A stretch of DNA of 64,000 nucleotides, taken from NCBI RefSeq assembly GCF_036227405.1, contig NZ_CP109473.1, forward strand, positions 8,184,001 to 8,248,000. The letters are read 5' to 3'. Positions 1-64,000 of this stretch are shown piece after piece. The number at the start of each line of letters is the position of its first letter. Position 1 is the first letter of the stretch. Position numbers and translations under genes: made by a program. This DNA comes from Streptomyces sp. NBC_01460 (lineage in GTDB: Bacteria; Actinomycetota; Actinomycetes; Streptomycetales; Streptomycetaceae). Under the pieces are notes generated by a model. That model had not been told where the DNA came from and searched no databases. It was given only the letters and a program-made list of their open reading frames with translations.

Positions 1-153
1 CGCCCGCAGATCCTGGGGGAGGGGGAGACCCATCCGTTCCTCGGCGGCCGCGAGCATCTGTTCCGTAGCGGGCCCAGGCAGATCCTCGTGATCGACCGGG
101 GCGTGCTGCTCCAGCAGATTCATCACGCGGGACCAGCTCTCCACCACACTCAT
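1..153 (-). CDS. SMI1/KNR4 family protein (5' end only; runs off window)
   Basis: The frame is open from an ATG at 153 to the left edge, giving 51 N-terminal residues that begin MSVVESWSRVMNLLEQHAP. The text then reads TEQMLAAAEERMGLPLPQDLR, which is the usual opening of bacterial SMI1/KNR4 (SUKH superfamily) proteins, where a helix precedes the P(x)dLr turn. A purine-rich GAGGGGA lies directly upstream of the ATG. Members are often immunity proteins of polymorphic toxins or stand-alone proteins of unknown role. The part seen cannot decide between these. A second family member lies at 23069-23740. Confidence 0.7.
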   Translation of the reverse strand, partial: MSVVESWSRVMNLLEQHAPVDHEDLPGPATEQMLAAAEERMGLPLPQDLRA

Positions 154-382
154 TCCCCTCTGCCCTTCTTCACGGATGCTTTCTGCGGCTGCGCCACCAA
201 GCCTCCTGCCCCCACCCGCACACCCAGGTTCTTGGTTGGTCCGCCACGGAACAGCGGCCGTGTCCTACGTGGTTCCCGCAAGCAGCTCAGGGCAGCGCCC
301 ATGGCCAGGCTTCTGCTCCGCCGGTCACCGTCCACGTGCGGGATCTTGAGGTCACAAGCTGCCCATGGCAGGCTCATGTCGC

Positions 383-967
383 ATGATCGATGACTTCGCG
401 AAGGGCAACCTGCACGGGAGACTGCGACGGGACCGCGAGGCTCTGCTCTGGAAACTCGACGGCCTGTCCGAATACGATGCCCGCCGACCTTTGACCGCGA
501 CCGGGACCAACCTCCTCGGCCTGGTCAAACACGTGGCCGGTGTCGAGGCCAGGTACTTCGGCGAGGTCTTCGGTCGGCCGTCTCCTGAACCGCTGTCCCG
601 GTGGCAGGACCACGACGGCAGCGATCTGTGGGCGGCTGAGGATGAGGCGCGCGATCAGATTCTCGATTCCTACCGGCGCACGTGGGAACACTCGGACGCG
701 ACGATCAACGAGTTTGCCCTCGATGCCCCCGGCCATGTGCCGTGGTGGCCGGAGCCCTATTCCAGTACGAACCTGTTCGCCATCCTGGTCCATGTCCTCG
801 GTGAGACCAACCGTCATGCCGGGCACGCCGACATCCTGCGTGAAGGCGTCGACGGCCGAACCGGGATGCGCCCCGAACACGAGATGCAGATCGATGAGGA
901 CGCACGCACCGCCTACTGCGCGAAGATCGAGCAGGCCGCCAGATCGGTCTCATCAGGCACGGCATAG
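383..967 (+). CDS. DinB-fold (DUF664) protein
   Basis: A protein of about 194 residues with the DinB/YfiT-like four-helix-bundle pattern: an N-terminal helix with LLWKLDGLSEYDARRPLT, then NLLGLVKHVAGVEARYFG, and a late helix with HVLGETNRHAGHADILRE. The three His positions (KHVAGVE, ETNRHAGH) are the usual metal ligands. Family members are metal-dependent thiol transferases (mycothiol or bacillithiol type) or damage-induced proteins of unknown substrate, acting in the cytoplasm. An ATG at 365 would add six residues (MAGSCR). I prefer 383 because family N-termini start near MIDDFAKG. The gene stands alone, next to a decayed insertion sequence. Confidence 0.8.
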   Translation: MIDDFAKGNLHGRLRRDREALLWKLDGLSEYDARRPLTATGTNLLGLVKHVAGVEARYFGEVFGRPSPEPLSRWQDHDGSDLWAAEDEARDQILDSYRRTWEHSDATINEFALDAPGHVPWWPEPYSSTNLFAILVHVLGETNRHAGHADILREGVDGRTGMRPEHEMQIDEDARTAYCAKIEQAARSVSSGTA

Positions 968-1009
968 AAGGCTGTCCCACGTGACTGGGTGTTCGAGCGG
1001 AATGATGCC

Positions 1010-1540
1010 AGCCGTGCGTGCTGATCCGTCGAAGCGCTTCGGTTCCGATGAACTCGAGTAGCTGCTCGCCCCGCTACTGCCGTCGTTCGCGGCCCCACCG
1101 TAAGAGTGAGTCGTGTTCACCGTAGAGGTGTAGTTGCTGACCAGAGGCTGTGCCTGGTGGTATCTGCCGCCGACGTTCGGCGCGTCCTCCGCCACCACGC
1201 TTCGCCCCTTCACGGGACCGAGGTCGGCCTGTGGTGCTCACTGCAGGAGGCAGTGCTGGACGGACTTGGGGACCACGACGGCGCAGGCCCGTCAAACTCC
1301 GTGCGCCTGAGGTGTACTTCTCCGCCGAACACCTCAGCCGATTGCGCGAGCGTGGGCTCGTCGCGCGCATCGCGCGGCCGGCCATCGAGTCCGGTGAACG
1401 CCTCGGTCGGCACGGTCAATTGCCTGGCTCTTCGGCTGCCGCCGCCGGGGACCATCCGATACGTACGAAAGGGCTCGCACTCCTCGGCGCGGCCGCTGCC
1501 CTGCTTGTACGGCAAGACTGCGACTCCTCTGAGGGCCGCG
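1010..1540 (+). pseudogene. Degenerate IS5-family transposase
   Basis: Several frames together spell an IS5-type transposase. Around 1015-1080 the text reads FGSDELE-stop-LLAPLLPSFA, matching the usual SDxEWxLLxPLLP opening but broken by TAG. From 1152, AWWYLPPTFGASSATTLRPF matches AWRxLPPxFGxxxTxxxRF. A frame change then gives TEVGLWCSLQEAVLDGLG from 1217. After about 1315 the C-terminal part follows: LRERGLVARIARPAIESGERLGRH, then SIAWLFGCRRR and RYVRKGSH in shifted frames. The central catalytic DDE region is largely missing between about 1290 and 1310. Multiple frameshifts, a stop and an internal deletion make this a dead relic. No clear terminal inverted repeats were found. Confidence 0.75.
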
Positions 1541-1638
1541 TACGTGCGTGCCGTCGACGGCACGGTCGTCCCCCTCCACCAGCCCGACCGCCCGCAGCTC
1601 GGGAGGAATTGTCAGACTCCGTCGATTGAGCAGGGGCT

Positions 1639-2085
1639 TCAGGACGGTGCCTGCGTTGGGTGTGTGGCGTCGTAGCTGTTTCGGTTGTCGTTGATCTCCT
1701 GGCGGTGTGTGGTGGCCCATTCTCCGAGAGCGACGACGGATTCCAGTAGTGTCGCGCCGAGTCCGGTGAGCGTGTAGTCCACACGTGGGGGAACGCTGGG
1801 GTGGACGGTACGGGTCAACAAGCCATCGCGTTCAAGTTGGCGCAGTGTCAGCGTGAGCATGCGCTGGGAGATGCCGTTTACGGTTCGGTGCAGTTCACCG
1901 AAGCGCAGGGTGCGGTCGCGGAGTTGCCCAATGATCAGGATGCTCCACTTGCTGCCGATCAACCCGAGGATCTGGAGCACCTGCCTGCACGCTTCCTCAT
2001 CCGGCTCGCTGCCGGTGCCTTCTGTCGGAGGCTGCGTGGAGCTTCGGTGCTGCGGGGCGGGGGAAATGTTCCTGCTAGGCGCCAA
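1639..2085 (-). CDS. HxlR-family transcriptional regulator
   Basis: 148 residues with the HxlR winged helix: CRQVLQILGLIGSKWSILII at about 33-52, RFGELHRTVNGISQRMLTLT for the recognition region, then the wing RTVHPSVPPRVDYTLTGLG. An N-terminal tail of about 30 polar residues precedes the conserved Cys. HxlR proteins are dimeric sensors of quinones, aldehydes or redox stress, and the Cys that opens the domain is often the sensing residue. The start is TTG at 2085, chosen because a near-consensus GGAGGT lies 5-6 bases upstream. It is divergent from the SDR gene at 2236, the usual arrangement of a regulator and its target. Confidence 0.88.
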   Translation of the reverse strand: MAPSRNISPAPQHRSSTQPPTEGTGSEPDEEACRQVLQILGLIGSKWSILIIGQLRDRTLRFGELHRTVNGISQRMLTLTLRQLERDGLLTRTVHPSVPPRVDYTLTGLGATLLESVVALGEWATTHRQEINDNRNSYDATHPTQAPS

Positions 2086-2160
2086 CGGTTACCTCCGTGT
2101 GTGTCACCGACATAAATGTGCCGTCTTGCCGCGGCCCTCCCAGTAACAAATCATGGGGCC

Positions 2161-2177
2161 ACTCACAAACAGTAAGT
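2161..2177. promoter_or_regulatory. Imperfect inverted repeat in the HxlR/SDR divergent promoter
   Basis: ACTCAC (2161-2166), a 5-base spacer, then GTAAGT (2172-2177) form a 5-of-6 matched inverted repeat in the 150-base gap between the two divergent genes. Position and size fit an HxlR operator, but the match is short and could be chance. Confidence 0.35.
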
Positions 2178-2235
2178 GACCGGCGCGGAGTCGAGGTAGC
2201 ACCGCTCCGATCGCGGTGATCGGAGAGGCTTCTTC

Positions 2236-2967
2236 GTGGTGAAGACGCTCGTTGTTGTCGGTGCCGGCCCGGGGCTGGGGATGGGGGTGGCTCGTGCGTT
2301 CGGCCTCAAGGGATTCCAGGTCGGGTTGATCGCCCGTACCAAGGAGAAGCTGGACACCCTGGTCAGTGAGCTGACCGAACTGGGTATCACCGCTGCCGCG
2401 TTTCCCGCCGATATCCGTCATCGTGACGCGCTCACCACCGCCCTCGGTGCGGCCAGGGACATGCTGGGACCGATCGACGTGCTCGAGTACAGTCCCAGCC
2501 CGACCGGGCCCATCACCCATGCCGCACAGACCACGGTCGACTCCGTCGCCGCGCAGTTCGAGCTGCATGTACTGGGCGCGGTCACGGTCGTGGGCCAGGT
2601 GTTGCCGGAGATGCTGGCCCGTGGAGAGGGTGCGCTGCTGCTGACCACCGGCGTCTCCTCGACGGTCCCCGCAGCCTTTCTGGCCAACGTGGGCATGGCC
2701 ATGGCCGGCCTGCGCAATTGGGCACACACTCTGCACGCTGAACTCACGCCGCAGGGAATCTACGTGGGCACGGTGACGATCGCTTCCGGGGTCGTCCCCG
2801 GCGGCGGCGAGGCCGACCCTGACGCCATCGGCGCCCGCTACTACAGCATGTATGAGCAGCGCAACCGCGTCGAAGAGGTTATCGGCGACCTGGATGCTTT
2901 CCGCTCTCTCGTCGCCAGGACAGGTGGGTGCGAAACTCCGGCCAGACCTGTCAGCACAGCACGCTAG
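2236..2967 (+). CDS. SDR-family oxidoreductase, atypical active site
   Basis: 243 residues with a Rossmann nucleotide-binding motif at the N-terminus (VVGAGPGLGMGVA, residues 6-18) and the usual SDR order: PADIRHRDALTTAL, then GPIDVLEYSPS, then LLTTGVSS. The normal YxxxK catalytic pair is absent: the segment after GVSSTVPA reads FLANVGMAMAGLRNWA. This places it in the divergent SDR subgroup commonly paired with HxlR regulators. The GTG start at 2236 has GGAGAGG eight bases upstream. The last ~20 residues (GGCETPARPVSTAR) look unlike the family and run into an IS256 fragment, so the natural C-terminus may have been replaced. Confidence 0.82.
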   Translation: MVKTLVVVGAGPGLGMGVARAFGLKGFQVGLIARTKEKLDTLVSELTELGITAAAFPADIRHRDALTTALGAARDMLGPIDVLEYSPSPTGPITHAAQTTVDSVAAQFELHVLGAVTVVGQVLPEMLARGEGALLLTTGVSSTVPAAFLANVGMAMAGLRNWAHTLHAELTPQGIYVGTVTIASGVVPGGGEADPDAIGARYYSMYEQRNRVEEVIGDLDAFRSLVARTGGCETPARPVSTAR

Positions 2968-2970
2968 TGC

Positions 2971-3100
2971 CGCATCCTCGCCGTGGGGATAGGGCAGCGG
3001 GAGGACCTCGCTGATCATCGGGGACTTGCGGCACCAGGGCGGCAGGATCGCCGAGGAGAACCGCTTGCGCTCGCCGGTGGACACATCGATCCGCTTGTCG
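2971..3100 (-). pseudogene. IS256-family transposase fragment
   Basis: Read on the minus strand, this ~130-base stretch encodes KRIDVSTGERKRFSSAILPP followed by WCRKSPMISEVLPLPYPHG. This matches the conserved N-terminal third of actinobacterial IS256-type transposases (TGERxRFSSxILPPWxRKSPxxxEVLPLLYLHG). Nothing of the catalytic domain follows on either side. It abuts the 3' end of the SDR gene and the 5' side of a broken phosphatase gene, so it marks an old insertion or recombination point. Confidence 0.75.
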
Positions 3101-3150
3101 GGTTGAAGGAGGGTGCCCCTGGGTGCGGGAAGTCGTGACAGGCTCACCGA

Positions 3151-3996
3151 ATGGATCAGACATGTGACGGCCCTCCCGCTGATCGAGAGCTCCTCGACTT
3201 CGCTGTCGACCTGGCCGCGCGGGCCGGCCAGGTATCCGCGCAGGGTTTCTTCGGAGAGTGGGGGAGCCGCCGTAAGGAAGACGGCAGTGAGGTCACCGAA
3301 ATCGACCTCGCAGTCGAAGAGCTGGTCAGGGACGAGTTGGCCCGCCATATGCCGGAGGACGGCATCTAGGGTGAGGAGAAGGGCTCGACCGCCGGGGTGT
3401 CAGGGAGACGATGGATCATTGACCCCATCAACGGCACCACGTCGTTCACCCGCCGGTGGCCACTGTTCTCGAACGACATCGCCTACGAGGACGAGTACGG
3501 TCCCGCTGTCGGGGTGATCAACATGCCCATGAGCCGACAGATGGTCGTAGCCGGGCGGGGCCTGGGCTGCTGGGTGCTGACCGGGGAGAGCCCGGCCCTG
3601 AAGTCGGGCCACCGCGCCCGAGTCACCCGGCGGACCAGCGCGCGCGGAGCGAGGACTCAGGCACTCAATCCGGCCGGCTGGCCGGAGGAACTCCTCACCG
3701 CTCTCCACCGTCAGGTGTTCCTGATGGCATCGATGGGCTGCATCGTTGACCTTGTCACCGGCCGCGCGGACGCCGTCGTGATCGCTGGCCCGCCCATGGG
3801 TTACGAGGACGTGGCGCCCATGCCCGTCATCGTGTCGGAAGCCGGCGGCCGGGTGACGGACCTCAGCGGCGGACCCGTGCTGGAGGGAGACATGACGGTG
3901 CCGGCCACCAACGGCCTACTCCACGAGGCCATCCTGGCCCTGGTCAACGGCCTGCCGCACAGCCGCGACCTGTATGCACTCGACGACGGCGTGTAA
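3151..3996 (+). pseudogene. Inositol-monophosphatase-like gene broken by an in-frame amber codon
   Basis: One frame encodes a whole inositol monophosphatase/HisN-like protein (about 281 codons) except for TAG at 3367-3369. Before it: LDFAVDLAARAGQ, SEVTEIDLAVEELVRDEL and HMPEDGI. After it: GEEKGSTAG, RRWIIDPINGTTSFTRRWP, GVINMPM and PVIVSEAGGRVTDLSGG. The family normally has G(I/V)LGEE here, so the stop replaces a Leu codon. The metal-binding motif DPIDGT is changed to DPINGT, losing the second Asp ligand, which argues for loss of function even if the stop were read through. A GTG at 3397 could start a 199-residue fragment. Confidence 0.8.
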
Positions 3997-4021
3997 CTCG
4001 ACAGGGCGCCGGCGCTGATGT

Positions 4022-5056
4022 TCATTCTGAACTGGTCAGTAAATCGCCGAGAATGGAGGCGATCGCATCCACCGCCTCCTGCAGGCCGAGCGGGTGCAGT
4101 GTTCCGGGGACAAGAGGCGTGGTCCAACCCGGGCCGACGGTGAGCACCGCCGGGTGGCGGCGTGCCCCCCTCACACCCCAGGTCATCTGCGCGACGTGCT
4201 GGGCCAACGGGCGGCTCTCGGTCGGCCGCGACTGTGCCCAGAGGACGACCACGCTCGGGCCCGTCCTGCGGACAGCCGCCAACAAGGACTCGGCGGGCAG
4301 GGCGGCACCGAACATGCGTACAGGCAGTCCCTGCTCGTCGAGCGCGGCGGAGAGGGCCTCCAGAGGCAGGGTGTGAATGTCACCGGGGACACAGGCGAGG
4401 ACCACCGGATCCGCAGTGGATGCTTCATCAGGGACGACCTGGCGGCGGTGCAGGGCACTGGAGACGTGCCACGACAGCAGGTGCTCCACCTCGATGTACC
4501 TCTCGCCCGAGCTCTCCCACTTCCGCCCGACGGCTCTCAGTGTGGGCACGAGAACCTCTGTCCAGGCCTCTACGAGGCCGTGCCCGGTGATCACGGACTC
4601 CAGGATCCTGTCCACCGCCTGCGAGTCCAGACGCAGCGCCGCTCGGGCGAGCCCTTTGCACTCCACCCGGGGGTTTCCCCGTCGCAGCCTGCTTCCGGCC
4701 CGGTCGTGTGGAGCGGAGCGCCGAGTTGCAGGTGGGGGCCGACGAGCGGATGGGGTGCTGGGCACCCCTTCTGCACCAGGACCTCCACGCTTCGGCGGGG
4801 TGGGCGTTTCGGCGGCGGCCACGCGGGCGGCTTCAGCCGGCGGCACGCCCGAGTTCGTGAGAGCGCACATGCGCTCGAGGAGCGCCAGATCCGCGCTGCC
4901 CCACCGGCGGTGAGTGCCACCCTCATGGGCGGCGGGCCCGATGCCGTACCTCCGGTCCCATGAGCGCAGGGTCGTCGGCGCGACGCCGAAGCGACGGGCC
5001 ACTGCGCCGGTGGTGAGGCCACCCTTTCTGGGCGGCGAGTCGTCGGTACCCTCCAC
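4022..5056 (-). CDS. MerR-family regulator with C-terminal cobalamin-binding-type domain (LitR/CarH-like)
   Basis: About 344 residues. The N-terminal MerR helix-turn-helix reads LTTGAVARRFGVAPTTLRSW followed by DRRYGIGP and HRRW. A Pro/Arg-rich linker comes next, then a helical module with KWESSGERYIEVEHLLSWH, resembling the W-x(n)-EH cap over B12 in CarH/LitR. The last part is a Rossmann-like domain with CVPGDIHTLPLEAL, where His would be the lower cobalt ligand. The usual DxHxxG ends in Pro here, so B12 binding is inferred. LitR-type proteins repress light-induced genes in the dark. UV-repair-like genes at 5673 and 9349 make a light role plausible. The GTG start at 5056 is uncertain because GGAGG sits almost against it. 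Confidence 0.75.
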   Translation of the reverse strand: MEGTDDSPPRKGGLTTGAVARRFGVAPTTLRSWDRRYGIGPAAHEGGTHRRWGSADLALLERMCALTNSGVPPAEAARVAAAETPTPPKRGGPGAEGVPSTPSARRPPPATRRSAPHDRAGSRLRRGNPRVECKGLARAALRLDSQAVDRILESVITGHGLVEAWTEVLVPTLRAVGRKWESSGERYIEVEHLLSWHVSSALHRRQVVPDEASTADPVVLACVPGDIHTLPLEALSAALDEQGLPVRMFGAALPAESLLAAVRRTGPSVVVLWAQSRPTESRPLAQHVAQMTWGVRGARRHPAVLTVGPGWTTPLVPGTLHPLGLQEAVDAIASILGDLLTSSE

Positions 5057-5260
5057 ACCTCCACCGTACGATGCGCGATCGGTGCACGCGGGCTTCGGCG
5101 ATCTCAGCCGCCCTTGATTGATTCCGCTGCGCCATCGAGCGAACACACGGAGCCATGGCGGCGCATCGAGGCCGCCCGGCGCGACCAGCCATGTATGACT
5201 GGAAGAGTCCGTTCGGGACAGGGCGCCGCACCGGTGGCCTAACTGCTGGAGAGGGGATGC

Positions 5261-5578
5261 ATGGTGCACTGGAAAGTGGCGTTCGATGCCGGCCGTCCGG
5301 AAGGCGGCACGTGTTCCCATGTCGGGGACGACGTGCCGGACGTGCCTCCGACGAGCACCGTCGGATGTGAGGACTGCCTGAGAGAGGGCACCCGCTGGGT
5401 GCACCTGCGCTCCTGCCTGGCCTGTGGTCATGTCGGCTGCTGCGACAGCTCGGCCCGGAAGCATGCCGCGTCGCATGCCGAGCACGCGAAGCACGCGCTG
5501 GCCCGGTCGCTCGAGAAGGGTGAGACATGGGCGTGGTGCTACGAGGACGACGTCTTCCTCACCCCTGACCGAGGCTGA
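5261..5578 (+). CDS. UBP-type zinc finger protein
   Basis: 105 residues forming a single ZnF-UBP domain: CSHVGD near the start, CEDCLREGTRWVHLRSCLAC, GHVGCCDSS, then KHAASHAEHAKHALARSLEK and a closing TWAWCYEDD. The Cys/His ligands are all present. In eukaryotes this fold binds ubiquitin C-termini. Bacterial stand-alone copies are common in Streptomyces and have no established role. The ATG at 5261 has GGAGAGGGG five bases upstream. It is divergent from the MerR gene and convergent with the radical SAM gene. Confidence 0.88.
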   Translation: MVHWKVAFDAGRPEGGTCSHVGDDVPDVPPTSTVGCEDCLREGTRWVHLRSCLACGHVGCCDSSARKHAASHAEHAKHALARSLEKGETWAWCYEDDVFLTPDRG

Positions 5579-5672
5579 TGGACCACCCGCAGCCGGGCCG
5601 CGGGCCGGGACGCCGCAGGTGCCATGGATGCGGTGCGCCCCCATCGGTGTGGCTTGCCGCTGCCGCTGCCGG

Positions 5673-6857
5673 TCAGAAGGCGTAACGGACTCGCATCCAG
5701 GGGGCATGGGTGCCGATGAGGGCGCGCATGGTCTCCACACCCGAGGCTTTGATGCCATCGCGGTACCGCACGTTCCAACTCTCGTTCTGCGAGCGCTTCG
5801 GCTGCTGGAGGTCCGGGCGCCAGAGGGTGTCCTCGGCTCGGGGATGCCACGCCATGTTGACCTCGTGCAGCTCTCTGTTGTGAGTCAGCATGATGACCTC
5901 GGCCGAGGCCTGCCCCTTCACCCGTTGCGGCAGGACGTCGTCCAAGTGGCGCAGCAACTCTGTCCAGGCCTGCACCCAGCCGGGTCTGATGACGACGGGG
6001 GACAGGTTGAAGTGCACTTCGTAGCCGGCATCGAGGAAGTCCGCGGCGGCGGCGATCCGGTCCTCGACGGGGCTGGTGCGGATGTCGAGAAGCCGCGAGT
6101 CGTCAGGGGGCATCACGGAGAACCGGACGCGGGTCCGGCCTCTGGGCTCGAGGAGCAGCAGGTCCGGGTTGACGAACTTGGTGGCGAACGACGCCTTGGC
6201 GGTGGGCCACCGGGAGAAGGCGTGCACCAGATCGGCGGTGTTGTCGCTGATCAGTGCGTCGACCGAGCAGTCGTTGTTCTCGCCGATGTCGTAGACCCAG
6301 GCGTCGGGGTCGCACTGATTGGGTTCCCGCTTGGGGCCTTGGCCGACGACGTGGTGCCCGATACGCGAGATGATGCGGTCGATGTTGGTGAAGACGGTGA
6401 TGGGGTTGGCGAAGCCCTTCCGCCGGGGAACGTAGCAGTACGAACAGGCCATGGCGCACCCGTTGGCCGCTCCGGGAGCGATCCAGTCAGCCGAGCGGCC
6501 GTTGGGTCGGACGGTCAGGGTCTTCCGTTCGCCCAGAACCAGGACCGTGCGCTTGATCCGCACCCAGCGTTCGGCGTTCCCCTCGTTGCCGTGAAGCTGG
6601 GGAATGCGCCAGTGGGAGTCGGCGTGCACCACCTCGGCGTCGGGGAACGCCGCGAGGATCTGCCTGCCCCGCGGTGACAGGGCGGACCTGGGCTCCGCGT
6701 GGATCCGCCGCACCGACAGCATCCGCCGGGCCTCGGGGGAGCTGCGGAACGCGGATCCCGGCGTCGTGCGCCCGGGGCCGACCGGAATGTCATCGAGGCC
6801 GAACAGTGCCTCAGGACCGTCGTCGTCCGGCAGGGCGGACGGGTAGGACCAGCTCAT
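5673..6857 (-). CDS. Spore-photoproduct-lyase-family radical SAM protein
   Basis: 394 residues. The radical SAM CxxxCxxC motif appears as GCAMACSYCYVPRR near residue 135, where it would hold a 4Fe-4S cluster that cleaves S-adenosylmethionine. Supporting text: PGAANGCAMACSYC, ITVFTNIDRI, TKFVNPDLL, RTRVRFSVMP and EVHFNLSPVVI. This matches the actinobacterial branch of the spore photoproduct lyase family. True SplB enzymes reverse the thymine dimer formed in UV-irradiated spores. For the Streptomyces branch this is inferred rather than shown. AGGAGAGG lies just before the ATG. Its neighbours, a LitR-like regulator and a photolyase-like gene, fit UV protection. Confidence 0.82.
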   Translation of the reverse strand: MSWSYPSALPDDDGPEALFGLDDIPVGPGRTTPGSAFRSSPEARRMLSVRRIHAEPRSALSPRGRQILAAFPDAEVVHADSHWRIPQLHGNEGNAERWVRIKRTVLVLGERKTLTVRPNGRSADWIAPGAANGCAMACSYCYVPRRKGFANPITVFTNIDRIISRIGHHVVGQGPKREPNQCDPDAWVYDIGENNDCSVDALISDNTADLVHAFSRWPTAKASFATKFVNPDLLLLEPRGRTRVRFSVMPPDDSRLLDIRTSPVEDRIAAAADFLDAGYEVHFNLSPVVIRPGWVQAWTELLRHLDDVLPQRVKGQASAEVIMLTHNRELHEVNMAWHPRAEDTLWRPDLQQPKRSQNESWNVRYRDGIKASGVETMRALIGTHAPWMRVRYAF

Positions 6858-7067
6858 ACCTCTCCTGAGTCCGCCGAGTCGTTCACCACTCTAAGCCGAA
6901 GCTCGGACGGAACCCGCGCTGCGCGCTTCCCCAGCCATGCGGGGGTGTGGCTCAGCGGGGCGGCTTTCATCCGGAGTACGGACCTCGACGCGGTTGCCGC
7001 GCCGAGGTCCGGCTGCTCCGTCGGATCGACGACCGAGCGCGTCCGGCTGGTGAGCCGCCGTGAGCGG

Positions 7068-7907
7068 TCAGTCACGCCGGCGGTTGACCTTGTTGGCGAC
7101 CAGGACACCAGTCACCGTTATCGCGCCGACTGCTGCTGCCCAGGCGAGCCACTGGTCGGAGAAGTTCGTCGTGGCGGCAGCGGCGCCGCTCCCTCCTCCG
7201 CGGACGGCGTTCGGCGCCGACTCCTCAGTGCTGAGCGTCTGAGTCGCCAGAGCCAGGTTCTTGTCCTCGGCGCTGCCCCATGCGTACACGACGTTGCTCG
7301 TGCCTTCCTTCAGATTCAGATCGGCCGGGCCGATCGCCACGGTGCTCGTGCCGGCGAGTACGACATCGGCGCTCACCGTGCCCGCCTTCACCTCGGTGGT
7401 GTCCTCCTTCGGGTTCTCCAACCCGGTGAAGACCGGCTGACCGTCCGCGCGTACGTCGACCGCGGGGGCGGCAGCGACATGACGCACCGTCAGGCGTGAC
7501 TCGCCGGCGTCCACCTTCGACACGTCGTTGACGAAGGCCGTCAACTGAGGTTTGCCGCCGGCGCTGAGGTGGGCGGCGACCGTGGCGTTCGCACCGTCGG
7601 GCACCTTGATCTTCTTCTCCAGGGCCGGCGTCCCGTCGGGGCTCTGGCCGGCTTCGAAGATCTGGATGTCATAGGTGCCGGCATCGAGAGCCTGCGGGTC
7701 GGTCACCGTTCCGGGTTTGAAGTCGCTGAGCAACTCGTCGCCGTTGGCGTAGACGTCGACGGTCATTCCGGGGATGCCGTGGAAGACGGACACCATGGCC
7801 TTGTCGTCCTCGGCCGCGGAAGCCGCGGTGGCGGGTGCGGCGATCCCCAGTGCCAGGCCACAGACACCGGCTGCGGCGGCGATCGAGAGGGGGGTTCGAG
7901 AGATCAT
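7068..7907 (-). CDS. DUF4397 secreted, membrane-anchored protein
   Basis: 279 residues. A signal peptide (SIAAAAGVCGLALGIAAPATAA) precedes the DUF4397 region, with FHGIPGMTVDVYANGDELL and a second, similar beta-rich unit beginning LTVRHVAAAPAVDVRADG. A Thr/Ala-rich linker leads to a C-terminal membrane helix (WLAWAAAVGAITVTGVLVA) and a basic tail KVNRRRD, so the protein is likely held on the outer face of the membrane. The second ATG (7907) is chosen because AAGGA sits eight bases ahead of it, whereas it touches the ATG at 7916. The function of DUF4397 is unknown. It is transcribed divergently from the kinase-fold gene at 8248. Confidence 0.85.
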   Translation of the reverse strand: MISRTPLSIAAAAGVCGLALGIAAPATAASAAEDDKAMVSVFHGIPGMTVDVYANGDELLSDFKPGTVTDPQALDAGTYDIQIFEAGQSPDGTPALEKKIKVPDGANATVAAHLSAGGKPQLTAFVNDVSKVDAGESRLTVRHVAAAPAVDVRADGQPVFTGLENPKEDTTEVKAGTVSADVVLAGTSTVAIGPADLNLKEGTSNVVYAWGSAEDKNLALATQTLSTEESAPNAVRGGGSGAAAATTNFSDQWLAWAAAVGAITVTGVLVANKVNRRRD

Positions 7908-8247
7908 CAGGATCATCCTTTTCGGGCTGGTTCTTCGCAGAGCGCGAAGCCTCGCTCCATTCCCCGGCCGGGTGCCGCAGTGGATGTGCGGGCGGCGCCT
8001 CCAGCCACGCGCGAAGACCTGGGCCCATCTGCCGGTCGCGTCCATGTGGCGGACCGTGGGGAGTCGTGCGCGTACTCCAGTCTGGCGACGGACGAAAACG
8101 GGTGCAACACGCGTCGTTTGTGCGTCGTACGGCGGACGCACGACGACGGGACGTGTAGGCCGGGGCGACGAAGCGGTGCGACGCTGCGCCGGGCGGGCTG
8201 CCCACCGGCGAGCGCTGACCTGATCTGAGGGCCGCTACGCTTCCTCC
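7908..8247. other. Divergent intergenic region, no gene
   Basis: 340 bases between the DUF4397 gene and the phosphotransferase gene. No convincing ORF. There is a short hairpin (CTTCGC-5-GCGAAG near 7925-7945) and an imperfect inverted repeat of GTGCGTC/GACGCAC near 8118-8142 that could be an operator. Confidence 0.4.
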
Positions 8248-9231
8248 GTGATCAAGGGCGGGGACGGAGAGCAACTCGATGGCGATCCCGGGGCGCGGGG
8301 CTGGGACGCCACGCGCTCCTGGGTGGAGAAGCGACTCGGTGACGGGCAACGGATACAAGCCGTCGAGCGTCTGCGCGGTGGGTGGACGTCGGACATGCGC
8401 AAACTTCGCGTCGAGGGCCCGGAGGGTCGTGAGCACCTGGTGCTGCGGTCCTTCGTGAAGCCCTTCTGGGTCCGGCACGCAGACGGTCTGCTGTCCCGCG
8501 AAGCCGGGGTTCTGCGTCTGCTCGAGGGGACGGACGTGCCTGCGGCGACGCTCGTGGACGTGGACCCGACCGCGATGCACTGCGACCACCCGTCCCTGCT
8601 GATGTCGTTGTTGCCCGGGTCCGTCCGGCTGGACGACCGTGACGCCGAGCGCCGGGCCGATGCGCTCGCCGAACACCTGGTGCGCATCCATCAGGTCGAC
8701 GTCTCGGCCGGCACGAGGCCGCGGGCCTGGCAGGCATGGACGTCGCCGGAGCGGGTGACGCTCCCGCCGTACACGGCGCGTCCGGAGCTCTGGCACCGGG
8801 CCGTTGACGTGATCCGGCAGGATCCGCCCGCCGCGCGTCCTTGTTTCCTGCACCGGGACTTCCATCCGGGCAACGTCCTCTTCCAGGGCGAGGGGGACGA
8901 CGTCCGCATCAGTGGGGTGGTCGACTGGGTGGAGACCTCGTGGGGACCCGCCGACCTCGATGTCGCTCACTGCTCGACGGCCCTGTCCCTGCTCCACGGT
9001 GTTCCTCTGGGGATGACCTTCGCGGACCGGTATGCAGCCGCCGGCGGGCGTCTCGCCGAGGAGCGTGCGGCGCACTTGTACTGGCGGATCATCGACGCTC
9101 TGGCCTTCGCCCCGGACGCGGAGAAGGTCGCCGTCCCCTGGCGTGAACTCGGCCGCACGGATCTGACCCCCGATCTTCTGAGCAGCAGGATCGAGGACTA
9201 CCTCCACGCTCTGTTCGCACGCTACGCGTAG
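8248..9231 (+). CDS. Aminoglycoside-phosphotransferase-fold (APH) protein
   Basis: 327 residues with the APH/choline-kinase fold. The N-lobe carries LRGGWTSDMRKLRV and LVLRSFV. The catalytic loop is CFLHRDFHPGNVLF (Brenner motif HxDxxxxN) and the metal-binding segment VVDWVETSWGPADLDVAH replaces DFG. These residues indicate an active ATP-dependent kinase of a small molecule. Family members range from aminoglycoside and macrolide kinases to choline or homoserine kinases, so resistance cannot be claimed from sequence. It starts with GTG and stands alone between divergent and convergent neighbours. Confidence 0.82.
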   Translation: MIKGGDGEQLDGDPGARGWDATRSWVEKRLGDGQRIQAVERLRGGWTSDMRKLRVEGPEGREHLVLRSFVKPFWVRHADGLLSREAGVLRLLEGTDVPAATLVDVDPTAMHCDHPSLLMSLLPGSVRLDDRDAERRADALAEHLVRIHQVDVSAGTRPRAWQAWTSPERVTLPPYTARPELWHRAVDVIRQDPPAARPCFLHRDFHPGNVLFQGEGDDVRISGVVDWVETSWGPADLDVAHCSTALSLLHGVPLGMTFADRYAAAGGRLAEERAAHLYWRIIDALAFAPDAEKVAVPWRELGRTDLTPDLLSSRIEDYLHALFARYA

Positions 9232-9348
9232 ATTGCGGAGACCCGCGGCCTCCGGAGGCGGAGGCTCGCGCCGGGAGGGACCCGGGTTCCTGCGTGTGGC
9301 ACGTCCAGTCGCCCGCCTCGGCCAGTGGACCATTCGTCAACTCGGAGC

Positions 9349-10848
9349 TCACGGTGGGGTGTCACCACGGGTGCGCTCCTTTCGGCGTACGTCCTCGAGG
9401 TCGCCGAGCCGGTCCATCTGCTGTACCGCTCGTGAGGTCCGGTGATTGCTCGCGAGCCGATCCCGGTGCCGGTCGACGAAGGTCCAGTAGCCCGTGGTGT
9501 AGGGGCAGGCGTGTTCGCCGGTCCGGTCACCGGGCTTGTACGCGCATGCCCCGCACAAGTCGCTCATACGGTTGATGTAGGCGCCGCCCGACGTGTAGGG
9601 CTTGGTCGTCATCCTGCCGCCGTCCGCGTACTGGGACATACCGATGACGTTGGGGACCATGACCCAGTCGTAGCCGTCCACGAAGCTGCGGTGGAACCAG
9701 TCGGTGAGTTCGGCGGGGTCCCAGCCCCGTTGGAGCGCGTACCCGCCCAGGACCATCAGCCGGGGGATGTGATGGGTCCACCCGGTGTCGCGCACCTGAG
9801 CCAGGACGGTCCGCAGGCAGTGCGCGTGGACGGCGTCCGCGTCCAGGTCATTCCACCAGCCGGGTAGCGGGGCGGCGTGCCGCAGGACGTTGGAGTGCCG
9901 GTATTCCTCGCCGAAGTACCAGTAGAGCTGCCACACGTACTCCCGCCAGCCGGCGACCTGCCGGATGAACCCCTCCACGCTGTTGATCGGCGCCCGGCCG
10001 GCCCGCCACTCCTCTTCCGCTCGTTCCACGCATTCGGCGGGGTCGAGGAGGCCGAGGTTGAGCGAGGTCGACAGGAGGCTGTGGCTCATGACCGGGTCGG
10101 CGGCGAGCATGGCGTCCTCGTACGGGCCGAAGGCGTTCAGCCGGTGTGAGAGGAAGCGCTTCAGAGCTGCCCGGGCCTCGGCGCGGGTCGCCGGGAACCG
10201 GCGAGGCCCGTCACGCCCGACGAAGGACACGTCACCGTCCTTCTCCCAGCGGTCGAGGTCGCGTCGGACCTCGTCGTCGATGGCGTCCTCGCGGGGCCGG
10301 TAGGGCCGGCCGACGGGGAGAGTGGCGCTCCCGCGCGGCGGGCGCTCCCGGTTGTCGTGGTCGTGGTTCCAACGGCCGCCCGCCGGCTGGTCGCCGTCCA
10401 TCAGCAGATCGTGGTCGCGCCGGAGCCAGCGGTAGAAGTCCTCCTGACGCAGACTCTTCCCGCCGTGGCCGTCCGCCCACGACGAGAAGTCCTCCATGGG
10501 CACCAGGAACCCGCGCGCAGGCAGGACGGACACCTGCGGAAGAGCACGCACCAGGCCGGCAGCCGCGAACGAGGTCGGGTGGTACACGGTGACAGGGCGT
10601 CCACCGGCCGCCTTCTCCAGGCCGGCCCGGTAGGTGTCGGCGCGCACATAGGTCAGGCGGTCACCGAGCTCCGCCGCGCGGTGGCGCATCGCGGACAGGA
10701 TCAGATGGGCCTTGGCCCGGTGGAAGCGGCGTCGCCGGAACACCGACCGTGCCTCGATCATGAGTAGAGGGGTGTCGCGACCGGGCCCGTCACCGTCACC
10801 CGCAGTGAGGAAGTGAGGGCCGAGCTGGTCGCCGAAGAGCCAGTGCAT
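9349..10848 (-). CDS. Cryptochrome/photolyase-related protein of the FeS-BCP (PhrB) type
   Basis: 499 residues. The N-terminal Rossmann antenna domain opens with MHWLFGDQLGPHFL. The helical FAD domain includes INSVEGFIRQVAGWREYVW, GWTHHIPRLMVLGGYALQ, DWFHRSFVDGYDWVMVPNV and TTKPYTSGGAYINRMSD. Cys residues in AHCLRTV, LCGACAY and HACPYT give the four-ligand pattern for the 4Fe-4S cluster of prokaryotic (6-4) photolyases and CryB. Such proteins repair (6-4) photoproducts or sense light. The ATG at 10848 has GGGGAGG eight bases upstream. With the spl-like gene and the LitR-like regulator it suggests a light/UV group, though the genes are not one operon. Confidence 0.87.
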   Translation of the reverse strand: MHWLFGDQLGPHFLTAGDGDGPGRDTPLLMIEARSVFRRRRFHRAKAHLILSAMRHRAAELGDRLTYVRADTYRAGLEKAAGGRPVTVYHPTSFAAAGLVRALPQVSVLPARGFLVPMEDFSSWADGHGGKSLRQEDFYRWLRRDHDLLMDGDQPAGGRWNHDHDNRERPPRGSATLPVGRPYRPREDAIDDEVRRDLDRWEKDGDVSFVGRDGPRRFPATRAEARAALKRFLSHRLNAFGPYEDAMLAADPVMSHSLLSTSLNLGLLDPAECVERAEEEWRAGRAPINSVEGFIRQVAGWREYVWQLYWYFGEEYRHSNVLRHAAPLPGWWNDLDADAVHAHCLRTVLAQVRDTGWTHHIPRLMVLGGYALQRGWDPAELTDWFHRSFVDGYDWVMVPNVIGMSQYADGGRMTTKPYTSGGAYINRMSDLCGACAYKPGDRTGEHACPYTTGYWTFVDRHRDRLASNHRTSRAVQQMDRLGDLEDVRRKERTRGDTPP

Positions 10849-11073
10849 GACGTGTGCCTCCCCAGTCGCAGCCCGCGGCGTGCTCCCAGTGTGCTGCCGG
10901 TCGGTGAGGTCGAAAAGCGGAGCGGGACAGCCGGGTGAGGCGCGTCGGTCGGTCGGCAGCGGTCCGGGCGACTGCCCCGGTGCCCGGACGGAGGGAGCCG
11001 GGACCGGGTAGCGATTGGCTGGTGTGGGCATGCTGCAGCCAGGCGGAGCAGTGCCGACGATCGGGGGCTGGAC

Positions 11074-11577
11074 GTGCACGGAAGGTTCAGGTACAAGCTC
11101 GGACGATCTGCGGACGCGTTCGGGTATTACCTCCACGGTCCCAGTGCGTTCGTCCTGGTGGGCGTCACGGCTCAGCTGTTCTGTGCCGCAGCGGGGGTCG
11201 TGTACTTCTGGCAGCAGGAGATGACGTTCGCGGGGTACGCCGTGCTGCAGGGGGTCTTTCTGCTCTGCCAGGCAGTGTCTCTGATCCCGGTGTTGTGGGG
11301 CACGGTCCCTGACCTCCACCACAACGCGACGCTGGCCGTCGTGTGTGGCACGGGGGTCGGCATGGGCCCGGGCCTCATGGCGCTGATGCTCACGGGCAAC
11401 GGGAACGGGCCCCCGGCCGCGGCCGTGCTGCTGACCGGGTCGGCCCTTGTGCTGGCGGGCACCGTGGGGCTGATCAGCGGGACGTTCCTTTCCGGCTGGC
11501 AGGGCGTGGTGGGTGCCGGGTCCGCCGGTTACGGCGGTGACCTGGACGTCGGGGACTTCGGCAGCGGCGACGACTGA
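11074..11577 (+). CDS. Hypothetical four-helix membrane protein
   Basis: 167 residues beginning at GTG. Four hydrophobic segments are visible at about 24-45 (AFVLVGVTAQLFCAAAGVVY), 52-75, 84-107 and 115-140. They are followed by a Gly/Asp-rich acidic tail (GYGGDLDVGDFGSGDD) likely in the cytoplasm. No known family recognised. It faces away from the photolyase-like gene. Confidence 0.6.
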   Translation: MHGRFRYKLGRSADAFGYYLHGPSAFVLVGVTAQLFCAAAGVVYFWQQEMTFAGYAVLQGVFLLCQAVSLIPVLWGTVPDLHHNATLAVVCGTGVGMGPGLMALMLTGNGNGPPAAAVLLTGSALVLAGTVGLISGTFLSGWQGVVGAGSAGYGGDLDVGDFGSGDD

Positions 11578-11761
11578 GCCGCGTCGGCTTCTTCCAGCCG
11601 CCCCGGGGCGCGCCGGCGTGCGGTGCCGTGTGCCGGTGTCCGTCCGAGCGAGAGGGATCCGCCGTCGCGCCGCACACCCGCACGGGTGGACGGCACGGAC
11701 GAACGATGACGGCAGGGGCGAAGTGCGTGTCCTGCCGGGGGTGGGCCGCGTTGTATCGATC

Positions 11762-12025
11762 ATGAACGTACGTCGTATTCTCACCGCCGCCGCGGCCGGA
11801 TCCGCCCTGCTGGCCGCCGCCGCTCCCGCTGCCCAGGCCGACGCCTTCGCCTCCACCCTCACCGACACCGCCCTGACCGCCAGCACGGTCGGGGAGCAGG
11901 TCGGTTCCGCCGGCTCCGCGGTTCTGCAGAAGCCCGCGATCGCGAAGCGGGTCTCCGCCGTAGGGGACCTGGCTCAGGCCGGAGAGGACACGGTGAGCGC
12001 GGGCGACCAACTCGTCAACGGCTGA
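11762..12025 (+). CDS. Small secreted protein of unknown function
   Basis: 87 residues. The first 30 form a signal peptide (MNVRRILTAAAAGSALLAAA, then APAAQADA as the likely signal peptidase I site). The mature part is a Ser/Thr/Ala-rich stretch of ~57 residues with no Cys. It contains the repeated pattern STVGEQVGSAGSAVLQKPA and GDLAQAGEDTVSAGDQLVNG, suggesting an amphipathic, exposed peptide. It lacks the features of chaplins or rodlins. A strong hairpin follows at once. Confidence 0.62.
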   Translation: MNVRRILTAAAAGSALLAAAAPAAQADAFASTLTDTALTASTVGEQVGSAGSAVLQKPAIAKRVSAVGDLAQAGEDTVSAGDQLVNG

Positions 12026-12031
12026 CCGTGT

Positions 12032-12052
12032 GGTCGCCCCCTCGGGGCGACC
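12032..12052 (+). terminator. Hairpin terminator after the small secreted protein
   Basis: GGTCGCCCC and GGGGCGACC form a perfect 9-bp stem with a 3-base loop starting seven bases after the stop codon at 12025. There is no T-tract, as is common in Streptomyces. Confidence 0.7.
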
Positions 12053-12207
12053 GGTAGGCCAGGAGAGCACCGCCACCCTGCCCTACGGTTCCGGTGGACG
12101 CCCGCGACCACTGTGCGGGAACGGTGTCCTGGACACCTCTGCCGGAACCGGAGCGGCGCGGTGGCCGAGACGTGGATTCACGTCAGGGCCGGTGCGACAC
12201 TGGCACC

Positions 12208-12480
12208 GTGACAGACGCTGAACGCCGTACGGGGCGGCTCCTGGAACGGGCCATTCTGGAGCTGCTGGAGCGTCGTGGCCCGACTGCGACGATCTGTCCT
12301 TCCGACGCCGCGCGAGCGGTGTACGACGGGGACGACGACGGCTGGCGCGCGCTCATGGAGCCCGCCCGCCGCGCCGCCGGTCGGCTGGTGACGGCCGGTG
12401 ACGTGGAAATCACCCAGGCGGGCCGTGCCGTCGAGCCGGCACGGGCACGCGGCCCGATCCGTATCCGCCGCACTCGCTGA
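12208..12480 (+). CDS. DUF3253 protein
   Basis: 90 residues matching the small DUF3253 family: LLERAILELLERRGPTATIC, PSDAARAVYDGD, WRALMEPARRAAGRLV and a closing VEITQAGRAVEP with ARGPIRIRR. The layout resembles a winged-helix protein with a basic C-terminal wing, so nucleic-acid binding is possible but unproven. GTG start at 12208. No linked partner. Confidence 0.75.
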   Translation: MTDAERRTGRLLERAILELLERRGPTATICPSDAARAVYDGDDDGWRALMEPARRAAGRLVTAGDVEITQAGRAVEPARARGPIRIRRTR

Positions 12481-12615
12481 TCCATCGGGGCGGCGCGTCC
12501 CCCGGATGCACGGCTGTCCGCATCCCGCCCTTGCTGACGGTGCGCACCACCTCCGCTGCGGGTTCGGGGCCGGTCCGGTACAGACGGCCCGTCCGTGCCC
12601 GCGCGCACGCGGGGA

Positions 12616-13116
12616 TCACTGGAGGGCGCCGCTTCGCCTGCCCTCGTCGAGCACCGCCTGCACCAGGGCGGACTTCGCTCCCGGCGCCACGAACCACAGT
12701 GGCCTGGCGGAGTTGCTCCGGTGGATTTCGACGCGGTGGCAACCCATGACGAGACCCACCACTGCCGTCTGCTGCACCCCGGTCACCTGGCCCCACCTCA
12801 CGGAGTCCCGTACCCGGCCGAGCCGGCCCGTGACCGCCACTCCGTCCGTGCACAGGTAGCACCTGTTCACACCGAGCCGGGCCGTGAGCCAGCGCCATCC
12901 GAGCTTCAGGGCGTACACCGCGGCCACCACGGCTGTCGTCACAGCGGCATTGCCGTCGACCGCGTCCGGGTTGACGAACGTGGTGACGATCATGGCGATC
13001 CAGAGAATCAGCAGGAATCCCCTCAGCACCTGCATCATGGAGCCGATCGTCGGGTTGATGACGGCGTAGTCGCCGCGGATCGTACCGAGTCCCAGACCAG
13101 CCACTGTGTGACGCAC
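12616..13116 (-). CDS. Hypothetical membrane protein with two N-terminal helices
   Basis: 166 residues. Two transmembrane segments (SMMQVLRGFLLILWIAMIVT and a second at VTTAVVAAVYALKLGWRWL) are followed by a soluble C-terminal half with CYLCTDGVAVTGRLGRVRDS and VQQTAVVGLVMGCHRVEIHR. This resembles a PH-like beta domain anchored by a hairpin of helices. GTG at 13116 is chosen because GAGGGAG lies six bases upstream. Longer frames from ATG at 13176 lack a good ribosome site. No named family. Confidence 0.6.
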   Translation of the reverse strand: MRHTVAGLGLGTIRGDYAVINPTIGSMMQVLRGFLLILWIAMIVTTFVNPDAVDGNAAVTTAVVAAVYALKLGWRWLTARLGVNRCYLCTDGVAVTGRLGRVRDSVRWGQVTGVQQTAVVGLVMGCHRVEIHRSNSARPLWFVAPGAKSALVQAVLDEGRRSGALQ

Positions 13117-13632
13117 GGACGCTCCCTCGCTGGAAACCGAATGCGCGCGGAGGGCGCGCGCCCTGGTGCACGGCACACCTGCGCCGCTGGTGCCTCGAAC
13201 CGGCCTTCGCGGCTCTTCCGGTGCCCCGGGCCTCCGGGTGACGGGAGGTCAGAGGACGTGAGGGACGCGGACGTGGATGTGACACGTGGAGCGCCTTCCA
13301 CCGGACCGGTACGCGGTGGGCGCGTCCCTGGAGTTCTGTCCAGGTGTGGCGCGACCCGGAGGACGATGCTTCCAGGATTTGCCCCGGCGGGCGTCGGTGG
13401 AATCACGTACTTCCCCACGTAGAGGTGCCGGGCGTGGGTGTCCGTCGCCCTCCGGACAACGCGCCGGGTACGCGCGTGCACCGGGGCCGGATGTACGTAG
13501 CGCATGTACGGGAAACCACGGACGCGCGGCACCGTGCGGGCTGGAAAGGTGGTTGTCGGGGGCGGGCCGGTGCGGGGGACCGGCCCGGGGGCGAGGGTCG
13601 TCGCGGCGATCAGCTCCGGAGGGGGAGAAGAC
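13117..13632. other. 516-base region without a supported gene
   Basis: The stretch separates two divergent membrane-protein genes. It is GC-rich with several open frames on both strands, but none has a ribosome site plus recognisable protein content. A frame upstream of 13633 could extend that gene to GTG/ATG near 13504, but the added residues (GGGPVRGTGPGARVV) look non-coding. Confidence 0.4.
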
Positions 13633-14184
13633 GTGGCGAGGAAGAAGTGGGGCCGGTGGGGACGGGGGGCGGCCGTCACCGGGTCGGTGCTGAGTCTTGC
13701 CGTGGCCGGGTGGTTGTCCTGGCTGCTTCCCCTGCCCCGCCTGGCGGCCGTGGTGGGGGTCGGACCCGTGGACGGGACCCTGAGAGTAACCCGGTGTTAT
13801 GAGACGTCCATGGCGGACGACAGCTTCCAGGGCTTCGGTTGTACAGGTGTGTACGCACCGCGGACAGGAGGGAAGCCGCAGCGGGACATGGTCCTGCACG
13901 AGGCACGCAGGGAGTACCGGGCCGGCAGTGTTGTGGAGGTGCGGACGGTGGCGGGAGAGGCATACGAACTGTCGGGCGTCGCCTTCGTGCGGTGGACGCT
14001 GAGTACGTGGGGTCTCTTCGCGCCGTTCCTCAGCCTGACCATCTGGCTCCTCGTGTGCGCACGTGAGTCCGGATGGGCGGTGGGGCACGGCTCGATAGCC
14101 TTCGTGTTCACCTTGCCCCTCGTCGCGGCCGTCCTTTTCGCGATCGTCGCGGTGGTGGACGTGGTGATGACCTGGTCCGGCTGA
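13633..14184 (+). CDS. Hypothetical DUF3592-like membrane protein
   Basis: 183 residues. One N-terminal helix (VTGSVLSLAVAGWLSWLLP) is followed by an extracytoplasmic beta-rich domain with VDGTLRVTRCYETSMADDS, GFGCTGVYAPRTGGKP and SVVEVRTVAGEAYELSG. Two C-terminal helices come last (WGLFAPFLSLTIWLLVCA and IAFVFTLPLVAAVLFAIVAV). Two Cys in the middle domain could form a disulfide. This architecture resembles small Streptomyces DUF3592-like proteins. GTG at 13633 has GGAGGGGGAGAAG upstream. Confidence 0.6.
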   Translation: MARKKWGRWGRGAAVTGSVLSLAVAGWLSWLLPLPRLAAVVGVGPVDGTLRVTRCYETSMADDSFQGFGCTGVYAPRTGGKPQRDMVLHEARREYRAGSVVEVRTVAGEAYELSGVAFVRWTLSTWGLFAPFLSLTIWLLVCARESGWAVGHGSIAFVFTLPLVAAVLFAIVAVVDVVMTWSG

Positions 14185-14305
14185 AGGGGCGGTTCCGCCG
14201 CTGACGGAGGCGCTGTCGGAGACGCCGACGGAGGCGTTCCGGCGGCTTCGTTCCCGTACCGCGCTTGCGGGGCCGGATGGACGTCTCCACGGGTGGCTGC
14301 CCAAC

Positions 14306-17248
14306 GTGGTAGACATTGCCGTGAAGTTCGCCAGAGGGATCACACCGGCGGGAGTGGCGGCCGGTGCCGCGACGGGCCGCGCAGGCGGCAACCCGCTCGT
14401 CGGTCGCACGGCCGAAATCGCCCAGCTCGATGCCGTGTTCGATCGCTTGGGCCGGGGGAGTCCGGCGGTCGTCGACCTCACCGGCGCGGCGGGAATCGGT
14501 AAGAGCCGACTGGTCGGAGAGCTCTGCCTGCGTGCGGAGCGACGCGGTGTGACGGTGCTGCGAGGCCGGGCCACGGAGTACGAACAGCACCTCCCCTTCC
14601 AGCCGTTCGCCGAGGCGATCGCCGACGCCGACGACCGCGGTCCGAGCGCGGCGACCGAGCTGCTCGCCGCGCTGTCCCCGGCGATGGGCGGCCGGGCCAC
14701 GGGGCCGTCCCCCGTGACGGCCCCAGCCGTCGACCGCTTCGCCCTCCACCGGTCGACGGCACGGCTGTTGGCGCAGCTCGGCACGGAGGGCCTGCTGGTC
14801 GCGCTGGACGACATGCACTGGGCGGACCCGGCGTCCCTGGAACTCCTGGACCATCTCGTCCGGCACCCGGTTCCCGGCCCGGTCGTCCTCGTCGTCGCAC
14901 GTCGCGACCGGCAGACCCCACCTGCGCTCACCGTGGCGCTCACCCGCGGTCTCGACACCGGGGCGGTGATCCGGATCGGTCTGGGACCGCTCCCCGAGCA
15001 GGAATGCGTCGAAGGGCTCGCCCCCGACCTGCCGCGTGTCCGGGCGGCGCGGCTCCACGCCGCCAGCGGGGGCAACCCCCTGTACTTCCTCTCCCTGCTG
15101 CACGCCCACCGCGAAGGGGCCACCCTCAGTGGCACCTCCTCCGCGGCCTCTCCCTCGACCGGGGACGGTGCCGACGGACTGCCGGTCGGCCTCGGACCGC
15201 TGCTGCTCAACGAGCTGACGCCGCTCACGCCGTCGCAGCGCCTGACCCTGGAGGTGGTCGCCGTGCTCGGCGACCACGCCACACCCTCCGTCCTGGGCAC
15301 GACGGCTTCCCGCACCGACGCGGAGCTCGACGGCGATCTGGAGGCCCTGGCCCGGCGCGATCTCGTGCGCGCGGGTCCGGGCGGCCGGCTGATGCTGCGC
15401 CACCCGGTACTCCGGACGCTGGTGTACGAGTCCATCCCCTCGTGGCGCCGCGTCGACATCCATCGCCGGGCCGCCGTCGAGCTGGCTCGCACGGGCGCCC
15501 CGGCGATCGAGCGGGCCCCTCACATCGAACGTTCGGTGACCGCCTGGGACACCGAGGCGACAGCCGTCCTGAGGCAGGCCGCCGAGGAGACCGCGTCGAC
15601 GGCCCCGACGAGCTGCGCGCACTGGCTGGGTACCGTGCTCCGGCTCCTTCCGGACACCGCCGAACACGCCGCCGAGCGGCGCCGGCTGATGCTGAGGCGC
15701 GCACGTGCGCTCGGCGTCGCCGGCGGACTGCGGGAGAGCCGGGAGCTGCTGCACCACGTCATCAGCACCTCGGGTCCGGACGAGGCCGCCGTCAGGGCGT
15801 CGGCCGTCGTGCTGTGCGCCCTGGTGGAGCGGCACCTCGGAAGGTACCCCGAGGCGATCGCCCTGCTGCGCCACGAGCTGACGAGGAAGGTCGGGCCATC
15901 GGCGGCCGAGAGGGTTTCGATCGGACTCGAACTGGGCTCCTCCGCCCCCCACAACACCCCGTATCCGCAGGTGCGGGACGAGATGGCCCGGACCCTCTCG
16001 GCTGCCCGCTCCCTCGAGGACGTACCGGGCGAAGCCGGCGCCCTGGCGCTCGCCGCGTTCGGTGAGGCCTACGAGGGCGGCACGGCCACGGCAGCCGGGT
16101 TCGCCGGGCAGGCGGCAGACCTGATGGACGGTCTGCCCGACGGAGACCTCACCTCACTGTGCGAGCCCCTGGCCAGGCTCGGCTGGGCGGAGGCGTTCCT
16201 GGGCCGCTTCACCGACGCCGAGCGCCACGCCGACCGGGGCCTCGAGATCGCCCGGCGCAGCGGCCAGGTCTACCTGCTGCCGCTCCTGCTGCTGTGCAAG
16301 GCGCATGTCCGGATCCAGACCTGCCGACTGCCGTCGGCGCGCCAACTTGCCGACGAGGCGGAGGACATCGCACGAGGCATCGGGAGCAGCGAGCTGCTCT
16401 CCTTCGTCCTGGCCAACAAGGCGCAGGTTCTGGTGGTGGCCTCCGCACCCGGTGACCCGGAGGCGCTGGCCGCCGCCGAGGAAGCGGTCTCCTGCATGGG
16501 ACCGAGCGCCAACTGGCGGGCGTCCATGGCCTGGTGCATGCTCGGCTACGCGGCGCTCACCGGTGGCGACCCGCACCGCGCCCGGGACGCCCTGCTCCGG
16601 GCGGGTGGCGACGACCTGCACGGCCTGCAGCCCTCGATGCGCCCCCTGTTCCTGGAACTGCTCGTCACCGCGGCCCTGCTCACGGGGGATGCCGGTTCCG
16701 CGTCCGCCTGGGCCGAGCGGGCGCACAAGGAGGCCGATCGGCTCGGCCTGCCCCTGCAACGGTCGTCCGCCCTGCGCAGCGCGGCTCAGCTGGCGCTGCA
16801 CGGTGGCGACCCGGTGACGGCGGCGGCCCTGCTCTCCGAGGCGGTCGAGGAGTGCGCACGGTCCGGTGCCGTCTTCTGGGAGGCGCGATCGCTGCTGCTC
16901 GCCGCCCCGGTCCTGACGGCCGCCGGGCAGCAGGCACGAGGTGAGGCGATGCGTGAGAGGGGTCGCCGGCTGGCCGCTACCGGGGGAGCACACCTGCTGG
17001 CCGGTCTGGCGGCGGCGGGAGCGGCGGCATCCCCGGGGGGTTCCGGTATTCCCCCGCAGCGGCTGGCGTCGTTGACGGCTCGTGAACGGGAGGTCGCCGA
17101 GCTCGTCGCCGAGGGCCTCACGAACCAGGCGATCGCCGACAGGCTGTACCTCAGTCCGCGCACCGTCGAGACCCACCTCTCCCGGGTGTACCGCAAGACG
17201 GATGTCGCCTCCCGTGCGGCCCTCGCCGCGCTGATGGCCCGCGGCTGA
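14306..17248 (+). CDS. LAL-type LuxR-family transcriptional regulator
   Basis: 980 residues, the typical size for large ATP-binding regulators of the LuxR family. The N-terminal AAA domain begins LVGRTAEIAQLDAVFDRLG with Walker A GAAGIGKSRL and Walker B-like LLVALDDMHWADP. A long TPR-like helical middle follows. The C-terminal LuxR helix-turn-helix reads LTAREREVAELVAEGLTNQA, then IADRLYLSPRTVETHLSRVY. Such proteins activate secondary-metabolite or catabolic genes after ATP and effector binding. No target cluster lies next to it. GTG at 14306 lacks a clear ribosome site, and a GTG slightly downstream is possible. Confidence 0.87.
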   Translation: MVDIAVKFARGITPAGVAAGAATGRAGGNPLVGRTAEIAQLDAVFDRLGRGSPAVVDLTGAAGIGKSRLVGELCLRAERRGVTVLRGRATEYEQHLPFQPFAEAIADADDRGPSAATELLAALSPAMGGRATGPSPVTAPAVDRFALHRSTARLLAQLGTEGLLVALDDMHWADPASLELLDHLVRHPVPGPVVLVVARRDRQTPPALTVALTRGLDTGAVIRIGLGPLPEQECVEGLAPDLPRVRAARLHAASGGNPLYFLSLLHAHREGATLSGTSSAASPSTGDGADGLPVGLGPLLLNELTPLTPSQRLTLEVVAVLGDHATPSVLGTTASRTDAELDGDLEALARRDLVRAGPGGRLMLRHPVLRTLVYESIPSWRRVDIHRRAAVELARTGAPAIERAPHIERSVTAWDTEATAVLRQAAEETASTAPTSCAHWLGTVLRLLPDTAEHAAERRRLMLRRARALGVAGGLRESRELLHHVISTSGPDEAAVRASAVVLCALVERHLGRYPEAIALLRHELTRKVGPSAAERVSIGLELGSSAPHNTPYPQVRDEMARTLSAARSLEDVPGEAGALALAAFGEAYEGGTATAAGFAGQAADLMDGLPDGDLTSLCEPLARLGWAEAFLGRFTDAERHADRGLEIARRSGQVYLLPLLLLCKAHVRIQTCRLPSARQLADEAEDIARGIGSSELLSFVLANKAQVLVVASAPGDPEALAAAEEAVSCMGPSANWRASMAWCMLGYAALTGGDPHRARDALLRAGGDDLHGLQPSMRPLFLELLVTAALLTGDAGSASAWAERAHKEADRLGLPLQRSSALRSAAQLALHGGDPVTAAALLSEAVEECARSGAVFWEARSLLLAAPVLTAAGQQARGEAMRERGRRLAATGGAHLLAGLAAAGAAASPGGSGIPPQRLASLTAREREVAELVAEGLTNQAIADRLYLSPRTVETHLSRVYRKTDVASRAALAALMARG

Positions 17249-17305
17249 CTGCGGGCCGCATGTCCTGAGCGCGCCCGAGCCCACCGGTCTGCCGCACAGG
17301 CACTG

Positions 17306-18109
17306 TCAGGCCAGGTCGGTGCAGTACGTGATCGTCGCGTCGTCCGCCGCCAGCGCCTGGCGGGTCTCCTCCTGCCGGACGCGTCGGATGGTCTCGGCCG
17401 CTCCGCCCGACGCGAGGACCGTCATCACCTGCGGCCAGGTGGCGAGCCCGAACCGGTCCACGAGGCGGCCGGCTCCGTTGCTGAGCAGGGCGGCTCCGGT
17501 GACCTCGGCGACCGGACACCTGCCGGTGATCGCCTCGTCCGCCGCCCGCGGGTCGTCCTTGGCCACCCAGAAGCCGCCCGGCGCATTCCGGTTGGCACGC
17601 AGCTCGCGGAGGATGCGGTGGTGCGCGTCACTGCCCTTGGCGACGGCGGCGAGCGCGGGTTCGTACCGTCGGCTGATGACCACCTCTCGGGGATCGGTCA
17701 CCACGAGCGGCATACGGTCCGCCCGGTCCAGCACGAGGACGGAATCACCGAGTACCAGGTATTCGGCCCAGCCTTCGGAGACGCGGAGGACGGCAACGGT
17801 CGCCGACGGGCTGATGGGGTCGGCGACGGCGCAGGTGTCGCGGTGCTCGTCGGTCACCAGCTCGACGGCTTCGGCGAGCAGCGCCGCGAGACCGCGGTCC
17901 TGTGCGAGCGCAAGGAGACCGAGGAGGCTTCCTCCCAGACGACCGGCGTACCAGGCGACGCCGTGCAGGCAGGTGTGGTCGCTGCCGGGGATGCCGGCGC
18001 CGTCGATCAGCACCGCTGCCGTCGGCACGGCACCGGTGAAGTCCTCGTTCACCCGGCCGGGCCGCTTCGGAACGCTCGTCATCGACACCCGCATGCCCTG
18101 CCACCCCAT
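17306..18109 (-). CDS. PP2C-like protein phosphatase domain protein
   Basis: 267 residues with a reduced PP2C fold. VNEDFTGAVPTAAVLIDGAG gives the metal-binding ED and DG pair. SATVAVLRVSEGWAEYLVLG and GDSVLVLD correspond to the central GDSR strand. GAALLSNGAGRLVDRFGLATW matches the late LxSDG region, with N for D. The altered SDG motif may lower activity. PP2C enzymes remove phosphate from Ser/Thr proteins in a Mn/Mg-dependent way. A second ATG at 18094 (MRVSMTSVPKRPG) may be the true start. No kinase is adjacent. Confidence 0.72.
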   Translation of the reverse strand: MGWQGMRVSMTSVPKRPGRVNEDFTGAVPTAAVLIDGAGIPGSDHTCLHGVAWYAGRLGGSLLGLLALAQDRGLAALLAEAVELVTDEHRDTCAVADPISPSATVAVLRVSEGWAEYLVLGDSVLVLDRADRMPLVVTDPREVVISRRYEPALAAVAKGSDAHHRILRELRANRNAPGGFWVAKDDPRAADEAITGRCPVAEVTGAALLSNGAGRLVDRFGLATWPQVMTVLASGGAAETIRRVRQEETRQALAADDATITYCTDLA

Positions 18110-18342
18110 CCGGCCTGTGAGAGCGTCGACCTTACAACCGCCCCCGTGCCGGGGCAGCTACTTCCGCAGTCGCGAGGAAAGAGTGGTGAACCGGTCGTGC
18201 GCGAGTGACTCCCGACGACCCCGCCCGGACCGAGTGCTCCGCCGCAGCCGGAAGGACCGCCGAGAGCCGCCTGCGAGGGACCTGACCGGCTGCCGGCCCT
18301 CGGACCCGGTGTGCGCCGGGTCCGAGAACGGGTGGTGTGCGG

Positions 18343-19209
18343 TCAGCCGAGGCCGAGGACGGTCATCGCACGTTCGGCCATGCGGCGCTCTCCCAAGGCG
18401 TTGGGGTGGACGGGGACGATGTTCTGACCGAACAGGAGCGGCTCGATCCACCGGGTCCCGGAGGCCTTGCAGGCGTCGTGGCCTTCGGAGGCCGCGGAGA
18501 AGTCCACGTACGTCGCACCGGTCTCCTCGGCGGCGCGTTCGACGACGTCGTTGAGATGGGCCTGGATGGCGCGCAGGTAGGGCACGTCACCGGAGGCGAT
18601 CGGAAGCTTGACGAAGCAGGACGGGTCCGCGGTGGCGGGTGTGATCCAGGGGTATCCCAGGGCGGCGATGCGTGCGTTGGGGGCCTTGGCCCGGAGCGTC
18701 TGCAGAGCGGACTTGAGGGCGGGGTAGGTGTTCGCCTCGATCTGGTTGTCGAAGGAGGCGCCGTTCTTGTCCTTGCAGGGGCTGCCCTTGCCGCCGCTGA
18801 GGACACCCGCCGTGCCGCACGTGGTGAGGGCGTTGATGAAGGTGCTGTTGTCGTTGCCGCCCATCGTGAACGTCACCAGGTCGGTGTCCGCGCTGAGCGC
18901 GTCGGCCTGGGGCGCCACCCCCGGGTACTGGGACCGGGTGAAGTCCTTGGTCTGGGCGGCGCCGCAGGTGACGTCCTTGAGGCGGGCGCCCGTCGCCGAG
19001 GCGATGACGTGGGGGTAGTTCGCGGTGGAGCGCAGACACAACAGATTGGACAGGTCCACGGGCAGGACGCCCGATCCGGCGCTGTAGCTGTCACCCAGGG
19101 CGACGTAGTCCAGTGGCGTCGCAGCGTGCGCAGTGGTGGTTCCGGCGGCGGTGAGGGCCAGTGCACAGGTCAGAGCTGACGCGGCCATGACACTACGGGT
19201 TCTGGTCAT
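18343..19209 (-). CDS. Secreted SGNH/GDSL-family esterase or lipase
   Basis: 288 residues. A signal peptide (MTRTRSVMAASALTCALALT to AHAA) precedes an SGNH domain. Block I holds the nucleophile as YVALGDSYSAG, block III reads FTMGGNDN, and block V reads VPVHPNALGERRMAE with the catalytic His. Six or more Cys in the mature part suggest disulfides, as in Streptomyces extracellular esterases such as S. rimosus lipase. It would hydrolyse ester bonds of lipids or acylated carbohydrates outside the cell. The ATG at 19209 has AGAAGAGAGAG upstream. A palindrome lies in the promoter shared with the divergent tetR-type gene. Confidence 0.88.
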   Translation of the reverse strand: MTRTRSVMAASALTCALALTAAGTTTAHAATPLDYVALGDSYSAGSGVLPVDLSNLLCLRSTANYPHVIASATGARLKDVTCGAAQTKDFTRSQYPGVAPQADALSADTDLVTFTMGGNDNSTFINALTTCGTAGVLSGGKGSPCKDKNGASFDNQIEANTYPALKSALQTLRAKAPNARIAALGYPWITPATADPSCFVKLPIASGDVPYLRAIQAHLNDVVERAAEETGATYVDFSAASEGHDACKASGTRWIEPLLFGQNIVPVHPNALGERRMAERAMTVLGLG

Positions 19210-19413
19210 GTGCTCTCTCTTCTCGATGGCGGTGCGGGAGGGGTTCCGGCCCCTTCGCGGCAGCCGGTCCCGCGGTGAAGGAGCGGCTCGAGCGGGGTGG
19301 TGCCGACGCCGGTGGGGTGGTCTGCGGAACGCGCGCCGGATCCCGTCGGACGTCACGGGCGCGGTTACCGCCCGGTGCTACCCCTAGGTAATGTGGGCCA
19401 CCTCCGCAGCGAC

Positions 19414-19435
19414 GTCAACTAAGTTGACACAACTT
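19414..19435. promoter_or_regulatory. Overlapping palindromes, likely TetR operator
   Basis: GTCAACT (19414-19420), A, AGTTGAC (19422-19428) is a perfect 15-base palindrome. Its right half also pairs with CAACTT (19430-19435) through AAGTTG-ACA-CAACTT. So three alternating half-sites sit in the 317-base gap between the SGNH esterase and the TetR gene, about 92 bases before the latter. This spacing is typical for a TetR dimer site controlling one or both genes. Confidence 0.65.
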
Positions 19436-19526
19436 TCCCGGACTGCCGGCGCGCCGCCGCGTACCCCTTCTGTTCCGCCGGGATCCCCGCCCGCGCCGGC
19501 GCCGTCGTCGGGCCTACTCTGGGCAC

Positions 19527-20132
19527 ATGGCGCAGCCCGGTACAGGAACCACGACGCGCGAAGCCATCCGCACCGCCGCCACCCGGCTGTTCCAGGAGCG
19601 GGGGTACGCCGGTGCGACCGTCCGTCAGATCGCCGCGGCGGCCGGCGCCGACCCGGCGCTGGTGATCCGTCATTTCAAGAACAAGGAACTGCTGTTCCTG
19701 GAGACGATGCATCTGACCATCGACGACGAACCGCTCCTGGACGTCCCCGTGGAGGTGCTGGGTGAGCGCCTCGTCGATCTCGTCCTCGGTCTCGACGGTG
19801 GCGCCCAGGGCGTGTTCCTCGCCCTGGTGCGCGGCAGTAACGAGCCGGAGATCCTGCGACGGCTCAAGGACACCCACGAGAAGGTCCTGATCGAACCGCT
19901 GCGCGCCCGCCTGTCAGGACCCGATGCCGACATCCGCGCGCGCCTGGCGGCCTCGGTCGCCGCGGGACTGCTCCACTCCCTGTGGGTGGCGCGCGACGAG
20001 ACGCTGCTCGGAACCGACCGTGCCACCCTCGTGACCCGCTACGGCGCACTGATCCAGCACGTCCTTACGCCTCCCCTCTCCGGTGCCCGCCCTGTGGGAA
20101 CTCCCTCCGTGACAGGCTCCTCGTTCCTGTGA
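19527..20132 (+). CDS. TetR-family transcriptional regulator
   Basis: 201 residues. The TetR DNA-binding domain spans roughly 9-55: TREAIRTAATRLFQERGYAG, ATVRQIAAAAGADPALVIRH and FKNKELLF. The C-terminal ligand-binding half is helical (EVLGERLVDLVLGLDGGAQG and the late RYGALIQHVL). These proteins are dimeric repressors released by small ligands. A palindrome upstream suggests autoregulation and control of the divergent secreted esterase. The ligand is not predictable. Confidence 0.88.
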   Translation: MAQPGTGTTTREAIRTAATRLFQERGYAGATVRQIAAAAGADPALVIRHFKNKELLFLETMHLTIDDEPLLDVPVEVLGERLVDLVLGLDGGAQGVFLALVRGSNEPEILRRLKDTHEKVLIEPLRARLSGPDADIRARLAASVAAGLLHSLWVARDETLLGTDRATLVTRYGALIQHVLTPPLSGARPVGTPSVTGSSFL

Positions 20133-20306
20133 CCGATTCCGGTCGCCCGGCGCATGGGAGACCGACAGCAGGGTGGGTCGTGCGGTACATGCCGATCCGG
20201 CGGTCGACGGGCAGGTGGCCCGCCGGTGGACCCGCCTGCCGAGGGCGGACGAAAGGGCTTGGCGGCCACAGTCGAGGCAGCCGACGTCGCCGGCCACCCC
20301 TGGGCC

Positions 20307-21422
20307 TCACCCGGTGCGCTCACCTATCCGGGGCACGACGGGCCGTGCCGACCGCAGCAGCACCGGTCGCAGCCTGCTGTACCCGCGCACCGATACGGGG
20401 CGGAGCACCTTCAGTTCGTACGGCGCCATGCCGGCCAGCTCGCCCGCCAGCACCGTGTTGACCAGTACGGTGCCGGGGCGGGCCACCGCGGTGAGCCGCG
20501 CCGCGATGTTCACCGCCGCCCCGTAGACGTCGCCGAACCGGCTGAGCACGGCGCCGTGGGCCAGCCCGGTCCGCATCCGCGGCAGTCCCTCTTCCGTCTC
20601 GGCGCGGGCGGCGAGCTCCAGGGCGATGTCCGCGGCCGCCTGTGCCGACTCGCACACGAAGAGCACCTCGTCGCCGATGGTCTTCACCACGCGGCCCCGG
20701 CCCTCGGTGACCACGTCACCGGTCAGGCTCTCGAACCGGTCGAGCACCTGCACGAGTTCGGCGCTGTCCAGTCCGCGGGTCATCCGGGTGTAGCCGACCA
20801 TGTCCGTGAATCCCACGGCCCGGTCGCGGACGTCGGCACCCTCCCGGGGCGGCACCGGCCCGCTCGCAGCCTTCCCCGCACGGCCCTTTCCCGGCTCCTG
20901 ACCGGCGAGCGCGTCCCCCTGCGTCTCGGCCAGGAGCCGTCCTGTCGACGCGGCCAGATGCCGGCGCCAGACATGCCGCTGGAGGAGCTCGATCTCTGGC
21001 AGCAGTGCCGCGGCGTGGCCCATCAACTCCTCGTCGTCCCAGGGGGCGGCCGAGTCGTTGTTCATCCAGGCCCAGAGTGTGTGTACCTGCCACTCGGCGA
21101 GCCGGGACAGATGGTGCCCGAGAGCGCGCGCCATCATCGTCTCGCTCTCCTCGGTGATGAGGCCGGCCTCGATGAGCCGTTCGCCCGCGCGCAGTGCCTC
21201 GACGTCGGCGTCGGTGAACACCCTGGCGTCCTCATCGGCCACCGGAAACCCCAGCGCACGCCAGATCTGCGCGGTCCGCTCGGGCCCGACCCCGGACCGT
21301 TCGGCGATGTCCCTCCTCGTCCAGACGCGGCCGCCACCGAGCAGTACCTCCTCGACGGTCCTGCGCGGATCGCCGGGGCCGGACGGGTCAGCCGCGTTCT
21401 CCGCCTGACCTGTCGCACTCAT
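20307..21422 (-). CDS. Class III adenylate/guanylate cyclase with N-terminal regulatory domain
   Basis: 371 residues from ATG at 21422. The first ~150 residues (RRTVEEVLLGGGRVWTRRDI through HHLSRLAEWQVHTLWAW) match the adenylate-cyclase regulatory domain seen in mycobacterial pH-sensing cyclases. The catalytic domain has metal Asp in VGFTDMVGYTRMT, substrate/metal residues in VVKTIGDEVLFV, and FGDVYGAAVNIAARLTAVA with the transition-state Asn/Arg. All key residues are present, so cAMP synthesis is likely. Its ATG overlaps the stop of the universal stress protein gene (ATGA), so the two are translationally coupled. Confidence 0.88.
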   Translation of the reverse strand: MSATGQAENAADPSGPGDPRRTVEEVLLGGGRVWTRRDIAERSGVGPERTAQIWRALGFPVADEDARVFTDADVEALRAGERLIEAGLITEESETMMARALGHHLSRLAEWQVHTLWAWMNNDSAAPWDDEELMGHAAALLPEIELLQRHVWRRHLAASTGRLLAETQGDALAGQEPGKGRAGKAASGPVPPREGADVRDRAVGFTDMVGYTRMTRGLDSAELVQVLDRFESLTGDVVTEGRGRVVKTIGDEVLFVCESAQAAADIALELAARAETEEGLPRMRTGLAHGAVLSRFGDVYGAAVNIAARLTAVARPGTVLVNTVLAGELAGMAPYELKVLRPVSVRGYSRLRPVLLRSARPVVPRIGERTG

Positions 21423-21868
21423 GTGGTGTGCACGATCAGCACGTCGAGGCCGGCCTTCCTCGCGATGTCCGCCGGTACGGAGCCGAGGATGCGCCCGGCG
21501 AGCGAGCGAAGCCCTCGGTTGCCGACGACCAGGAGGTCGGCCGAGCACTCCTCGGCGATCCGCACGAGTGCGGGAACCGGTTCGTCCTGCACGGCGACCG
21601 ACCGGACGTTCGACGCGCCCTGCGCGCGGGCGCGGTCCTTGGCGGTCCGCAGGGTGTCCTCGGCGGGTGCCGAGCCCACCACCTGATAGGCCTCGGAACC
21701 CAGTTGGTCCTGGGCCAGGGCGAGCTCGGGGCCGCGCATCGGTGCGTAGGCACAGGCGATCACGAGTTCGGCCCCGCAGACGGCGGCGAGCCGGGCAGCC
21801 CCCTCGACCGCTGCGAACGACGACTCCGAGCCGTCGGTGCCGACCATGACAGTCCGGTAGGCGATCAC
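21419..21868 (-). CDS. Universal stress protein (UspA family)
   Basis: 149 residues forming one Usp domain: TVMVGTDGSESSFAAVEGAA at the start, then LVIACAYAP, and the ATP-binding motif ADLLVVGNRGLRSLAGRILG SVP (G-2x-G-9x-G-S type). This pattern indicates an ATP-binding Usp involved in survival under starvation or redox stress. GTG at 21868 has GGAGGG five bases upstream. It is the first gene of a two-gene operon with the cyclase, behind an unusual palindromic promoter region. Confidence 0.88.
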   Translation of the reverse strand: MIAYRTVMVGTDGSESSFAAVEGAARLAAVCGAELVIACAYAPMRGPELALAQDQLGSEAYQVVGSAPAEDTLRTAKDRARAQGASNVRSVAVQDEPVPALVRIAEECSADLLVVGNRGLRSLAGRILGSVPADIARKAGLDVLIVHTT

Positions 21869-21885
21869 GTCACCCTCCTTACCAG

Positions 21886-21908
21886 GGAGTAAACTTACTC
21901 CGGAGTAA
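21886..21908. promoter_or_regulatory. Two overlapping perfect palindromes upstream of usp-cyclase operon
   Basis: GGAGTAA (21886-21892), AC, TTACTCC (21895-21901) and a third half-site GGAGTAA (21902-21908) make two overlapping perfect palindromes: GGAGTAA-2-TTACTCC and TTACTCCGGAGTAA. They lie 18 bases ahead of the usp start codon. The position would block transcription or translation start, as expected for a repressor operator. Confidence 0.65.
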
Positions 21909-22173
21909 GATAGAGGGCTGTGAGCCTGCCGGACAAGGGGCAGGACAAGCCGCTCCTGTCCGGTCGTCCGTCCGGAAACCGCCGCTTCACCGCACCCGTC
22001 GTCGAGTCCGACGACCTGCGAGCGCCGGGTCGTCTCATCAGGACACAGGACAGCCGCCCCGTGTTCGGGTCTTCTGCCCATACGGCACCACGACCGGCGA
22101 GAGGGAGACTTCCCGCCAGGGGCGTCGGCCCGTCAGGGAGGCCGACGCCGAGGATCGAAGGGGGAGACACGCG

Positions 22174-22914
22174 ATGAGTGGTCAGCTGTACGACGGGATC
22201 GGCGAGGCGTTCGAGGGCTTCAAGACCCTCCCGCTCGCGCGCTACGCGGAGGTACCCGGATTCCTCGCCCTCGTCGGCGACGTCAGCGGAAGGTCCGTCC
22301 TCGACCTGGCTTCCGGAACCGGCTTCTACAGCCGGGAGTTCAAGCGCCGTGGCGCGACCCGAGTGCTCGGCGTCGACATCTCCTCCGCGATGGTCGACGC
22401 GGCACGGGCCCTGGAGGACCGTGACCCACTGGGCGTCCGCTACGAGGTCGCTGACGTCGCCGCGCTGCGCGCCTTCGAACAGCGCTTCGACCTCGCGATC
22501 GCGGTCCAGCTGTTCAACTACGCCGAGGACGTCGCGACCATCGAGCGGATGTGCCGCACCATCCACCGCAGCATCGAGGACGGAGCAGAACTCTTCGCAT
22601 TCATGCAGAACCCGGACTTCCGCTTCGACGGGCCCTCGCTGGCCAAGTACGGCTTCCTGTGTGAGTCGCTCGGCGAGGAGACCGCGATCGGGCCGCGCGT
22701 GCGGATCACCGCACTCCTCGACCCGCCGATCTCGTTCGAGGCGAACCCGCCCGGTCGGGCCGTCTACGAGAAGTGCCTGCGGGCGGCCGGATTCAGCGAG
22801 ATCACGTGGGTTCCGCCGGCAGTCTCCGCCGAGGGCATCCGCGCGTACGGGAAGGAGTTCTGGGACGACTGCACAGCCAACCCTCCGCTGACGATGCTGC
22901 GCTGCCGGGCCTGA
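22174..22914 (+). CDS. Class I SAM-dependent methyltransferase
   Basis: 246 residues with the Rossmann SAM-binding core. Motif I is SVLDLASGTGFYSREFKRRG (residues ~41-60), the acidic residue after strand 2 is in VLGVDISSAMVDAA, and YEVADVAAL gives motif III. The N-terminal YDGIGEAFEGFKTLPLARYA and C-terminal YEKCLRAAGFSEITWVPPAV are typical of small-molecule methyltransferases related to ToxA/UbiE. The substrate is unknown. The ATG at 22174 follows a GGGGGAG ribosome site. It stands apart from the usp operon, transcribed the other way. Confidence 0.85.
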   Translation: MSGQLYDGIGEAFEGFKTLPLARYAEVPGFLALVGDVSGRSVLDLASGTGFYSREFKRRGATRVLGVDISSAMVDAARALEDRDPLGVRYEVADVAALRAFEQRFDLAIAVQLFNYAEDVATIERMCRTIHRSIEDGAELFAFMQNPDFRFDGPSLAKYGFLCESLGEETAIGPRVRITALLDPPISFEANPPGRAVYEKCLRAAGFSEITWVPPAVSAEGIRAYGKEFWDDCTANPPLTMLRCRA

Positions 22915-23068
22915 TGCCCAGTGGCCCGGTCCTTTTCGGCCGGGACAGTGGTCCGGAAGCCGGTCACGGCACCGGTCGAGGAGGACGGGGTGGTCGCGGT
23001 GACCCCCGTCCGCCTCACCGTCCGGCGCCACGGACCGCGCTGCGCCGCTGCCGCTAGGGTCGGGTGCC

Positions 23069-23740
23069 ATGACTGACTGGACCGGGGTGCGTGAGAGGGT
23101 TCTGGGGCTGGCCGCAGCGCCGGGCAGCGACAAGGTGTTCGGAGCCTCGGGGCACGGCTTCGGCCTCGAGGTGCCCTTGACGGCCGCCGAGGTGGCCGAC
23201 ATGGAGAGATGGCTCGGCGCCGAGCTGCCCGAGCAGTACCGCTCGTTCCTGCTGTACGTCGGAGCCGGGGGAGCGGGGCCTGCCTACGGCGTCCTCCCGG
23301 TACGGCGCGACGGCGCCGGTGGCTGGCGCTGGGCCGGCGACGTCCCCGAGGAGATCGAGCCGGCTGCGCTCGCCGAGCCGTTCCCGGGAGGCGCGGACCC
23401 GACGGCAGCGGCACGGATCCTGGCCGAGCGGCCGAGCGAGGAGGAGTTCGACGACCTCGCCGACCTCGATGTGGCCCTGGAACTGTGGGAGGAGCGCATG
23501 GCCGAGACGCAGTACGACCCACGCTTCACCGCCGGGGCGCTCTGCCTGTGCGACGAGGGCTGCGGGCTGAAGACCTGGCTCGTCGTCACAGGTCCGGAAC
23601 GGGGGCGAATATGGCGTGATCCGCGCTGTGACGGCACGGATCTGCATCCGATGCGCGACGACGACGGTTCCCCGCTGGACTTCGCCGGTTGGTACCTGGG
23701 GTGGCTCACCGCCGCAGAAGCCTCCTGCGGCATGGGCTGA
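23069..23740 (+). CDS. SMI1/KNR4 family protein
   Basis: 223 residues with the SUKH pattern: PLTAAEVADMERWLGAELPE followed by QYRSFLLYVGAGGAGPAYGV (strand-helix-strand core), a middle part rich in Glu/Asp, and a closing FAGWYLGWL typical of the last helix. The family binds partner proteins, and many members are immunity proteins against nuclease toxins. No toxin lies beside it, so a housekeeping or orphan-immunity role is equally possible. ATG at 23069. The first gene of the window is a second, unrelated copy. Confidence 0.82.
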   Translation: MTDWTGVRERVLGLAAAPGSDKVFGASGHGFGLEVPLTAAEVADMERWLGAELPEQYRSFLLYVGAGGAGPAYGVLPVRRDGAGGWRWAGDVPEEIEPAALAEPFPGGADPTAAARILAERPSEEEFDDLADLDVALELWEERMAETQYDPRFTAGALCLCDEGCGLKTWLVVTGPERGRIWRDPRCDGTDLHPMRDDDGSPLDFAGWYLGWLTAAEASCGMG

Positions 23741-23869
23741 GAGGAAGAGTCGCGCACCCTTTCCGCTGGGCCGGATTTTTTTCGGACGGCGATGTCGAGA
23801 AGACGCGACCGGCTCCGTCCCCGTGGTGAAGGTGACCGAACGGGTCGCACCAGCACCGAGGAGAACACC

Positions 23870-24286
23870 ATGGCCAAGTACCTGCTTCTGAAGCACTACC
23901 GCGGCGCCCCGGCCCCGGTCAACGACGTACCCATGACGGAGTGGACGCCCGAGGAGATCTCGGCCCACATGCGGTACATGAGCGACTTCGCCGACCGGCT
24001 CGAGAAGACCGGCGAGTTCGTCGACGGCCAGGCGCTCGCACCCGAGGGGACGTTCGTCCAGTACGGCGGTGAGGGGCGTCCGCCCGTGACCGACGGGCCG
24101 TTCGCGGAGACCAAGGACCTCATCGCCGGCTGGATGGTGATCGACGTCGACAGCTACGAGCGTGCCGTCGAGCTCGCCGGAGAGCTGTCAGCCGCTCCCG
24201 GGGCGGGCGGCAGGCCGATCCACGAGTGGCTCGAGCTGCGCCCGTTCCTCAGCGCGCAGCCGGCCGTCACCGAGTGCCCTCACTGA
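23870..24286 (+). CDS. YCII-domain protein of an ECF42 sigma module
   Basis: 138 residues of the YCII/DGPF fold: MAKYLLLKHYRG, VPMTEWTPEEISAHMRYMS, and the signature VTDGPFAETKDLIAGWMVID. Proteins with this DGPF motif are encoded next to ECF42 sigma factors throughout actinobacteria and are thought to form an enzyme- or sensor-like partner. GAGGAG precedes the ATG at 23870. The stop overlaps the ATG of the sigma factor gene (ATGA-type contact at 24284-24288), so both are cotranslated. Confidence 0.9.
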   Translation: MAKYLLLKHYRGAPAPVNDVPMTEWTPEEISAHMRYMSDFADRLEKTGEFVDGQALAPEGTFVQYGGEGRPPVTDGPFAETKDLIAGWMVIDVDSYERAVELAGELSAAPGAGGRPIHEWLELRPFLSAQPAVTECPH

Positions 24287-25431
24287 TGAACGAGGCTCTG
24301 ATCCGGAGCCTCACGCCGAGCGTGCTCGGGATCCTCGTCCGCCGCGGAGCCGACTTCGCGGCGGCCGAGGACGCCGTGCAGGACGCCCTGGTCGAGGCGG
24401 TCCGCGTCTGGCCGGCCGACCCTCCGCGGGATGCGAAGGGCTGGCTGGTCACCGCGGCCTGGCGCAAGTTCCTCGACGCCACCCGCTCGGACGCCGCCCG
24501 CCGCCGGCGTGAGGACCGCGTGGACGAGGAGCCGGCACCAGGGCCGGCTCCCGCGACGGACGACACGCTCCAGCTCTACTTCCTGTGCGCCCACCCCACG
24601 CTGACCCCCTCCTCCGCCGTCGCGCTCACGCTGCGCGCCGTCGGCGGACTGACCACCCGGCAGATCGCCCAGGCCTACCTGGTGCCCGAGGCGACCATGG
24701 CGCAGCGCATCAGCCGGGCCAAGCGCACGGTCTCCGGCGTGCGGTTCGAGCAGTCCGGCGACGTCGCCACGGTGCTGCGCGTCCTCTACCTGGTCTTCAA
24801 CGAGGGCTACTCCGGCGACGTCGACCTCGCCGCCGAGGCCATCCGGCTCACCCGGCAGCTCGCCGCCGCGATCGACCACCCCGAAGTAGCCGGGCTGCTC
24901 GCTCTCATGCTGCTCCACTACGCCCGCCGTGCGTCCCGGACCTCGTCCGACGGCAGGCTGGTGCCGCTCGCCGAGCAGGACCGCGGCCGGTGGGACACCG
25001 CGTCGATCGCCGCGGGCGTGGAGATCCTGCAGACGGCCCTCGCCCGCGACCGGCTGGGGGAATTCCAGGCACAGGCCGCCATCGCGGCGCTGCACGCCGA
25101 CGCGCCCACCGCGGAGGAGACCGACTGGGTGCAGATCGTCGAGTGGTACGACGAGCTCGCCCGCCTGACCGACAGCCCGGTCGTCCGGCTCAACCGCGCG
25201 GTGGCCGTCGGTGAGGCCGACGGACCGCGCGCCGGTCTGAAAGCGCTCGCCGCCGTGGACGCCGCACTGCCTCGCCACGCGGCGGTGGCGGCCTACCTCC
25301 ATGAGCGCGACGGCGACCTGGCGACGGCGGCGCAGCTGTACGCCGAGGCGGCCCACAAGGCACCCAACCTCGCGGAGCGCGACCATCTGACACGGCAGGC
25401 CGCCCGTCTCCATGCCCGACGGAGCCGCTGA
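24286..25431 (+). CDS. ECF42-type RNA polymerase sigma factor
   Basis: 381 residues. The N-terminal sigma2 and sigma4 regions (FAAAEDAVQDALVEAVRVWP, GWLVTAAWRKFLDATRSDAA, LTTRQIAQAYLVPEATMAQR) are followed by the ~200-residue C-terminal extension found in ECF42. It has VLYLVFNEGYSGD, LALMLLHYARRASR, VEWYDELARLTDSPVVRLNR and a TPR-like end. In this group the extension replaces an anti-sigma factor in control, and promoters are usually those of the YCII partner. The ATG at 24286 overlaps the upstream stop. Downstream LysE is separate (198-base gap). Confidence 0.92.
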   Translation: MNEALIRSLTPSVLGILVRRGADFAAAEDAVQDALVEAVRVWPADPPRDAKGWLVTAAWRKFLDATRSDAARRRREDRVDEEPAPGPAPATDDTLQLYFLCAHPTLTPSSAVALTLRAVGGLTTRQIAQAYLVPEATMAQRISRAKRTVSGVRFEQSGDVATVLRVLYLVFNEGYSGDVDLAAEAIRLTRQLAAAIDHPEVAGLLALMLLHYARRASRTSSDGRLVPLAEQDRGRWDTASIAAGVEILQTALARDRLGEFQAQAAIAALHADAPTAEETDWVQIVEWYDELARLTDSPVVRLNRAVAVGEADGPRAGLKALAAVDAALPRHAAVAAYLHERDGDLATAAQLYAEAAHKAPNLAERDHLTRQAARLHARRSR

Positions 25432-25629
25432 CGGGTCACGCACATCCGGCACGGACCTCACGCCACGGGACGGTACGGGTGGGCGCCCCGGCCGAGGTCT
25501 GCGGCCACGTCCGGTCCGCCCCCGCGTGCCCGTCGCCGTACAGGGGTGGTTCGCCCCGGCGCGGGCCGACCCTCGGCGAAGCGAAGTGGAGGGAAAAGTG
25601 GGTGGGAGGAGGAATCCGGTCGTGATTGC

Positions 25630-26277
25630 ATGAGCGCCATGGTGACTCCTGAGCGTCTGCTCGCCTTCGCGGCCATGTCGTTCCTGCTGATCGTGATCCC
25701 CGGGCCGAGTGTGCTGTTCGTGATCGGCCGGGCGCTGGCCCAGGGGCGCCGCGCCGCTCTGACCACGGTCGTGGGCAACACACTGGGCGGATACGTGCTC
25801 GTCGTGGCCGTGGCGCTCGGGGTCGGGGCGATCGTGGAGCGCTCCGTCCTCGTCTTCACGGTGCTGAAGCTGGCCGGTGCCGCATACCTCGTGCATCTGG
25901 GGGTCAAGGCGTGGCGGCAACGCGGTGCGCTGCAGGCCGCCTTCACCGGTGACACGGCCGCGCGGGGAGGCCTGCGCACGCTGTCGGAGGGTTTCATGGT
26001 CGGTGTGGCCAACCCCAAGACCATCGTGTTCTTCGCGGCCGTGCTGCCCCAGTTCGTCGACCGCGCCCACGGGCACGTCGTCGTCCAGATGATGCTGCTG
26101 GGGCTCGTCTTCAACATCATCGCACTGGCCAGCGACAGCGTGTGGGGGCTGGCCGCGGCCACCGGCCGGGAGTGGTTCGCCCGCTCGCCCCAGCGGCTCT
26201 CCCTGGTCGGAGGCGTCGGCGGAATCACGATGATCGGCCTCGGCCTGACCGTCGCGACGACGGGCCGCAAGGACTGA
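25630..26277 (+). CDS. LysE/RhtB-family translocator
   Basis: 215 residues with six hydrophobic helices. The opening (LLAFAAMSFLLIVIPGPSVL) carries the conserved PGP motif of LysE/RhtB exporters. GFMVGVANPKTIVFFAAVLP contains the second signature (NPK). The family exports amino acids or analogues such as lysine, threonine and homoserine lactones by proton exchange. The exact substrate is open. ATG at 25630; a GGAGGAGGAA patch lies about 17 bases earlier, so the ATG at 25639 is also possible. Confidence 0.87.
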   Translation: MSAMVTPERLLAFAAMSFLLIVIPGPSVLFVIGRALAQGRRAALTTVVGNTLGGYVLVVAVALGVGAIVERSVLVFTVLKLAGAAYLVHLGVKAWRQRGALQAAFTGDTAARGGLRTLSEGFMVGVANPKTIVFFAAVLPQFVDRAHGHVVVQMMLLGLVFNIIALASDSVWGLAAATGREWFARSPQRLSLVGGVGGITMIGLGLTVATTGRKD

Positions 26278-26441
26278 CGGCGCGTTCCGCCGTGATGACC
26301 CGCGCGGTCGACGAGCTGCGGTGGCTCCGTCGTCCCGCCCACACGGACACCACCGGACGGGCTCCCCGCATGAGAGATGTCATGTGAACCGATGACAGAC
26401 CGCACTGCCGCCCGGCTCGCCACGCCGGGAGCCTGGAGTAC

Positions 26442-27368
26442 ATGAACGCAATCATCGAGAGCGTCGGACTGAGGCGGAGCTATCGGGGGTTCGACGCCGT
26501 ACGTGGTATCGACTTCACCGTGGCCCGCGCAGAGGTGTTCGCCCTGCTCGGGACCAACGGTGCGGGGAAGACCTCCACGCTGGAACTCCTGGAGGGACAG
26601 GCCGTGCCCACCGGCGGAACCGTCCGGGTGCTGGGCCGGGACCCGTACCACGAGCGGGCGGCTGTACGGCCCCGTGTCGGAGTGATGCTGCAGGAAGGCG
26701 GCTTCCCGACGGAACTGACGGTCCTGGAGACCGTGCGGATGTGGGCGGGCTGCACCAGCGGAGCCCGGCCCGCCGACGAGGCGCTCGAACTGACCGGCCT
26801 GGACGACCGGCGCACCGTACGGGTCAAGCAGCTCTCCGGTGGGGAACGCCGTCGTCTCGACCTCACCCTCGCCCTGCTGGGGCGCCCCGAGGTGCTGTTC
26901 CTCGACGAACCCACGACCGGGCTCGACGCGCAGTCCCGCCGCGACACCTGGGAGCTGATCCGGGAGCTGAAGGCCCAGGGAACGACCGTGCTGCTCACCA
27001 CCCACTACCTGGAGGAGGCGGAGGAGCTGGCCGACCGGCTGGCGATCATGCACCGGGGGCTGATCGCCACGACCGGTCGGGTGGCCGACGTCGTCGCCGA
27101 ACGGCCCTCCCGCATCAGCTTCGACCTGCCCGTCGACCGCTTCCTGGGCGAACTGCCGCCGCTCGCGGCGATGGGCGTGACCCGGCACGACACGGAGGGC
27201 CGGACCGTCCGGCTGGAGACCAGGGACCTGCAGCGCACCGCGACCGGGCTCCTGTCGTGGGCCCACCACGCCGGGGTGGAGCTCCGGGGCCTGGACGCCC
27301 GGTCGGCCTCGCTGGAAGAGGCGTTCATGGAGATCGCCGAGGGCCTGGAGAAGGGGGAGACACGATGA
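26442..27368 (+). CDS. ABC transporter ATP-binding protein (DrrA/CcmA type)
   Basis: 308 residues. Walker A is GTNGAGKTSTLELL, the Q-loop lies in VGVMLQEGGFPTELTV, the signature is VKQLSGGERRRLDLTLALLG, Walker B with catalytic Glu is VLFLDEPTTGLD, and the H-loop is TVLLTTHYLEEAEELADRL. A C-terminal ~90-residue extension follows, as in drug-efflux ATPases of the DrrA group. It powers export by the permease encoded by the next gene, whose ATG overlaps its stop (ATGA at 27365-27368). Confidence 0.92.
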   Translation: MNAIIESVGLRRSYRGFDAVRGIDFTVARAEVFALLGTNGAGKTSTLELLEGQAVPTGGTVRVLGRDPYHERAAVRPRVGVMLQEGGFPTELTVLETVRMWAGCTSGARPADEALELTGLDDRRTVRVKQLSGGERRRLDLTLALLGRPEVLFLDEPTTGLDAQSRRDTWELIRELKAQGTTVLLTTHYLEEAEELADRLAIMHRGLIATTGRVADVVAERPSRISFDLPVDRFLGELPPLAAMGVTRHDTEGRTVRLETRDLQRTATGLLSWAHHAGVELRGLDARSASLEEAFMEIAEGLEKGETR

Positions 27369-28177
27369 CCACGACCGCGGGTACGACACGACCGGAGGCC
27401 GCAGCGCCCGCACGGAGCGGTGCCGCGGCCCGGCTGACCGCACTCGGCCGCGCGGAGCTCACCCTGCTGCTGCGCAGCAGAGCGGCGCTGATCACCGCGC
27501 TCCTCGTGCCGGCCGTCACGGCCTTCTCGATGCGGGGCATGGTCAGGAGCCTGGAACTCGATGGCACCGGACTCTCGATCGCCACCGTCCTGCTCCCCGG
27601 TTCGATGGGGCTGGCGCTGATCTTCTCCGTGTACGCGAACCTGGTCGGTGTCTACGTCACCCGGCGCGAAAGCCTGGTGCTCAAGCGGCTGCGTACGGGT
27701 GAGGTGCGCGACTGGGAGATCTTCGCCGGAGGCGCGCTCCCGGCACTGCTGCTGGCGCTGGTGCAGTGCGTACTGCTGATCATCGGCCTCACCGTGACCC
27801 TGGACGCGCCCGCACCCGCGGCACCCCACCTGGTGGTCATCGGTCTGCTGAGCGGCGTGGCGCTCCTCGTGGCCGCAGGGGCGCTCACGGCGGCGGTCAC
27901 CCGGACGGCAGAGAGCGCACAGCTGACGTTCCTGCCGTTCTGGCTGCTGAGCATGGCCGGCTCCGGGATGTTCGTCCCGCGTGAGGTACTGCCCGGCGTG
28001 GTGGCCGACATCAGTGCCTGGCTACCCTTCTCACCGGTGATGGATCTCCTGCGGGGCGCCTGGACGGGCGACCTCGGCGTCATGGACCAGGGCCGCCTGG
28101 TGCTCGCCGTGCTGGCCTGGACAGGTGTGGCGGCCCTCGGCGTGCGGCAGTGGTTCCGCTGGGGCCCGCGCCATTGA
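27365..28177 (+). CDS. ABC-2 type transporter permease
   Basis: 270 residues with six predicted helices, for example ALITALLVPAVTAFSMRGMV, VLLPGSMGLALIFSVYANLV, ALLLALVQCVLLIIGLTVTL and LVLAVLAWTGVAALGVRQWF. VYVTRRESLVLKRLRTGE and LLSMAGSGMFVPREVLPGVV are typical ABC-2 family segments. It forms an exporter with the preceding ATPase. A histidine kinase and response regulator follow 33 bases later in the same direction, suggesting that they sense the exported compound or an envelope stress. Confidence 0.9.
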   Translation: MTTTAGTTRPEAAAPARSGAAARLTALGRAELTLLLRSRAALITALLVPAVTAFSMRGMVRSLELDGTGLSIATVLLPGSMGLALIFSVYANLVGVYVTRRESLVLKRLRTGEVRDWEIFAGGALPALLLALVQCVLLIIGLTVTLDAPAPAAPHLVVIGLLSGVALLVAAGALTAAVTRTAESAQLTFLPFWLLSMAGSGMFVPREVLPGVVADISAWLPFSPVMDLLRGAWTGDLGVMDQGRLVLAVLAWTGVAALGVRQWFRWGPRH

Positions 28178-28210
28178 GCACGGCGGCCCCGGGACGGGAG
28201 AGCTGAGACC

Positions 28211-29428
28211 ATGAGCGTGAACGACTGGGTGGAACGCCTCGGTGGCCCGGACGGCCTCCGCCGGTACCGCCGCTCCGCACTGGCCAGCGTCGGGTTCTTC
28301 CCCGTCTGCGAGGTGGGGCTCTGGGCGCTCTGGGCGGCGACCACGGACGCCGGCGCTTCCACACGGGCATCGGTCGCCGTACTCGGCGTGGCACACGCCG
28401 TGATCCAGGCGCTGCTCAGCCGCGCGGCCCTCAGCCACTACCTCGCCGCCGGACCACGGCCCGTCCGGCTCGTGGTGCTGTACGCGGCTCTGACCGCGGC
28501 GATCTCCGCCCTGGGATGCGCGCTGCTGTCGTCCGGCCGCATCGACGACCGCGAACTGGCCTCCTGCCTGCTGTGGTTGCTCATGTTCTACTCCGGACCG
28601 ACCGTCCTGGCACTGCCGCCCCGCGTGGGCGCCGTCCTCGTGGCCGCCGTCACCGTCGGGACCCTGGCAGGGGCCGTCGTGGCAGGCCTCAGTGGCTCGC
28701 CCCTGGCCGTCGTCATCAGCGGCACCGTGCTGCTCGTACCGTTCCTCGGCGCCGCGTTCCGGGCCACCGGCTGGGGCGTCAGGCTGGTCGAGGAACTGGC
28801 CGCCGCGCGCGAGACACAGGCACGGCTCGCCGTGGCCGAGGAGCGGCTGCGCTTCGGCCGCGACCTGCACGACGTACTGGGCCGCAACCTCGCGGTCGTG
28901 GCGCTCACGAGTGAGCTCGCGGCACAACTGGCACGGCGCGGTCGTCCCGAGGCGGTCGAGCACATGGAGGAGGTGCAACGGATCGCGCGGGAATCGCAGC
29001 GGGAGATCCGGTCGGTGGTCCGCGGGTACCGCACCGCCGACCTCCACACCGAACTCGCCGGAGCGCGCTCCGTCCTGGAAGCCGCGGGCATCGACTGCCG
29101 CATCGCGTACGGACCGGCGGCCCGCCTCCCCGCCGACGTACAGGCGGCCATCGGCTGGGTGGTCCGCGAGGCGACGACGAACGTGCTGCGCCACGCGCAG
29201 GGCGCTTCCCGCTGCACCGTGTCGCTGCGCACGGCGGGTCCGCCCGCGGCCCTGCTGGTGATGGAGAACGACGGCGCGGCCGACGCGCCACCCGGCACGG
29301 GCACAGGCACCGGCCTGACCGGGCTGCGGGAGCGCCTGACCGCACTCGGCGGCACCCTGACCACCGCACGCGAGCACGGCGGGATCTTCCGCCTCACCGC
29401 ACACATCCCGTGGGAGGAAGGCGAATGA
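28211..29428 (+). CDS. Sensor histidine kinase (NarL/DesK type)
   Basis: 405 residues. The first ~190 form five or six membrane helices (VVLYAALTAAISALGCALLS and VLAAVTVGTLAGAVVAGL-like segments). The HisKA_3 dimerisation domain has the phosphorylated His in RLRFGRDLHDVLGRNLAVVA. The ATPase domain has GWVVREATTNVLRHAQGASR (N-box) and DAPPGTGTGTGLTGLRERLT (G-box). It phosphorylates the response regulator encoded next, with overlapping stop/start codons (ATGA at 29425-29428). It probably controls the upstream ABC exporter. Confidence 0.92.
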   Translation: MSVNDWVERLGGPDGLRRYRRSALASVGFFPVCEVGLWALWAATTDAGASTRASVAVLGVAHAVIQALLSRAALSHYLAAGPRPVRLVVLYAALTAAISALGCALLSSGRIDDRELASCLLWLLMFYSGPTVLALPPRVGAVLVAAVTVGTLAGAVVAGLSGSPLAVVISGTVLLVPFLGAAFRATGWGVRLVEELAAARETQARLAVAEERLRFGRDLHDVLGRNLAVVALTSELAAQLARRGRPEAVEHMEEVQRIARESQREIRSVVRGYRTADLHTELAGARSVLEAAGIDCRIAYGPAARLPADVQAAIGWVVREATTNVLRHAQGASRCTVSLRTAGPPAALLVMENDGAADAPPGTGTGTGLTGLRERLTALGGTLTTAREHGGIFRLTAHIPWEEGE

Positions 29429-30030
29429 TCAGGGTCCTGCTCGCCGACGACGAGCACCTCATCCGGGGAGCTCTCGCCTCCCTCCTCGCCCTGGAGGACG
29501 ACATCACCGTCGTCGCGCAGGCCGGCACCGGCGACGAAGCCCTGGCCATGGCCAGGGCGCACCATCCCGACATCGCCGTCCTCGACCTCCAGATGCCCGG
29601 CCCCGACGGGGTGACCGTCGCGGCGGAACTGCGCGATGACCTGCCCGGCTGCGTCTCCATGATCGTCACCAGCCACGCCCGGGCCGGCGCCCTCAAGCGC
29701 GCACTGAACGCCGGGGTGCGCGGCTTCGTCCCCAAGACGGTGTCCGCGCACCACCTGGCGGAGATCATCCGCACCGTCCACACCGGTGGCCGCTACATCG
29801 ACCCGGAACTGGCGGCCGACGCCATCGCCGCGGGCGAGTCACCGCTGACGGCGCGCGAGGCGGAACTCCTGTCGTACGCGGCGGACGGGGCGCCCGTCAG
29901 CGACATCGCCTCCCGCGCCCAGCTGTCCGCCGGAACGGTCCGGAACTACCTCTCCTCCGCGGCGATGAAACTGGGCGCGGAGAACCGCCATGTCGCCGCC
30001 CGGACGGCCCGCGAACGCGGATGGCTCTGA
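29425..30030 (+). CDS. NarL/FixJ-type response regulator
   Basis: 201 residues. Receiver domain: acidic pair in VLLADDEHLIRGAL, phosphoacceptor Asp in PDIAVLDLQMPGPDG, Thr/Ser in MIVTSHARAGALK and Lys in GFVPKTVSA. The C-terminal LuxR helix-turn-helix reads LTAREAELLSYAADGAPVSD, IASRAQLSAGTVRNYLSSAA, then MKLGAENRHVAARTARE. All switch residues are present. It is coupled to the kinase gene and forms with it and the ABC exporter a four-gene operon. Confidence 0.92.
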   Translation: MIRVLLADDEHLIRGALASLLALEDDITVVAQAGTGDEALAMARAHHPDIAVLDLQMPGPDGVTVAAELRDDLPGCVSMIVTSHARAGALKRALNAGVRGFVPKTVSAHHLAEIIRTVHTGGRYIDPELAADAIAAGESPLTAREAELLSYAADGAPVSDIASRAQLSAGTVRNYLSSAAMKLGAENRHVAARTARERGWL

Positions 30031-30208
30031 GGTGGTCCCGGAGATGCGGCACGCGGTGACGTCGCTCCGACCCCTGGCCGGCCGCCTGGAACCCGCCCGG
30101 TGTTGTGAGCCGACCCATAGGGCGCAGATCACATACGAGGAGCGGTAGTAGGGCCGGCGGTACGGCCCCGCGCCGCACGAGCGCGTCGACCGGCCTTCGG
30201 GCCTCGTC

Positions 30209-30329
30209 CTACGTAGACACGTAGTAACAGGGGGCATTGCCCTCTCCCCGGCGTGCCGCTAACCATGGTTGCAAGCCCGGGAGCCGACCCCGCGAACCGG
30301 TCGAGCGCCGCACGTTTCCGTACGTACGG
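30209..30329. promoter_or_regulatory. Palindromes upstream of the lytic transglycosylase gene
   Basis: CTACGT (30209-30214), AGAC, ACGTAG (30219-30224) is a perfect inverted repeat. A second perfect 12-base palindrome, CCGTACGTACGG, occupies 30318-30329. Both lie in the leader of the transglycosylase gene. They are candidate binding sites or, in RNA, small hairpins. Confidence 0.45.
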
Positions 30330-30957
30330 ACCTCGCCGCGCACGTCCGCTCCGCCGCCGGTCCCGTGGCCGCCCTGTCATCGCCGCAAGGAGTGTTTCTA
30401 TCCGTACGTCCGCTCAGTCCCTCGCCCCCGTCACCCGTGCCGCCCGGATCCGCAGGTACTCCGTATCCGGCCTCTGCGCCGCCGGAGCCGCAGCAGCGGC
30501 CCTGACCCTCGCTCCGTCCCCGGCGCACGCCGCCGAGCCGGCTTCGCACGGTGTGACCACGGCCGGGGTCTCGGCAACCGGAGTGTCCGCGCAGGCCGAC
30601 GCCCTCGCCAAGAAGGCCGGCAAGGCGGCGTCGGACTCGGACAAGCTCGACCACTGGATCCGCAAGTCCCTCAAGATCATGAAGGCCGAGGGGATCCCGG
30701 GCACCTACGAGGGCCTGCACCGCAACATCATGCGTGAGTCGGGCGGCGACCCCGACGCGGCCAACGGCTGGGACGTCAACGCGCAGAACGGGACGCCCTC
30801 CAAGGGGCTCCTGCAGGTGATCCAGCCGACGTTCGAGGCGTTTCACGTCGACGGTACGTCCAAGGACCTGACCGACCCGATCGCCAACATCACCGCGGCA
30901 GCCAACTACGCCGCCGACAAGTACGGCTCCATCGACAACGTCGACTCCGCCTACTGA
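30265..30957 (+). CDS. Secreted lytic transglycosylase (SLT domain), start uncertain
   Basis: A signal peptide (RRYSVSGLCAAGAAAAALTL, then SPAHAAEP) precedes a linker and a C-terminal SLT domain with catalytic Glu in GLHRNIMRESGGDPDAANGW, NGTPSKGLLQVIQPTFEAFH and NITAAANYAADKYGSI. It would cleave peptidoglycan glycan strands. The frame opens at ATG 30265, but the first ~45 residues are Arg-rich (RRARPLRRRSRGRPV) and look non-coding. AAGGAG (30387-30392) lies seven bases before an in-frame ATC at 30400 (reading IRTSAQSLAPVTRAARIRRY). That is ideal start spacing on a non-standard codon, so the native protein may begin there. Confidence 0.82.
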   Translation: MVASPGADPANRSSAARFRTYGPRRARPLRRRSRGRPVIAARSVSIRTSAQSLAPVTRAARIRRYSVSGLCAAGAAAAALTLAPSPAHAAEPASHGVTTAGVSATGVSAQADALAKKAGKAASDSDKLDHWIRKSLKIMKAEGIPGTYEGLHRNIMRESGGDPDAANGWDVNAQNGTPSKGLLQVIQPTFEAFHVDGTSKDLTDPIANITAAANYAADKYGSIDNVDSAY

Positions 30958-31032
30958 TCACAGGCAGCGAAGGCGGCACGGCCCTTCCCCCACGGGGGTC
31001 GGGCCGCACCGCACAGACTCCGCCCACACGCG

Positions 31033-31422
31033 TCACCGCCCCGGCCGGTCACCCGACCAGCCGGGGCTTCGCTGTGCTCGGAGGCCGCCGCGGCTACCCA
31101 GGCCCGTCTGCGGCGTGCAGATCTGGCACGCCTCGATGTCCGGTTCCGCCAGTGCCACGAGTGCGTCGTGTCGGTCGATGTAGCCGAAGTCGTTCTTGTA
31201 CAAGGTGCACGACCCCCGGTGCAGCAGCGCGCTGCCGCTGGAACGCTGCGGCTGGATCTTCCACGACTGCTCGGCCCGCGCCTGGTCCCGCTGGCGTCTG
31301 TCCGCCTTCTCCTGGCCCTCGAGCTCCCGGACCTTCTGATCCGCACACCTCAGCTGCCACGCGAGGTACTCCCGCGTGGCCCGCCACTTCTCGAGCCGTG
31401 ATATCCCGCCGGGATCCGACAT
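31033..31422 (-). CDS. DUF6233 protein
   Basis: 129 residues. A charged N-terminal helix (SRLEKWRATREYLAWQLRCA followed by QKVRELEGQEKADRRQRDQA) leads to the conserved core WKIQPQRSS, LLHRGSCTLYKN, FGYIDRHDALVALAEPDIEA and CQICTPQTGLG. This is the pattern of the DUF6233 family, which is expanded in Streptomyces and has no known role. The Cys pair near the end may bind metal. The ATG at 31422 lies five bases after the stop of the upstream gene, so they form an operon. The C-terminal ~10 codons coincide with the terminator hairpin. Confidence 0.78.
   Translation of the reverse strand: MSDPGGISRLEKWRATREYLAWQLRCADQKVRELEGQEKADRRQRDQARAEQSWKIQPQRSSGSALLHRGSCTLYKNDFGYIDRHDALVALAEPDIEACQICTPQTGLGSRGGLRAQRSPGWSGDRPGR
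31038..31067. terminator. Bidirectional hairpin between convergent genes
   Basis: GCCCCGGC (31038-31045) pairs with GCCGGGGC (31060-31067), and an inner GGTC/GACC extends the stem. It lies 80 bases after the transglycosylase stop. It also covers codons for the last residues of the convergent DUF6233 gene, whose stop is at 31033. Confidence 0.75.
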
Positions 31423-31427
31423 CGGAC

Positions 31428-31781
31428 TCAGACCGCCTCGTCCGTCGCCGCGGCCTCATGGGTGTGCTTGAGCGCCATACGCCCCGCCACCACCGCTCCC
31501 CGCTCCAGCGTCGCCCAGAACGGATGCGTCGACACCGTGATGCCCAGTTCGAGGAAGCGCGCCCGGAACGCCGCGAGCTCCCGGTGCTGGTCCTCGGTGT
31601 AGCCGGGACTGTCGGGCTTGGAGGACCGGTAATCGCTGTGCAGCTGCTTGTCGCCCTCCCACCCGGGCATGGGCTCGGCCGACCACGGCAGGGTCCGGGC
31701 GTACTGCTCGTAGGCGGCGCGGGTCTGGTGCAGGGCGAGCTGGGCGTCGCACAGGTCCTGAGGAAAGTCGTACGTGGTCAC
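31428..31781 (-). CDS. Conserved hypothetical protein
   Basis: 117 residues from GTG at 31781 (VTTYDFPQDLCDAQLALHQT). The middle is hydrophilic and aromatic (LPWSAEPMPGWEGDKQLHSD, PGYTEDQHRELAAFRARFLE), and the end reads HPFWATLERGAVVAGRMALK. The composition suggests a small soluble helical protein. Similar short proteins occur next to DUF6233 genes in Streptomyces, but I do not know a function. The ribosome site for the GTG is weak, so the start is provisional. Confidence 0.65.
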   Translation of the reverse strand: MTTYDFPQDLCDAQLALHQTRAAYEQYARTLPWSAEPMPGWEGDKQLHSDYRSSKPDSPGYTEDQHRELAAFRARFLELGITVSTHPFWATLERGAVVAGRMALKHTHEAAATDEAV

Positions 31782-31878
31782 CCGTGAATGGTACGTCTGT
31801 TCGAATTGTTGGCGCGAGGGCTCGCCGGGGCGGAGGTGCAGTGGTGGCCTGGCGCCGCAGTCGGCCGGTCGGTGGTGC

Positions 31879-32289
31879 TCACGCCGCCTCCGGGGCGATC
31901 TCCTCGATGAGGCCCTCGACGAGGGTCTTGATCGCGTCGCGGATCGGGCGCACGGCGGCCACGCCCTGGCCGGCCGGGTCGTCCAGCGTCCAGTCGAGGT
32001 AGCGCTTGCCCGGGAAGACGGGGCAGGTGTCGCCGCAGCCCATCGTGACGCAGACATCGGACTCGTGGACCGCGGCGATCGTGAGCACCTTGGGGGTCTC
32101 GGCGGAGAGGTCGATGCCGACCTCGGCCATCGCCTCCACGGCGGCGGGGTTCACGGCCTCGCCCGGGTCCGAGCCCGCAGATCGGACCTCCACCCGGTCT
32201 CCGGCCAGGTGGCTCAGCCAGGCGGCGGCCATCTGGGACCGGCCGGCGTTGTGGACGCAGACGAACAGGACGGACGGCTTGTCGGCCAT
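31879..32289 (-). CDS. arsC: Arsenate reductase, low-molecular-weight phosphatase type
   Basis: 136 residues with the LMW-PTP loop VLFVCVHNAGRSQMAAAWL, matching CxxNxGRSQ of thioredoxin- or mycothiol-linked arsenate reductases. The second Cys pair follows as VTMGCGDTCPVFPGKRYLDW, where GCGDxCP matches the family. The late DDPAGQGVAAVRPIRDAI also matches. It reduces arsenate to arsenite, which the Acr3 pump at 32692 can export. It is divergent from arsR across a 97-base gap carrying an 18-base perfect palindrome. Confidence 0.93.
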   Translation of the reverse strand: MADKPSVLFVCVHNAGRSQMAAAWLSHLAGDRVEVRSAGSDPGEAVNPAAVEAMAEVGIDLSAETPKVLTIAAVHESDVCVTMGCGDTCPVFPGKRYLDWTLDDPAGQGVAAVRPIRDAIKTLVEGLIEEIAPEAA

Positions 32290-32345
32290 GATGATCGATC
32301 GCTCTCTCTCGTCGCGCGACGGCGTCAGCCGCCAGCGACTTCGGG

Positions 32346-32363
32346 CTCGCTGATATCAGCGAG
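32346..32363. promoter_or_regulatory. 18-base perfect palindrome, likely ArsR operator
   Basis: CTCGCTGATATCAGCGAG is a perfect palindrome, 23 bases before the arsR start codon and 57 bases before the divergent arsC start. A further half-site TATCAG occurs at 32378-32383, just ahead of arsR. The position suits ArsR repression of both divergent units. Confidence 0.75.
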
Positions 32364-32386
32364 CGGTGATGTGAAAGTATCAGTGC

Positions 32387-32695
32387 ATGCTGACTTCAGT
32401 CGATCCTGATGTGATGCGGGTACTGGGCGATCCGCTCCGCCTGAAAATCGTGACCCTGCTGGCCCGCGAGACGCTCTGCACCACCCACCTCGTCGAGGAG
32501 ACCGGAGCCAGGCAGACCAATCTCTCCAACCACATGAAGGTCCTGCGCGAGGCCGGAATCGTGGAGACCGAGCCCTGCGGCCGGTACACCTACTACAGGC
32601 TCAGGCCCGAGGTCCTGGCCGGACTGTCCGAGCAGTTCGCCGCGCTCGCCGACTCCGCCCGTACCGCCGACCGGAACAAGAGGTCCTGCCCGTGA
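32387..32695 (+). CDS. arsR: ArsR-family arsenic-responsive repressor
   Basis: 102 residues, winged helix: DPDVMRVLGDPLRLKIVTLL, ETLCTTHLVEETGARQTNLS, NHMKVLREAGIVETEPCGRY, TYYRLRPEVL. Cys residues in TLCTT, TEPCG and the C-terminal KRSCP may bind As(III). The first lies where ELCVCDL is found in classical ArsR, with only one Cys kept there. It should repress arsRB and arsC until As(III) binds. Its stop codon overlaps the GTG of the pump gene (GTGA at 32692-32695). Confidence 0.92.
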   Translation: MLTSVDPDVMRVLGDPLRLKIVTLLARETLCTTHLVEETGARQTNLSNHMKVLREAGIVETEPCGRYTYYRLRPEVLAGLSEQFAALADSARTADRNKRSCP

Positions 32696-33801
32696 CCTCC
32701 ACCTCCACGCCCCATGGCGGAGTGCGGGACGATTCGGTCGTGAGGAAGCTGTCCACCCTGGACCGCTACCTCGCGGTGTGGATCCTGCTCGCCATGGCCG
32801 GCGGCCTGGGCCTGGGCCGCCTCGTTCCCGGGATGGACGACGCTCTCGCGCAGATCGAGGTCGGCGGGATCTCCCTGCCGATCACGCTCGGTCTGCTGGT
32901 GATGATGTACCCGGTCCTCGCGAAGGTCCGCTACGACCGGCTCGACCGTGTGACGAGCGACAAGAAGCTGATGGTCTCCTCGCTGGTCATCAACTGGATC
33001 GTCGGGCCCGCGGTCATGTTCGCCCTGGCGTGGATCTTCCTGTCGGACCTGCCCGAGTACCGCACCGGCCTGATCGTCGTCGGCCTGGCCCGGTGCATCG
33101 CCATGGTCATCATCTGGAACGATCTCGCCTGCGGCGACCGGGAAGCAGCCGCCGTCCTCGTCGCCCTCAACAGCGTGTTCCAGGTCGTCGCGTTCGGCCT
33201 GCTCGGCTGGTTCTACCTCGACCTGCTGCCCCGGTGGCTCGGCCTGGGTGACGGCCGGGGCCTCGACGTGCCTGTCCGGCACATCGTGCTGAACGTCGTC
33301 GTCTTCCTCGGCATCCCGCTGCTGGCCGGGTTCCTCACCCGCCGGATCGGCGAGCGGAAGCTGGGTCGCGAGACCTACGAGGCGACGTTCCTGCCGAAGA
33401 TCGGTCCGTGGGCGCTCTACGGGCTGCTGTTCACGATCGTCGTGCTGTTCGCCCTCCAGGGGAGGGCGGTCACCTCGCAGCCGCTGGACGTCGTGCGGAT
33501 CGCGCTGCCGCTGCTCGTCTACTTCACGATCATGTTCTTCGGCGCGTTCCTCCTCGGCAAGGGCCTCGGCCTCGCGTACGACCGCACCGCCACCCTCGCG
33601 TTCACGGCTGCGGGCAACAACTTCGAACTGGCCATCGCCGTCGCCATCGCCACGTTCGGAGTCACCTCCGGCCAGGCGCTCTCCGGCGTCGTCGGCCCGC
33701 TGATCGAGGTGCCGGTCCTGATCGGGCTCGTGTACGTCGCGCTCGCCTGGCGCAAGAGGTTCGAGCCCGGGGCGGTGGGGACTCCCGGTGGGGGGCGCTG
33801 A
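32692..33801 (+). CDS. arsB: Acr3-type arsenite efflux transporter
   Basis: 369 residues with ten predicted helices. The key segment VVGLARCIAMVIIWNDLACG carries the conserved Cys of Acr3. MMYPVLAKVRYDRL, NSVFQVVAFGLLGWFYLDLL and LAFTAAGNNFELAIAVAIATFG match the family core. Acr3 exports arsenite by proton exchange. Streptomyces ars loci usually name this gene arsB although the protein belongs to the Acr3 family. It is cotranslated with arsR. A large hairpin follows. Confidence 0.95.
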   Translation: MTSTSTPHGGVRDDSVVRKLSTLDRYLAVWILLAMAGGLGLGRLVPGMDDALAQIEVGGISLPITLGLLVMMYPVLAKVRYDRLDRVTSDKKLMVSSLVINWIVGPAVMFALAWIFLSDLPEYRTGLIVVGLARCIAMVIIWNDLACGDREAAAVLVALNSVFQVVAFGLLGWFYLDLLPRWLGLGDGRGLDVPVRHIVLNVVVFLGIPLLAGFLTRRIGERKLGRETYEATFLPKIGPWALYGLLFTIVVLFALQGRAVTSQPLDVVRIALPLLVYFTIMFFGAFLLGKGLGLAYDRTATLAFTAAGNNFELAIAVAIATFGVTSGQALSGVVGPLIEVPVLIGLVYVALAWRKRFEPGAVGTPGGGR

Positions 33802-33837
33802 GGGGGACCGGCCGCGGCGGTCGGCGGTGGAGCCGCG

Positions 33838-33899
33838 CCGCCCGGCCGCCGGCAGCGCCTGAGGCTGCCCGGCCTCAGGCGCTGCCGGCGGCCGGGCGG
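33838..33899. terminator. 27-bp perfect stem-loop between convergent arsB and arsR2
   Basis: The left arm 33838-33864 and the right arm 33873-33899 are perfect reverse complements over 27 bases with an 8-base loop (CTGCCCGG). The right arm contains the stop codon and the last eight codons of the convergent arsR2 gene (33875-33899), so coding sequence and terminator coincide. It can serve both directions. Confidence 0.85.
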
Positions 33900-34255
33900 A
33901 GGTCGAGCATGGCGGACATGGCGGCCACGACGGAGGGCGCGACCTGGTAGTAGACCCAGGTCCCGCGCCGCTCCGAGGTCAGGAGTCCGGCCTCGCGGAG
34001 CTTCTTCAGGTGGTGGGAGACGGTCGGCTGGGAGACGCCGACGTCCTGGATGTCGCACACGCACGCCTCTCCTCCCGGATGCGAGGCGACCTTGGAGAAC
34101 AGCCGCAGCCGCACCGGGTCGGAGAGCGCCTTGAACGTCGCGGCCATCCGCTCCGCGTCCTCCGCGGACAGCTCCCCGGCGGTGAGGGGCGGGCAGCACG
34201 GCACAACCGCCTCCGGGTCCAGGACCGGCAGCTCGGCACTCTCATATTTCGACAT
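33875..34255 (-). CDS. arsR: Second ArsR-family repressor
   Basis: 126 residues. A N-terminal tail carries CC in EAVVPCCPPLTAGELS. The winged helix follows: RMAATFKALSDPVRLRLFSK, EACVCDIQDVGVSQPTVSHH, LKKLREAGLLTSERRGTWVY. The EACVCDI motif is the classical CxC As(III)/Sb(III) site at helix 3, and the CC pair could be the third ligand source as in actinobacterial ArsR. It is unlike the first ArsR in sensing site. It is divergent from the arsO-like gene and probably controls that gene. Confidence 0.92.
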   Translation of the reverse strand: MSKYESAELPVLDPEAVVPCCPPLTAGELSAEDAERMAATFKALSDPVRLRLFSKVASHPGGEACVCDIQDVGVSQPTVSHHLKKLREAGLLTSERRGTWVYYQVAPSVVAAMSAMLDLRPAAGSA

Positions 34256-34258
34256 GCG

Positions 34259-34304
34259 TCTATGTTGACACTCATCGATAACCGGTGCAAGCTCCAGACA
34301 TAGA
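34259..34304. promoter_or_regulatory. Distant inverted repeat in arsR2/arsO promoter
   Basis: TCTATGT (34259-34265) and ACATAGA (34298-34304) are perfect reverse complements 32 bases apart in the 105-base divergent gap. A TTGACA (34265-34270) for the arsO direction lies inside. Two separated half-sites of this type would suit ArsR dimers bound on each promoter. Confidence 0.55.
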
Positions 34305-34360
34305 CAGTAATCGAAACAGCGGCCGGATCTGCCGCCTCTTCCCCGGAGGACATCACCGCC

Positions 34361-35767
34361 ATGACCACCACCACTGCGTATCTGCCGGTCGTCGTGATCG
34401 GAGCGGGCCCGGCCGGACTCGCCGCCGCGGCCCACCTCACCGAGCGCGGCCTCATCCCGCTCGTCCTGGAAGCCGGGCCCGCCGCCGCCACGGCCGTACG
34501 GGAATGGGCGCACGTACGCCTCTTCTCCACCTGGGGCGAGCTCATCGACCCGGCCGCGGAGAAGCTGCTGGCCCCCACCGGCTGGATCCGCCCCGACCCG
34601 GCGGCCTACCCCTCCGGCGGGGACTGGGCCGAGCAGTATCTGCAGCCGCTCGCCGACGTGCTCGGCGACCGGGTCCGGCTCGGTGCCCGGGTCACCGGCG
34701 TCTCGCGCTCCGGCCGCGACCGGATCGTGGACGCCGACCGCGACCAGCAGCCGTTCGTCGTACACATCGCGCACACCGACGGCCGTGAGGAGCGGGTCCT
34801 CGCCCGCGCCGTCATCGACGCCTCCGGCACCTGGAGCACTCCGAACACGGCCGGTGCCTCTGGCCTGCCCGCGCTCGGCGAGAAGGGCGCCGGCGACCGG
34901 ATCACCTACCGCGTCCCTGACTTCGACGACCCGGCCGTGCGTGCCCGCTACGCAGGTCGCCGCACCGCCGTCATCGGCTCCGGCGCCTCCGCCTTCACCG
35001 CCCTGGCGTACCTCGCCGGCCTCGCCACGTCCGACGACGGCGCGGGCACGAAGGGGGTGTGGGTCCTGCGCCGGGGTATCTCCGGCTCGACCTTCGGCGG
35101 GGGCAGCGCCGACCAGCTCCCCGCCCGCGGTGCGCTCGGGCTCGCGGCGAGGGCTGCTGTCGACGAGGGGCACGCCGACGCGGTCACCGGATTCCGCACC
35201 GAAGCGATCGAGCGCGACACCGACGGCCGCCTGGTCCTGGTGGGCGAGGACGGGCGCCGTCTGGACGCGGTCGACGAAGTCATCGTGCTGACCGGCCTCC
35301 GCCCCGACCTCGGCTTCCTCGACGAGCTCCGCCTCGGCCTGGACGAGCGGCTCCAGGCTCCGGCCGGGCTGGCTCCGCTCATCGACCCCAACCAGCACTC
35401 CTGCGGCACCGTCCCCCCGCACGGGCACCGGGAGCTCTCCCACCCGGAATCCGGGGTCTACCTGGTCGGCATGAAGTCCTACGGCCGCGCCCCGACCTTC
35501 CTCGCCATGACCGGTTACGAGCAGGTCCGCTCCGTGGCCGCCGCGCTCGCCGGCGACCTGGAGGCGGCCGACCGCGTCGAACTCACCCTCCCCGAAACCG
35601 GGGTCTGCGGCGGAGCCGGGCTGTTCGACGACCCGGCCACCGCACAGACCGACGCCGCGGGCTGCTGCGCGACCCCGGAGACGGCCCTGGTGCAGCTCGG
35701 TGTCCGCGCACCGGCCGCTGCCGCAGCCGTGGACGAAGCGCCGGCGGGCGGTTGCTGCGGCTCGTGA
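34361..35767 (+). CDS. arsO: ArsO-like flavin monooxygenase with Cys-rich tail
   Basis: 468 residues. An FAD site at the start (VVVIGAGPAGLAAAAHLTER), a second nucleotide site in the middle (RRTAVIGSGASAFTALAYLA), and the late FAD motif EVIVLTGLRPDLGFLDEL give a two-dinucleotide-binding flavoprotein. The C-terminus is Cys-rich: VCGGAGLF, AAGCCATPE, AGGCCGS. These could bind As(III). In the known Streptomyces arsRBOCT locus a flavin monooxygenase named ArsO sits at this place. The exact reaction is not settled. It follows a divergent ArsR. Confidence 0.85.
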   Translation: MTTTTAYLPVVVIGAGPAGLAAAAHLTERGLIPLVLEAGPAAATAVREWAHVRLFSTWGELIDPAAEKLLAPTGWIRPDPAAYPSGGDWAEQYLQPLADVLGDRVRLGARVTGVSRSGRDRIVDADRDQQPFVVHIAHTDGREERVLARAVIDASGTWSTPNTAGASGLPALGEKGAGDRITYRVPDFDDPAVRARYAGRRTAVIGSGASAFTALAYLAGLATSDDGAGTKGVWVLRRGISGSTFGGGSADQLPARGALGLAARAAVDEGHADAVTGFRTEAIERDTDGRLVLVGEDGRRLDAVDEVIVLTGLRPDLGFLDELRLGLDERLQAPAGLAPLIDPNQHSCGTVPPHGHRELSHPESGVYLVGMKSYGRAPTFLAMTGYEQVRSVAAALAGDLEAADRVELTLPETGVCGGAGLFDDPATAQTDAAGCCATPETALVQLGVRAPAAAAAVDEAPAGGCCGS

Positions 35768-35842
35768 CCGACCTCGACGCCGCTGAGCGTGGCGTCCCGG
35801 CCGGTTGGCAGCACCCGCTGACCTCCGCCGGCCCGGCCCACT

Positions 35843-36829
35843 TCAAGGGACGGTGAGAACGATCTTTCCGTGGGCCTGGTGGGAGCGCAGCCGTTCCACG
35901 GCCTCGGCGGCCGTGTCGAAGGACAGCGTGGTGTCGACCACTGGCCGGACCCGCGCGTCGGCGACGGCCTGCAACAGGTGTCTTCCCGCAGTGGCGATGA
36001 CGTCGCCGAGTTCGGCGGGCCGGGTGAAGCCGAAGGAGACGCCCGAGACGCTCAGGTGGCGGTAGGAGAGGGCGTCGAGGTCGATGGTGGCCTCGGCCGT
36101 GTCGAGGCGGCCGATGTTGACCACGGCGCCGTCGGTGCGGGTGGCCGGCAGACAGGCGGCGAAGACGCGGCCGCCGACGTGGTCGAGGGCCACATCGACG
36201 CCCTCGCCGCCGGTGGCCTCCAGCACTGCCCGGGCGAGGTCCTGGCCACCGGTGAGCACGACGGTGTCGGCCCCCGCGCCGATGAGCAGGTCGCGCTTGG
36301 CCGCGCCGCGAGTGGTGGCGATGATCTGTCCCGCGCCGAGGGCCTTGGCGATCTGCACGCCGATCAGGCCGATGCCGGAGGTGGCCCCGGTGATCAGCAC
36401 CGACTGCCCGGCCCGGAACCCGGCGGCCATGAGGGCGCCGTGCTCGGTGAGCAGCCCGGTGGGCAGCGCGCATGCCTCCTCGTAGCCGAGTTCGTCGGGG
36501 ACGGGCAGGACGTGGCGGTGATCGGCCAGGACGTACTGGGCGAAGCTGCCCGGCGTGGTGCCCATCACCCGCTCGCCCACGGCGGGTGTGTCGACGCCCT
36601 CGCCGACGGCGGTGACCTCGCCGGCGAACTCGTAGCCGGCCTGGTACTCCTCGCCGGTGCCGCCGGAGGCCGGGTCGGCGGCGGCGAGCATGGAGGCGTC
36701 GGCGTTGTTCAGGGCCGTCGCACGGGCGCGTACGACGATCTGCCCGGGACCGGGCTCGGGTACGGGGATCCGGCGGGCGGCCCAGTCAGGTCCGGTGCCG
36801 CCGAACAGGGCGGTCATCATCTCGGGCAT
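35843..36829 (-). CDS. NADPH:quinone oxidoreductase-like zinc-free MDR protein
   Basis: 328 residues of the medium-chain dehydrogenase/reductase family. GYEFAGEVTAVGEGVDTPAV carries the substrate-domain GHE-like motif with Y in place of H, and the structural-zinc Cys are absent. The NADPH site reads SVLITGATSGIGLIGVQIAK. ALDHVGGRVFAACL and GKIVLTVP at the end fit quinone oxidoreductases. It would reduce quinones or enones with NADPH. A cupin gene (36861) starts 31 bases upstream in the same direction. Confidence 0.88.
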   Translation of the reverse strand: MPEMMTALFGGTGPDWAARRIPVPEPGPGQIVVRARATALNNADASMLAAADPASGGTGEEYQAGYEFAGEVTAVGEGVDTPAVGERVMGTTPGSFAQYVLADHRHVLPVPDELGYEEACALPTGLLTEHGALMAAGFRAGQSVLITGATSGIGLIGVQIAKALGAGQIIATTRGAAKRDLLIGAGADTVVLTGGQDLARAVLEATGGEGVDVALDHVGGRVFAACLPATRTDGAVVNIGRLDTAEATIDLDALSYRHLSVSGVSFGFTRPAELGDVIATAGRHLLQAVADARVRPVVDTTLSFDTAAEAVERLRSHQAHGKIVLTVP

Positions 36830-36860
36830 GCGCGGGGCTCCTTTCGCGGGTGGCGCGGGG

Positions 36861-37283
36861 TCAGTGGCTGTTGCGGGTGCGCTCGGTGCGGTACTGCGCG
36901 TCGGTGACGTGCTCCAGCCAGGTGGTCTCGGGCCGGTCGTCGCCGGGGGCGACGGCGTCCCACAGGGCGAGGTGCTGCATGAAGCGGTCCTCGGTCGCCC
37001 CGTGCCAGTGCTCCTCGCCGGGCGGACAGGTCACGGTCTCGCCGGGGTTGGCTTCATAGACGCTGCCGTCACGGGTGCCGATCAGGGCGGTGCCGGCGAC
37101 GACGTGGAGGGTCTGGCCGACAGCGTGGTGGTGCCACGCCGTGCGGGCGCCGGGGGCGAAGCGCACCATGTTGGCGCGGATACGGGACGGTTCCTCCCCT
37201 GCGTGGATGACGTCGAACCAGACGTCTCCGTCGAACCATTCAGCAGGTCCCTTGCCGGTGGGCCGGGGATTGACGAATTCCAT
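36861..37283 (-). CDS. Cupin-domain protein
   Basis: 140 residues. Two cupin motifs: motif 1 GARTAWHHHAVGQTLHVVAG (G(x)5HxH(x)3,4E, with Q in place of E), and motif 2 PGETVTCPPGEEHWHGATED (G(x)5PxG(x)2H(x)3N). The His residues can bind a metal. Homologues occur beside quinone oxidoreductases, SDRs and carboxymuconolactone decarboxylases in stress-response patches, as here. Their substrate is unknown. It is followed by the quinone oxidoreductase gene and preceded by the SDR gene, all on the minus strand. Confidence 0.88.
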   Translation of the reverse strand: MEFVNPRPTGKGPAEWFDGDVWFDVIHAGEEPSRIRANMVRFAPGARTAWHHHAVGQTLHVVAGTALIGTRDGSVYEANPGETVTCPPGEEHWHGATEDRFMQHLALWDAVAPGDDRPETTWLEHVTDAQYRTERTRNSH

Positions 37284-37353
37284 GACGAGCGCTCCTCGAA
37301 CGGGTGAAGTGTCAGCGGCGGGTGTGGTGCCGCGGGTGAAGGACGGTGCCCGC

Positions 37354-37380
37354 TGCGGCCCCAGAGCTGTCGGGGCCGCA
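37354..37380 (-). terminator. Hairpin after the SDR gene
   Basis: TGCGGCCCC (37354-37362) and GGGGCCGCA (37372-37380) form a perfect 9-bp stem with a 9-base loop, four bases beyond the SDR stop codon (37385) in the direction of transcription. Confidence 0.65.
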
Positions 37381-37384
37381 GCCG

Positions 37385-38227
37385 TCAGGCCGCGTCAGCG
37401 TGGGAGAGAGCGGTGCCCAGAGCGCGCGACGCTCGGGCCTGGTCGGCGATCTCCTTGCCCTTGGCCTCGATGGCAGGCACGGCGTCGTCGCCCGCGACGA
37501 ACCGCAGCGGAGGCTCCTCCAGGTCGACGACGCTCAGCAGGGCATCGGCGAGCTTGGAGGGGTCGCCGGGCTGCCGGCCGTTCATCGACTGCCACATCTT
37601 CTTGGTCTCCGCGGTGCGCGCGGCGTAGTCCTCGATCGAGTTCTCCGCCCAGCTGGTGGAGGCGTCCACGAGGAGCTCGGTGCGGAAGAAGCCGGGTTCG
37701 ACGACCGTCGTCCTGATGCCGTAGGGCTCCAGGTCGAAGCGCAGGGACTCCATCCAGCCCTCGACGCCGAACTTGGCCGCTGCGTAGGCGACGCAGAACT
37801 CCTGGCCGATCACGCCGGCCGGCGAGGAGATCGTGACGACGTGCCCGGCACGCCGGCCGCGCATGACGGGCAGGACGGCGCGGGTGACGTTCATGGGACC
37901 GAACAGATTCGTCTCGATCTGTGCCCGCATCTGCGCCTCGGAGATCTCCTCGAAGTAGCCGGCCTGGAAGGTGGCTGCGTTGTTGATCAGCACGTCGATG
38001 CGGCCGAAGCGGGCCACGGCCGCATCGACGGCGGCTCGGGCGGCGGAGGTGCTGGTGATGTCCAGTGCGGTGGCCAGCAGGTTGTCCTGCGCGCCACCGA
38101 GCGCGTCGAGCACGCGCTCGGGGCGGCGGCCGGTGGCGACGACCTGGTGGCCCGCGGCCAGGGCCCGGCGGGCGATGTCGGTGCCCAGGCCGCGGCCCGC
38201 ACCGGTGACGAAGATGACCCTGCTCAT
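37385..38227 (-). CDS. Classical short-chain dehydrogenase/reductase
   Basis: 280 residues. Cofactor motif VIFVTGAGRGLGTDIARRAL, NNAG-like IDVLINNAATFQAGYFEEI, catalytic Ser in HVVTISSPAGVIGQEF and the YxxxK pair in CVAYAAAKFGVEGW. All catalytic residues are present, so it is an active NAD(P)-dependent oxidoreductase, of the 280-residue type often listed with retinol dehydrogenase-like SDRs. A downstream hairpin separates it from the cupin gene. Upstream is a truncated carboxymuconolactone decarboxylase gene. Confidence 0.9.
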   Translation of the reverse strand: MSRVIFVTGAGRGLGTDIARRALAAGHQVVATGRRPERVLDALGGAQDNLLATALDITSTSAARAAVDAAVARFGRIDVLINNAATFQAGYFEEISEAQMRAQIETNLFGPMNVTRAVLPVMRGRRAGHVVTISSPAGVIGQEFCVAYAAAKFGVEGWMESLRFDLEPYGIRTTVVEPGFFRTELLVDASTSWAENSIEDYAARTAETKKMWQSMNGRQPGDPSKLADALLSVVDLEEPPLRFVAGDDAVPAIEAKGKEIADQARASRALGTALSHADAA

Positions 38228-38256
38228 GAGAGAAAAGCTCCTGCGTAGTCGGGGTG

Positions 38257-38490
38257 TCAGTCCTGGTCCGCGTCTGAACCTGAGCCTGCGTCGGCGGACG
38301 CCAGGACGGCCTTCAGCTGACCGGCGGCGCCCATGGCGTTCGGCCAGCCGGCGTAGAACGCCAGATGGGTGATGGCCTCACTCAGCTCCGCCTCGGACAG
38401 TCCGTTCTCCAGCGCCAGCTTCAGATGGAAGCCGAGCTGCTCGGAGCGGTACAGGGCGATCAGCACGGTGACGGTGACCAGGCCGCCGCT
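38257..38490 (-). pseudogene. Carboxymuconolactone decarboxylase family, N-terminus deleted
   Basis: The C-terminal ~75 residues of a CMD-family protein are intact: GGLVTVTVLIALYRSEQLGF, HLKLALENGLSEAELSEAIT, HLAFYAGWPNAMGAAGQLKA. Complete relatives begin some 35-40 residues earlier, before RSLVTVTxLIALYR. Here the homology stops at about 38484 and the sequence beyond belongs to an oppositely oriented XRE gene. The upstream frame reads foreign residues (RPGPRLAGSARS). The promoter and start are missing, so the gene is dead or depends on a chance start. Confidence 0.78.
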
Positions 38491-38510
38491 CCGAGCTGAG
38501 CCCGCGAGCC

Positions 38511-39305
38511 GTGGGCCTGGCCGACAGCGGCGGGCAGCGCCGGGTCGCCGGGCTGCGCAGGGAAGAGGTGGCCCAGCTCGCTTCGATCTCCACCGACTAC
38601 TACACGCGCGTCGAGCAGGGCCGGCTGCCACCGTCGTCACCGGTGCTGGAGGCTGTGGCCCAGGCCCTGCACCTCGATGACGACCAGCGGCGCTACGTGT
38701 TCGGCCTGGCCGGGAAGGAGGCCGCCCGGCCCCGCCGCCGGGCCCGGCAGAAGGTGCAGCCGCAGCTCCGCAGGGTCCTGGACGACCTCACCTCCACGCC
38801 CGCCGTCGTGATGGGCCGCCGGATGGACGTCATCGCCTGGAATCCCCTTGCGGCGGCACTGGTGGCCGACTTCGGAGCGGTACCGGAAAAGCACCGCAAT
38901 TACGTGCGCATTCTTTTCACCGACCCCACGATGCGTACCCTCTATGCCGACTGGAAGGGCGTCGCGCGTACTGCGGTCGCGCAATTGCGCATGGAGGCGG
39001 CGAAGTATCCGGACGATCCCCGACTGACCGCTCTGGTCGGCGAGTTGTGCGTTCAGGACGAGGACTTCCGTCAGTGGTGGGCCGCGCACCATGTCGCCAC
39101 GCTCGGCGTGGGCACGAAGGTTCTCCACCACCCGGTCGCCGGTGAGCTCTCCCTGGACTGGGACACCCTGACGGCCAGCACCGATCCCGATCAGCAGCTG
39201 GTCGTCTGGACTGCCGAAGTCGGCTCGTCCACCCACGACGGCCTGCGGATCCTTGCGTCGTGGGCAGCCGACCGGCACCGCACGCCCACCGGACCCACCG
39301 GCTGA
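38511..39305 (+). CDS. XRE/MmyB-like regulator with truncated N-terminus
   Basis: 264 residues from GTG at 38511. Homology already starts upstream: the frame from 38484 reads RRSELSPRAVGLADSGGQRR VAGL, matching the RRxRLSPexVGL opening of this family. Relatives begin about 15 residues earlier, and no start exists before 38511. The helix-turn-helix (LRREEVAQLASISTDYYTRV EQG) survives, but its first helix would be missing. The C-terminal MmyB-like ligand domain is whole (VVMGRRMDVIAWNPLAAALV, KHRNYVRILFTDP, HHPVAGELSLDWDTLT). Function is doubtful. Confidence 0.75.
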   Translation: MGLADSGGQRRVAGLRREEVAQLASISTDYYTRVEQGRLPPSSPVLEAVAQALHLDDDQRRYVFGLAGKEAARPRRRARQKVQPQLRRVLDDLTSTPAVVMGRRMDVIAWNPLAAALVADFGAVPEKHRNYVRILFTDPTMRTLYADWKGVARTAVAQLRMEAAKYPDDPRLTALVGELCVQDEDFRQWWAAHHVATLGVGTKVLHHPVAGELSLDWDTLTASTDPDQQLVVWTAEVGSSTHDGLRILASWAADRHRTPTGPTG

Positions 39306-39318
39306 ACGCCCGGCGCGG

Positions 39319-40236
39319 TCAGTCCCGGGGGAACTCCTGCCCGGTGGCTCTCGGAGCGGGCGACGAGCGTTCCGCCGGCTGCGGTGCGGTCATGTCGAGC
39401 AGGAGCAGGGCGTCGTGGTCGGGGGTGCCGGGTTCGGCGGTGTAGACGCCGATGCGCTGGCCGGGAGTGCCCTCCACGTGCAGGGACTGCGAGGTGAGGG
39501 TGACCGTGCCGACCTGCGGGTGCTGGAAGGTCTTGTGGGCGGGCTTGCGCCCGGTCACCTCGTAGCGCTCCCACAGGCCTGCGAAGTCGGAGCTCTTGAG
39601 AAGCAGCTCGCCGACGAGGTTGGTGAGATCGGGGGCGTCGGGGGCGGTGCCGGCGATGGCCCGCAGGCGGGCGACGCACGCGGTGATCTGCCGGTCCCAG
39701 TCACCGAACAGATCACGGGCCGCGGGATGCAGGAACAGGTAGCGGGCGAGATTGCGGTGCTTGACGGGCCAGTCGTCCAGGCCCGCGTACAGGGCGAGGC
39801 CCCCGGGGTTCCAGGCGAGCACGTCCATGCTGCGGCTGATCACGTACGCGGGGTTCGGCCGCAGCGATTCCAGGAGCAGCTTCAGATGCGGGCGTACGGT
39901 GCGGCTGGGCGCGGGTGGCGGCTCCGGGGCGTAGCGGGCGGCGCGGGCGGCGAGCTCGCGCAGGTGCTGGTGCTCCTGGTCGTCCATGCGCAGGGCACGG
40001 GCGAGGGCGTCGAGGACGGCGGGGCTGGGGCGGGTCTCCTTGCCGCGCTCCATGCGCACGTAGTAGTCGATGCTGATGCCGGCCAGGGTGGCCAGCTCCT
40101 CGCGGCGCAGGCCGGGCGTGCGGCGGATGCCGGCGCCGACGGTGAGACCGACGTGTCCGGGGCTGGTCTGGGTGCGGCGGGCGCGCAGGTAGCGGCCCAG
40201 CTCGGCGCCTTCACCGTGCGCGTTCTCGGATGCCAT
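39319..40236 (-). CDS. XRE-family regulator with MmyB-like ligand domain
   Basis: 305 residues. Full N-terminus ELGRYLRARRTQTSPGHVGL, then the helix-turn-helix GLRREELATLAGISIDYYVR MERG. The MmyB-type C-terminal domain has AYVISRSMDVLAWNPGGLAL, KHRNLARYLFLHPAARDLFG and FQHPQVGTVTLTSQSLHVEG. Such regulators in Streptomyces bind fatty-acid-like or oxidised ligands and control neighbouring oxidoreductases. It is divergent from the aldo-keto reductase gene at 40455, its likely target, and is convergent with the truncated paralogue. Confidence 0.9.
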   Translation of the reverse strand: MASENAHGEGAELGRYLRARRTQTSPGHVGLTVGAGIRRTPGLRREELATLAGISIDYYVRMERGKETRPSPAVLDALARALRMDDQEHQHLRELAARAARYAPEPPPAPSRTVRPHLKLLLESLRPNPAYVISRSMDVLAWNPGGLALYAGLDDWPVKHRNLARYLFLHPAARDLFGDWDRQITACVARLRAIAGTAPDAPDLTNLVGELLLKSSDFAGLWERYEVTGRKPAHKTFQHPQVGTVTLTSQSLHVEGTPGQRIGVYTAEPGTPDHDALLLLDMTAPQPAERSSPAPRATGQEFPRD

Positions 40237-40454
40237 GACTCCAGTCTGACTCCCGCATGACCTGGTCCGCAGGTGGGAGAGGGGCCCTGTCATTACCCCC
40301 GAAGAGCCCGCCCTGCCACACCAGCGCCATCCGGGCGAAGGTGGAGGGGCACAACGCCGACACCCCGGATCCCACCGGTGGGCCGCGCGGGCACGGCCCG
40401 CCGGACCGGGCGAGAGTGAGGTGCCGGGCGGTGCCACGACGTGGAGAGGACGAC

Positions 40455-41432
<978 letters not shown>

Positions 41433-41484
41433 CCTCCCGAGCCCCCCTGATCCCGCTCCGCCCACTCAGTCAAGGACGCCCCCC

Positions 41485-42336
41485 ATGCAGTACGTAACCC
41501 TGAACAACAGCGTGCAGATGCCGCTTCTCGGCTTCGGCGTCTACCAGATCCCCGCCGAGGAGACCGAGCGCGCCGTCTCCGACGCACTCGCCGCCGGCTA
41601 CCGCCTCCTCGACACCGCCGCCGCGTACGCCAACGAAGAGGCGGTGGGACGCGCGATCAGGTCCAGCGGGCTCGCCCGCGACGAGCTGTTCGTCACTACC
41701 AAGCTGTGGGTCCAGGACGCCCCCGCCCAGGACAACACCCGCCGCGCGTTCGAGACATCGCTGACCAAGCTGGGCCTGGACCACCTCGACCTGTACCTGA
41801 TGCACCAGCCCTTCGGCGACGTCTACGGCCAGTGGCGCACCATGGAAGCCCTCAACCGCGAGGGCCTCGCGAAGGCGATCGGCGTCGCGAATTTCTACCC
41901 CGACCGGCTGCTCGACCTGATCGTCAACAACGAGATCACCCCGCAGGTCAACCAGATCGAGACCCACCCCTTCTTCCAGCGCGCCGACTACCAGGACCTC
42001 ATGCGCGAGCACGGCGTGCAGATCCAGTCCTGGGGCGGCTTCGCCGAAGGCAGGAACGACCTGTTCACCAACCCGCTCCTGGCCGGGATCGGCGAGGAGT
42101 ACGGCAAGTCGGTCGCCCAGGTCGTCCTGCGCTGGCTGACCCAGCGCGGTGTCATCGCCATCCCCAAGTCCGTCCGCGCCGAGCGCATGGCCGAGAACAT
42201 CGACGTCTTCGACTTCCGGCTCACCGACGAGCAGATGGCCCGGATCGCCACCCTCGACACCGGCAGCTCGCTCTTCTTCGACCACCACGACCCCGAGATC
42301 GTCGCCTGGCTCGCCCAGCGCCGCCTGGACGCCTGA
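41485..42336 (+). CDS. Aldo/keto reductase (2,5-diketo-D-gluconate reductase-like)
   Basis: 283 residues of the AKR5 type: [20 protein letters not shown], catalytic Asp and Tyr in [15 protein letters not shown], Lys in [10 protein letters not shown], and His in [14 protein letters not shown]. The cofactor end reads [20 protein letters not shown]. It is shorter and only remotely like the preceding AKR, so the two are not a tandem duplication. They likely share the transcript. Substrate unknown. Confidence 0.92.
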
Positions 42337-42425
42337 CCCGAAACCCGCCGCCCTCCCCAGGGGCGAGCGGCCCCTCGCCGGTCGTTCGCCCCTCCGCTGC
42401 CGGATCCCTCGCGAAGGGCCTCTCT

Positions 42426-43145
42426 GTGAACCAGCCGAACCACAGCTCAGCCCGGCGCCGAACGATCCTGCGCGCCGCTCTGTTCACCGGAGTCACCGCC
42501 ATGGCCGCACCCCACCTCAGCAGTTGCTCACCCGCGAACGATCAGCCAGCCTCCGACGAGAAGTCGTCGCCGAGGCCCGCAGCGAGCGGTGCGGTGCGGG
42601 GGAAGGTGCTGCTCGCGTACTTCTCGCGGCCCGGCGAGAACTACCACTACGGCGGTCGGACCGATCTGAAGGTCGGCAACACCGAGGTCATGGCCCGTAC
42701 GATCCGCGCCCTCATCGGCTGTGACCTGTACCGGATCGAGCCCGTCGAGCCCTATCCGGCGAACTACGACGCGACGGTCAAGCGCAATGCCGGCGAGCAG
42801 GAGGCCGACGCCCGCCCCGCCGTCAAGGGCGCGCTGCCCGAGCTGAACGGGTACGGCACCGTGCTGCTGGGCAGCCCCATCTGGAACGTCCGCGCGCCCA
42901 TGATCATGACGACCTTCACTGAGCGGCTCGACTTCTCCGGCAAGACCGTTGTTCCCTTCACCACCCATGCCATGAGTGGCCTGGGTACCACCGCACGCGA
43001 TTACGCGGCCTCCTGTAGGGGCGCGGCCTTTGCCGACGGCCTGGCGGTCCAGGGTGAAGAAGTCGCACAAGCGGACACCGTCCTCAGGGCCTGGCTGGAA
43101 CGACTTGGCCTCGGCGGCTCCCAGGGTGTCGCCACGCGTACCTAA
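42426..43145 (+). CDS. Flavodoxin-fold lipoprotein with Tat-type signal
   Basis: 239 residues. The N-terminus ARRRTILRAALFTGVTAMAA looks like a twin-arginine signal with RRR followed by hydrophobic residues, and HLSSCSPAND gives a lipobox-like LSSC. A flavodoxin domain follows: GKVLLAYFSRPGENYHYGG for the FMN phosphate loop, VLLGSPIWNVRAPMIMTTFT for the 50s loop and VVPFTTHAMSGLGT for the 90s loop. Export by Tat would allow FMN to be loaded in the cytoplasm. It would carry electrons outside the membrane for an unknown partner. It follows the two AKR genes. Confidence 0.82.
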   Translation: MNQPNHSSARRRTILRAALFTGVTAMAAPHLSSCSPANDQPASDEKSSPRPAASGAVRGKVLLAYFSRPGENYHYGGRTDLKVGNTEVMARTIRALIGCDLYRIEPVEPYPANYDATVKRNAGEQEADARPAVKGALPELNGYGTVLLGSPIWNVRAPMIMTTFTERLDFSGKTVVPFTTHAMSGLGTTARDYAASCRGAAFADGLAVQGEEVAQADTVLRAWLERLGLGGSQGVATRT

Positions 43146-43298
43146 ATGGTTGGTCACGCGGTCGGCGTCGACGATGATCACCTCATGACGACCGGAAAGG
43201 GCCGTGCCGTCCAGGAGCCCCGCTCATCTCTCCACCGCTCGCGCGCCGCCCACCGCAGCGCCCGAAGGCCGTGACCGCCCACTCAGGAGAGCCCGCCC

Positions 43299-44165
43299 GT
43301 GCAGACGACCGCCCTCGTTCCCTACGCCCACCTTCCCCGAGCGCACCACGAGCGCCACGTCCTGACCAGTACCGTCGATGTCTTCGGCACCGCACACTGG
43401 CTGCTCGGTGAACGCCCTCCGCAGCCCCGCGGCGAGATCCGGCCCTTCGACGCCCTGGTCGTCTCCGTCCATCAGGACGGCAGCGTCGAACACACCGAAC
43501 TGAGCGCCGTGCGGGCCCGCTGGCCGCACCTGGACCGACTGCCCGACGGCCGGTTCGTCGTCGCCGCCTCTCGCGCCCGCCGGTCCAAGGACTCGAACCA
43601 GGTCCAGGTCTTCGACGCGCACGGCCACGAGACCTCGTCCTTCTCCGTCGGGGACGCCATCGAGCATCTGCTCGTGGACGAGGCCGGCCACGTCTGGGTC
43701 GGGCACTTCGACGAGAACCCGCTCGGAATCCGCCGCTGGAGCGCCACCGGCCGGCTCGCCTGGACGTCGGACGACGCCCGCATCCCCGGTCTCTTCGACT
43801 GCTACGCCCTGAACGTGTCGGGCACCGCCGCCTGGGCGTGCCCGTACACGGACTTCCCGCTCGTCGAGATACGCCCCGACCGCCCCGAGCGGCCCGTGAG
43901 GGTGTGGGCGAACCGTATACGGGGTTCCCATGCGGTGGCGGTTCACGGCGATCGGGTGGTCTTCTACGGTGGTTACGGCGAGGAGCGGCACCGACTCGCC
44001 CACGGAGAGCTCACCGAAGCGTCCGTCGAGCCGACGGGCGCCGGCGTGCTCGCCCTGCCCGATGGCGCTGCCTCCGGTCGCTGGCGGGCCGTCGGCCGAG
44101 GAAGCAGGATCTACGTCCAGGCCGAACCGTGCACCGCCTGGGGTGTGTTCGACCTCAGCAACTGA
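43299..44165 (+). CDS. Hypothetical beta-propeller-like protein
   Basis: 288 residues with repeated blade-like pieces: HLDRLPDGRFVVAASRARRS, QVQVFDAHGHETSSFSVGDA, IEHLLVDEAGHVWVGHFDEN, GIRRWSATGRLAWTSDD and HAVAVHGDRVVFYGGYGEER. Each has the pattern of strands ending in DG or GH turns, suggesting a six-bladed propeller. No signal peptide, so cytoplasmic. Similar Streptomyces proteins are annotated as hypothetical. GTG at 43299 has AGGAGAGC six bases upstream. It stands alone. Confidence 0.68.
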   Translation: MQTTALVPYAHLPRAHHERHVLTSTVDVFGTAHWLLGERPPQPRGEIRPFDALVVSVHQDGSVEHTELSAVRARWPHLDRLPDGRFVVAASRARRSKDSNQVQVFDAHGHETSSFSVGDAIEHLLVDEAGHVWVGHFDENPLGIRRWSATGRLAWTSDDARIPGLFDCYALNVSGTAAWACPYTDFPLVEIRPDRPERPVRVWANRIRGSHAVAVHGDRVVFYGGYGEERHRLAHGELTEASVEPTGAGVLALPDGAASGRWRAVGRGSRIYVQAEPCTAWGVFDLSN

Positions 44166-44268
44166 CACCCGGCACGGGAAGGACCACGGCTGCCGGCCTG
44201 GTGCCGCTCGCCGCTGGGGTGGCGTTCGTCGACGGCGTGACGGGGCCGTCGTACGTGTCGTGCGCGCC

Positions 44269-45108
44269 TCACCGCCCACCGTCGTGGTCGCCCTGTGCGG
44301 GGCCGGCAGGAGGACGCCCGGGCTCGCGGGGTTCGACGGTCAGGCCGAGCAGGCGCAGTTCCCGGGTGGACCTGCCGGCGATCTTGCGGCCGAGAAGCGG
44401 GCGGCCGTCGTCGTGGCGGTAGACACCCACCGGTTCGGTGGCCAGGGGTTCCTCCCAGCCCCGGTACAGGGCGGTGGGGCGGACGGTGAAGCCGACCAGG
44501 AACGCGAGCGGCGCGCTCGCGGCGCGGGGGAGCCCCGCCTGGCCGAGGGCGGTCCACACCGCGCCGGTCAGCGCGGCGACGGCGACGAACCACTCGCCCC
44601 GGACGAACTGCTTGGGCGGGACGCCGCAGGAGACGTCGATGAGGAAGCGCCCCGCCGTGGGGCCCACGACGGCGAGGACGAGAGACCCCACGACCGGCAG
44701 GCCGACGTCCGCCCCGGTCTGCGCCCCGACGACGGCGTACCAGGGCAGGGCGAAGGACGTGACGAACTGGAAGAGCCCCTCGCGGAACAACTGCCCCTCG
44801 GAATAGGCCAGGCGGTGGCCGATGTACCCGGCGATCAGGCACAGCACGACGTACGAGGAATTGGTCAGTGCGGCCGGGACGCGACCGACCATGACGTCGC
44901 GGCTGACTCCGCCGCCGATGCCGCCGAGCAGGGCCATCAGCAGGATGCCGACCACGGTGAAGTTCTTGTAGTGGTCGGGGCGGCGGGCCGGCAGCGCCCC
45001 GTTCAGAGCGTTGGTGGTCGCCGCGACCAGGTTGATGAAGGTGCCGCCGCCGGTGAGTTCGAACGACCCGAGACCGACGGTCCCGATCGCCAGCTGCGCC
45101 GCGCTCAC
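44269..45108 (-). CDS. TRIC-type (YadS/UPF0126) cation channel family protein
   Basis: 279 residues with about seven helices and the internal repeat of the TRIC family. The first glycine-rich motif is LLGGIGGGVSRDVMVGRVPA and the second repeat has FVTSFALPWYAVVGAQTGAD and AVVGPTAGRFLIDVSCGVPP. These form the pore of homotrimeric potassium channels in bacterial and animal TRIC proteins. The C-terminal ~60 residues are a hydrophilic tail specific to the Streptomyces form (VYRHDDGRPLLGRKIAGRST). Alone in its direction. Confidence 0.87.
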   Translation of the reverse strand: MSAAQLAIGTVGLGSFELTGGGTFINLVAATTNALNGALPARRPDHYKNFTVVGILLMALLGGIGGGVSRDVMVGRVPAALTNSSYVVLCLIAGYIGHRLAYSEGQLFREGLFQFVTSFALPWYAVVGAQTGADVGLPVVGSLVLAVVGPTAGRFLIDVSCGVPPKQFVRGEWFVAVAALTGAVWTALGQAGLPRAASAPLAFLVGFTVRPTALYRGWEEPLATEPVGVYRHDDGRPLLGRKIAGRSTRELRLLGLTVEPREPGRPPAGPAQGDHDGGR

Positions 45109-45190
45109 CGCCCTGATTCCCCGGGCGTGCGGGGTGAGGGCACTTCACCCTGGCCGCGGGCGGTGACCGGAGCGTGTGTGGCGTGCAGGG

Positions 45191-47020
45191 TCACGGCGTG
45201 ACGATGGCGAAGTCGGGATCGGGGGTGTCGAGCAGGCCGGTGAGGGTCGCGAAGACCTGTGGGTCGCCCTGCACGCCCACCCCGTCCAGTCCGTTCCCGG
45301 CCAGGACGCCGAGCAGTTGCGGCTTCGTCAGCGTCAAGGTCAGGTCGGCGGCCCGGGGCGCTCCTTGGGCCTCCGGGGCGGCGTCGGCGCTCCGGTAGGT
45401 GAGGGCACCGTTGGACAGCAGGAGGTGCCAGGTGCGGCCCTCGTCCGTGACGTTCCAGGTCATGGAGAGCGTCTCGTCCCATGCACGGGGACCGTCGATG
45501 CGGATGGCGAGCGAGTCGATGAGCATGTCGACGGTCAGGGCCATCGCCATCTCCGGGTTGGTCGTCACCAGCGAGGTGTGTGCGATGCTGCCGCGCAGCT
45601 CCTGGGCGCCCATCAGGTAGAAGTTGCGCCACGTGGCGTTCTCCGCGCCGAAGCCGAGCTTCTCGTACACCGAGGCCAGCGCCTGCTTGGCGAGCGGGTC
45701 CTGCGGGGCGGCGAAGACCGCGTGCCCCAGCAGCGTCGCCGCGAACCGCAGATCCCCGGAGGCCGCGTACTCCTCACCCTTGGCGATCAGCGCCGGCACG
45801 CCGCCGTAGTCGGCGGCGAACCGCTCGGCCTGCTCGACGGGCGGGTGCTCCCACAGGTGGGCGGGGTTGCCGTCGAACCAGCCCATGTAGCGCTGGTAGA
45901 CGGCCTTGGCGTTGTGGCTGACGGAGCCGTAGTAGCCGCGGTTCGCCCACCGGTTCGCGATCGCCGGCGGGAGCACGAGCTGCTCGGCGATCTCCGTCCC
46001 GTTGAGTCCCCGGTTGGTCAGGCGCAGGGTCTGGTCGTGGAGGTACGCCCACATGTCCCGCTGGCCCGCCAGGTGCTCGACGATGCGCTCCCGGCCCCAG
46101 GTGGGCCAGTGGTGGGAGGCGAAGGCGACCTCGACACCCTCGCCGAACAGGGTGATCGCCTCACCCAGGTAGTGCGCCCAGATCCGGGTGTCGCGGACCA
46201 GCGCCCCGCGCAGGGTCAGGATGTTGTGCATGTTGTGGGTCGCGTTCTCCGCCATGCACAGGGCGCGTCGGTCGGGGAAGTAGAAGTTCATCTCCGAGGG
46301 CGCCTCGGTGTCCGGTGTCATCTGGAACACGATCCGCACGCCGTCGACGGTCTCCTCCTGACCGGTGCGGGTGATGTCCAGGGTCGGCGGGACGAGGGTG
46401 ATCGTGCCCGTGGACGTCGTCATGCCCAGCCCGGCGCTGATCTGCCCGGCGGGTCCCTTGTCCAGTTCGGCGCCGTACATGTAGACCGCACGGCGGGTCA
46501 TCGCGCCGCCGGCGTACACGTTCTCCGCCACCGCGTGCTCGAGGAAGCCGGCCGGGGCGATCACCGGCACGGGGGCGTGGCCGTGAGGCAGGACACCGCG
46601 GGAGCCGCCGAAGTGGTCGCCGTGCGAGTGGGTGTAGATCAGCCCGGTGACCGGGCGGTCGCCGCGGTGCTCGCGGTACAGCGCGAGCGCGGCGGCCGCG
46701 GTCTCGGCGGAGATCAGCGGATCGATGACGATGACGCCGGTGTCGCCCTCGACCAGTGTCATGTTCGACAGGTCGAGGTTCCGGACCTGGTAGATCCCCT
46801 CGGTCACCTCGAACAGGCCCTGTGTGTTGCAGAGCCGGCTCTGTCGCCACAGGCTCGGGTGCGCGGTGCCGGGACAGTCCTCGTCCAGGAACGCGTACGC
46901 ATCCCCGTCCCAGATCACCCGGCCGTCCTGCGTCCGGACCACCGCGGGGGAGAGGGCGGCGACGAAGCCCCGCTCGGCGTCCTCGAAATCGGACCTGTCG
47001 GCATAGTCGAGATCGCTCAT
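45191..47020 (-). CDS. Linear primary-alkylsulfatase (SdsA1-like metallo-beta-lactamase fold)
   Basis: 609 residues. The metal site is IYTHSHGDHFGGSRGVL (HxHxDH) and the further ligands lie in MAENATHNMHNILTLRGA. The middle dimerisation helix region and the C-terminal SCP2-like domain (LSMTWNVTDEGRTWHLLLSN, LTLTLTKPQLLGVLAGNGLD) complete the SdsA/type III alkylsulfatase layout. It cleaves linear alkyl sulfates to alcohol and sulfate. No signal peptide is present, unlike SdsA1, so it acts inside the cell. ATG at 47020 lacks a Shine-Dalgarno site, so it may be leaderless or start at the in-frame ATG 47059. Confidence 0.92.
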   Translation of the reverse strand: MSDLDYADRSDFEDAERGFVAALSPAVVRTQDGRVIWDGDAYAFLDEDCPGTAHPSLWRQSRLCNTQGLFEVTEGIYQVRNLDLSNMTLVEGDTGVIVIDPLISAETAAAALALYREHRGDRPVTGLIYTHSHGDHFGGSRGVLPHGHAPVPVIAPAGFLEHAVAENVYAGGAMTRRAVYMYGAELDKGPAGQISAGLGMTTSTGTITLVPPTLDITRTGQEETVDGVRIVFQMTPDTEAPSEMNFYFPDRRALCMAENATHNMHNILTLRGALVRDTRIWAHYLGEAITLFGEGVEVAFASHHWPTWGRERIVEHLAGQRDMWAYLHDQTLRLTNRGLNGTEIAEQLVLPPAIANRWANRGYYGSVSHNAKAVYQRYMGWFDGNPAHLWEHPPVEQAERFAADYGGVPALIAKGEEYAASGDLRFAATLLGHAVFAAPQDPLAKQALASVYEKLGFGAENATWRNFYLMGAQELRGSIAHTSLVTTNPEMAMALTVDMLIDSLAIRIDGPRAWDETLSMTWNVTDEGRTWHLLLSNGALTYRSADAAPEAQGAPRAADLTLTLTKPQLLGVLAGNGLDGVGVQGDPQVFATLTGLLDTPDPDFAIVTP

Positions 47021-47233
47021 GGAAAACAAATAGCCTAAATGCGCCCATATTCCACACATGCGCGTCACGCGTCTCGTGGTGCCGGGCGCAGGCTCGTGTC
47101 GAGCGACCGCTCCACCGGCAGGACAGGTGAGGCTCCGTCACGACGGCCGGTCCGGCAGCCCTGCGACCACCGGTTCGTGACGGCGGCCGAGGGAGCGGTC
47201 CGCGGAGGGAGTTTCGGCCAATAGGGTGATCGC

Positions 47234-48373
47234 ATGTCTGTCATGCTGAGCTCAACCAGGACCCGGGCCGCCCTCCGTACCTCGGCGCGCGTCTCGGTCG
47301 AGTTGCTCCTCGTTCTTGTCATGGCTGCGACGGCCATGTGGCTTCTGGGCCGCATGTGGTCGGTCGTCTGGCCCCTCATCGTCGGCCTGCTGCTCACCAC
47401 CCTGACCTGGCCCGCAGCGCGCTACCTGCGTCGGCGGGGCTGGCCCCCGGCCCTCGCGGCCTCGGTCGTGACCGTGCTGTTCCTCCTGGTCGCGGGGGGA
47501 GTCGTGGCGCTGATCGCGGTGCCGGTCGCCTCCCAGTCGGGGGAGCTGGGCGACGGTGTGGTCGAAGGCATCCAGAAGCTGCGCGAATGGGCTTCGGGGC
47601 CGCCGCTCAACATCGGTGACGACCAGATCAACGGGGCTTTCGATTCCGCGACCGCCCGCATCCAGGACAGCGTCGGCAGTATGGTCACCACGGTCGTCAC
47701 GGGCGTGAGCACCGTGGTCAACGGTGTGGTCACCGCCGTCCTGGCGCTCTTCCTGATGTTCTTCATGCTCAAGGACGGCCCCCGTTTCCTGCCCTGGCTC
47801 GAACGTCAGCTGCCCGGACGCCTGGCCACCGACGTTCCGACCGTGGCCGCGCGCGGCTGGACGACCCTGGGTGAGTTCGTGCGTTCCCAGGCATACGTCG
47901 GCCTCCTCGACGCGGTCCTCATCGGCATCGGCCTGTGGGTCGTCGGAGTGCCGCTGGTGCTTCCGCTGGCGGTCCTCACGTTCGTCTCCGCGTTCGTGCC
48001 GATCGTCGGAGCCCTGTTCGCCGGCTTCGTCGCGGTGCTGATCGCCCTGGTGTCGAACGGGCCGACCGACGCGCTGATCGTGCTGGCGATCATCATCGTG
48101 GTGCAGCAGCTCGAGGGCAATGTGTTCCAGCCCATGATCCAGAGCCGTGGGCTCGGCCTGCACGCCGCGGTCGTCCTCCTCGCGGTGACGCTGGGCGGCA
48201 GCCTCGCGGGGATCGTGGGCAGTCTCCTCGCCGTGCCCGCCGCCGCGCTGATCGCGGTGGTCTGGAACTACGTGCGCGAGCAGCTCAGCGAGCCGGGGCC
48301 GGAATCGGACCCGGCCGCACACGCTGACCCGGCTCCGGACACCGACCCGGAGAACCCGCGCGTCGCTGTGTGA
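47234..48373 (+). CDS. AI-2E family transporter (PerM-like)
   Basis: 379 residues with eight predicted helices. The N-terminal LIVGLLLTTLTWPAARYLRR, a long extracytoplasmic stretch, VVNGVVTAVLALFLMFFMLK, and the conserved end VQQLEGNVFQPMIQSRGLGL with LHAAVVLLAVTLGGSLAGIV match the family. Members include the AI-2 exporter TqsA and PerM-type Na+/H+ antiporters, so the cargo is not clear. A polar C-terminal tail rich in Asp/Pro ends the protein. A 17-bp hairpin follows. Confidence 0.88.
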   Translation: MSVMLSSTRTRAALRTSARVSVELLLVLVMAATAMWLLGRMWSVVWPLIVGLLLTTLTWPAARYLRRRGWPPALAASVVTVLFLLVAGGVVALIAVPVASQSGELGDGVVEGIQKLREWASGPPLNIGDDQINGAFDSATARIQDSVGSMVTTVVTGVSTVVNGVVTAVLALFLMFFMLKDGPRFLPWLERQLPGRLATDVPTVAARGWTTLGEFVRSQAYVGLLDAVLIGIGLWVVGVPLVLPLAVLTFVSAFVPIVGALFAGFVAVLIALVSNGPTDALIVLAIIIVVQQLEGNVFQPMIQSRGLGLHAAVVLLAVTLGGSLAGIVGSLLAVPAAALIAVVWNYVREQLSEPGPESDPAAHADPAPDTDPENPRVAV

Positions 48374-48405
48374 CATCGCCCGCCAGGTCCTCGGGGAGAG
48401 CCGAG

Positions 48406-48447
48406 CCTGTCCGTGATCTGCCCCGGCTCCGGCAGATCACGGACAGG
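48406..48447. terminator. 17-bp perfect hairpin between convergent genes
   Basis: The left arm 48406-48422 (CCTGTCCGTGATCTGCC) and the right arm 48431-48447 are perfect reverse complements with an 8-base loop. It lies 33 bases after the AI-2E gene stop and 26 bases beyond the stop of the convergent DUF6204 gene, serving both. Confidence 0.82.
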
Positions 48448-48472
48448 CGCCGGGCGGCGCGGCCGGCGGTGC

Positions 48473-48832
48473 TCAGGTGTACTTCCGTGCGGCTTCGCGG
48501 CGCTGCCGCTTGCCCGGAGCCGCCTGGGAGAGGTCCTCGGCCTGGGACCGGAGATTCTTGTAGCCGTAACGGCGCTGCGCCAGCCACGCCTTCGCCGCTT
48601 CCTCGGCCCGCTCGGTCGCCTCGAGGATGTCCTCCTCTTCCTCCCCGGAGTCCTGGAAGCGGAAGGTGAAGGCGGATCGTGCGGCGATGTCGTAGCTGAG
48701 GTGTCCTTCGGGGGTGAACGCGGCGCGCAGCACGTCGTGCTCCGCGGCCCGGGCCAGGAGCTCGGCGCGCTGGTCGGTGGTGAGCCCGTCGAAGACACCG
48801 CGGACAGTGATACGGAACGTACGCGTACTCAT
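48473..48832 (-). CDS. DUF6204 protein
   Basis: 119 residues: STRTFRITVRGVFDGLTTDQ, RAELLARAAEHDVLRAAFTP, GHLSYDIAARSAFTFRFQDS. A Glu-rich helix and a basic C-terminus follow (YKNLRSQAEDLSQAAPGKRQ). This is the pattern of the small DUF6204 family, widespread in Streptomyces, with a ferredoxin-like strand-helix layout and no known role. Single gene ending at a shared terminator. Confidence 0.8.
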   Translation of the reverse strand: MSTRTFRITVRGVFDGLTTDQRAELLARAAEHDVLRAAFTPEGHLSYDIAARSAFTFRFQDSGEEEEDILEATERAEEAAKAWLAQRRYGYKNLRSQAEDLSQAAPGKRQRREAARKYT

Positions 48833-48876
48833 CCCAGGACCCTAGCCAGCGGGTGCGGCAGGAATCCACCGGGTTT

Positions 48877-48910
48877 CCGGCGACGCGGGGCTCGGGCCCC
48901 GCGTCGCCGG
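48877..48910 (-). terminator. 15-bp hairpin after the glutaredoxin-like gene
   Basis: CCGGCGACGCGGGGC (48877-48891) and GCCCCGCGTCGCCGG (48896-48910) form a perfect stem with TCGG loop, 32 bases beyond the minus-strand stop at 48942. Confidence 0.75.
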
Positions 48911-48941
48911 TTCGAGGCCCCGGGGCCGGGTGCCCCGTCGG

Positions 48942-49376
48942 TCACCTCGGTGCGAGCTGTGCGCGCACCCACGCGGGATCGGGATTGACGTGCGGCACGC
49001 CCGCCACGACGACGGTCGGCACGGTCTCGTCGCCGTCGTTGGCCGCCCTTACCACCGAGGCGCCGGCCGGATCGCGCCAGATGTTCACCCAGTGCACCCG
49101 TCGGGCCTTGCGGCCCAGACGGAACCGGAGGCGCATGCAGAACGCGCAGCCCGGCCGCCAGTAGACGACCGGCCGGCCGTCGACCGCGCTACGGCCCTGC
49201 GCCTCCTCGGCGCCGATCGACCGCGGGAACGCCAGCGGCGAATACATCCCTGCGAGCACGACGAACCCCAGCAGGAGCGCGACGGCGGTGCCGGACGGCC
49301 CTCCGGTGAACAGCGGTGCCGCGACGAGTGCGCCGCAGAGTACGAACAGCATCGGCAGCATCCAGGCGCGCATCAT
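48942..49376 (-). CDS. Membrane-anchored glutaredoxin/mycoredoxin-like protein
   Basis: 144 residues. Two N-terminal helices (MLPMLFVLCGALVAAPLFTG and GTAVALLLGFVVLAGMYSPL) precede a thioredoxin-fold domain with the redox motif VVYWRPGCAFCMRLRFRLGR (CxFC-type, like the mycoredoxin CPYC class). It ends with the cis-Pro segment GDETVPTVVVAGVPHVNPDP. It would reduce disulfides or mycothiol mixed disulfides near the membrane. ATG at 49376 (MMRAWML). Alone, with a hairpin downstream. Confidence 0.87.
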   Translation of the reverse strand: MMRAWMLPMLFVLCGALVAAPLFTGGPSGTAVALLLGFVVLAGMYSPLAFPRSIGAEEAQGRSAVDGRPVVYWRPGCAFCMRLRFRLGRKARRVHWVNIWRDPAGASVVRAANDGDETVPTVVVAGVPHVNPDPAWVRAQLAPR

Positions 49377-49412
49377 GAGGACGCATGCTAGCGGTGGCCC
49401 GCGCGCCATGGC

Positions 49413-49448
49413 CCGGTGCCCCGGGCGGATGGGACCCGGGGGCACCGG
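49413..49448 (-). terminator. Hairpin after the DUF1684 gene
   Basis: CCGGTGCCCCGGG (49413-49425) pairs with CCCGGGGGCACCGG (49435-49448), one base bulged, 13 bases beyond the stop at 49462. It ends the cysteine-synthase-type operon. Confidence 0.65.
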
Positions 49449-49461
49449 ACCACGGCGGCCC

Positions 49462-50283
49462 TCACCCGTGCCCGCCGCGCTCCAGGGGGATCTTCTCGCC
49501 GGTCTCGATCGCGACCGGCAGCCGGTTCTCCGCCGGAGGCAGCGGGCAGGTCGCCAGATCCGTATAGGCGCAGGGCAGGTTGGCGGCGCGGTTGAAGTCG
49601 AGGATCACCCCGCCCTCCGCGTCGGGAGGACCGATCTGCAGGGAGCGGTTCGCCGCGTACGTGGTCACGCCTGAGGTTGTGTCCGTGAACAGCACCGTCA
49701 GGCTGCCGGGGCGTCCGCCGTTGAACGCCGTGAGCCGGTGCACCGTGCCGTCCAGTTCGAACTCGACCTGTCCGGGGGAGTCGTAGACGTGCTCCAGGCC
49801 CTCGACCGCGGCCCCGACGGTCACCGCGCGCGGGTGGTCGAAGGGGAGGAACCGGCCGGTACGGACCCAGCGGGGGTCGGGTGCGTAGGCAGGGGTCCGG
49901 GTGAATCCGGCCCGCAGTGCGTTCCCGGGATGGCGGGGGCGCAGGATGTCGTGCCCACAGCGCTTGGCGACCTCGATGACCGCGTCGCCGAAGCCGGGGT
50001 AGAGGCTGTCCCTCTCGCCGATGACACCGAACGCGTACCGGCCCCTGACCACCGTGCCGTCGACGGTCAGTTCCTCGCCCTCCGCGAGCTCGACCACCAC
50101 GCCCTCCGGCGTGCTCGACCAGGCACCCGGGGCGTCCTCGAAGCGGGTCGGTTCGGCGTTCAGCCAGTGCAGACTCGTGATCGCGAGGAACCCGTGCGGG
50201 CCGGCGAGGACCTCCTCGTGTTCGCGGTGCCACTGCTCCCAGTCCCGGACGAAAGCCGCCCGGTCGATGTCCTGGACCGTCAT
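49462..50283 (-). CDS. DUF1684 protein
   Basis: 273 residues of the DUF1684 family. The opening FVRDWEQWHREHEEVLAGPH and FLAITSLHWLNAEPTRFEDA are conserved. The C-terminal half carries LTVLFTDTTSGVTTYAANRS, VILDFNRAANLPCAYTDLAT and CPLPPAENRLPVAIETGEK. The NLPCAYxxxATCPLPPxEN motif is the family signature. The function is not known. It follows the acetyltransferase gene by 43 bases and the PLP enzyme gene, so it probably belongs to one sulfur-controlled operon. Confidence 0.9.
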   Translation of the reverse strand: MTVQDIDRAAFVRDWEQWHREHEEVLAGPHGFLAITSLHWLNAEPTRFEDAPGAWSSTPEGVVVELAEGEELTVDGTVVRGRYAFGVIGERDSLYPGFGDAVIEVAKRCGHDILRPRHPGNALRAGFTRTPAYAPDPRWVRTGRFLPFDHPRAVTVGAAVEGLEHVYDSPGQVEFELDGTVHRLTAFNGGRPGSLTVLFTDTTSGVTTYAANRSLQIGPPDAEGGVILDFNRAANLPCAYTDLATCPLPPAENRLPVAIETGEKIPLERGGHG

Positions 50284-50326
50284 GTTCGCTCCCTGGTGTG
50301 GTGTGGTGCTCGTGGGTGGGGGCCGT

Positions 50327-50920
50327 TCACAGGTGCTTGCCGTAGCAGACGCTGAACGGGTCGGTGTCGTAGGGCGGGTAGCACGCGACGCGGTGCCAGC
50401 CCTGCCGTTCGTAGAGCCCCATGGCCTCCGGCTGCAGCTTTCCGGTCTGTAGGGAGAGCCGGGTCACGCCGAGGGCCCAGGCGCTGTCCTCCACGGCGTC
50501 GAGGGCGGCCCTGGCCAAGCCGCGCCCGCGGTGCTCCTCATGTACGTAGACGCGTTTGACCTCGTACCGGTCCTCGGTGCCGGCCTCGTGGAGCAGTCTC
50601 AGGGAAGCCGTCGCCAGCGGTGCGTCTCCCCCGTAGGCGATCCAGGTGACGACGATCTCCTCCGCGGCCGGCGGCCCGGGACGCCGGCCGGCGCGCTCGG
50701 CGTCGAACGGCGCGTATCGGGGCCGCAGTTCGGCGTCCATCCGGGTCCGCAGGGCGAGCGCGTCGGGATGGTCCCAGCCGGTCGACGCCCAGCGTACGGA
50801 GTCGTCCCCGCGGCTCGCTGCGTCGGGACGGGTGACGCCGGTGATCCCATCCCTGCGGTCAGGGCCGGTACTCCCGCGCGGAGTCGGGAAGAGGGCGGCC
50901 CGGGCGTGCGAGGGGGTCAT
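50327..50920 (-). CDS. GNAT-family N-acetyltransferase
   Basis: 197 residues. The first ~45 are polar and variable. The GNAT core follows: EEIVVTWIAYGGDAPLATAS, YEVKRVYVHEEHRGRGLARA (acetyl-CoA pyrophosphate loop RGRGLA) and LGVTRLSLQTGKLQPEAMGL with YERQGWHRV. Substrate unknown. In this operon, acetylation of a thiol or amino compound is conceivable but is only inference. ATG 50920 is preferred over 50938 because GGAAGG lies ten bases ahead of it. Confidence 0.87.
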   Translation of the reverse strand: MTPSHARAALFPTPRGSTGPDRRDGITGVTRPDAASRGDDSVRWASTGWDHPDALALRTRMDAELRPRYAPFDAERAGRRPGPPAAEEIVVTWIAYGGDAPLATASLRLLHEAGTEDRYEVKRVYVHEEHRGRGLARAALDAVEDSAWALGVTRLSLQTGKLQPEAMGLYERQGWHRVACYPPYDTDPFSVCYGKHL

Positions 50921-50979
50921 GGTGGGGGTGCCTTCCATGCGATGCGAGGTGGTGCAGCCGGTGCCGGTTCCGGCGACGT

Positions 50980-52020
50980 TCACGGGTGGGTGCGCGGCAG
51001 CGCGGGGGCGGCGTCCGGGTGGGGGAGCCCGGAGGGAACCTCGTCCAGGAAGCCGAGCCGGCCGAGCCATGCGTCGTCGAAGACCTTGGAGAGATAGTTG
51101 CGGCCGGAGTCCGGCAGCATGACCACGACGAGGTCGTCCGGATCCAGACGGGCCGCCACACGCAGTGCGGCGGCCACCGCGGTCCCCGCGGAGCCGCCGA
51201 CCAGCAGCCCCTCCTCCCGCGCCAGGCGCCGTGCGGTCAGCAGCGAGTCACGGTCGCTGATCCGCTCGAACCGGTCCACGACCTCCGGCTGGTAGGACCG
51301 CGGCCACGTGTCGACCACCGTCTCGGGGTGGCGGTAACGGCCGATGCTCTCCACGGAGTACGGGCTCCCGTCGCCTCCGGAGTAGAGCGAGGCCTCCGGG
51401 TCCGCGCCGACGACGGTCACCCGGCCGCCGCTCACGTCCTTGAGGTAGGCGCCGGTCCCGGTGATGGTGCCGCCGGTGCCGATGCCCGACACCAGGTGGG
51501 TGACCCGCCCGTCGGTCTGGCGCCAGATCTCCGGCCCCGTGGTCCGGTAGTGGGCCTGTGGATTGGCCGGGTTGTCGTACTGGTCGGCCAGCCAGCCGCC
51601 CGGCGTCTCCGTGGCGACACGGGCGGCCACGGAGTGCACGTGGTCGGGGTGTTCGCGCGGCACATCGCTCGGGCAGACGATGACCTCGGCACCGTAGGCG
51701 CGCAGCACGGCGATCTTCTCCGTGCTGCTCTTGTCCGGGATCGCGAAGACGCAGCGGTAGCCGCGCTGTGCCGCGACCATGGCCAGGCCGACCCCCGTGT
51801 TGCCCGACGTCCCCTCGACGACGGTGCCACCGGGGAGCAGCAGCCCGGCCTCCTCGGCCGCCTCCACCATCGAGAGAGCGATGCGGTCCTTCACGCTGCC
51901 ACCTGGATTGACGTACTCCAGTTTCACGTAGACGGGTGCGGGAGCTCCGCCGGTGACCCGGTTGAGCCGCACCAGCGGAGTGTTGCCGACCACGTCGGTC
52001 AGGGATCCGTGGACGTCCAA
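50980..52020 (-). CDS. Cysteine synthase / cystathionine beta-synthase-type PLP enzyme
   Basis: 346 residues of the beta-family PLP enzymes. Schiff-base Lys in NPGGSVKDRIALSMVEAAEE, substrate loop VVEGTSGNTGVGLAMVAAQR, phosphate-binding loop SGIGTGGTITGTGAYLKD. The late GGSAGTAVAAALRVAARLD holds the Ser for the pyridine nitrogen. Without CBS tails it could make cysteine from O-acetylserine and sulfide, or cystathionine. TTG is the start (52020), supported by AAGGAG seven bases upstream. A leader peptide (52221-52364) precedes it and fits control by cysteine supply. Confidence 0.9.
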   Translation of the reverse strand: MDVHGSLTDVVGNTPLVRLNRVTGGAPAPVYVKLEYVNPGGSVKDRIALSMVEAAEEAGLLLPGGTVVEGTSGNTGVGLAMVAAQRGYRCVFAIPDKSSTEKIAVLRAYGAEVIVCPSDVPREHPDHVHSVAARVATETPGGWLADQYDNPANPQAHYRTTGPEIWRQTDGRVTHLVSGIGTGGTITGTGAYLKDVSGGRVTVVGADPEASLYSGGDGSPYSVESIGRYRHPETVVDTWPRSYQPEVVDRFERISDRDSLLTARRLAREEGLLVGGSAGTAVAAALRVAARLDPDDLVVVMLPDSGRNYLSKVFDDAWLGRLGFLDEVPSGLPHPDAAPALPRTHP

Positions 52021-52220
52021 TGCAGTGCTCCTTGCGTCGAGTCCGGCCTTGCCCGTCGATCCGGATCATCCGCCCTGCCGCGGCGCGGGGACCGGACATC
52101 AGTGATTCTCCGCAAGAGGGGAGGAGGTCGGCCACGGCGGTGGGTTACCTGGGCGGACAGGGCCGCGTACGGGAGCGGGCCAGGCCGTCACACGGGCCGG
52201 TGGTCAAGCGGTGAGGGACG

Positions 52221-52364
52221 TCAGGCCTGACAGATCGCGCTGGAGAAGCGGTGCAGATCGATGTGCCGGCGGGCGGCGAAGCGCGGACGGAAGAATCCCG
52301 AGCGGCGTGTACCAGCGGCCCGGCCCGGAGGCGTGGCCCCGGCGGCATTCGGCTGGTACGGCAT
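52221..52364 (-). CDS. Putative leader peptide of the cysteine synthase-type operon
   Basis: A short frame ends with AARRHIDLHRFSSAICQA and a TGA. The motif RRHIDLHRFSSAIC matches the tiny leader peptides that Streptomyces carries upstream of sulfur genes. Two others lie at 52644 and 58521 in this window. The only normal start is ATG at 52364, making 47 residues, longer than usual. Its ribosome site (GGAAGGGA) is 11 bases away. The peptide ends 200 bases before the TTG of the PLP enzyme gene. Ribosome stalling or progress at the Ser-Ser-Ala-Ile-Cys end could regulate the operon. That is inference. Confidence 0.7.
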   Translation of the reverse strand: MPYQPNAAGATPPGRAAGTRRSGFFRPRFAARRHIDLHRFSSAICQA

Positions 52365-52430
52365 GAGTGGCACGGTCCCTTCCGGCACGTGGCATCGCCC
52401 CGGAGGGACGATGCCACGCAACGTACCAGC
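52352..52430. repeat. Nested inverted repeats around the leader-peptide start
   Basis: An outer perfect repeat GCTGGTACG (52352-52360)/CGTACCAGC (52422-52430) encloses an inner one GTGGCATCG (52389-52397)/CGATGCCAC (52409-52417). The whole 79-base element contains the ATG (52364) of the minus-strand leader peptide, so in RNA it could fold over the start. Confidence 0.6.
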
Positions 52431-52643
52431 TCGAACACCGGTAGGAGAAGGAAGCTTCGGCGCGATGAACGGTGCTCCCCGGGGCGGAGCGCCCGCAGCG
52501 CTCCCGAGGCGTGGGAGGTGTCCGGGCGGCGAACGGGGCGGCATTGTTCAACGGGTGGCGAACGGTTAACGTGAGCAGCGATCGTACGAGTCAGCAGTCG
52601 TCCTGGACCAGCTGGCCGATCCGACGGCTGTGAGGTGACCGGC

Positions 52644-52784
52644 ATGCAGGCGCAATCCTCCGACGAGCGCGACGACCTCGTGCCGCACCGCGCCGGATCT
52701 GCCGCCCTGCTGGTCGCCCGACGCCACGTCGACCTGCTCCGGGTGAGCAGCGCGCTGTGTACAGGGACGTCTCCGCGCCGCTGA
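52644..52784 (+). CDS. Putative leader peptide of the flavin monooxygenase operon
   Basis: 46 residues from ATG at 52644, with GAGGTG six bases upstream. The C-terminal part reads LLVARRHVDLLRVSSALCTG, then TSPRR and TGA. RRHVDLLRVSSALC is the conserved core of actinobacterial leader peptides linked to sulfur genes. An in-frame GTG at 52680 would give 34 residues, closer to the usual size. It lies 385 bases before the LLM gene at 53170 and is divergent from the minus-strand leader at 52221-52364. The Cys codon sits near the end, as expected for sensing of cysteine supply. Confidence 0.75.
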   Translation: MQAQSSDERDDLVPHRAGSAALLVARRHVDLLRVSSALCTGTSPRR

Positions 52785-53169
52785 GCGCGTCCGCACCGCA
52801 CGTCCCGGCCGGCGCCGATGGCCAGGCGTCATCCGCGCGCCCCGAGCGCTTCCTTCCTCCAGCGGCTGTCGCGACACCTGTGCCCGGCGGCCCTGTGTGC
52901 GGCTGCCCGCACGGCTGACCCGCGAGCCACAGGACTGAACCCGGCCACCGGCGCCCCGATGCGCTCGACGGGCGCCACGCCCGGCGACCCGGTGACCCCG
53001 TGAGCGACCTGATCGCCCGGCAGGCCGCGGCCGGCCGGGACCGCGGGCCGGGTTCAGACCCCGGCACCGGGGCGGGCGCGCGCCGACCTGACGCCGAGGC
53101 CGTACGCCCACTCCTCGCCCCTCGTCAACTCGCTTCTCCAGCACTCCACTTCGACCGGAGGCACCTCAC
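52785..53169 (+). other. Long untranslated region after the leader peptide
   Basis: 385 bases between the leader peptide and the first flavin monooxygenase gene. It contains small inverted repeats: TGTCGCGACA (52867-52876), GGCGCCC/GGGCGCC (52950-52956/52970-52976) and CCGCGG pairs near 53028-53046. They could be alternative hairpins for attenuation. A 61-codon frame (ATG 52818) has several Cys codons but no good support as a gene. Confidence 0.45.
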
Positions 53170-54267
53170 ATGACCGACCGCAGAACCGGGCTGTCCGGCC
53201 TGCATCTCGCCCTGGAAGCCGACGGCGACGGCGCGCACCCCGCGGCCTGGCGCCACTCGGGGCGCCCACCAGGCGCCGTGCTGACCTCGGGCGCCCTGCG
53301 GGACGTGGTCTCCGGGGCCGAGGACGCGGGCTTCGCCCTCGTCACCTTCGCCGACTCGCCCCTGCCGCCGGACGCGGGTACAGGCGTCGCCGGACGCATG
53401 GACGCCGGAACCCGTGCGGCGTACGTGGCCCCCCTGACCGACCGGATCGGCCTCGCACCCACCCTGCACGTCGCGACCACGGAACCGTTCCATCTGGCCA
53501 CGCAGCTGGCGAGCCTGGACCACGCCTCGCACGGAAGGGCCGGCTGGGTGGTCGGAGCGGCTGCGGGCGAGGACGAACTCGCCACCGTCGGGGGAGCGGC
53601 GCTCCCCGCCGCCGCGCTGGCCCGCGAGGCGGCCGACGTCATCGACGCCGCCCGCGCCCTGTGGGACTCGTGGGACGACGACGCCGTCATCAAGGATGTG
53701 GCGACCGGCAGGTTCCTGGACTCGCGGCGGGTGCACCACATCGACTTCGAGGGTGCCTCCTTCACCGTCAAAGGGCCCTTGATCACGCCGCGTCCGCCCC
53801 AGGGCCAGGTGGTGGTCCTCGCCTCCGACGCCCTGGCCGTCGACGCGCGGGCCGACGTCGTGCTCGTCGGGCGACCCGGTCTCGCGGCGATCGCGGCGAG
53901 ATCGCGCGCGGCCAGGGAGGCGGGCGCGCCCCTGGTCTTCGCCGAAGTGGAGGTCGTCCTTGACGCGGAGGTCCCGGCCGCCGACCGGCTCGCGGAGCTG
54001 GACGGAGCCGCCGCCCGGCCGGAATCCGGACGCCTGCGTCACACCGGCTCCCCGGAGTCCCTGCTGGAACTGCTCCGCGAACTGGCCGAATCGGTCGACG
54101 GCGTCAGGCTGCACCCGGCCGTACTCGCCGTGGACCTCCCCGTCCTGGCCCGGCAGGTCCTCCCGAAGGTCGGCGGGGCGCCCCGGGCCGGCGGAACCCT
54201 GCGCGAGACGCTCGGCCTTCCCCGTCCCGCCGGCCGATTCGCCGCCGCGGCGGCCACGAACGCCTGA
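53170..54267 (+). CDS. LLM-class flavin-dependent monooxygenase
   Basis: 365 residues of the luciferase-like (bacterial luciferase/SsuD) barrel: LHLALEADGDGAHPAAWRHS, LTDRIGLAPTLHVATTEPFH, ATQLASLDHASHGRAGWVVG and VIDAARALWDSWDDDAVIKD. It is somewhat shorter in the insertion regions than NtaA/DszA enzymes. Such proteins oxidise organosulfur or amine compounds with FMNH2 from a separate reductase. ATG at 53170 follows CGGAGG. It starts 385 bases after a leader peptide, and the second monooxygenase follows after 10 bases. Confidence 0.87.
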   Translation: MTDRRTGLSGLHLALEADGDGAHPAAWRHSGRPPGAVLTSGALRDVVSGAEDAGFALVTFADSPLPPDAGTGVAGRMDAGTRAAYVAPLTDRIGLAPTLHVATTEPFHLATQLASLDHASHGRAGWVVGAAAGEDELATVGGAALPAAALAREAADVIDAARALWDSWDDDAVIKDVATGRFLDSRRVHHIDFEGASFTVKGPLITPRPPQGQVVVLASDALAVDARADVVLVGRPGLAAIAARSRAAREAGAPLVFAEVEVVLDAEVPAADRLAELDGAAARPESGRLRHTGSPESLLELLRELAESVDGVRLHPAVLAVDLPVLARQVLPKVGGAPRAGGTLRETLGLPRPAGRFAAAAATNA

Positions 54268-54277
54268 GGTGAGTGCC

Positions 54278-55633
54278 ATGACCGAACAGAATCCCCGTCC
54301 GCAGATCCACCTCGGTGTCTTCTTCACCGGCGTCGGGCCCCAGCTGATCTGGACCGACCCCGACGCGCCGTCGCACACGGAGTTCGAGACGTTCGCCGAG
54401 ACCGCGCGGATCCTGGAACGCGGCTTGTTCGACGCGTTCTTCCTCGGTGAAGGGCTGCGCGTACGGGAGAACCGCGGCAAGGTCTTCGATCTCGACATCG
54501 CCGGCCGGCCCGACGCGATCACCCAGCTGTCCGCGCTCGCCGCGGTGACCGAACGCATCGGCCTCGTCGCGACCCAGAACACCACCTACAACTATCCGGC
54601 CGACCTGGCCCGACGGCTGGCCGGCCTGGACCTGCTGTCCGACGGCCGGGCGGGCTGGAACATCGTCACCACCGACAACGCCTGGACCGGGGAGAACTTC
54701 CGCCACGGGGGCTGGCTGGAGCACGAGCGCCGCTACGAGCGCGCGGCACAGTTCGTCGAAGCGGCCCAGGAGCTGTGGGCGTCCTGGGCCCCGGACACCG
54801 TCGCGCCCGACGGCCGTGCCGCGAACTGGGCGCGGCCCGGCGCGATCCGTCCGGTCCACCGGGACGGCGACCTGGTGCGACTGCGCGCGACCGCCACCCT
54901 GCCGGGCAGCCGCCAGGGCCGTCCCGTGCTGTTCCAGGCCGGTGACTCGGACGGCGGCCGTGAGCTCGCCGCCCGCCACGCCGACGTGGTCTTCTCCGCC
55001 AACACCGAGTACGGCAAGGCCGTCGCCTACGCCGCGGATCTGCGTGACCGGCTGGCCCGCCACGGCCGGACGCCCGATTCGCTGCGGATCCTGCCGGGCG
55101 CGAGCGTCGTCCTCGGCGACACGGCTGCCGACGCTGAGGAGAAAGCGCGCTGGGTGCGCCGCGAGCAGGTCAACGGGCCCCGCGCGATCGCCTACCTCGA
55201 GCAGTACTGGGGCACCGACCTGTCCGCCTACGACCCGGACGGTCCGCTGCCCGACATCGAGCCCGGTGCCGAAGAGCTCGATCCGTCCCGAGGCACGATC
55301 TCCATCGAGCTCCGCAGCGGGAAGGCGGCCCTGATCCGGAAGTGGCGGGAGCTGGCGGAGGAACGCTCCCTCTCCATAAGGGAACTGGTGCTGGAGGTGT
55401 CCCCGGGGCACCCGTCCTTCGTCGGCACGCCCGCCGCGATCGCCGACGAGTGGACGCGCTATGTCAGCACCCGCGCCGTCGACGGCTTCAACCTCCTGCC
55501 GCACCTGCTTCCGGCCTCTCTCACGGACATCGTCGACAAGCTCGTCCCCGAACTCCAGGAGCGCGGCGTCCACCGCACCGCGTACCAGGGCACCACCCTG
55601 CGCGAACACCTGGACCTGCCCCCTCTGGGGTGA
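54278..55633 (+). CDS. NtaA/DmoA-family FMN-dependent monooxygenase
   Basis: 451 residues. PQIHLGVFFTGVGPQLIWTD, LFDAFFLGEGLRVRENRGKV and LAAVTERIGLVATQNTTYNY show the luciferase-like core. DGRAGWNIVTTDNAWTGENF carries the conserved NxVTT segment, and GRPVLFQAGDSDGGRELAAR with HADVVFSANTEYGKA gives the phosphate-binding region. This is the NtaA/SnaA/DszA (DmoA) type that oxygenates compounds such as nitrilotriacetate, dibenzothiophene or dimethylsulfide. The leader peptide and the ssuD neighbour point to sulfur scavenging. A partner flavin reductase is not seen in the window. Confidence 0.9.
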   Translation: MTEQNPRPQIHLGVFFTGVGPQLIWTDPDAPSHTEFETFAETARILERGLFDAFFLGEGLRVRENRGKVFDLDIAGRPDAITQLSALAAVTERIGLVATQNTTYNYPADLARRLAGLDLLSDGRAGWNIVTTDNAWTGENFRHGGWLEHERRYERAAQFVEAAQELWASWAPDTVAPDGRAANWARPGAIRPVHRDGDLVRLRATATLPGSRQGRPVLFQAGDSDGGRELAARHADVVFSANTEYGKAVAYAADLRDRLARHGRTPDSLRILPGASVVLGDTAADAEEKARWVRREQVNGPRAIAYLEQYWGTDLSAYDPDGPLPDIEPGAEELDPSRGTISIELRSGKAALIRKWRELAEERSLSIRELVLEVSPGHPSFVGTPAAIADEWTRYVSTRAVDGFNLLPHLLPASLTDIVDKLVPELQERGVHRTAYQGTTLREHLDLPPLG

Positions 55634-55727
55634 GGGTGCCCCTGTCGTACGACGGGACCGGCCCGCCGTGGAGACGACCTCCGTGGCGGTCCGGTCCCGG
55701 CCCGGTGCGTGACCGTTCATCCCTTCC

Positions 55728-57167
55728 TCAGGAGCGGGCGCTTCCCGCCCCCACCAGTGCGGAGGAGCCGTCCGGAGAAGCCGCGGCCGGGAAGGCGCGT
55801 CCCGTCGGCACGTGCTGGTCCCCGTCCCGCAGCCGGCCGGTCGCCCACACACTGACCAGCCCGGTCAGCACCAGATAGCCGCACGCCCACCAGGGGCTCC
55901 CTGTCCCGAGCGCCAGCAGCGCGGTCATGATGAGCGGAGTGATACCGGACGCGAAGATGCCGGACATCTGATAGACGAACGACATGCCCGTGTACCGGAC
56001 CGGCGTCGCGAACAGGGCTGCGAACAGGGTGCCTTGGGCCCCGTAGAACGAGCCGTGCACGAGGCCCAGCGTCACGACGAGCGCCGCCGCGAAGGCCCAG
56101 GTCCCGCCGATGCCGAAGAGCCAGAAGGCGGGGAAGACCGAAACGGTGAAGGCGGCCATGCCCACGAGGTAGACCCGGCGGGCCCCGTAGCGGTCCACGG
56201 CGGATCCGGACAACGGGATCATCGCGGCCATGACGACCGCCGCCGCCGTGACCGCGAGCAGGACCGGGGTGCGGTCCAGCGCGAGCGTCCCCGTCGCGTA
56301 GGTGATGGCGAAGACGGCCCAGGTGTTGAAGGCGGCCCCCTCGCCCCACCGGGCGAGCATGCCGAGCACGACGTGTCGGCGCGCGGCCGGCTCACGCACC
56401 AGCTCCACCAGCGGCGCCGCACGCGGCAGTTCCTGGAGGCGGCGGGCGGCACGGAACGCGGGTGTCTCGTCGATCTTCAGACGGACGGTCAGCCCGACGA
56501 CGACGAGAACCAGGCTGATCAGAAAGGCGATCCGCCACCCGTGGTCGAGGAACGCCGACTCGCTGAGCACGTTGCTCAGCAGGGCGAACACCCCGGTGCC
56601 CAGCGCCAGTCCGAGGGCCAGTCCGATCTGCGGATAGCTGCCGAAGCGGCCTTTGCGTCCCGCCGGCCCGTACTCCACGGCCAGCAGCACCGCCCCGGCC
56701 CATTCCCCACCGAGCGCCACGCCCTGGGCGACGCGCAGGACCAGGAGCAGCGCGGGGGCGAGGAGTCCGACCTGCTGGTACGTGGGCAGCAGACCGATGA
56801 GGGCGGTGGAGACACCCATCAGCCCCATGGTGAAGGCCAGGGTGTGTTTACGGCCGATCCGGTCGCCGAGGTGCCCGAAGAGCAGACCGCCCACGGGCCG
56901 GGCGACGAAGCCCACCGCGAACGTCGCGAAGGACAGCATCGTGCCGACCGTGCCGTCGGCTGTGGGGAAGAACAGCTTGTTGAAGACCAGCCCGGCGGCC
57001 GTGCTGTAGAGGAAGAAGTCGTACCACTCCACCGTGGTGCCCAGCAGACTGGCGAACACCACCGTCCTCAGCCGCCGGGGAGTCGTGGCACCCGGCTCCG
57101 GTTCCGGGAGTTCCGGAGCTTCCGGGGCGTTCCGCGGTGCCTCCGAGGGCACGGGCACGGCGCTCAC
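55728..57167 (-). CDS. MFS transporter, metabolite:H+ symporter (MHS) type
   Basis: 479 residues. A polar N-terminal tail (~30) precedes twelve helices. LLGTTVEWYDFFLYSTAAGL is the signature of the MHS family (ShiA/ProP/KgtP). GGLLFGHLGDRIGRKHTLAF is the loop 2-3 motif and VAQGVALGGEWAGAVLLAVE is the helix 4 motif. Members import organic acids, osmolytes or sulfonates. GTG at 57167 overlaps the ssuD stop codon (TGA at 57164-57166), so both are cotranslated. A sulfonate importer is the natural guess from this, since no SsuABC is nearby. Confidence 0.9.
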   Translation of the reverse strand: MSAVPVPSEAPRNAPEAPELPEPEPGATTPRRLRTVVFASLLGTTVEWYDFFLYSTAAGLVFNKLFFPTADGTVGTMLSFATFAVGFVARPVGGLLFGHLGDRIGRKHTLAFTMGLMGVSTALIGLLPTYQQVGLLAPALLLVLRVAQGVALGGEWAGAVLLAVEYGPAGRKGRFGSYPQIGLALGLALGTGVFALLSNVLSESAFLDHGWRIAFLISLVLVVVGLTVRLKIDETPAFRAARRLQELPRAAPLVELVREPAARRHVVLGMLARWGEGAAFNTWAVFAITYATGTLALDRTPVLLAVTAAAVVMAAMIPLSGSAVDRYGARRVYLVGMAAFTVSVFPAFWLFGIGGTWAFAAALVVTLGLVHGSFYGAQGTLFAALFATPVRYTGMSFVYQMSGIFASGITPLIMTALLALGTGSPWWACGYLVLTGLVSVWATGRLRDGDQHVPTGRAFPAAASPDGSSALVGAGSARS

Positions 57168-58315
57168 CGGCCGGCGAACGGGACGATGCCCGCCTCGACG
57201 GGACGCGGACCGGCCGGGTGGCGCCACAGACCGCGCTTCTCCAGCAGCGGCAGCACCCCTTCACCGAACCAGTAGGCCTCCTCCAGATGCGGGACTCCGG
57301 ACAGGACGAACTCGTCGATGCCGAGCCGGTGGTACTCCTCGATGAGGTCCGCGACCTCCGTGTGGCTGCCGACCAGCGCCGTGCCCGCGCCGCCGCGGAC
57401 GAGCCCGACACCCGCCCAGAGGTTCGGGTAGATCTCCAGGTTCGTGGTGTCGCCGCTGTGGTGCAGTTCGCGCATCCGCCGCTGCCCCTCGGACTCGCTG
57501 GTCGCCAGCCCTTCCTGCACCGCCTTGACGCGCTCCGGGTCCATGGCCGCGAGCAGCCGCTCCGCCTCGGCCCAGGCCTGTGCGGAGGTGTCCCGGGTGA
57601 TGGTGTGCAGGCGGATGCCGAACCGCACGGTGCGGCCCTGCGCGGTGGCCAGCGAGCGCACCCAGTCGATCTTCTGCTTCACCTGCTGAGGCGGTTCGCC
57701 CCAGGTCAGATACACATCGGTGTACCGCGCCGCGACCTCTCCGGCGGCGGGCGACGAGCCGCCGAAGTAGATCTGCGGTGCCGGTTCGGGCAGCCGGCTC
57801 AGCCTGGCCGCCTCGACCCGCAGGTGCTCGCCGTGATGGTCGACGGTCTCGCCCGTCCAGAGCCTGCGTACGACGTCCAGGAACTCCCCGGTACGGGCGT
57901 ACCGCTGGTCCTTGTCGAGGAAGTCGCCGTACGCGCGCTGCTCCGCGGACTCGCCTCCCGTGACGACGTTGAGTAGCAGCCGCCCGTGCGACTGCCGTTG
58001 GTAGGTCGCGGCCATCTGCGCCGACAGCGTCGGGCTGATCTGGCCGGGGCGGAAGGCGACCAGGAACTTCAGCCGCTCGGTGACCTGGGTGAGCATGGCG
58101 GTCGTGATCCAGGCGTCCTCGCACCACGCGCCCGTGGGGGTGAGGGCACCGACGAAGCCGAGCTGCTCCGCCGTGCGGGCTATCTGGCCGAGGTACTCGA
58201 CGGAGGCCGGACGGTCCCCGCCGGCGGCGCCGGGCGTCGAACCGTGGCCACCGCCCACGACGTGCCGGCTGTCACCGGTCGTGGGCAGGAACCAATGGAA
58301 GGTCAGGGCAGACAT
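57164..58315 (-). CDS. ssuD: FMNH2-dependent alkanesulfonate monooxygenase
   Basis: 383 residues closely following E. coli SsuD: LTFHWFLPTTGDSRHVVGGG, TPTGAWCEDAWITTAMLTQV, KFLVAFRPGQISPTLSAQMA, LLLNVVTGGESAEQRAYGDF and YFGGSSPAAGEVAARY. LYLTWGEPPQQVKQKIDWV, RFGIRLHTITRD and NLWAGVGLVRGGAGTALVG also match. It releases sulfite from alkanesulfonates using reduced FMN. ATG at 58315 is preferred because GGAG lies six bases ahead. Transcribed after a leader peptide (58521-58601) and overlapping an MHS transporter gene. Confidence 0.93.
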   Translation of the reverse strand: MSALTFHWFLPTTGDSRHVVGGGHGSTPGAAGGDRPASVEYLGQIARTAEQLGFVGALTPTGAWCEDAWITTAMLTQVTERLKFLVAFRPGQISPTLSAQMAATYQRQSHGRLLLNVVTGGESAEQRAYGDFLDKDQRYARTGEFLDVVRRLWTGETVDHHGEHLRVEAARLSRLPEPAPQIYFGGSSPAAGEVAARYTDVYLTWGEPPQQVKQKIDWVRSLATAQGRTVRFGIRLHTITRDTSAQAWAEAERLLAAMDPERVKAVQEGLATSESEGQRRMRELHHSGDTTNLEIYPNLWAGVGLVRGGAGTALVGSHTEVADLIEEYHRLGIDEFVLSGVPHLEEAYWFGEGVLPLLEKRGLWRHPAGPRPVEAGIVPFAGR

Positions 58316-58520
58316 GGGTGCTCCGGAGGTGGGTGCGGAGGATGACGTGCCGGCCACGCCCTTCAGGGCATGGCCCAGCGGCCCGACGGCGTACGTTCGG
58401 GAACGCGTCGAGGCACGCGAGACACGAGGCGAGAACGGCGGCGATGCGCGGCGCCGTGGGAATGCGGATGCGTCGGAAGAGGGAGGGCGCAGGCCCTACG
58501 GCCCCGGGGCCCGACAGGCG

Positions 58521-58601
58521 TCAGCGGCGACAGGTCGCGCTGGACTGGCGACACAGGTCGACGTGCAGGCGCGCCACGAGGAGGTCGGCAGCAGCGGTCA
58601 T
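58521..58601 (-). CDS. Putative leader peptide of the ssuD operon
   Basis: 26 residues from ATG at 58601, ending ARLHVDLCRQSSATCRR and TGA. LHVDLCRQSSATC keeps the HVDLxRxSSAxC core of the other two leaders at 52221 and 52644, with an extra Cys. An in-frame ATG at 58610 would add three residues. No clear ribosome site is visible, so it may be read from a leaderless message. It ends 206 bases before ssuD. This size and position are typical of actinobacterial leader peptides for sulfur genes. Confidence 0.75.
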   Translation of the reverse strand: MTAAADLLVARLHVDLCRQSSATCRR

Positions 58602-58743
58602 GTCAGGCATTGTGGGGGAGAGGCACCGCCCGGCTCAAGTACGGACCGGCCACTGTTTCAGCAGGTGAGACCGGAAACGGTGGCATCCGCATCCACGGCA
58701 TGCCGCACCCCGGAACCCGGCCCGGGTTCCGGGGTGCGCGGAC

Positions 58744-58785
58744 GCCGGCCGTGGCTCCCGGTGGAATCAGGGAGCCACGGCCGGC
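58744..58785 (-). terminator. 16-bp hairpin after the CocE-type hydrolase gene
   Basis: GCCGGCCGTGGCTCCC (58744-58759) and its exact reverse complement (58770-58785) with a 10-base loop lie 13 bases beyond the stop codon at 58798. Confidence 0.82.
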
Positions 58786-58797
58786 GCGGGACGTGGG

Positions 58798-60654
58798 TCA
58801 GAGGCGCCCGCCGGGGACCACCGTGAACGTGCCGGGGCCGGCCGGCAGGTCCACCGTGTACTGGCTCAGGTAGGTGTCCAGATACGGAGACCGGGCACCA
58901 CCGGTCGCGACGTCGTCGGACGGGTCGTCCAGGGCCAGCCGGAGTCGCGCCCCCTTGACCTCGATCGTCTCGCCGGAAGGTGTGTCGCGCCAGGAGCCGG
59001 TCCGGATGGAACCGACCTCCACGGCCAGCACGTGCCCGGCCCCCAGGGTCCAGTCGGTCGCCTTGAGGTCGACGGTGAGCCTGCCCGTGGTCAGCAGCGA
59101 GACCTGCTCGTCGAACATGACGGCGGTGCCGTCCGGGGCGACGTCGTACAGCTTGAGCATCACATTGCCCTCACCCTCGGCGCTCAGGCTCACCTGCGGG
59201 GTCCCTGTGACCCGCACGGCCTTCCTGAGCGCCTCGGACCACACGAAGAAGCTCGACGTGACCTGGCCGGTCTCCTGGAGCCGTGCCAGCCCGCCGGCCA
59301 GGCCTCTCGGTGCCGTCGGGTCCGTCCTCGGCGCGTTCTCCATGTCCCACGCGCCGGAGCTCCCCGAGTGGCCCCGGGGCGCCGGTCCGCCTGACGGGCC
59401 CAGGGCCGCGATCCCGGAGAGGCCGCCGTCGTCCACGTACGAGCCGCCGCCGAGGGGCAGCGTGACGTGCCGCTCGACGACCGGCCAGGTCCGCTGGGCC
59501 CGCCACGCGCCGGTGGAGTCCTCCACGGAGTACGCGGGATAGCGTGCCGCCGGCCTGATGCCCTTGAGGTACTGGTCGTAGAAGGAGAGGGTCTCGTCGT
59601 ACCAGCCCTCACGCCCCATGGACAGACGGCCGTCGGACGTGCGGTCACCTCCGCGTACGTGCTCCCACTGTCCGACCCAGCCGCGCTCCGGGCCCTTGTG
59701 GTTGTCGAGGTACTCCTGCATCTCCTCGGGCTTGGTGTTGTTCTCGATGAACCCCTGGGTGACGAAGAGCGGGGTGTCGGTGCCCCTGGCCGCGTTCGCG
59801 AGGTCGCGGGACACCCAGTGAGGGTCGTCCTGGTCGGCGATCCGGTACCCGGCCGAGTTCTGCGTCAGGCACTCGGGATGGCCTTCCTCGTAACGGGAGT
59901 TGGCCAGGTAGTGCGCGTCGTCGTCCGGCAGCTGGCGGAGCGTCGCTATGGAGTTGTAGGCGTTGGCGGTCCCGGAGACGTTCGGGCGGGGCACGCCGTT
60001 CGAATAGATGTACTGGTACATGTCCCAGACGGGCTCCTGCGCGACGACGGCCTTGAGCGCCCGCTGGTCCAGGTTGTTGCCGATGAGGCCCGTCAGCGCG
60101 TCGTAGGACTTGCCGTAGAGACCGACCGAGCCCGTGGACCAGGGCTGTCTCGCGGCCCAGTCGACGGCCGCCTTCACGTCCGCCTGTTCACCCGGCCCGC
60201 CCCAGTCGAGGCAGCCGGTCGAGCCGCCGAAGCCGCGCAGGTCCACCATCACGAAGGCGTAGCCCTCGTCGAAGAGGTCGGTGCCCTCGATGAAGTCCTG
60301 GAAGCGGGTGGAGGGGCCGGTGTGCGTCCAGCCCTCGGCGCCGGACTGCCCGGAGTGACCGAAGTACGGCCCGACCGACAGGATGACGGGCACCTCGGCC
60401 TTCTCCGGCAGCCCTTCGGGCAGCAGGACGTCCGCGTGCAGTTCGGTACCGGAGTTGTCCGAGGACGGGAAGTAGTGCTGCGTCCAGCGCGCCCCCTCCG
60501 GCACGCGGTCGTTCTCCTGATGGGTGACGGGGCCGGCCGGCCGTTGCTCCGCGGCCGGCCCGGAGGCGGCGGCGGGGCCGGCGAGTACGCCGGTCAGAGC
60601 GAGGCTCGTGACGAGTGCAGAGGCGGCCCATCCGGCCGTGCGACGTGCTCTCAC
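58798..60654 (-). CDS. Secreted CocE/NonD-family hydrolase (X-Pro dipeptidyl-peptidase-like)
   Basis: 618 residues. A signal peptide (WAASALVTSLALTGVLAGPA to ASG) is followed by an alpha/beta hydrolase domain: VPVILSVGPYFGHSGQSGAE, AFVMVDLRGFGGSTGCLDWG, and the nucleophile elbow SVGLYGKSYDALTGLIGNN (GKSYD, matching GxSY). The C-terminal jelly-roll domain of the X-Pro/CocE group is present (SSFFVWSEALRKAVRVTGTP, VMLKLYDVAPDGTAVMFDEQ). It would cleave peptides after proline or esters outside the cell. GTG at 60654 has GGGAG six bases upstream. Single gene. Confidence 0.9.
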   Translation of the reverse strand: MRARRTAGWAASALVTSLALTGVLAGPAAASGPAAEQRPAGPVTHQENDRVPEGARWTQHYFPSSDNSGTELHADVLLPEGLPEKAEVPVILSVGPYFGHSGQSGAEGWTHTGPSTRFQDFIEGTDLFDEGYAFVMVDLRGFGGSTGCLDWGGPGEQADVKAAVDWAARQPWSTGSVGLYGKSYDALTGLIGNNLDQRALKAVVAQEPVWDMYQYIYSNGVPRPNVSGTANAYNSIATLRQLPDDDAHYLANSRYEEGHPECLTQNSAGYRIADQDDPHWVSRDLANAARGTDTPLFVTQGFIENNTKPEEMQEYLDNHKGPERGWVGQWEHVRGGDRTSDGRLSMGREGWYDETLSFYDQYLKGIRPAARYPAYSVEDSTGAWRAQRTWPVVERHVTLPLGGGSYVDDGGLSGIAALGPSGGPAPRGHSGSSGAWDMENAPRTDPTAPRGLAGGLARLQETGQVTSSFFVWSEALRKAVRVTGTPQVSLSAEGEGNVMLKLYDVAPDGTAVMFDEQVSLLTTGRLTVDLKATDWTLGAGHVLAVEVGSIRTGSWRDTPSGETIEVKGARLRLALDDPSDDVATGGARSPYLDTYLSQYTVDLPAGPGTFTVVPGGRL

Positions 60655-60904
60655 ATGCTTCTCCCGGCTCGTGGGTACGGGGTTACGCAGTGGTGCAGGC
60701 CGAGCAGCGGCCCCCGGCCCGCCGTGACGGGTGCGACGGTGGTCGCGCGCACGTCCGCGGAACTGGGTCACAGGCGCGGATACGGACCGGAGCCGACGGC
60801 GACGAAGTCTATGATCGTTCCGGGATGGGTTCAATACGCAGGTGTGTCACGTGTGTTACTGATGCCGCCCGGCCTCGCGGGCCGCGGAACCTGTCAGCAC
60901 CTGG

Positions 60905-61990
60905 TCAGGCACGACGTGATCCGGCCGCATGAAGGGCCCGTCGAAGTTCCTCCCGCGGATAGGGGGTGGTCCTGCTCACGTCCTGGACCTTGAGGTAGAA
61001 GTCCGTCAGCACCCCGGCGAGCGGTGCATGGCGAGCGAGGAACGCCCTGACCCCTCGCGGACCGCGCGGCGGCTCCCTCCCTTCCGCACAGGCGCGGATG
61101 AGTGCCAGGCGTTCCGTCCGTTCGTATCCGTACAGAGCCGTGATCAGCCAGTTCACCAGCCAACTGACCGTGTAGCAGCGGTCGTAGGTCGCGTGGAGTC
61201 CGAAGAAGCGGATCTCGGACGGTGACAGATCGAACCGGGACGAGAGGGCGAGGCCGTAGTCGGCGAAGTAGAGGCGCCGGCCGTCGGTCAGGATGTTCTC
61301 GAAGTGCGCGTCGAAGTGCAGAAGCCCATGAGCGTTCATGAAGGACGTACCGGCCTCCAGCTCGTTCTCGACCAGGGAACAGGCCCGGTCGGCGGTGTCG
61401 GCATCAGCCTGGACCTGCTCGGTGAGCCACTCGTGGAGCGTTCGAGGGATGTACTCCAGGAACAACGTGAGGCTCGCCGAAGCCTGTTGGAGCGCCTCGA
61501 TGCGACGGCGCACCTCCGGGCCACCTCCCCAGAAGGCCACGGCCCGCTCCACATCGGCGAGTTCCCCGGGAAGCACGGCCGTGTCCGGCAGCACACGCCA
61601 GTGGTACATCAGCGGAAATCCCTGGTACTGCCCTGACAGCACCCAGTCCGTCGTCATGGTGTGAACGGCGAGCTCCCGCCATGCCCCGAAGCCGGGCCCG
61701 CCGACGCCGTACTGACAGAAGGTGGGAAGCTCGAAGACGTTGGCCGTGGACCGCACGTGCTCCGGCAGCCGCTCAAGATCCGTGAGTGGCACCCGCTTCA
61801 CGAAGACGGGTCTTCCGGCGACCTCCAGCAGTGCGGACCTCCCGCCGATACCTGAGCCCAGCGGCACGGCGGAATCCACCTGCTCGGCCAGTCGGCGATC
61901 GCTGAGCAGGGCGAGAGACGTGGAGACGGCGCTGTACGAGGCCAGGCGTTCGCCGTCCCGCCCGTCGGGGCCACCGCAACCCACGTCCAT
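60905..61990 (-). CDS. Protein-kinase-fold protein of unknown substrate
   Basis: About 361 residues. The kinase-like core has GRPVFVKRVPLTDLERLPEH (a VxKR Lys like the ATP-anchoring residue), LFLEYIPRTLHEWLTEQV for the hinge region and MNAHGLLHFDAHFENILTDG for the catalytic loop (HxDxHxxN). RRLYFADYGLALSSRFDLSP replaces DFG with ADYG, keeping the Asp. It resembles neither Hanks Ser/Thr kinases nor APH exactly. The ATG at 61990 is one of two plausible starts (the other 62029). It stands between the secreted hydrolase and the DUF6056 gene. Confidence 0.68.
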   Translation of the reverse strand: MDVGCGGPDGRDGERLASYSAVSTSLALLSDRRLAEQVDSAVPLGSGIGGRSALLEVAGRPVFVKRVPLTDLERLPEHVRSTANVFELPTFCQYGVGGPGFGAWRELAVHTMTTDWVLSGQYQGFPLMYHWRVLPDTAVLPGELADVERAVAFWGGGPEVRRRIEALQQASASLTLFLEYIPRTLHEWLTEQVQADADTADRACSLVENELEAGTSFMNAHGLLHFDAHFENILTDGRRLYFADYGLALSSRFDLSPSEIRFFGLHATYDRCYTVSWLVNWLITALYGYERTERLALIRACAEGREPPRGPRGVRAFLARHAPLAGVLTDFYLKVQDVSRTTPYPREELRRALHAAGSRRA

Positions 61991-62044
61991 CGGAACGCCG
62001 CCCCCGATTCCCCTCGCACGCGTGTGCACACCAGTCCGCCCACC

Positions 62045-63583
62045 CTACGGCCGCCCGGCGGGCCGCGTCGCGTCGGTGACGCGGTCGATCCGGTAGTAGT
62101 CCGCGACGCACCCTCCGGGCCAGTAGGTGCGGCCCCGTCGGCTGAACGGCTCCAGCATCTGGCTGATCACCAGCCGCTCGTAGGGGAGGACTTCCACGCC
62201 GGCGCTCGCCCCCGTGCGCAGCCGCCGGTCCTGGGCGTCCCACTTCACGGCCCGTGCGCGCAGGTCCGCGTCGAGGCCGAGCAGTCCGACGGCCGGGCCG
62301 ACGCAGGCCAGGACGCAGAGCACCGCGCACACCGCGCGCAGAGGGCCGGCCGCCGTACGCGTACGGCTCCTCGCGGCAAGCCCCAGCAGCGCGCCGGCAC
62401 CGATCAGCAGGACCACGAACAGCAGGAGGTAGTCGTTCCAGAGACGGGCGGCGCTGGGCGCGCTCACACGGTCCTGGAACACCGGGTAGGTGATGACCGT
62501 GCAGACGTAGCCGGACACCAGGAACGCGACGACTCCGGCACACGCCGTCAGAGGCCATCCGGCGGGCGGACGCGGCGGGTTCCCGTCCTGGCGTCGGCAC
62601 AGCAGGCCCAGGAGCACGCCCACGGCGACCGCCCCGATGTACGGCCACGTGGTGATCACGGTGAGGACGATCTCCGTGAACCCGCGCAGGGAGGCGGCGA
62701 GCGACTCCGGGGCGACCATGGACGTCGTGCCCGCCCCGAACCGCTCCCGCCGGTGGTTCGAGCCGGGGGACGTGACCAGGACGACGGCCCCGGCCCCGAC
62801 CCCGGCGATCCCCGCCACGCACCACAGGCGGAGGAACTTCCGGGACGGCCCCGCGGCGGCACGGATGCTGAGGAGGAGGGTGGTCGCCAGCAGCACCGCC
62901 ACCACGAGCGCGGTCTCCTCCGACAGGGTGCCGATGACCGGACCGGCGAACGCCGCGACGGCGAGGGCCACACCCCTCCCGCGACGCGAACGGGCCGCCA
63001 GGAACGGCAGCAGGGCGGCGCAGGCCAGCACGGGCGGCAGGGTGTGCGAGACCGACGCGGCCGGCCAGTAGAAGGTCTTGTACGTGTTGGGCGTGGCGAA
63101 CAGGAAGAGGGCGGTCGCCATGGCGGCGAGCAGCAGCGGCAGCCCGCGCGGCACGGTGAGCCCGGCGCGCCGCAGGGCGAGGACCGCCACGGCCCGGAGC
63201 ACCACGAGTGTCAGCACGCCGCTGATCAGGCCGAACCACTGGTGGCCGGGGACCTGGAACGTCGCGTAGGCGCCGACGAGCAGGGCGTTGGCGACCCGCC
63301 CGTTGTCCTCGAAGTAGAACTGCCCGATGAGGCCCGTGAGCCCGTCGTCCCGCACCACGGGAAGGAAGCACCAGTCGTCCGCGCCGGGCCTGACCGACCG
63401 TCCGAACCACGCGGCGGCGGCGAGCAGGGCGAGGGGCGGGAGGGAGAGGGCCGTCACCCAGAGCCGTGCCCGTGAGCGAGGGCTCCGTCCGCCGGCCGGA
63501 ACACCCCGCGGTTCATCGGCCTCCGGTCGCCGCCCCGCGTCCGGGGGGCCGGGGAGCGCGGATTCCGGAGTGCCGTCGGACAT
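62045..63583 (-). CDS. DUF6056 multispanning membrane protein
   Basis: 512 residues with about eleven helices. Short motifs include WFGRSVRPGADDWCFLPVV, GQFYFEDNGRVANALLVGAY, FATPNTYKTFYWPAASVSHT and VIGTLSEETALVVAVLLATT. A periplasmic-like loop and the end GVEVLPYERLVISQMLEP complete the DUF6056 pattern, which resembles GT-C type glycosyltransferases (acidic residues after the first helix, D-D in GADDW). Such proteins act on lipid-linked sugars outside the membrane. It starts six bases after the GtrA-family stop, so the two are coexpressed. Confidence 0.87.
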   Translation of the reverse strand: MSDGTPESALPGPPDAGRRPEADEPRGVPAGGRSPRSRARLWVTALSLPPLALLAAAAWFGRSVRPGADDWCFLPVVRDDGLTGLIGQFYFEDNGRVANALLVGAYATFQVPGHQWFGLISGVLTLVVLRAVAVLALRRAGLTVPRGLPLLLAAMATALFLFATPNTYKTFYWPAASVSHTLPPVLACAALLPFLAARSRRGRGVALAVAAFAGPVIGTLSEETALVVAVLLATTLLLSIRAAAGPSRKFLRLWCVAGIAGVGAGAVVLVTSPGSNHRRERFGAGTTSMVAPESLAASLRGFTEIVLTVITTWPYIGAVAVGVLLGLLCRRQDGNPPRPPAGWPLTACAGVVAFLVSGYVCTVITYPVFQDRVSAPSAARLWNDYLLLFVVLLIGAGALLGLAARSRTRTAAGPLRAVCAVLCVLACVGPAVGLLGLDADLRARAVKWDAQDRRLRTGASAGVEVLPYERLVISQMLEPFSRRGRTYWPGGCVADYYRIDRVTDATRPAGRP

Positions 63584-63589
63584 CCCGGC

Positions 63590-64000
63590 TCACCGGTCCT
63601 CTGACGAGTGGAGGGGGTGCTCGGGGAGCGGGGCGATCACCGGCCGTTCGGCAGCCCCGGCCGGCGCGGAGCCGTCACGCCGGCCCGACATGATCGCCCA
63701 CCGGGCCAGCAGGAAGGAGACGGGGGTGACGAGGACACCCGCCAGAAGGGCAGCCAGGTTCTTGTCCATGCCGAGCCCGCCGACCGCGGCGTACAGCAGC
63801 GCGCCCGATGCCACGAGGTTGACGGCGCTCGACACGGGATAGCGAACGAAGGCGCGCCACGTCGGCTTCGTCCGGCAGGTGACGTAGGAGTTGAGCAGGA
63901 ACGAGCACACGATGCTGACCGCGTACCCGAGGACATGTGCCACCAGATAGGGGATCCACCGGTTCAGGACGGCGTAGACGCCGAGGTACACGGCCGTGTT
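63590..64000 (-). CDS. GtrA-family membrane protein (runs off window)
   Basis: At least 136 residues remain, open to the right edge. The visible part is the rest of a GtrA protein: [60 protein letters not shown] and [20 protein letters not shown], i.e. the last three of four helices and a polar tail. GtrA proteins flip lipid-linked sugars across the membrane. The DUF6056 protein encoded next is a natural glycosyltransferase partner. The start lies beyond 64000. Confidence 0.88.

What the first reader, a model, noticed from the sequence alone, without database searches (positions are those of the whole stretch)
52221..58601. Three copies of one sulfur-linked leader peptide motif control three neighbouring operons
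Tiny ORFs at 52221-52364 (minus), 52644-52784 (plus) and 58521-58601 (minus) end with RRHIDLHRFSSAIC, RRHVDLLRVSSALC and LHVDLCRQSSATC. Each lies 200-385 bases before a sulfur-related unit: the cysteine-synthase type operon, two flavin monooxygenases, and ssuD with an MHS transporter. The shared core and the Cys codon near the end suggest one attenuation mechanism used three times within 6.5 kb. Such peptides are known in actinobacterial genomes, but their mechanism is not settled to my knowledge.
Basis: partly seen in the sequence, partly recalled or inferred. Interest (0 to 1): 0.75.

Follow-up and report, generated by a model that had tools for sequence, protein, structure and literature searches.

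The report
Cysteine-sensing leader peptides before sulfur genes
Three short upstream reading frames ending in a conserved cysteine belong to a catalogued but functionally unproven family of leader peptides that sit before sulfur genes in actinobacteria; the unexpected part is that this one cysteine is nearly always written with the rare codon UGU at a fixed distance from the conserved motif, which points to where a ribosome would stall.

Summary
The three leaders are real. Each scores over the cut-off of NCBIfam NF042934 'putative leader peptide'. The genome has 16 (E <= 0.003); 61 of 61 sampled genomes of the genus, own included, have some; the genes behind them are largely sulfur genes. So the kind is known.

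New to me: the conserved Cys is TGT in 147 of 149 collected motifs (81 of 83 distinct 12-mers), though TGT is 9% of Cys codons in those loci and other Cys codons in the same frames are 99 TGC: 23 TGT. The homologous Cys of mycobacterial-type poly-Cys leaders is TGT in 23 of 23; the one before it is TGC in 21 of 22. Motif-to-Cys spacing is fixed, Cys-to-stop is not. Most leaders look leaderless. RNA after the leader stop is C-rich and G-poor; intrinsic terminators are rare (2 of 149).

Best reading: a ribosome stalls at UGU when cysteine is short, helped by the nascent VDL-R segment, and this blocks Rho-type termination. Stalling and Rho are inferred. Leaders 1 and 2 are less certain than leader 3.

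The parts
52221..52364 (-). leader 1 ORF (47 aa from ATG 52364; start codon uncertain), NF042934 27.3 bits
52230..52232 (-). leader 1 conserved Cys codon, TGT
52101..52220 (-). first 120 nt after leader 1 stop: C minus G = 0.20 and 0.23 in the two 60-nt halves
50980..52020 (-). CBS/cysteine-synthase-like PLP enzyme (PF00291; TIGR01137 437 bits, below its 510 cut-off)
52644..52784 (+). leader 2 ORF (46 aa from ATG 52644; start codon uncertain), NF042934 34.5 bits
52758..52760 (+). leader 2 conserved Cys codon, TGT
52785..53169 (+). 385-nt spacer of leader 2: C minus G = 0.13, 0.08, 0.15 in the first three 60-nt pieces
53170..54267 (+). luciferase-like monooxygenase (PF00296)
54281..55633 (+). 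NtaA/DmoA-family FMN-dependent monooxygenase (TIGR03860, 395 bits, cut-off 279.7)
58609..58614 (-). CACAAT, -10-like box 8-13 nt before ATG 58601 (TTGAGC at 58633-58638, 18 nt further upstream)
   Evidence: sequence; class-wide pattern; the consensus scan did not list it
58521..58601 (-). leader 3 ORF (26 aa), NF042934 34.4 bits; 72 of 81 nt identical in the orthologous place L307
58530..58532 (-). leader 3 conserved Cys codon, TGT
58401..58520 (-). first 120 nt after leader 3 stop: C minus G = 0.15 and 0.18
57164..58357 (-). SsuD-like alkanesulfonate monooxygenase (TIGR03565 451.8 bits, below its 518 cut-off)
55728..57227 (-). MHS-type metabolite:H+ symporter (TIGR00883 365.9 bits, below its 443 cut-off)

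Best explanation
The three ORFs are single-Cys leader peptides of the NF042934 family that tune sulfur-acquisition genes to cysteine supply. Mechanism I commit to: (1) the leader is the first thing translated on the transcript, mostly from a leaderless AUG; (2) when Cys-tRNA is short, the ribosome pauses with the invariant UGU codon in the A site, at a fixed distance (10 codons) from the V of the VDL-x-R segment, which then lies in the exit tunnel and helps the pause; UGU rather than UGC is kept because it is read by the same GCA anticodon through a weaker wobble pair, or because the base itself matters; (3) when Cys is plentiful the ribosome runs on to the stop codon 0-14 codons later and leaves, exposing a C-rich, G-poor stretch that starts at the stop and suits Rho, so transcription ends early; the paused ribosome prevents this and the genes are expressed. 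Shown by sequence: family membership, sulfur genes, invariant UGU, fixed spacing, -10 box position, C-over-G spacer, lack of intrinsic terminators. Inferred: stalling, help by the nascent chain, Rho, and the direction of the response.
For: NF042934 hits over cut-off. Sulfur genes behind the family: sulfite/nitrite reductase 34, cysteine synthase 19, sulfatase 15, SDF symporter 12, flavin reductase 10, luciferase-like monooxygenases 8+6+3, ROK 4, TauE 3, cysteine dioxygenase 2, acyl-CoA dehydrogenase-like 2, of 136 with a downstream ORF out of 149 (clusters; one representative per cluster scanned, the cysteine synthase cluster through the window's own protein). Cys codon TGT 147 of 149, 81 of 83 distinct 12-mers; background 9% TGT in 607 ORFs; other Cys codons in the same frames 23 TGT of 122; variable Cys at motif position 5 is 4 TGT of 44 (Fisher p 1.7e-48, not corrected for kinship). 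Matched C/T third positions, one per distinct 12-mer: H 17 T of 83, D 24 T of 83, first variable Cys 3 T of 21, conserved Cys 81 T of 83. Partly overlapping HMM-found set: 48 of 49 TGT. Mycobacterial-type poly-Cys leaders: 23 of 23 TGT at the homologous Cys, 21 of 22 TGC at the one before, 23 of 23 TGC at the earlier Cys. Spacing in 60 loci fetched by gene, not by leader: V-to-Cys distance 10 in 20 leaders, no other distance in more than 5, antisense 0. Spacer C minus G 0.202 (147) against 0.039 (237 upstream windows) and 0.039 (374 windows after other stops); 0.189 for one per 12-mer. [TC]ANNNT box 12-14 nt before the leader ATG in 76 of 129 against at most 15 in other three-offset windows; SD-like 4-mer in 15 of 129. 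tRNA-Cys: two genes, both GCA, among 67 tRNA matches, one of which ARAGORN did not call.
Against: No expression, ribosome or termination data. C-rich RNA is only suggestive of Rho. In the mycobacterial-type set other Cys positions (8, 11, 12 after V) are also mostly TGT (19 of 23, 20 of 22, 19 of 22), and the conserved U is predicted to pair 118-129 nt downstream with probability >= 0.65 in 14 of 27, so an RNA role of that base is possible there. Exceptions with TGC: L136 (doubtful member), L141, L186. Leader 1 is near the cut-off. 28 of 30 ssuD-like loci and 12 of 30 monooxygenase loci examined have no such leader within 600 nt upstream, and only the window's own CBS-like gene of 30 has one. 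Leaders 1 and 2 lack the usual -10 box.
Confidence: 0.5

Rival explanations
1. Translation attenuation as reported for M. smegmatis poly-Cys sORFs: ribosome position on the leader opens or hides the ribosome-binding site of the next gene, without transcription termination.
For: The family is homologous to the mycobacterial Ms5788A leaders: MLTKRRAVDLCRVAG... against MKRQADLTKRRAVDLCRVAA.... Citing passages call the mycobacterial case translation attenuation or regulation of downstream translation. In 14 of 27 mycobacterial-type leaders the conserved U pairs 118-129 nt downstream, near the AGGAG of the next gene in the printed alignment.
Against: Leader-to-SD duplexes are not specific: own pairs -15.76 against -15.47 (sd 0.28) for mismatched pairs in 136 leaders, sulfite reductase set -14.20 against -14.43; mycobacterial-type set -18.02 against -17.20 (sd 0.50), a weak lean. 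Spacers range widely in length.
Confidence: 0.25
2. Classical attenuator with competing hairpins and an intrinsic terminator.
For: Other Streptomyces amino-acid leaders (trp, ilv, leuS) are described that way (passages of PMC1262725 and PMC8079986).
Against: Terminator-like element in 2 of 149 spacers, 0 in the two window stretches scanned.
Confidence: 0.05
3. The UGU codon reflects an RNA or protein-binding constraint on that base and has nothing to do with decoding.
For: The base is fixed while the amino acid would allow C; the conserved U has a predicted partner in many leaders (A in 72, G in 21 of 147 at p > 0.3), and in 14 of 27 mycobacterial-type leaders a well-placed one.
Against: In the 147 leaders partners lie at scattered positions; mean pairing 0.59 is not above neighbouring third bases (0.42-0.82); replacing U by C makes predicted folds weaker in 33% and stronger in 30%.
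Confidence: 0.2
4. Arrest peptide that senses free cysteine or another sulfur compound in the exit tunnel (TnaC-like), rather than uncharged tRNA.
For: Amino acids R..VDL.R are conserved while their third bases vary, spacing to the Cys is fixed. With UGU in the A site, D lies 8 and R 12 residues before the P site; from memory TnaC has D16 and W12 at those distances from P24.
Against: TnaC stalls at its stop codon (recalled); here Cys-to-stop distance varies 0-14. Such a sensor should raise expression with the ligand, which fits acquisition genes badly.
Confidence: 0.12

Closest known systems
NCBIfam NF042934 cis_reg_atten, 'putative leader peptide'
   Same: All three leaders score over its cut-off
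   Different: Nothing in sequence; the family name states no tested mechanism, codon or spacer
Mycobacterial poly-Cys leaderless sORF attenuators (NCBIfam NF042933 Ms5788A, NF042936 Ms4527A; Canestrari et al. 2020, not read)
   Same: Homologous core (RR.VDL.R), homologous UGU Cys at the same place, sulfur genes, apparently leaderless
   Different: One conserved Cys instead of a run; window leaders do not reach the NF042933/NF042936 cut-offs
cys leader peptides of Mycobacterium, P. acnes and B. longum without terminators (Seliverstov et al. 2005, PMC1262725, passages)
   Same: Leader before cys genes, no conserved terminator, Rho suggested as one possibility
   Different: Those have runs of Cys codons; the passages seen do not describe this Streptomyces-type motif
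TnaC of the E. coli tna operon (recalled)
   Same: Short leader, Rho-dependent control, spacing of an Asp and a basic/aromatic residue to the P site
   Different: Stalls at the stop codon with free Trp; here the fixed point is a sense codon

Membership tests
NF042934 putative leader peptide | score over the curated cut-off of 27 bits | tested here: met
   27.3, 34.5, 34.4 bits; 27.0, 34.6, 32.8 in the whole-genome search
NF042934 putative leader peptide | short ORF just upstream of a gene on the same strand | tested here: met
   gaps 200, 385, 163
Ms5788A / Ms4527A poly-Cys attenuators | score over cut-off of 45 bits | tested here: not met
   best 27.7 (Ms4527A) and 12.5 (Ms5788A)
Ms5788A / Ms4527A poly-Cys attenuators | run of Cys codons | tested here: not met
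   one conserved Cys; leader 3 has a second one at motif position 5
Ms5788A / Ms4527A poly-Cys attenuators | leaderless transcript | tested here: inconclusive
   leader 3 has the -10-like box in register; leaders 1 and 2 do not; no transcript data
Ms5788A / Ms4527A poly-Cys attenuators | expression responds to cysteine through the Cys codons | not testable with these tools
   needs reporters
Classical hairpin attenuator | intrinsic terminator between leader and gene | tested here: not met
   0 in window stretches, 2 of 149 in the family
Rho-dependent attenuator | C-over-G unstructured rut region after the leader | tested here: inconclusive
   C minus G raised in all three window spacers (0.20, 0.13, 0.15) and in the family; no Rho data
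Arrest peptide | residues conserved at fixed distance from the stall codon | tested here: met
   spacing test; residue conservation with free third bases
Arrest peptide | ribosome arrest shown | not testable with these tools
   needs toeprinting or profiling

The most novel reading that the evidence does not exclude
NF042934/Ms5788A leaders are one ancient class of nascent-chain-assisted codon sensors: the ribosome is set up by the RR.VDL.R segment to pause at one particular sense codon, and selection fixes the synonymous codon UGU there although UGC is read by the same anticodon. Wobble decoding itself would then be the tuned sensor, and the poly-Cys run of mycobacteria a later elaboration around the same codon.
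Probability: 0.35. Interest if true: 0.78.

Novelty: new member of a known kind. Interest (0 to 1): 0.5.

Why it matters
The leader family is widespread (175 of 246 genomes of the class, 73 of 103 genera, at E <= 0.003) yet, in the papers I could search, has no worked-out mechanism outside mycobacteria. A synonymous codon fixed at one position across the class gives a one-base experiment (UGU to UGC) that separates codon-level sensing from a mere Cys requirement, and would mark a whole sulfur regulon, including genes of unknown function, in one genome.

Tried and rejected
Rejected: intrinsic-terminator attenuation; a known riboswitch (no Rfam match in 48000-60000); leader-to-SD pairing as a general rule; an RNA partner at a constant place for the conserved U in the 147 leaders; a separate tRNA for UGU. 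A first orientation error (loci on the minus strand are not turned) made the printout useless for 12 of 16 loci; it was redone. The RNAalifold structures were not tested against a control and are not used. No structure prediction or protein-database search was run. Choices that shape the counts: the 149 motifs come from 109 pattern loci, 27 genus HMM loci and 13 of the 16 own loci (the other three, all TGT, miss the regular expression); 8 of 163 raw matches without a stop within 15 codons and 6 duplicates were dropped. In one search, 31 poly-Cys loci were given, 4 gave no match to the expression and duplicates were removed, leaving 23. In one search, 53 loci were given, 2 gave none, 49 distinct remained.

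Literature on the novelty of the UGU point: (listings). Passages only were read of PMC13236596, PMC8079986, PMC1262725, PMC9094748, PMC2965389, PMC9031893, PMC7790235 (67, reference-list mention). The key paper, Canestrari et al. 2020 (PMC8764745), is not held; nothing of it was seen, and it may already comment on Cys codon choice. PMC9094748 notes that the Cys codons of such sORFs lower their G/C skew.
Full report
What is there. NCBIfam NF042934, 'putative leader peptide', matches all three over its cut-off: 27.3, 34.5 and 34.4 bits against 27; Pfam has no match for them. Leader 1 is the weakest. The family is therefore already catalogued.

How common it is. The window's genome (8.8 Mb, unnamed; by its relatives I take it to be a Streptomyces) has 11 matches over the cut-off and 16 at E <= 0.003. 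Three of the 16 lie in the window. Own plus 60 other genomes of the genus: 61 of 61 have matches, 3 to 16 each, own the most; 0 of 14 control genomes. Class: 175 of 246 genomes and 73 of 103 genera; phylum sample: 15 of 198. In these large searches only part of the first-look candidates is scored per genome, so counts are lower bounds.

What it stands before. I took the first plausible ORF behind each of 149 collected leaders; 136 had one, in 29 clusters. One representative of each larger cluster was scanned: sulfite/nitrite reductase (34 members), cysteine synthase-like (19, identified through the window's own protein), sulfatase (15), sodium:dicarboxylate-type symporter (12), flavin reductase (10), luciferase-like monooxygenases (8, 6 with SfnG and SsuE domains, 3 SsuD-like), ROK (4), TauE/SafE sulfite exporter (3), cysteine dioxygenase (2), acyl-CoA dehydrogenase-like (2). 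Cluster 10 and clusters 17-28 were not scanned. In the own genome 14 of 16 have a family assignment, directly or through their cluster, among them cysteine dioxygenase, rhodanese, two sulfatases, two SsuD-like and one other monooxygenase, two PLP cysteine/cystathionine synthase-like enzymes and a sulfite-reductase-type enzyme; L004 and L009 have none.

The codon. In the 16 own leaders the conserved Cys is TGT in 16 of 16. In 149 distinct motifs it is TGT in 147, and in 81 of 83 distinct 12-residue peptides only TGT is seen. TGT is 9% of Cys codons in 607 ORFs of the same loci; other Cys codons in the same leader frames are 99 TGC to 23 TGT, and the variable Cys at motif position 5 is 40 TGC to 4 TGT. 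H and D, which have the same C/T choice and the same ancestry, vary: 17 and 24 T of 83 after reduction to one per peptide, against 81 of 83 for the Cys. An HMM-found set from class and phylum searches, partly overlapping, gives 48 of 49. So the amino acids of R..VDL.R..SA are conserved with freely changing third bases in H, D, L, R and A (V favours GTC and S favours AGC, which may be ancestry), but the Cys codon is fixed.

The mycobacterial link. NF042933 leaders of an unnamed genus that I take to be mycobacterial (58 of 60 genomes) read MLTKRRAVDLCRVAGCCCC..., and the Streptomyces-type leader before a rhodanese reads MKRQADLTKRRAVDLCRVAAMLCR.... At the homologous Cys (10 residues after V) 23 of 23 distinct poly-Cys leaders use TGT, the residue before it 21 TGC to 1 TGT, and the early Cys 23 of 23 TGC. 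Three other positions of the run are also mostly TGT (19 of 23, 20 of 22, 19 of 22), so the contrast is sharp with its neighbour but not unique within the run.

Geometry. In 60 loci fetched by the downstream gene rather than by the leader, the distance from V to a Cys in a short frame upstream is 10 in 20 cases; no other distance exceeds 5, and the antisense strand gives none. Cys to stop varies from 0 to 14 codons, most often 3 (55 of 149). The fixed point is thus the Cys codon, not the stop. With that codon in the A site the VDL-R segment is 5 to 9 residues back in the tunnel.

Promoter and spacer. Of 129 leaders with an in-frame ATG 6-40 codons before H (19 have none), 76 have [TC]ANNNT 12-14 nt before it, against at most 15 in any other three-offset window; 15 of 129 have an SD-like 4-mer. 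This fits leaderless transcripts. Leader 3 has CACAAT in that place; leaders 1 and 2 do not. From the leader stop on, C exceeds G by 0.23 in the first 20 nt, falling to 0.06 at 180 nt; over 60 nt it is 0.202 for 147 spacers against 0.039 for 237 upstream windows and 0.039 for 374 windows behind other genes, and 0.189 for one spacer per peptide. The window spacers have 0.20, 0.13 and 0.15. Terminator-like elements: 2 of 149.

Orthologues of the window units. Leader 3 is kept in the closest ssuD place (L307, protein 90% identical): 72 of 81 nt identical, while the spacer diverges. But 28 of the 30 ssuD-like loci examined lack a leader within 600 nt, and so do 12 of 30 monooxygenase loci; of 30 CBS-like loci only the window's has one upstream. 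The searches had found 62, 47 and 99 of 101 genomes with such genes; only the 30 best loci of each were read. So the leaders move between genes rather than following one gene family.

Mechanism. I commit to ribosome pausing at UGU under cysteine shortage, helped by the nascent chain, which blocks Rho-type termination in the C-rich spacer. The two tRNA-Cys genes found both have anticodon GCA (67 tRNA matches, one not called by ARAGORN), so UGU is not read by a tRNA of its own; wobble reading or a base-level role remains. Tests of a base-level role are mixed: none consistent in the 147 leaders, a possible one in 14 of 27 mycobacterial-type leaders. Leader-to-SD pairing is not specific except for a weak lean in the mycobacterial-type set.

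Known and new. Known: the family name and, for mycobacteria, Cys-responsive attenuation by poly-Cys sORFs (seen only through citing passages) and the 2005 proposal of cys leaders without terminators, possibly Rho-linked (passages). The passage of the S. lividans reannotation that lists eight leaders does not include this motif. I found no mention of a fixed UGU codon in the searches, which cover open-licence papers only and were seen as listings.

Noticed in passing
own genome C1:8282136-8282186 (L004), about 34 kb beyond the window's end: A fourth leader near this chromosome region (HVDLVRTAGALC, TGT) stands before an ORF without a Pfam match; with L009 a candidate for an unrecognised sulfur gene.
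   Followed up: partly
upstream of the sulfite-reductase leaders, e.g. L008, L119, L131: A conserved GTCC..AT....GGAC inverted repeat and TGGAC stretch 60-90 nt before the leader, possibly a regulator site in addition to the leader (alignment).
   Followed up: no
own genome L010 / L209, C1:4589201-4589260: The leader before a two-domain rhodanese is the Streptomyces-type counterpart of the mycobacterial Ms5788A poly-Cys leader, with one instead of several Cys in the run.
   Followed up: partly
own genome C1:6865445-6865517 (L421) and C1:4772954-4773027 (L409): A low-scoring tRNA-like gene called as tRNA-Asp with anticodon ATC, and a second tRNA-Trp(CCA) scoring lower than the first.
   Followed up: no
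monooxygenase relatives, e.g. L288, L291, L293-L295, L297, L302: Several relatives of the 53170-54267 protein were reported with one TGA inside the matched stretch; could be alignment into a neighbouring frame, assembly or decay.
   Followed up: no
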